In this document: positions 1 to 7,189 of the stretch, one piece after another
How the letters are laid out: the number at the start of each line of letters is the position of its first letter
How positions within the stretch are numbered: position 1 is the first letter of the stretch
Assembly: GCA_008501785.1 (NCBI GenBank)
Contig: QQUD01000862.1
Span: 1 to 7,189, forward strand
Reading direction: 5' to 3'
Length of the DNA: 7,189 nt
Origin: Chloroflexota bacterium
GTDB lineage: Bacteria > Chloroflexota > Anaerolineae > Promineifilales > Promineifilaceae
Position numbers and translations under genes: made by a program
The notes under the pieces: generated by a model
The model's database searches: none
Seen by the model: the letters and a program-made list of their open reading frames with translations, nothing else
What the model was told of the DNA's origin: nothing

Positions 1-496
1 TTTGCCAAAATACGGCCGTAACCTCATCTCCCAAACGAATACCATCACGCAGGAGTTGGCAGCGCGGAAAGAATTGAAACGCTTCACCTTCCTCGGCTCT
101 GGACCTCAATTCGGAATAGCCAGTGAAGGCATGCTCAAAATGACCGAAATGTCGTTAACAGTCGCCCATGCTTTCCACTTTATGGAATATCGGCATGGAC
201 CGATGTCAATGGCTAACGAAGAAGCAGCCATCATTGGTTTGTTATCACCCACCGCCGCTATCCACGAAAAACAAGTGCTGGATGAAATGGCCGCGAATGG
301 AGCTACGACTCTGAGCCTTTCTCCTGCAGAAGGTGACATTAACCTTCCCGCTAATTTGCCAACCTGGGCTTACCCAGTGCTGTACCTACCCCCACTACAG
401 CTGCTTGCTTACCATCGATCCATCTCCAAAGGACTTGATCCAGATAATCCACGTAATTTAACGGCCGTTGTCTATCTTGATAAGGCCGCATTTTAA
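1..496 (+). CDS. SIS-domain sugar-phosphate isomerase/deaminase, C-terminal part (5' end outside window)
   Basis: The visible 164 residues are the C-terminal half of a two-SIS-domain protein of the GlmS/AgaS/FrlB kind, which isomerises or deaminates phosphosugars in the cytoplasm. Seen in the fragment: the SIS core FLGSGPQFGIASEGMLKMTE at about residues 30-49, matching the GRG..A.EGALKLKE block of GlmS; MEYRHGP at 61-67, matching GELKHGP; and a C-terminal GLDPDNPRNL at 144-153, matching the PRNLAKSVTVE tail of GlmS. The Lys after PRNLA, which is catalytic in glucosamine synthase, is replaced here (PRNLTAVVYL). This argues against a true GlmS and for a catabolic SIS enzyme. The reading frame is open to the window edge, so the start lies upstream, and the in-frame TTG at base 2 should not be taken as a start. 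The stop is 61 bases before the binding-protein gene. The exact substrate cannot be set; an AgaS-like role on an amino-sugar phosphate is inferred from context. Confidence 0.88.
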   Translation, partial: LPKYGRNLISQTNTITQELAARKELKRFTFLGSGPQFGIASEGMLKMTEMSLTVAHAFHFMEYRHGPMSMANEEAAIIGLLSPTAAIHEKQVLDEMAANGATTLSLSPAEGDINLPANLPTWAYPVLYLPPLQLLAYHRSISKGLDPDNPRNLTAVVYLDKAAF

Positions 497-556
497 TAAT
501 TTTGCTGCGAAAGCTTGGCAAAGCCAGCCTTTCCATTCTAGTGAGGAGAAAATCAA

Positions 557-1906
557 ATGAAGAAGATTTGGGTAGTTACGCTTATCGTTTTGTTGTTAGC
601 TGCTTGTGGTGGTGGAACAGAAACAGCCGAACCTGCTGATAGCAGCAGTTCAGACACTGCCAGCGGCGCTGCGAGCAGTGAAGCTGCCAACAGCGACGAA
701 GCGGTCACCATTCGCGTTTGGACACATCAAAATGGCGCATTCAACGATGGCTATCAAGCATTGGCCGACGCGTATACCGCAGATCATCCGAATGTAACCA
801 TCGAATTTGAAACCTTCGACTACGACACCTATATTCAAACCTTGCAGACCGCACTCCCTGCCGGAACAGAATCAGACATTCTGCAAATGTTCGGCACCTG
901 GACTTGCAGTTATGCCGATAATCTGGCACCTGTTCCCGAAAGCGCAGTCAGCATGGCCGATGCTGAGGCCGCCTTCTTCCCCGCCCCCCTTACAGGCTAT
1001 ATTTGCGATGATGCACTACTGGGCCTGCCACAAGAGTTTAATATTGAATATGGTGCGACATTGGTTAATACGGCCGTTGCTGAAGAAGCTGGTGTTGGCG
1101 ACGTTTCTGGTGGTTGGGACAACTGGGATGCCTTCATTGAAGATGCCAAAGCGATGACCGGCACCCAAGATGGCATCATCACCCGTGCAGGCTTCAACTA
1201 CACCTCTGGGGATGCAATTGGCTTCACCATGCTCTCCCTCATCAAACAAGCTGGCGGCGATTACATGAATGCTGACAAAACGGCTTTCACCCTCAACACG
1301 CCCGAAGGCAAACAAGCCCTTGAATTGATGAAGCGGATGGCTGACGAAGGTATCATTGACCCTGTTTTGTTCAATGACGAGTCCAACTGGGTTGGCGATT
1401 GTCACTTTGAAGAAGCATGTGCTATGGGCATCGTTGGTCCTTGGGCGATTGCTGACTACTCAGGCGACTTCCCCGAAGTGGCAGAACACACCATTTATGC
1501 TCCATTGCCCAGTTTAGGCGCAGAACCGAATTTCGTTGCCGACTCTGGCTGGGGTCTGACTGTTTCTAACAACAGCGAAGTGCAGGATGCGGCATGGGAC
1601 TTCATCAAGTTCGTGACCATGAACGAAGAAAACGCGCTCGGTTGGAACATCGGCTCTGGCACACTGCCAGCTCTGAAAGCAAATACTGAAGGAGCCGCTC
1701 GCGATACATTGGTGGGTGAATTCTCCTACTTTGAGCCGTTCTTAGAGGTACTGCCCTACGGCGAATACATGGGGTCACTGCCTGACCGTGATTTGTTCTG
1801 GTACGACATTGCTTATCCGCATGTATTGAACATGTTGCAAGATATCGAAACGATTGATGAAGCATTGGCGGCGATGGAACAGGAAGCAAACGAGAGCTTT
1901 GAATAA
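557..1906 (+). CDS. ABC transporter sugar-binding lipoprotein (family 1 extracellular solute-binding protein)
   Basis: This is the substrate-binding component of the CUT1 importer encoded by the next two genes, anchored outside the membrane by lipid. The 449-residue length is usual for the family. Residues 1-17 form a lipoprotein signal peptide (MKK, a hydrophobic run, then LLAAC with Cys17). An Ala/Ser/Asp/Glu-rich tether follows to about residue 49, and the mature domain begins VTIRVWTHQNG, a typical first strand of family 1 binding proteins. GIVGPWAIADYS near residues 290-301 matches the conserved late G.W motif of the family. Four cysteines occur as two spaced pairs (117/150 and 282/288) and could form extracytoplasmic disulphides. 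GAGGAG at 543-548 lies 8 bases before the ATG, fixing the start. A strong hairpin follows the stop, which may protect this message so that it exceeds the permeases. The sugar bound cannot be read from the sequence. Confidence 0.95.
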   Translation: MKKIWVVTLIVLLLAACGGGTETAEPADSSSSDTASGAASSEAANSDEAVTIRVWTHQNGAFNDGYQALADAYTADHPNVTIEFETFDYDTYIQTLQTALPAGTESDILQMFGTWTCSYADNLAPVPESAVSMADAEAAFFPAPLTGYICDDALLGLPQEFNIEYGATLVNTAVAEEAGVGDVSGGWDNWDAFIEDAKAMTGTQDGIITRAGFNYTSGDAIGFTMLSLIKQAGGDYMNADKTAFTLNTPEGKQALELMKRMADEGIIDPVLFNDESNWVGDCHFEEACAMGIVGPWAIADYSGDFPEVAEHTIYAPLPSLGAEPNFVADSGWGLTVSNNSEVQDAAWDFIKFVTMNEENALGWNIGSGTLPALKANTEGAARDTLVGEFSYFEPFLEVLPYGEYMGSLPDRDLFWYDIAYPHVLNMLQDIETIDEALAAMEQEANESFE

Positions 1907-1911
1907 AAGTT

Positions 1912-1948
1912 TCAGGTGACAGTCACTTGGAAAGTGACTGTCACCTGA
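1912..1948. repeat. Perfect 17-bp stem hairpin between binding-protein and permease genes
   Basis: The left arm, 1912-1928 (TCAGGTGACAGTCACTT), is exactly complementary to 1932-1948, with a 3-base GGA loop. Each arm is itself near-palindromic (GTGAC-A-GTCAC and GTGAC-T-GTCAC). There is no T-run after the stem, so it is not a classic intrinsic terminator. It starts 5 bases after the upstream stop and ends 4 bases before the GGAG ribosome site of the permease gene. By analogy with the REP hairpins between malE and malF in E. coli, it could stabilise the binding-protein message against 3' exonucleases and lower permease expression; this role is inferred. The same outer sequence pattern recurs in hairpins at 5018-5051 and 5112-5143. 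Confidence 0.9.
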
Positions 1949-1964
1949 TAGTGGAGACAAAGAC

Positions 1965-2978
1965 ATGCAGGTTTCAGCTTCTAATACTGAGATTAAAAAA
2001 CGGCCGTTTTGGAAATTCACAGGCGGTCGTGAAGGAGCCAAACGCACTTTTGTCGCTAGCGCAGTCACGCCGATGGTATTGTACATGGGCTTCTGGGCTT
2101 TGTTTCCAATTTTGTGGGCGGCGATTTTGGCCTTTTTTGAGTACAGTGCCCGCCGGGACGGGGGAACGATTTTGGGATTGGGTGGAGAGAATCCATTTGT
2201 TGGCCTACAGCACTTTAGAAACATGCTCAACTTTAGCGAAGATGCACCGTTGGAAGTGCGCCAGTTCCATACCAGCGTTAAAACCACACTCATGTTCGCC
2301 TTTTTAGTCGTCCCGCTCAACCTCGCCATTACTCTGCCGCTGGCAGCGATGATCGAATCTATCGGGAATCGGCTGAAGCTAGCTTTCCGCACCATTTTCT
2401 TCTTGCCTATTGTCACTGCATCGGTAGGGGTGGCTCTGATGTGGGGGTACATTTTGCATCCCCAACGTGGATTTCTCAATGGCGCGATTGGCTTCTTTGC
2501 TGGCAAATTGACTGTTATCAACTGGACAGGAGACCCTAATTTGACAGTTGGTCCTGTGCCGGTAGCGTTGTTGGCGGTGATCATTGCCTATCTGTGGCAG
2601 GACATTGGCTATAATCTCATCATTTTTATTGCCGCCTTGCAAGCCATTCCCAATAGTGTGCGAGAAGCCGCAATTATTGATGGGGCCAATGGTCGTGATT
2701 TGTTTTTCAAAATTACCCTTCCCTTGCTCAAACCAACTATTTTCCTTGCTTCCGTACTAACGATGATTTCGGCTTTTCAAGTATTCGATATTATTCAGGT
2801 GATGACCGATGGTGGCCCCAATGAACAAACGCGGGTGATGGTGATTGATATTTACAGCAATGCGTTTCGATTTCAGCGTATGGGATGGGCGGCGGCCGTT
2901 TCCACCGTGCTGTTCCTCTTGGTTTTAGCTATTTCATTGATTCAAAATCGCCTGCTGAGAAGCGAGTGGGAATACTGA
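1965..2978 (+). CDS. CUT1 ABC sugar transporter permease, MalF/UgpA-like
   Basis: This is the first membrane subunit of the importer. It is 337 residues long with about six hydrophobic segments, near 31-58, 106-130, 141-164, 197-228, 258-280 and 307-328. The cytoplasmic EAA loop that docks the ATPase is clear at 234-257 (EAAIIDGANGRDLFFKITLP, then LLKP). The segment around 213-229 and the GGP at 283-285 (DGGPNEQTR) are also typical of MalF-like subunits. GGAG at 1953-1956 sits 8 bases before the ATG. The cytoplasmic N-terminal tail contains KRPF, encoded by one copy of the AACGGCCGTT palindrome (1997-2010). With its partner at 3027 it forms the transmembrane channel. No ATP-binding subunit is present in the window, so a shared MsmX/UgpC-type ATPase encoded elsewhere is likely. 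Confidence 0.95.
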   Translation: MQVSASNTEIKKRPFWKFTGGREGAKRTFVASAVTPMVLYMGFWALFPILWAAILAFFEYSARRDGGTILGLGGENPFVGLQHFRNMLNFSEDAPLEVRQFHTSVKTTLMFAFLVVPLNLAITLPLAAMIESIGNRLKLAFRTIFFLPIVTASVGVALMWGYILHPQRGFLNGAIGFFAGKLTVINWTGDPNLTVGPVPVALLAVIIAYLWQDIGYNLIIFIAALQAIPNSVREAAIIDGANGRDLFFKITLPLLKPTIFLASVLTMISAFQVFDIIQVMTDGGPNEQTRVMVIDIYSNAFRFQRMGWAAAVSTVLFLLVLAISLIQNRLLRSEWEY

Positions 2979-2979
2979 G

Positions 2980-3019
2980 TAATTGTCAATTGTCAATGCT
3001 TAATTGCCAATTGTTAATG
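2980..3019 (+). repeat. Two 19-bp direct repeats, period 21, before the second permease gene
   Basis: TAATTGTCAATTGTCAATG at 2980-2998 is repeated at 3001-3019 with 17 of 19 bases identical. It is AT-rich and contains CAATTG palindromes. It fills almost the whole gap between the two permease genes, beginning one base after the upstream stop codon. The last base of the second copy is the first base of the GAGGG ribosome-binding sequence at 3019-3023, so the repeat could affect translation initiation. Similar AATTGTCAATTG strings occur as intergenic repeats in other bacteria, as I recall, so it may be a dispersed element. Confidence 0.75.
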
Positions 3020-3023
3020 AGGG
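3019..3023 (+). promoter_or_regulatory. Ribosome-binding site with very short spacing
   Basis: GAGGG lies only 3 bases before the ATG at 3027, which is tighter than usual. No better in-frame start is close by, and the N-terminal residues from this ATG look like a normal MalG-type tail. The start is therefore kept, with possible weak or coupled initiation. Confidence 0.5.
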
Positions 3024-3026
3024 ATT

Positions 3027-3887
3027 ATGTCAATTACGACTTATCAGCCAAAACGACGCACATTTCAATTTAATTTGGGGAAAACGGCCGTTTACATCAT
3101 CCTCATCCTCGGCAGTTTTATTGCTATGTTGCCATTCATCTGGATGATTTTAGCCGCTTTCAAAACAGGCCAGGAACTGCGCCAAATTCCACCCACTTTC
3201 TTGCCACAAGAATGGACGCTAGACAATTTTCGCACCATATTCAACGATGAAGATTTGCCCTTGCTCACCTTTTATGGCAACTCGGCATTCGTGGCTCTCA
3301 TGAATACCACGCTGGTTTTATTTACCAGTTCGTTATTTGGCTTCATCTTTGCCAAGTACGATTTTAGAGGTAAAAAAACCATCTTTTGGTTCATTCTTGC
3401 CACCATGATGATTCCCTTCCAAGTGATGATGATTCCCAGCTACCTAATTTTAGTGAAGTTAGGTTTACTCAATAGTTTATGGGGGCTGGTTGTCGGTTCG
3501 GCCGTCGATGCGTTTGGCATTTTCCTCATCACCCAATTTGCCAAATCGATTCCCAATGAACTGCTGGATGCAGCACGAGTGGATGGCGCATCGGAATGGC
3601 GCATTTATTGGAAGATTGCCCTGCCCCAACTTGGCCCAGCGATGGCAACGCTAGGTATGTTGACCTTCATGTTTAACTGGAATTCGTATTTGTGGCCGCT
3701 GATTGTGTTAACAGAGCAGCAAAAGCGCACGTTGCCTATCATTTTGAATTGGTACTCCACCCAGCACTCCACCCAAATCCACCTGACAATGGCTGCTTCT
3801 GTACTCGTTGTGGTTCCCATTTTGATTGTCTTTTTGGCGATGCAAAAGTGGATTGTGAAGGGGATTTCATTGACAGGGCTTAAATAG
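3027..3887 (+). CDS. CUT1 ABC sugar transporter permease, MalG/UgpE-like
   Basis: This is the second membrane subunit of the importer, 286 residues long, usual for MalG-like proteins. Hydrophobic segments lie near 21-45, 85-109, 117-141, 150-170, 205-226 and 255-273. The EAA loop is at 180-200 (LDAARVDGASEWRIYWKIALP, shown here as its positions and key DAARVDGA core). MMIPFQVMMIPSY at 127-139 and the C-terminal QKWIVKGISLTGLK, equivalent to the RYFVRGLTAGAVK tail of MalG, are hallmark features. The gene follows the MalF-like gene after 48 bases, clearly in the same operon. An AAACGGCCGTTT palindrome (3082-3093) encodes T-A-V just before the first membrane segment. The transported sugar is unknown; the neighbouring glycosidases suggest oligosaccharides. 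Confidence 0.95.
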   Translation: MSITTYQPKRRTFQFNLGKTAVYIILILGSFIAMLPFIWMILAAFKTGQELRQIPPTFLPQEWTLDNFRTIFNDEDLPLLTFYGNSAFVALMNTTLVLFTSSLFGFIFAKYDFRGKKTIFWFILATMMIPFQVMMIPSYLILVKLGLLNSLWGLVVGSAVDAFGIFLITQFAKSIPNELLDAARVDGASEWRIYWKIALPQLGPAMATLGMLTFMFNWNSYLWPLIVLTEQQKRTLPIILNWYSTQHSTQIHLTMAASVLVVVPILIVFLAMQKWIVKGISLTGLK

Positions 3888-3904
3888 GCTTGCAGAGCAA
3901 GATT

Positions 3905-4948
3905 ATGAAACGAATCCATTCTGTTTTTATGCTGTTGGTTGCTGTGTTGGTTGCATGTGGTGGAGGGGGAGAAACGGCCGTTTCGACTTCGCTCAGTGCA
4001 GGTGTTTCCACACCTACTGCCATTCCAACCCCAACCACAAAACCTGCGCCAACCCCTATCATATTTTCAAAAACAGATGAAGATTGGGCAACAGTAGAAA
4101 ATTTCACCTACCAATTACAACGACCCAACGCTCAGCGCATCGGCAAAACCGCCTTTGACCTCGTCGTCGTCAGTATCTCTGCCGCCGGAAGCTCACCTGA
4201 AACCATCCCTGCGCTCAAGCAAAGCGAAGGCGGAGACAAGCTTATCTTGTGCTACATGAGCATCGGTGAGGCTGAAGATTATCGCTGGTATTGGCAGTCT
4301 GAGTGGAAAGAAAATCCGCCCGCGTGGTTGGACGAACCGAATCCTGTTTGGGCTGGTGATTATAAAGTGCGCTATTGGATGCCAGAATGGCAGGAAATCA
4401 TCTATGGCACGCCCGAAAGTTATCTTGATCAAATAATTGCCCTTGGTTTTGACGGCGTCTATATGGACATTGTGGACGGATACCAGTTTTATGAAGAACG
4501 CGATGGCCGTACGACTGCCGCTCGTGAAATGGCCGATTTTGTTATCGCTATTGCCGAATATGCGCGCGAACGACATCCCGGCTTCGGCATCTTTCCACAA
4601 AATGCTGAGGAGTTGGGTATTCTCTTCCCTGATTATTTAGAAACTGTCACCGGTATGGGCGTGGAAGATTTGTATTATGGCTACCCTCGCGATCATGAGC
4701 CCAGCCCGGCCGACTGGACAGCCGCACGAGAAGCAACACTCGACCAATGGATAGCTGCCGACAAACTCGTTTTGACAATTGATTACAGTGCAAAAGCAGA
4801 CCAAATTGCTGATGCATACCAACGCGCATTAGTTCGTGGATATGTACCGTATGTGACGGACCGCTCATTGGGTCGTCTGCGTGTCAATCCCGGATTTGAA
4901 CCAGAAAAAACGCATGCCGAATATGATTTTTCAGCAGTAAACGAATAA
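3905..4948 (+). CDS. Surface lipoprotein with TM1410/GH114-like glycoside hydrolase domain
   Basis: This is a predicted extracytoplasmic, lipid-anchored glycosidase of 347 residues. Residues 1-18 are a lipoprotein signal (MKRIHSVFMLLVAVLVAC, Cys18). A Gly/Thr/Pro-rich tether follows to about residue 55, and the rest is one (beta/alpha)8-type domain. Family marks of the MJ1477/TM1410 and GH114 group are YMSIGEAEDYRWYW at 117-130, WAGDYKVRYWMPEWQ at about 149-163, GFDGVYMDIVDGY at 181-193 and FPQNAEEL at 230-237. Acidic residues Asp183, Asp188, Asp191 and Glu235 are the likely active-site candidates. The GH114 founder is an endo-alpha-1,4-polygalactosaminidase, and the PelA hydrolase domain is related; activity on galactosamine polymers is inferred by homology only. 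The ATG at 3905 is preferred to an in-frame TTG at 3890, because it gives a normal lysine-arginine N-terminus. No strong ribosome site is visible. The gene starts 17 bases after the permease stop, so it is very probably cotranscribed with the importer. Confidence 0.85.
   Translation: MKRIHSVFMLLVAVLVACGGGGETAVSTSLSAGVSTPTAIPTPTTKPAPTPIIFSKTDEDWATVENFTYQLQRPNAQRIGKTAFDLVVVSISAAGSSPETIPALKQSEGGDKLILCYMSIGEAEDYRWYWQSEWKENPPAWLDEPNPVWAGDYKVRYWMPEWQEIIYGTPESYLDQIIALGFDGVYMDIVDGYQFYEERDGRTTAAREMADFVIAIAEYARERHPGFGIFPQNAEELGILFPDYLETVTGMGVEDLYYGYPRDHEPSPADWTAAREATLDQWIAADKLVLTIDYSAKADQIADAYQRALVRGYVPYVTDRSLGRLRVNPGFEPEKTHAEYDFSAVNE
3971..4015 (+). repeat. Stacked repeat fragments inside the lipoprotein tether
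   Basis: This stretch follows the lipobox codons and encodes part of the flexible tether. It holds a 14-bp palindrome GAAACGGCCGTTTC (3971-3984). It then has TTTCGACTTCGCTCAGTG (3981-3998), a string I recognise as resembling short dispersed repeats seen in many bacterial genomes, and next a small inverted repeat AGGTGT-TTCC-ACACCT (4000-4015). Reading through it gives ETAVSTSLSAGVSTP, which is compatible with a linker. I infer that repeat sequence was accommodated in a tolerant part of the protein. Confidence 0.5.
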
Positions 4949-5017
4949 ATGATTACCATCAGAGCCTTCTACTTTATATATTACGCTGCTGCTGCTTTTC
5001 GTTTACCCATCCAGCAA

Positions 5018-5051
5018 AGGTGCATTGCACTTTCCTAAGTGCGCTGCACCT
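5018..5051. repeat. Imperfect 15-bp stem hairpin
   Basis: AGGTGCATTGCACTT (5018-5032) pairs with AAGTGCGCTGCACCT (5037-5051) around a TCCT loop, with one mismatch and one G-T wobble. The outer bases (AGGTG...CACTT / AAGTG...CACCT) match those of the 1912-1948 hairpin, while the five central bases differ. No T-run follows, so a terminator is unlikely. Confidence 0.8.
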
Positions 5052-5117
5052 GGCTCACACCAAGTGAACGAATCTGGTTCGTATCAAGTGCAATGAAACT
5101 GGTTCGTATCAAGTGCA
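5050..5117 (+). repeat. Three tandem degenerate repeat units of 24-25 bases
   Basis: The second and third units share the identical 19-mer CTGGTTCGTATCAAGTGCA, at 5074-5092 and 5099-5117 (period 25). The first unit, from 5050, is a diverged copy (CTGGCTCACACCAAGTG) with a 24-base period. The last unit runs into the hairpin at 5112-5143. Between units there is an inverted repeat ACGAA-N5-TTCGT at 5068-5082, which has the form of a dimeric regulator site, although no regulator is known here. The copies are contiguous with no unique spacers. Confidence 0.8.
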
Positions 5118-5143
5118 TTGCACCGAAGAAGGTGCAATGCACT
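5112..5143. repeat. Perfect 13-bp stem hairpin upstream of GH4 gene
   Basis: AGTGCATTGCACC (5112-5124) is the exact reverse complement of GGTGCAATGCACT (5131-5143), with loop GAAGAA. It ends 17 bases before the AAGGAG ribosome site and 29 bases before the GH4 start codon, so in a transcript from upstream it would sit in the 5' leader. Its arms follow the same AGTG-N5-CACC pattern as the other two hairpins. Confidence 0.85.
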
Positions 5144-5160
5144 GGTCAAAATTTTCTAAA

Positions 5161-5166
5161 AAGGAG
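5161..5166 (+). promoter_or_regulatory. Ribosome-binding site fixing the GH4 start
   Basis: AAGGAG lies 6 bases before the ATG at 5173. The reading frame is open further upstream to a GTG at 5113, but that start would translate the hairpin repeat into a non-homologous 20-residue tail. The ATG at 5173 begins directly with the Rossmann strand LKVTIIGAGS. Confidence 0.85.
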
Positions 5167-5172
5167 CATTCA

Positions 5173-6486
5173 ATGCTAAAAGTAACCATTATCGGCGCAG
5201 GCAGCGCTGTTTTTGCCACTGAAGTTATGAGCGATATTTTGTGTACACCTGGATTAGACTCGGGCACCTTTGCCCTGGTAGACATCCATGCAGGGCGGTT
5301 AGAACTGGCGCACAAAATGGCTGAGTTTTTAGTGGCTCAAAGCGGCCGTAATTGGACCATCGAAGCCAGTACAGACCTCACCAAAGTTTTACCGGGCAGC
5401 GATTACATCATCAACACCATTGAGGTGGCTGGTCGCGAAAATGTGCGCCACGATTATGACATTCCCATGAAATATGGCGTCGATCAATGTATCGGCGACA
5501 CCATCGGCCCAGGTGGCTTGTTCAAAGCATTGCGCACCTTACCCGCCTGGCTCAACATTTTGGCAGATATCGAGCGATTGGCCCCTGATGCCCTGGTGAT
5601 GAACTATACAAATCCGATGTCGCTGACCGTGCTAACCGGTGTGCGCGGCAGTAAGCTGCCCGTTGTGGGTTTATGCCACTCCATTCAACACACTAGCTAC
5701 CAGTTAGCCGAATACCTGGACATTCCCTGGGGTGAGATTGATTGGCGGGCGGCAGGCATTAACCATTTAGCCTGGTTTGTGAAGCTGGAACGTAATGGTG
5801 AAGATTTATATCCGCATTTGCGGCAGCGCATCACGAACCAACCTGATATTTATGAAAAAGACCCGGTGCGTTTTGAGATGATGAAACATTTGGGCGCATT
5901 TGTGACGGAATCGAGCGGACACACATCTGAATATACCGGCTACTTCCGCAAGCGGCCTGACCTTATCAAAAAATATATGCGCTCTGAATATCGTGGTGAA
6001 AGTGGCTTTTATGCTAACAACTGGCCGACCTGGCTGGAAGAAGCTGCACAAGAATTGCGCGATTATCTCTCAGGTAAAGAAAAATTCGAGCTAGAACGTG
6101 GTCCTGAATTTGCATCGTACATTATTGAAGGGAAGGAAACGGGCAAGCCTTCTGTCATTTATGGCAATGTGCTCAATACCGGACTGATTGACAATTTGCC
6201 ACAAGATGGCGTGGTGGAAGTGGCGTGTCTCGTCGATAAAAAAGGGGTACAGCCAACTCACTTTGGCAAGCTGCCGACACATTTGGCTGCTTTAGATGCA
6301 CAGCATATGGCGTTTCATGATTTGGTGGCAACGGCCGTTTTAGACCAAAACCGAGAAGCAGCCGTGCAGGCATTGATGGTGGACCCATTGACAGCGGCTG
6401 TTTGCTCTCTGGATGAAATTCGCACGATGTTTGATGAGATGGCAGAGGTGCAACGTGATTACCTACCCGATTTCCTCCAAAAATAA
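5173..6486 (+). CDS. Glycoside hydrolase family 4 (alpha-galactosidase/alpha-glucosidase group, NAD- and metal-dependent)
   Basis: This is a cytoplasmic glycosidase of 437 residues, near the MelA/AglA length. GH4 enzymes cleave glycosides by an oxidation-elimination route that needs NAD and a divalent metal, usually manganese. Seen here: a Rossmann NAD site VTIIGAGSAVF at 4-14; GDTIGPGGLFKALRTLP at 108-124; NYTNPM at 144-149; the diagnostic GLCHSIQ at 166-172; AGINHLAWF at 194-202; and FVTESSGHTSEY at 243-254. Cys168 and His198 are the expected metal ligands. The CHS-type motif places it with alpha-galactosidases and alpha-glucosidases, rather than the phospho-glycosidase (CN.P) or glucuronidase (CHG) groups. 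No signal peptide is present, which fits hydrolysis of imported oligosaccharides. The precise substrate is not decided by the sequence. A AACGGCCGTT palindrome (6330-6339) encodes A-T-A-V in the C-terminal part. The 3' end overlaps the likely start of the next gene by 32 bases. Confidence 0.93.
   Translation: MLKVTIIGAGSAVFATEVMSDILCTPGLDSGTFALVDIHAGRLELAHKMAEFLVAQSGRNWTIEASTDLTKVLPGSDYIINTIEVAGRENVRHDYDIPMKYGVDQCIGDTIGPGGLFKALRTLPAWLNILADIERLAPDALVMNYTNPMSLTVLTGVRGSKLPVVGLCHSIQHTSYQLAEYLDIPWGEIDWRAAGINHLAWFVKLERNGEDLYPHLRQRITNQPDIYEKDPVRFEMMKHLGAFVTESSGHTSEYTGYFRKRPDLIKKYMRSEYRGESGFYANNWPTWLEEAAQELRDYLSGKEKFELERGPEFASYIIEGKETGKPSVIYGNVLNTGLIDNLPQDGVVEVACLVDKKGVQPTHFGKLPTHLAALDAQHMAFHDLVATAVLDQNREAAVQALMVDPLTAAVCSLDEIRTMFDEMAEVQRDYLPDFLQK
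6444..6448 (+). promoter_or_regulatory. Candidate ribosome-binding site for the overlapping downstream gene
   Basis: AGAGG inside the end of the GH4 gene lies 6 bases before an in-frame GTG at 6455. It supports that start over an upstream ATG (6434) and a downstream TTG (6494), both of which lack a comparable site. Confidence 0.45.
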
Positions 6487-7189
6487 AGCTGCTTTGGATG
6501 CGAAAACGGCCGTTTTTACATGGCCCGATTTCATAGTCGTATTGGGTGTGGCTGGGATGGCATTGTTCATTTATGGTCGCACCCTCACCCCTGGCTTGCT
6601 GCCGGGAGATGGCGGCGAATTCCAAACGTTGACCTACTTGTGGGGTCACAGCCACCCAACTGGCTATCCCGTTTACCTTACGCTGACTCGCCTATTTACA
6701 CTGCTGCCGACAGGTGGGTTGGCCTACCGGGTGAATCTGTTTTCGGCGGTGATAGGGGCGTTGGTGGTGGCGGGTGTGTATATAAACGGCCGTTTCCTCA
6801 CCCAACGCCGCATCATTCCCATTGTGGGGGCGTTGATAGTTGCCCTTTCTCCCACATTTTGGTCACAGGCGGTAATTGCCGAAGTGTACACAGCCGGTGC
6901 TGCGCTAATCGTTTGGATCATCGCGGCGCTGCTTTGGTGGCGCACAACTGGCAGCCAACGGGTGCTTTTTGTGGCTGGTTTGTTAGGCGGATTGAGCTTA
7001 GGCGTGCATATGAGTGTGATGCTGATTGCGCCAGCAATGGGGATATTTCTCCTGCTGCCCAACCGAAAGCCTAAAGAAGGTGAACAAGAAATAAAATCGC
7101 TGTTCTCCAATCTGAAAGCACCACTTCTAGGAGCAGCGATTGGGCTGGTCATCACCATTTTGCTGTTCGTCTTGATGGATTGGAACAAT
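6455..7189 (+). CDS. DUF2723 family GT-C-like membrane protein, N-terminal part (3' end outside window)
   Basis: This frame stays open to the window edge, giving at least 245 residues. From the GTG at 6455 the protein reads as a short hydrophilic tail, then a membrane helix (IVVLGVAGMALFIYG, about 27-41), then the loop LTPGLLPGDGGEFQTLTYLW with Asp52 and Glu55, and GHSHPTGYPVYL at 64-75. RVNLFSAVIGALVVAGVY and LSPTFWSQAVIAEVYTAGAA follow. These are hallmarks of DUF2723, related to protein O-mannosyltransferases and other GT-C enzymes that use lipid-linked sugars; the acidic pair in the first loop corresponds to the GT-C catalytic loop. Several more hydrophobic helices follow. The start is uncertain: GTG 6455 has AGAGG upstream and overlaps GH4 by 32 bases; ATG 6434 or TTG 6494 are alternatives. 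The overlap implies cotranscription with GH4, but the role looks anabolic and may be unrelated to sugar uptake. It holds two AACGGCCGTT palindromes (6503-6516 and 6784-6795). Confidence 0.85.
   Translation, partial: MITYPISSKNKAALDAKTAVFTWPDFIVVLGVAGMALFIYGRTLTPGLLPGDGGEFQTLTYLWGHSHPTGYPVYLTLTRLFTLLPTGGLAYRVNLFSAVIGALVVAGVYINGRFLTQRRIIPIVGALIVALSPTFWSQAVIAEVYTAGAALIVWIIAALLWWRTTGSQRVLFVAGLLGGLSLGVHMSVMLIAPAMGIFLLLPNRKPKEGEQEIKSLFSNLKAPLLGAAIGLVITILLFVLMDWNN

Follow-up and report, generated by a model that had tools for sequence, protein, structure and literature searches.

The window, the whole 7,189-bp stretch of DNA analysed here, contains seven exact copies of the decamer AACGGCCGTT. These copies are members of a highly iterated palindrome family with the core CGGCCG. 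In the enriched genomes of one Chloroflexota clade, the palindrome occurs about one to five times per kb. The repeated unit is not a fixed decamer but CGGCCG with flanks that depend on the lineage; in the window's lineage the outer pair is A..T. Both coding and non-coding sequence carry the palindrome, which is maintained at the level of DNA.

Palindromes in the window

All seven copies of AACGGCCGTT claimed in the first-pass annotation of these 7189 bp are real. Dinucleotide shuffles of the window (n = 200) contained on average 0.02 copies, the maximum was one and none contained seven. Four of the annotated positions, 1997, 3082, 3971 and 6503, were off by one or two bases, and the true starts are 1999, 3083, 3973 and 6505. 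As annotated, all seven lie in coding DNA and occupy three codon phases, T-A-V (five copies), R-P (one) and N-G-R (one). The window has 13 CGGCCG in total, nine of them within ACGGCCGT. The sites are listed below with their state in the aligned loci L001 and L002.

460..469, AACGGCCGTT: SIS-domain ORF, LTAVV; full decamer retained in L001, ACGGCCGT retained in L002
1999..2008, AACGGCCGTT: permease N-terminus, KRPF phase; no site in L001, unaligned in L002
3083..3092, AACGGCCGTT: second permease N-terminus, GKTAVY; unaligned in both
3973..3982, AACGGCCGTT: GH114 ORF N-terminus, GETAVS; unaligned in both
6330..6339, AACGGCCGTT: GH4 gene, VATAVL; full decamer retained in L001, ACGGCCGT retained in L002
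6505..6514, AACGGCCGTT: TMEM260-like ORF N-terminus, AKTAVF; unaligned in both
6785..6794, AACGGCCGTT: TMEM260-like ORF, INGRF phase; unaligned in both
12..19, ACGGCCGT octamer: YGR phase; unaligned in both
1070..1077, ACGGCCGT octamer: solute-binding protein gene, NTAVA; no site in either
2893..2898, CGGCCG core: retained in both
3499..3504, CGGCCG core: no site in either
4707..4712, CGGCCG core: unaligned in both
5343..5348, CGGCCG core: retained in L001, no site at the aligned place in L002

Opposite 5343..5348, L002 has a CGGCCG core inside ACGGCCGT four bases further on.

Abundance, flank dialects and maintenance

Genome-wide checks were done on G001, a 7.3-Mb MAG that is the window's nearest relative among the genomes compared. 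AACGGCCGTT occurs 4045 times in this genome and the reversed word 12 times. ACGGCCGT occurs 11512 times (99 for the reversed control) and CGGCCG 16258 times (869 for its reverse). In 420 kb of G001, 209 copies of AACGGCCGTT were observed, compared to Markov expectations of 2.6 (order 3), 11 (order 4) and 67 (order 5). For ACGGCCGT the same region gave 614 copies, with 22.8 (order 3) and 309 (order 5) expected. The higher-order models include parts of the word and with them the signal itself. A count close to the Markov expectation, the outcome that the first-pass annotation had named as refuting its proposal, was not seen in G001.

At least 1000 ACGGCCGT are found in 31 of 98 genomes, G001 among them. 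Among 400 Chloroflexota drawn evenly across the phylum, G001 is the only genome with this many. This sample and an rpoB tree delimit the enriched clade. Two of its members are labelled Anaerolineae and Ardenticatenaceae, and the four nearest named relatives are MAGs labelled Anaerolineae, Ardenticatenaceae and Chloroflexi. In the tree, a quick one built on a single gene with 51 rows from 60 loci (eight lack an rpoB ORF and that of G014 is too short), a 23-row ACGGCCGT group has a support of only 82. Genomes outside this group include G010, G013, G027, G032, G040, G046, G050 and G053. A single contig can mislead: contig C1 of G010 (16.8 kb) has no ACGGCCGT and 11 CGGCCG, compared to 11907 ACGGCCGT in the whole of G010.

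Depending on the lineage, the site takes the form ACGGCCGT, TCGGCCGA, GCGGCCGC or flankless CGGCCG, and one relative uses TGCCGGCA. Flank positions carry almost no information in the flankless hexamer of G016, G028 and G046/G050/G053. In G001 the profile is a symmetric, extended 16-bp palindrome, which the non-coding sites of the G001 sample (n = 59) share as GGAAACGGCCGTTTCC. The ACGGCCGT-typed set, by our own assignment, has 28 members; G040, G043 and G048 are weakly typed, with few sampled sites.

The first-pass annotation had placed the cause at the level of DNA, and the phase analysis agrees with it. Compared to 60 synonymous shuffles in G001, ACGGCCGT is in excess by 5.7-, 14.6- and 46.7-fold in the three phases, and intergenic DNA is enriched as well. 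Enrichment in the T-A-V phase alone, which would have pointed to protein or codon usage, is thus not what G001 shows, and the shuffles refute such a cause in this genome.

Retention was counted in both directions for each pair and some genomes recur, so that events are not independent; in these counts 110 of 120 aligned places at 81-84% identity preserve ACGGCCGT, compared to 24% for other 8-mers. Toward G020/G004, 2 of 25 are retained (7% for the comparison words). Genomes outside the ACGGCCGT class retain fewer of their sites, with 10 of 27 between G046 and G050 (28% for all 6-mers) and 2 of 8 between G018 and G041. In G020-G004, a pair without enrichment, CGGCCG is retained at 8 of 21 places (17% for comparison). 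Sites are gained or lost through substitution and not insertion. Among 393 aligned ACGGCCGT comparisons in three pair sets, two are gapped, by which insertion of a mobile copy is rejected.

The palindrome also affects the encoded proteins. Tripeptide excess follows the dialect, with TAV at 319 versus 82, SAE at 83 versus 21 and AAA at 112 versus 51. Bacterial sets with a different dialect, or with no dialect, have the three tripeptides at 0.35-1.4 of expectation. The expectation for G022 is about 0.8 when masked bases are left out (28.9 kb), and 0.5 when they are counted. ORFs in the phase and peptide tests were defined by a simple longest-ORF rule. A force acting on DNA multiplies the frequency of a given tripeptide two to four times in the proteins sampled, an effect to be considered when selection or phylogeny is inferred from these sequences.

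Possible causes of the enrichment

The palindrome is also found in phage DNA. A stretch of 13.8 kb that includes genes for terminase and portal proteins holds 42 ACGGCCGT. Contigs found by their terminase hold none or one in 18 of 20 cases. Viral stretches, 94 in all and several of them on one contig, were picked by presence of a motif 14-mer, which biases their site density upward. With 200 bp around the 14-mer masked, 36 of the 94 still hold 523 sites (6.0 expected), and 56 of the 94 hold none or one further site. The first viral counts took 80 of these stretches and the masked count all 94.

We favor, with slightly less than even confidence, the explanation that a putative trans-acting host factor reads the palindrome and benefits the DNA carrying it. 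Such a factor would be made in trans and would recognize the palindrome on DNA living in the cell. The carrier DNA would gain a benefit, for example if a recombination, repair or nuclease system reads the palindrome as a mark, or alternatively if a DNA-binding protein occupies the sites densely. Outer contacts of the factor would be reflected in the flank dialects, and phages would hold a host dialect as they encounter this factor too. If the factor is lost, perhaps as in G020/G004, the sites would come to look like ordinary sequence. If its specificity changes, as may have happened in G018/G041, G025 and perhaps G022, the genome would follow. However, selection on some 10,000 sites with a small effect each is hard to picture, and biased repair would account for dialect turnover more easily than selection. 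The weaker retention outside the ACGGCCGT class also speaks against this explanation.

A repair ratchet directed by methylation seems to us rather unlikely, if still the foremost rival to the host factor. A methyltransferase would mark CGGCCG or GGCC, and mismatch repair would fix mutations by which the site arises or is completed. The flat flanks of the flankless hexamer resemble an enzyme site, and cytosine methyltransferase families are found in 24 of the 28 ACGGCCGT-typed genomes. Methylation-directed repair has been proposed for cyanobacterial HIPs, with support there (PMC4390886, excerpt). However, the A/T flanks here differ from the G/C flanks in the GmeC model for HIP1.

The first-pass annotation had suggested a link to a methyltransferase. 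Profile searches of the 98 genomes accepted E values up to 1e-10 for PF00145, 1e-6 for PF02086 and 1e-8 for PF01555, at which weaker matches are missed. None of the three families is common to all carriers at these thresholds, in MAGs where gaps are possible, and the suggested link was not found in this search. In the ACGGCCGT-typed set PF00145 is found in 14 genomes, PF02086 in 25 and PF01555 in 23. G016 and G050 match none of the three at these E values, and neither cytosine family was found in G001, G014, G040 and G051. A structure search of D12 enzymes placed that of G001 nearest to E. coli Dam and that of G002 nearest to DpnM. Thirty D12 proteins, one per locus, cluster with them in two groups of 24 and 6; this grouping includes proteins from 16 of the 25 ACGGCCGT-typed genomes in which D12 is matched. 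A widely shared, 13-member group of enzymes with an SPPY motif was dropped as a candidate; at one locus, in G012, it adjoins a BstYI-like nuclease. In G028 a HaeIII-like C5 enzyme adjoins a HaeIII-family nuclease, forming a local restriction-modification pair. GGCC outside the core is at 0.27-0.41 in this genome and CGGCCG at 15.9x. By the same measure, low GGCC outside the core is also seen in G041 (0.29-0.62) and G018 (0.46-1.08). DndE is present in only 3 of the 98 genomes (G002, G012 and G026), and a Dnd phosphorothioation target was rejected on this ground.

The repair machinery that the ratchet needs is common, with MutL in 89 of 98 genomes and MutS_I in 53 of 59. However, MutL is also present in G004, G020, G022 and G032, and the distribution of repair genes does not follow that of the site. 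The carriers G001, G017, G034 and G037 all have MutL and gave no match to MutS_I. Its absence from the last three was dropped as an argument against mismatch repair, since MutL is present there.

CGGCCG could also be a sequence-coded self mark without base modification, a conjecture we hold to be unlikely. The host would spare or favor DNA in its own dialect, and phages would have copied the mark. If this were true, phages would carry the mark at or above host density and the dialects would be lineage passwords. The price would be thousands of forced TAV/SAE/AAA tripeptides per proteome, as extrapolated from the sampled DNA.

It is doubtful that the palindrome serves a chromosome-organising protein, another suggestion of the first-pass annotation, by which an abundant nucleoid protein would bind it every few hundred bases. 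The extended 16-bp profile of G001 would suit such a protein, as would the spacing of sites in G001, which is near random although pairs less than about 20 bp apart are scarce (9 observed, 34 expected). However, a hexamer with almost no flank information is unusual for a binder that is not an enzyme, and phages need no host chromosome architecture.

More doubtful still is uptake-sequence drive, in which the competence machinery would prefer DNA with the palindrome and recombination would enrich it, the flanks being dialects as in Neisseriaceae. DNA uptake sequences of Neisseriaceae and Pasteurellaceae have many dispersed copies and lineage dialects of a constant core, and the CGGCCG family resembles them in both respects. 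ComEC is found in 56 of 59 genomes, but also in relatives without the site, and it therefore does not discriminate. Known DNA uptake sequences are non-palindromic words, whereas the CGGCCG family has a symmetric profile, is denser and is found in phages, whose dense genomes are unexpected under uptake drive.

An artefact of codon usage or protein sequence is highly improbable, and so is a restriction target: of 787 coding sites sampled in G001, 476 (60%) do fall in the T-A-V phase, but the other phases are more enriched for ACGGCCGT, non-coding DNA is enriched too and the tripeptides follow the dialect, while a restriction target should be avoided by hosts and phages and the site accumulates in contigs of both.

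Comparison with known systems

The likeness to HIP1 drawn in the first-pass annotation is strongly supported, once its decamer is read as CGGCCG with dialects. In G001 the palindromic octamer ACGGCCGT is well in excess of expectation, with a density in the range of about 500-2500 per Mb; it is dispersed through coding and non-coding DNA and formed in place through substitution. HIP1 and the alternate HIPs are likewise short GC-rich palindromes at about 500-2500 per Mb, with a core, an outer pair and alternate forms in some lineages (Elhai 2015, PMC4390886, excerpt). HIP1 is also said to form in place by mutation, and its scarcity has been used to mark foreign genes in Synechococcus elongatus (PMC3025956, excerpt). 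The family is not HIP1 proper (GCGATCGC, cyanobacteria). Unlike HIP1, it has a CGGCCG core, belongs to Chloroflexota, uses three flank pairs and a flankless form, is present in phage contigs and showed no shared methyltransferase in the search of three families. The function of HIP1 is, to our knowledge, still unsettled.

Chi is an over-represented short word read by a nuclease/recombinase, and it is asymmetric and orientation-biased. The word described here is likewise short and over-represented. However, AACGGCCGTT is a perfect palindrome and cannot be orientation-biased as Chi is, and Chi was rejected. In Synechocystis, M.Ssp6803II methylates GGCC and is linked to repair and replication (PMC6560206, excerpt). 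GGCC-centred sites occur at high density in both systems. GGCC itself is the enzyme target in Synechocystis according to that excerpt, whereas the searches here found no enzyme of this kind common to all carriers.

No report of a CGGCCG motif in Chloroflexota was found among the matches listed from titles and abstract starts of the open-licence literature. The palindrome represents a second, independent iterated family, in a phylum other than that of HIP1; its core is constant, its flanks are switchable and there are apparent losses. It includes carriers without a detected cytosine methyltransferase (searched families), one carrier of GGCC restriction, and phages. With these features, methylation-directed repair, uptake drive, a self mark and nucleoid binding can be tested one against another. 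The motif could also be useful for linking phages and contigs to carrier hosts.

Copies in the window and across genomes

All seven copies of the 10-bp palindrome AACGGCCGTT in the window are exact (dinucleotide-preserving shuffles gave 0.02). All 13 copies of its CGGCCG core lie inside ORFs, in three codon phases, and nine belong to the octamer ACGGCCGT. The ORFs match a SIS domain, a solute-binding protein, two permeases, GH114, GH4 and a TMEM260-like family. The closest match to the GH4 protein is in L001 (92% identity; G001, a MAG of an uncultured Anaerolineae). L002 (G002, MAG of Ardenticatenaceae bacterium CFX1) shares 83% identity, and 19 further loci are more distant. The core is kept in both relatives at window sites 462, 2893 and 6332, and in L001 only at 5343. 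Positions 1071, 2001 and 3499 are non-sites in L001, as are 1071 and 3499 in L002; 6 of the 13 sites have no aligned counterpart in L001, and 7 have none in L002. Two other repeats were seen by eye:

1914-1946: terminator-like inverted repeat, AGGTGACAGTCAC...GTGACTGTCACCT, in the spacer separating the solute-binding protein gene from the permease gene
5018-5145: the spacer 5' of the GH4 gene holds repeated units, some GTGCAATGCAC-like and some CTGGTTCGTATCAAGTGCA

The over-representation proposed in the first-pass annotation extends genome-wide in the relative G001 (7.3 Mb), which contains 4045 copies of AACGGCCGTT, compared to 12 of the reversed word, used as a control. G002 has 669 per 7.5 Mb (reversed, 34), and seven other genomes examined have 3-8 each. 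In a set of 98 genomes made up of G001 and its relatives, 31 have at least 1000 ACGGCCGT copies, with a maximum of 15176 in 7.5 Mb. CGGCCG counts widen the carrier set, to 21019 in G028 (reversed word, 132), 13814 in G025 (51) and 22240 in G053 (1218). An even draw of 400 genomes across the phylum, among them G001, contained no other genome with 1000 or more motif copies. The runners-up, G015 (646) and G035 (549), belong to the same clade, and G167 (471) and G098 (408) follow. One contig of G010 (C1, L024) has no ACGGCCGT in 16.8 kb, against 11907 in the whole genome; it may be of foreign origin or have been binned wrongly. The word GCCGGC is strongly depleted in certain carriers, G028 and others among them (G001, 45 against 330 expected at order 3 in 420 kb; G025, 51 per 8 Mb), and not in G002 and G016.

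Action at the DNA level and conservation

The palindrome acts at the DNA level, as had been suggested. A 420-kb sample of G001 contains 614 copies of ACGGCCGT, with 22.8, 68 and 309 expected under Markov models of order 3, 4 and 5; the order-5 model holds most of the word itself. Compared to synonymous shuffles of 293 ORFs, it is enriched 5.7-, 14.6- and 46.7-fold in the three phases. CGGCCG in the G001 sample is distributed over the phases as 113, 476 and 198, with 59 in non-coding DNA and 2 at edges, and the extended palindrome GGAAACGGCCGTTTCC surrounds the non-coding sites too.

A protein-level cause is ruled out by this enrichment in all phases and in non-coding DNA of G001, and by tripeptides that follow the dialect, the lineage-specific base pair beside the core. 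TAV is in excess in G001 (319, 82.4 expected) and in a pool sharing its dialect (169, 40.5 expected), SAE in TCGGCCGA genomes (83, 21.3 expected) and AAA in G025 (112, 50.6 expected). No TAV excess was found in other dialects (3-15, 8-18 expected) or in genomes without enrichment (19, 20.1 expected).

Within the ACGGCCGT class, the palindrome is strongly conserved. Counted per direction of each pair, ACGGCCGT is intact in the partner in 112 of 123 cases at 85-92% identity (other 8-mers, 47%), 110 of 120 at 81-84% (24%) and 94 of 148 at 73-82% (13%). These three sets are ungapped; gapped comparisons were 2 of 393 in total. Against G020/G004 it is intact in 2 of 25 (other 8-mers, 7%), and against G015/G052 in 10 of 30 (7%). 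Retention figures for CGGCCG speak against uniform conservation across dialects: they are weaker in some of the others, with 10/27 for G046-G050 (all 6-mers, 28%) and 2/8 for G018-G041 (14%), but not for G016-G036, with 14/21 (16%). The unenriched pair G020-G004 still keeps 8/21 (17%).

Dialects, phylogeny and phages

The palindrome is restricted to a clade and bears dialects. In sampled DNA, the base flanking the core is A in G001 (0.82), T in G018 (0.85) and G041 (0.79), and G in G025 (0.95). It is almost flat in G016, G028 and G046/G050/G053. A quick tree of one gene, rpoB (51 rows), contains a clade of 42 rows (SH-aLRT support 100), inside which all 23 ACGGCCGT rows form a single group (support 82). 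G018 and G041 group with the flankless G028 (three rows). Enrichment is missing inside the clade from G020/G004 and, by counts, G022, and also from G032, outside the tree set. G022 (L143, L034, L097, L349-L353) has a different iterated palindrome, TGCCGGCA, with 3665 copies genome-wide; its sample holds 20, against 0.5 expected with masked bases counted and about 0.8 once they are dropped.

Phages share the palindrome with the clade. Viral contigs scanned with a 14-base form yielded 94 stretches, several from one contig. After masking of 200 bp around the 14-mer, at least five further ACGGCCGT remain in 36 stretches, at more than 10 times expectation (523 together, 6.0 expected), and none or one in 56. 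L308 encodes large and small terminases and a portal protein, and has 42 sites per 13.8 kb, 14 of them within minor head, portal and terminase genes. Densities reach 3.7 per kb in L238 and 3.0 in L235; the densest host window sampled (13.5 kb) has 2.9. Among 20 contigs found by terminase alone, the motif occurs in the query contig itself and in L331 (8 copies in 4.3 kb), and 18 have none or one. Phage proteins from six loci contain 74 TAV (18.0 expected). L308 also contains two putative methyltransferase genes (93-998 and 9695-10948; PF02086 and PF01555 matches).

Candidate factors

We infer that a factor acting in trans would reward DNA that carries the palindrome, and rank this reading over three others, any of which may still apply. 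Methylation-directed repair could keep the palindrome. A search of three families did not bear out the methyltransferase link suggested earlier: among 98 genomes, PF00145 is found in 31, PF02086 in 59 and PF01555 in 78. None is universal in the 28 genomes that we typed as ACGGCCGT (14, 25 and 23). Neither cytosine family was found in G001, G014, G040 and G051, nor any of the three in G016 and G050, two of six genomes with the plain hexamer. The D12 enzyme of G001 is Dam-like and that of G002 DpnM-like; 30 D12 proteins split into two groups holding these respectively, both of which presumably methylate GATC. DndE is present in just 3 of 98 genomes, and MutS_I (53/59), MutL (89/98) and ComEC (56/59) do not follow the motif. 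For the families searched, this suggests that no methylase is common to all carriers, short of proof because MAG gaps may hide genes. Repair ranks below the trans factor because no enzyme was found in every carrier and the flanks break the GmeC rule. Enrichment by uptake drive ranks lower because sites are dense in phages and the motif is palindromic, and binding by a nucleoid protein because flank information is near nil in plain-hexamer genomes.

The CGGCCG family behaves like HIP1, the proposed parallel (PMC4390886); however, it falls outside HIP1 proper by sequence and phylum. No earlier report of it in Chloroflexota was among the matches listed from open-licence papers.

G028 contains a HaeIII-type nuclease and methylase, adjoining each other at L044 453-2667. 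In its sample, 332 of 425 GGCC lie within CGGCCG; GGCC elsewhere is at 0.27-0.41 of expectation and CGGCCG at 15.9. Therefore, restriction avoidance is apparently weaker in this genome than the force that keeps the palindrome. Other GGCC is also scarce in G041 and, partly, G018. In G012, a BstYI-like nuclease adjoins a methylase with an SPPY motif (L128 1378-3015), whose relatives (63-98% identity) occur in 13 genomes, including the motif-free G069.
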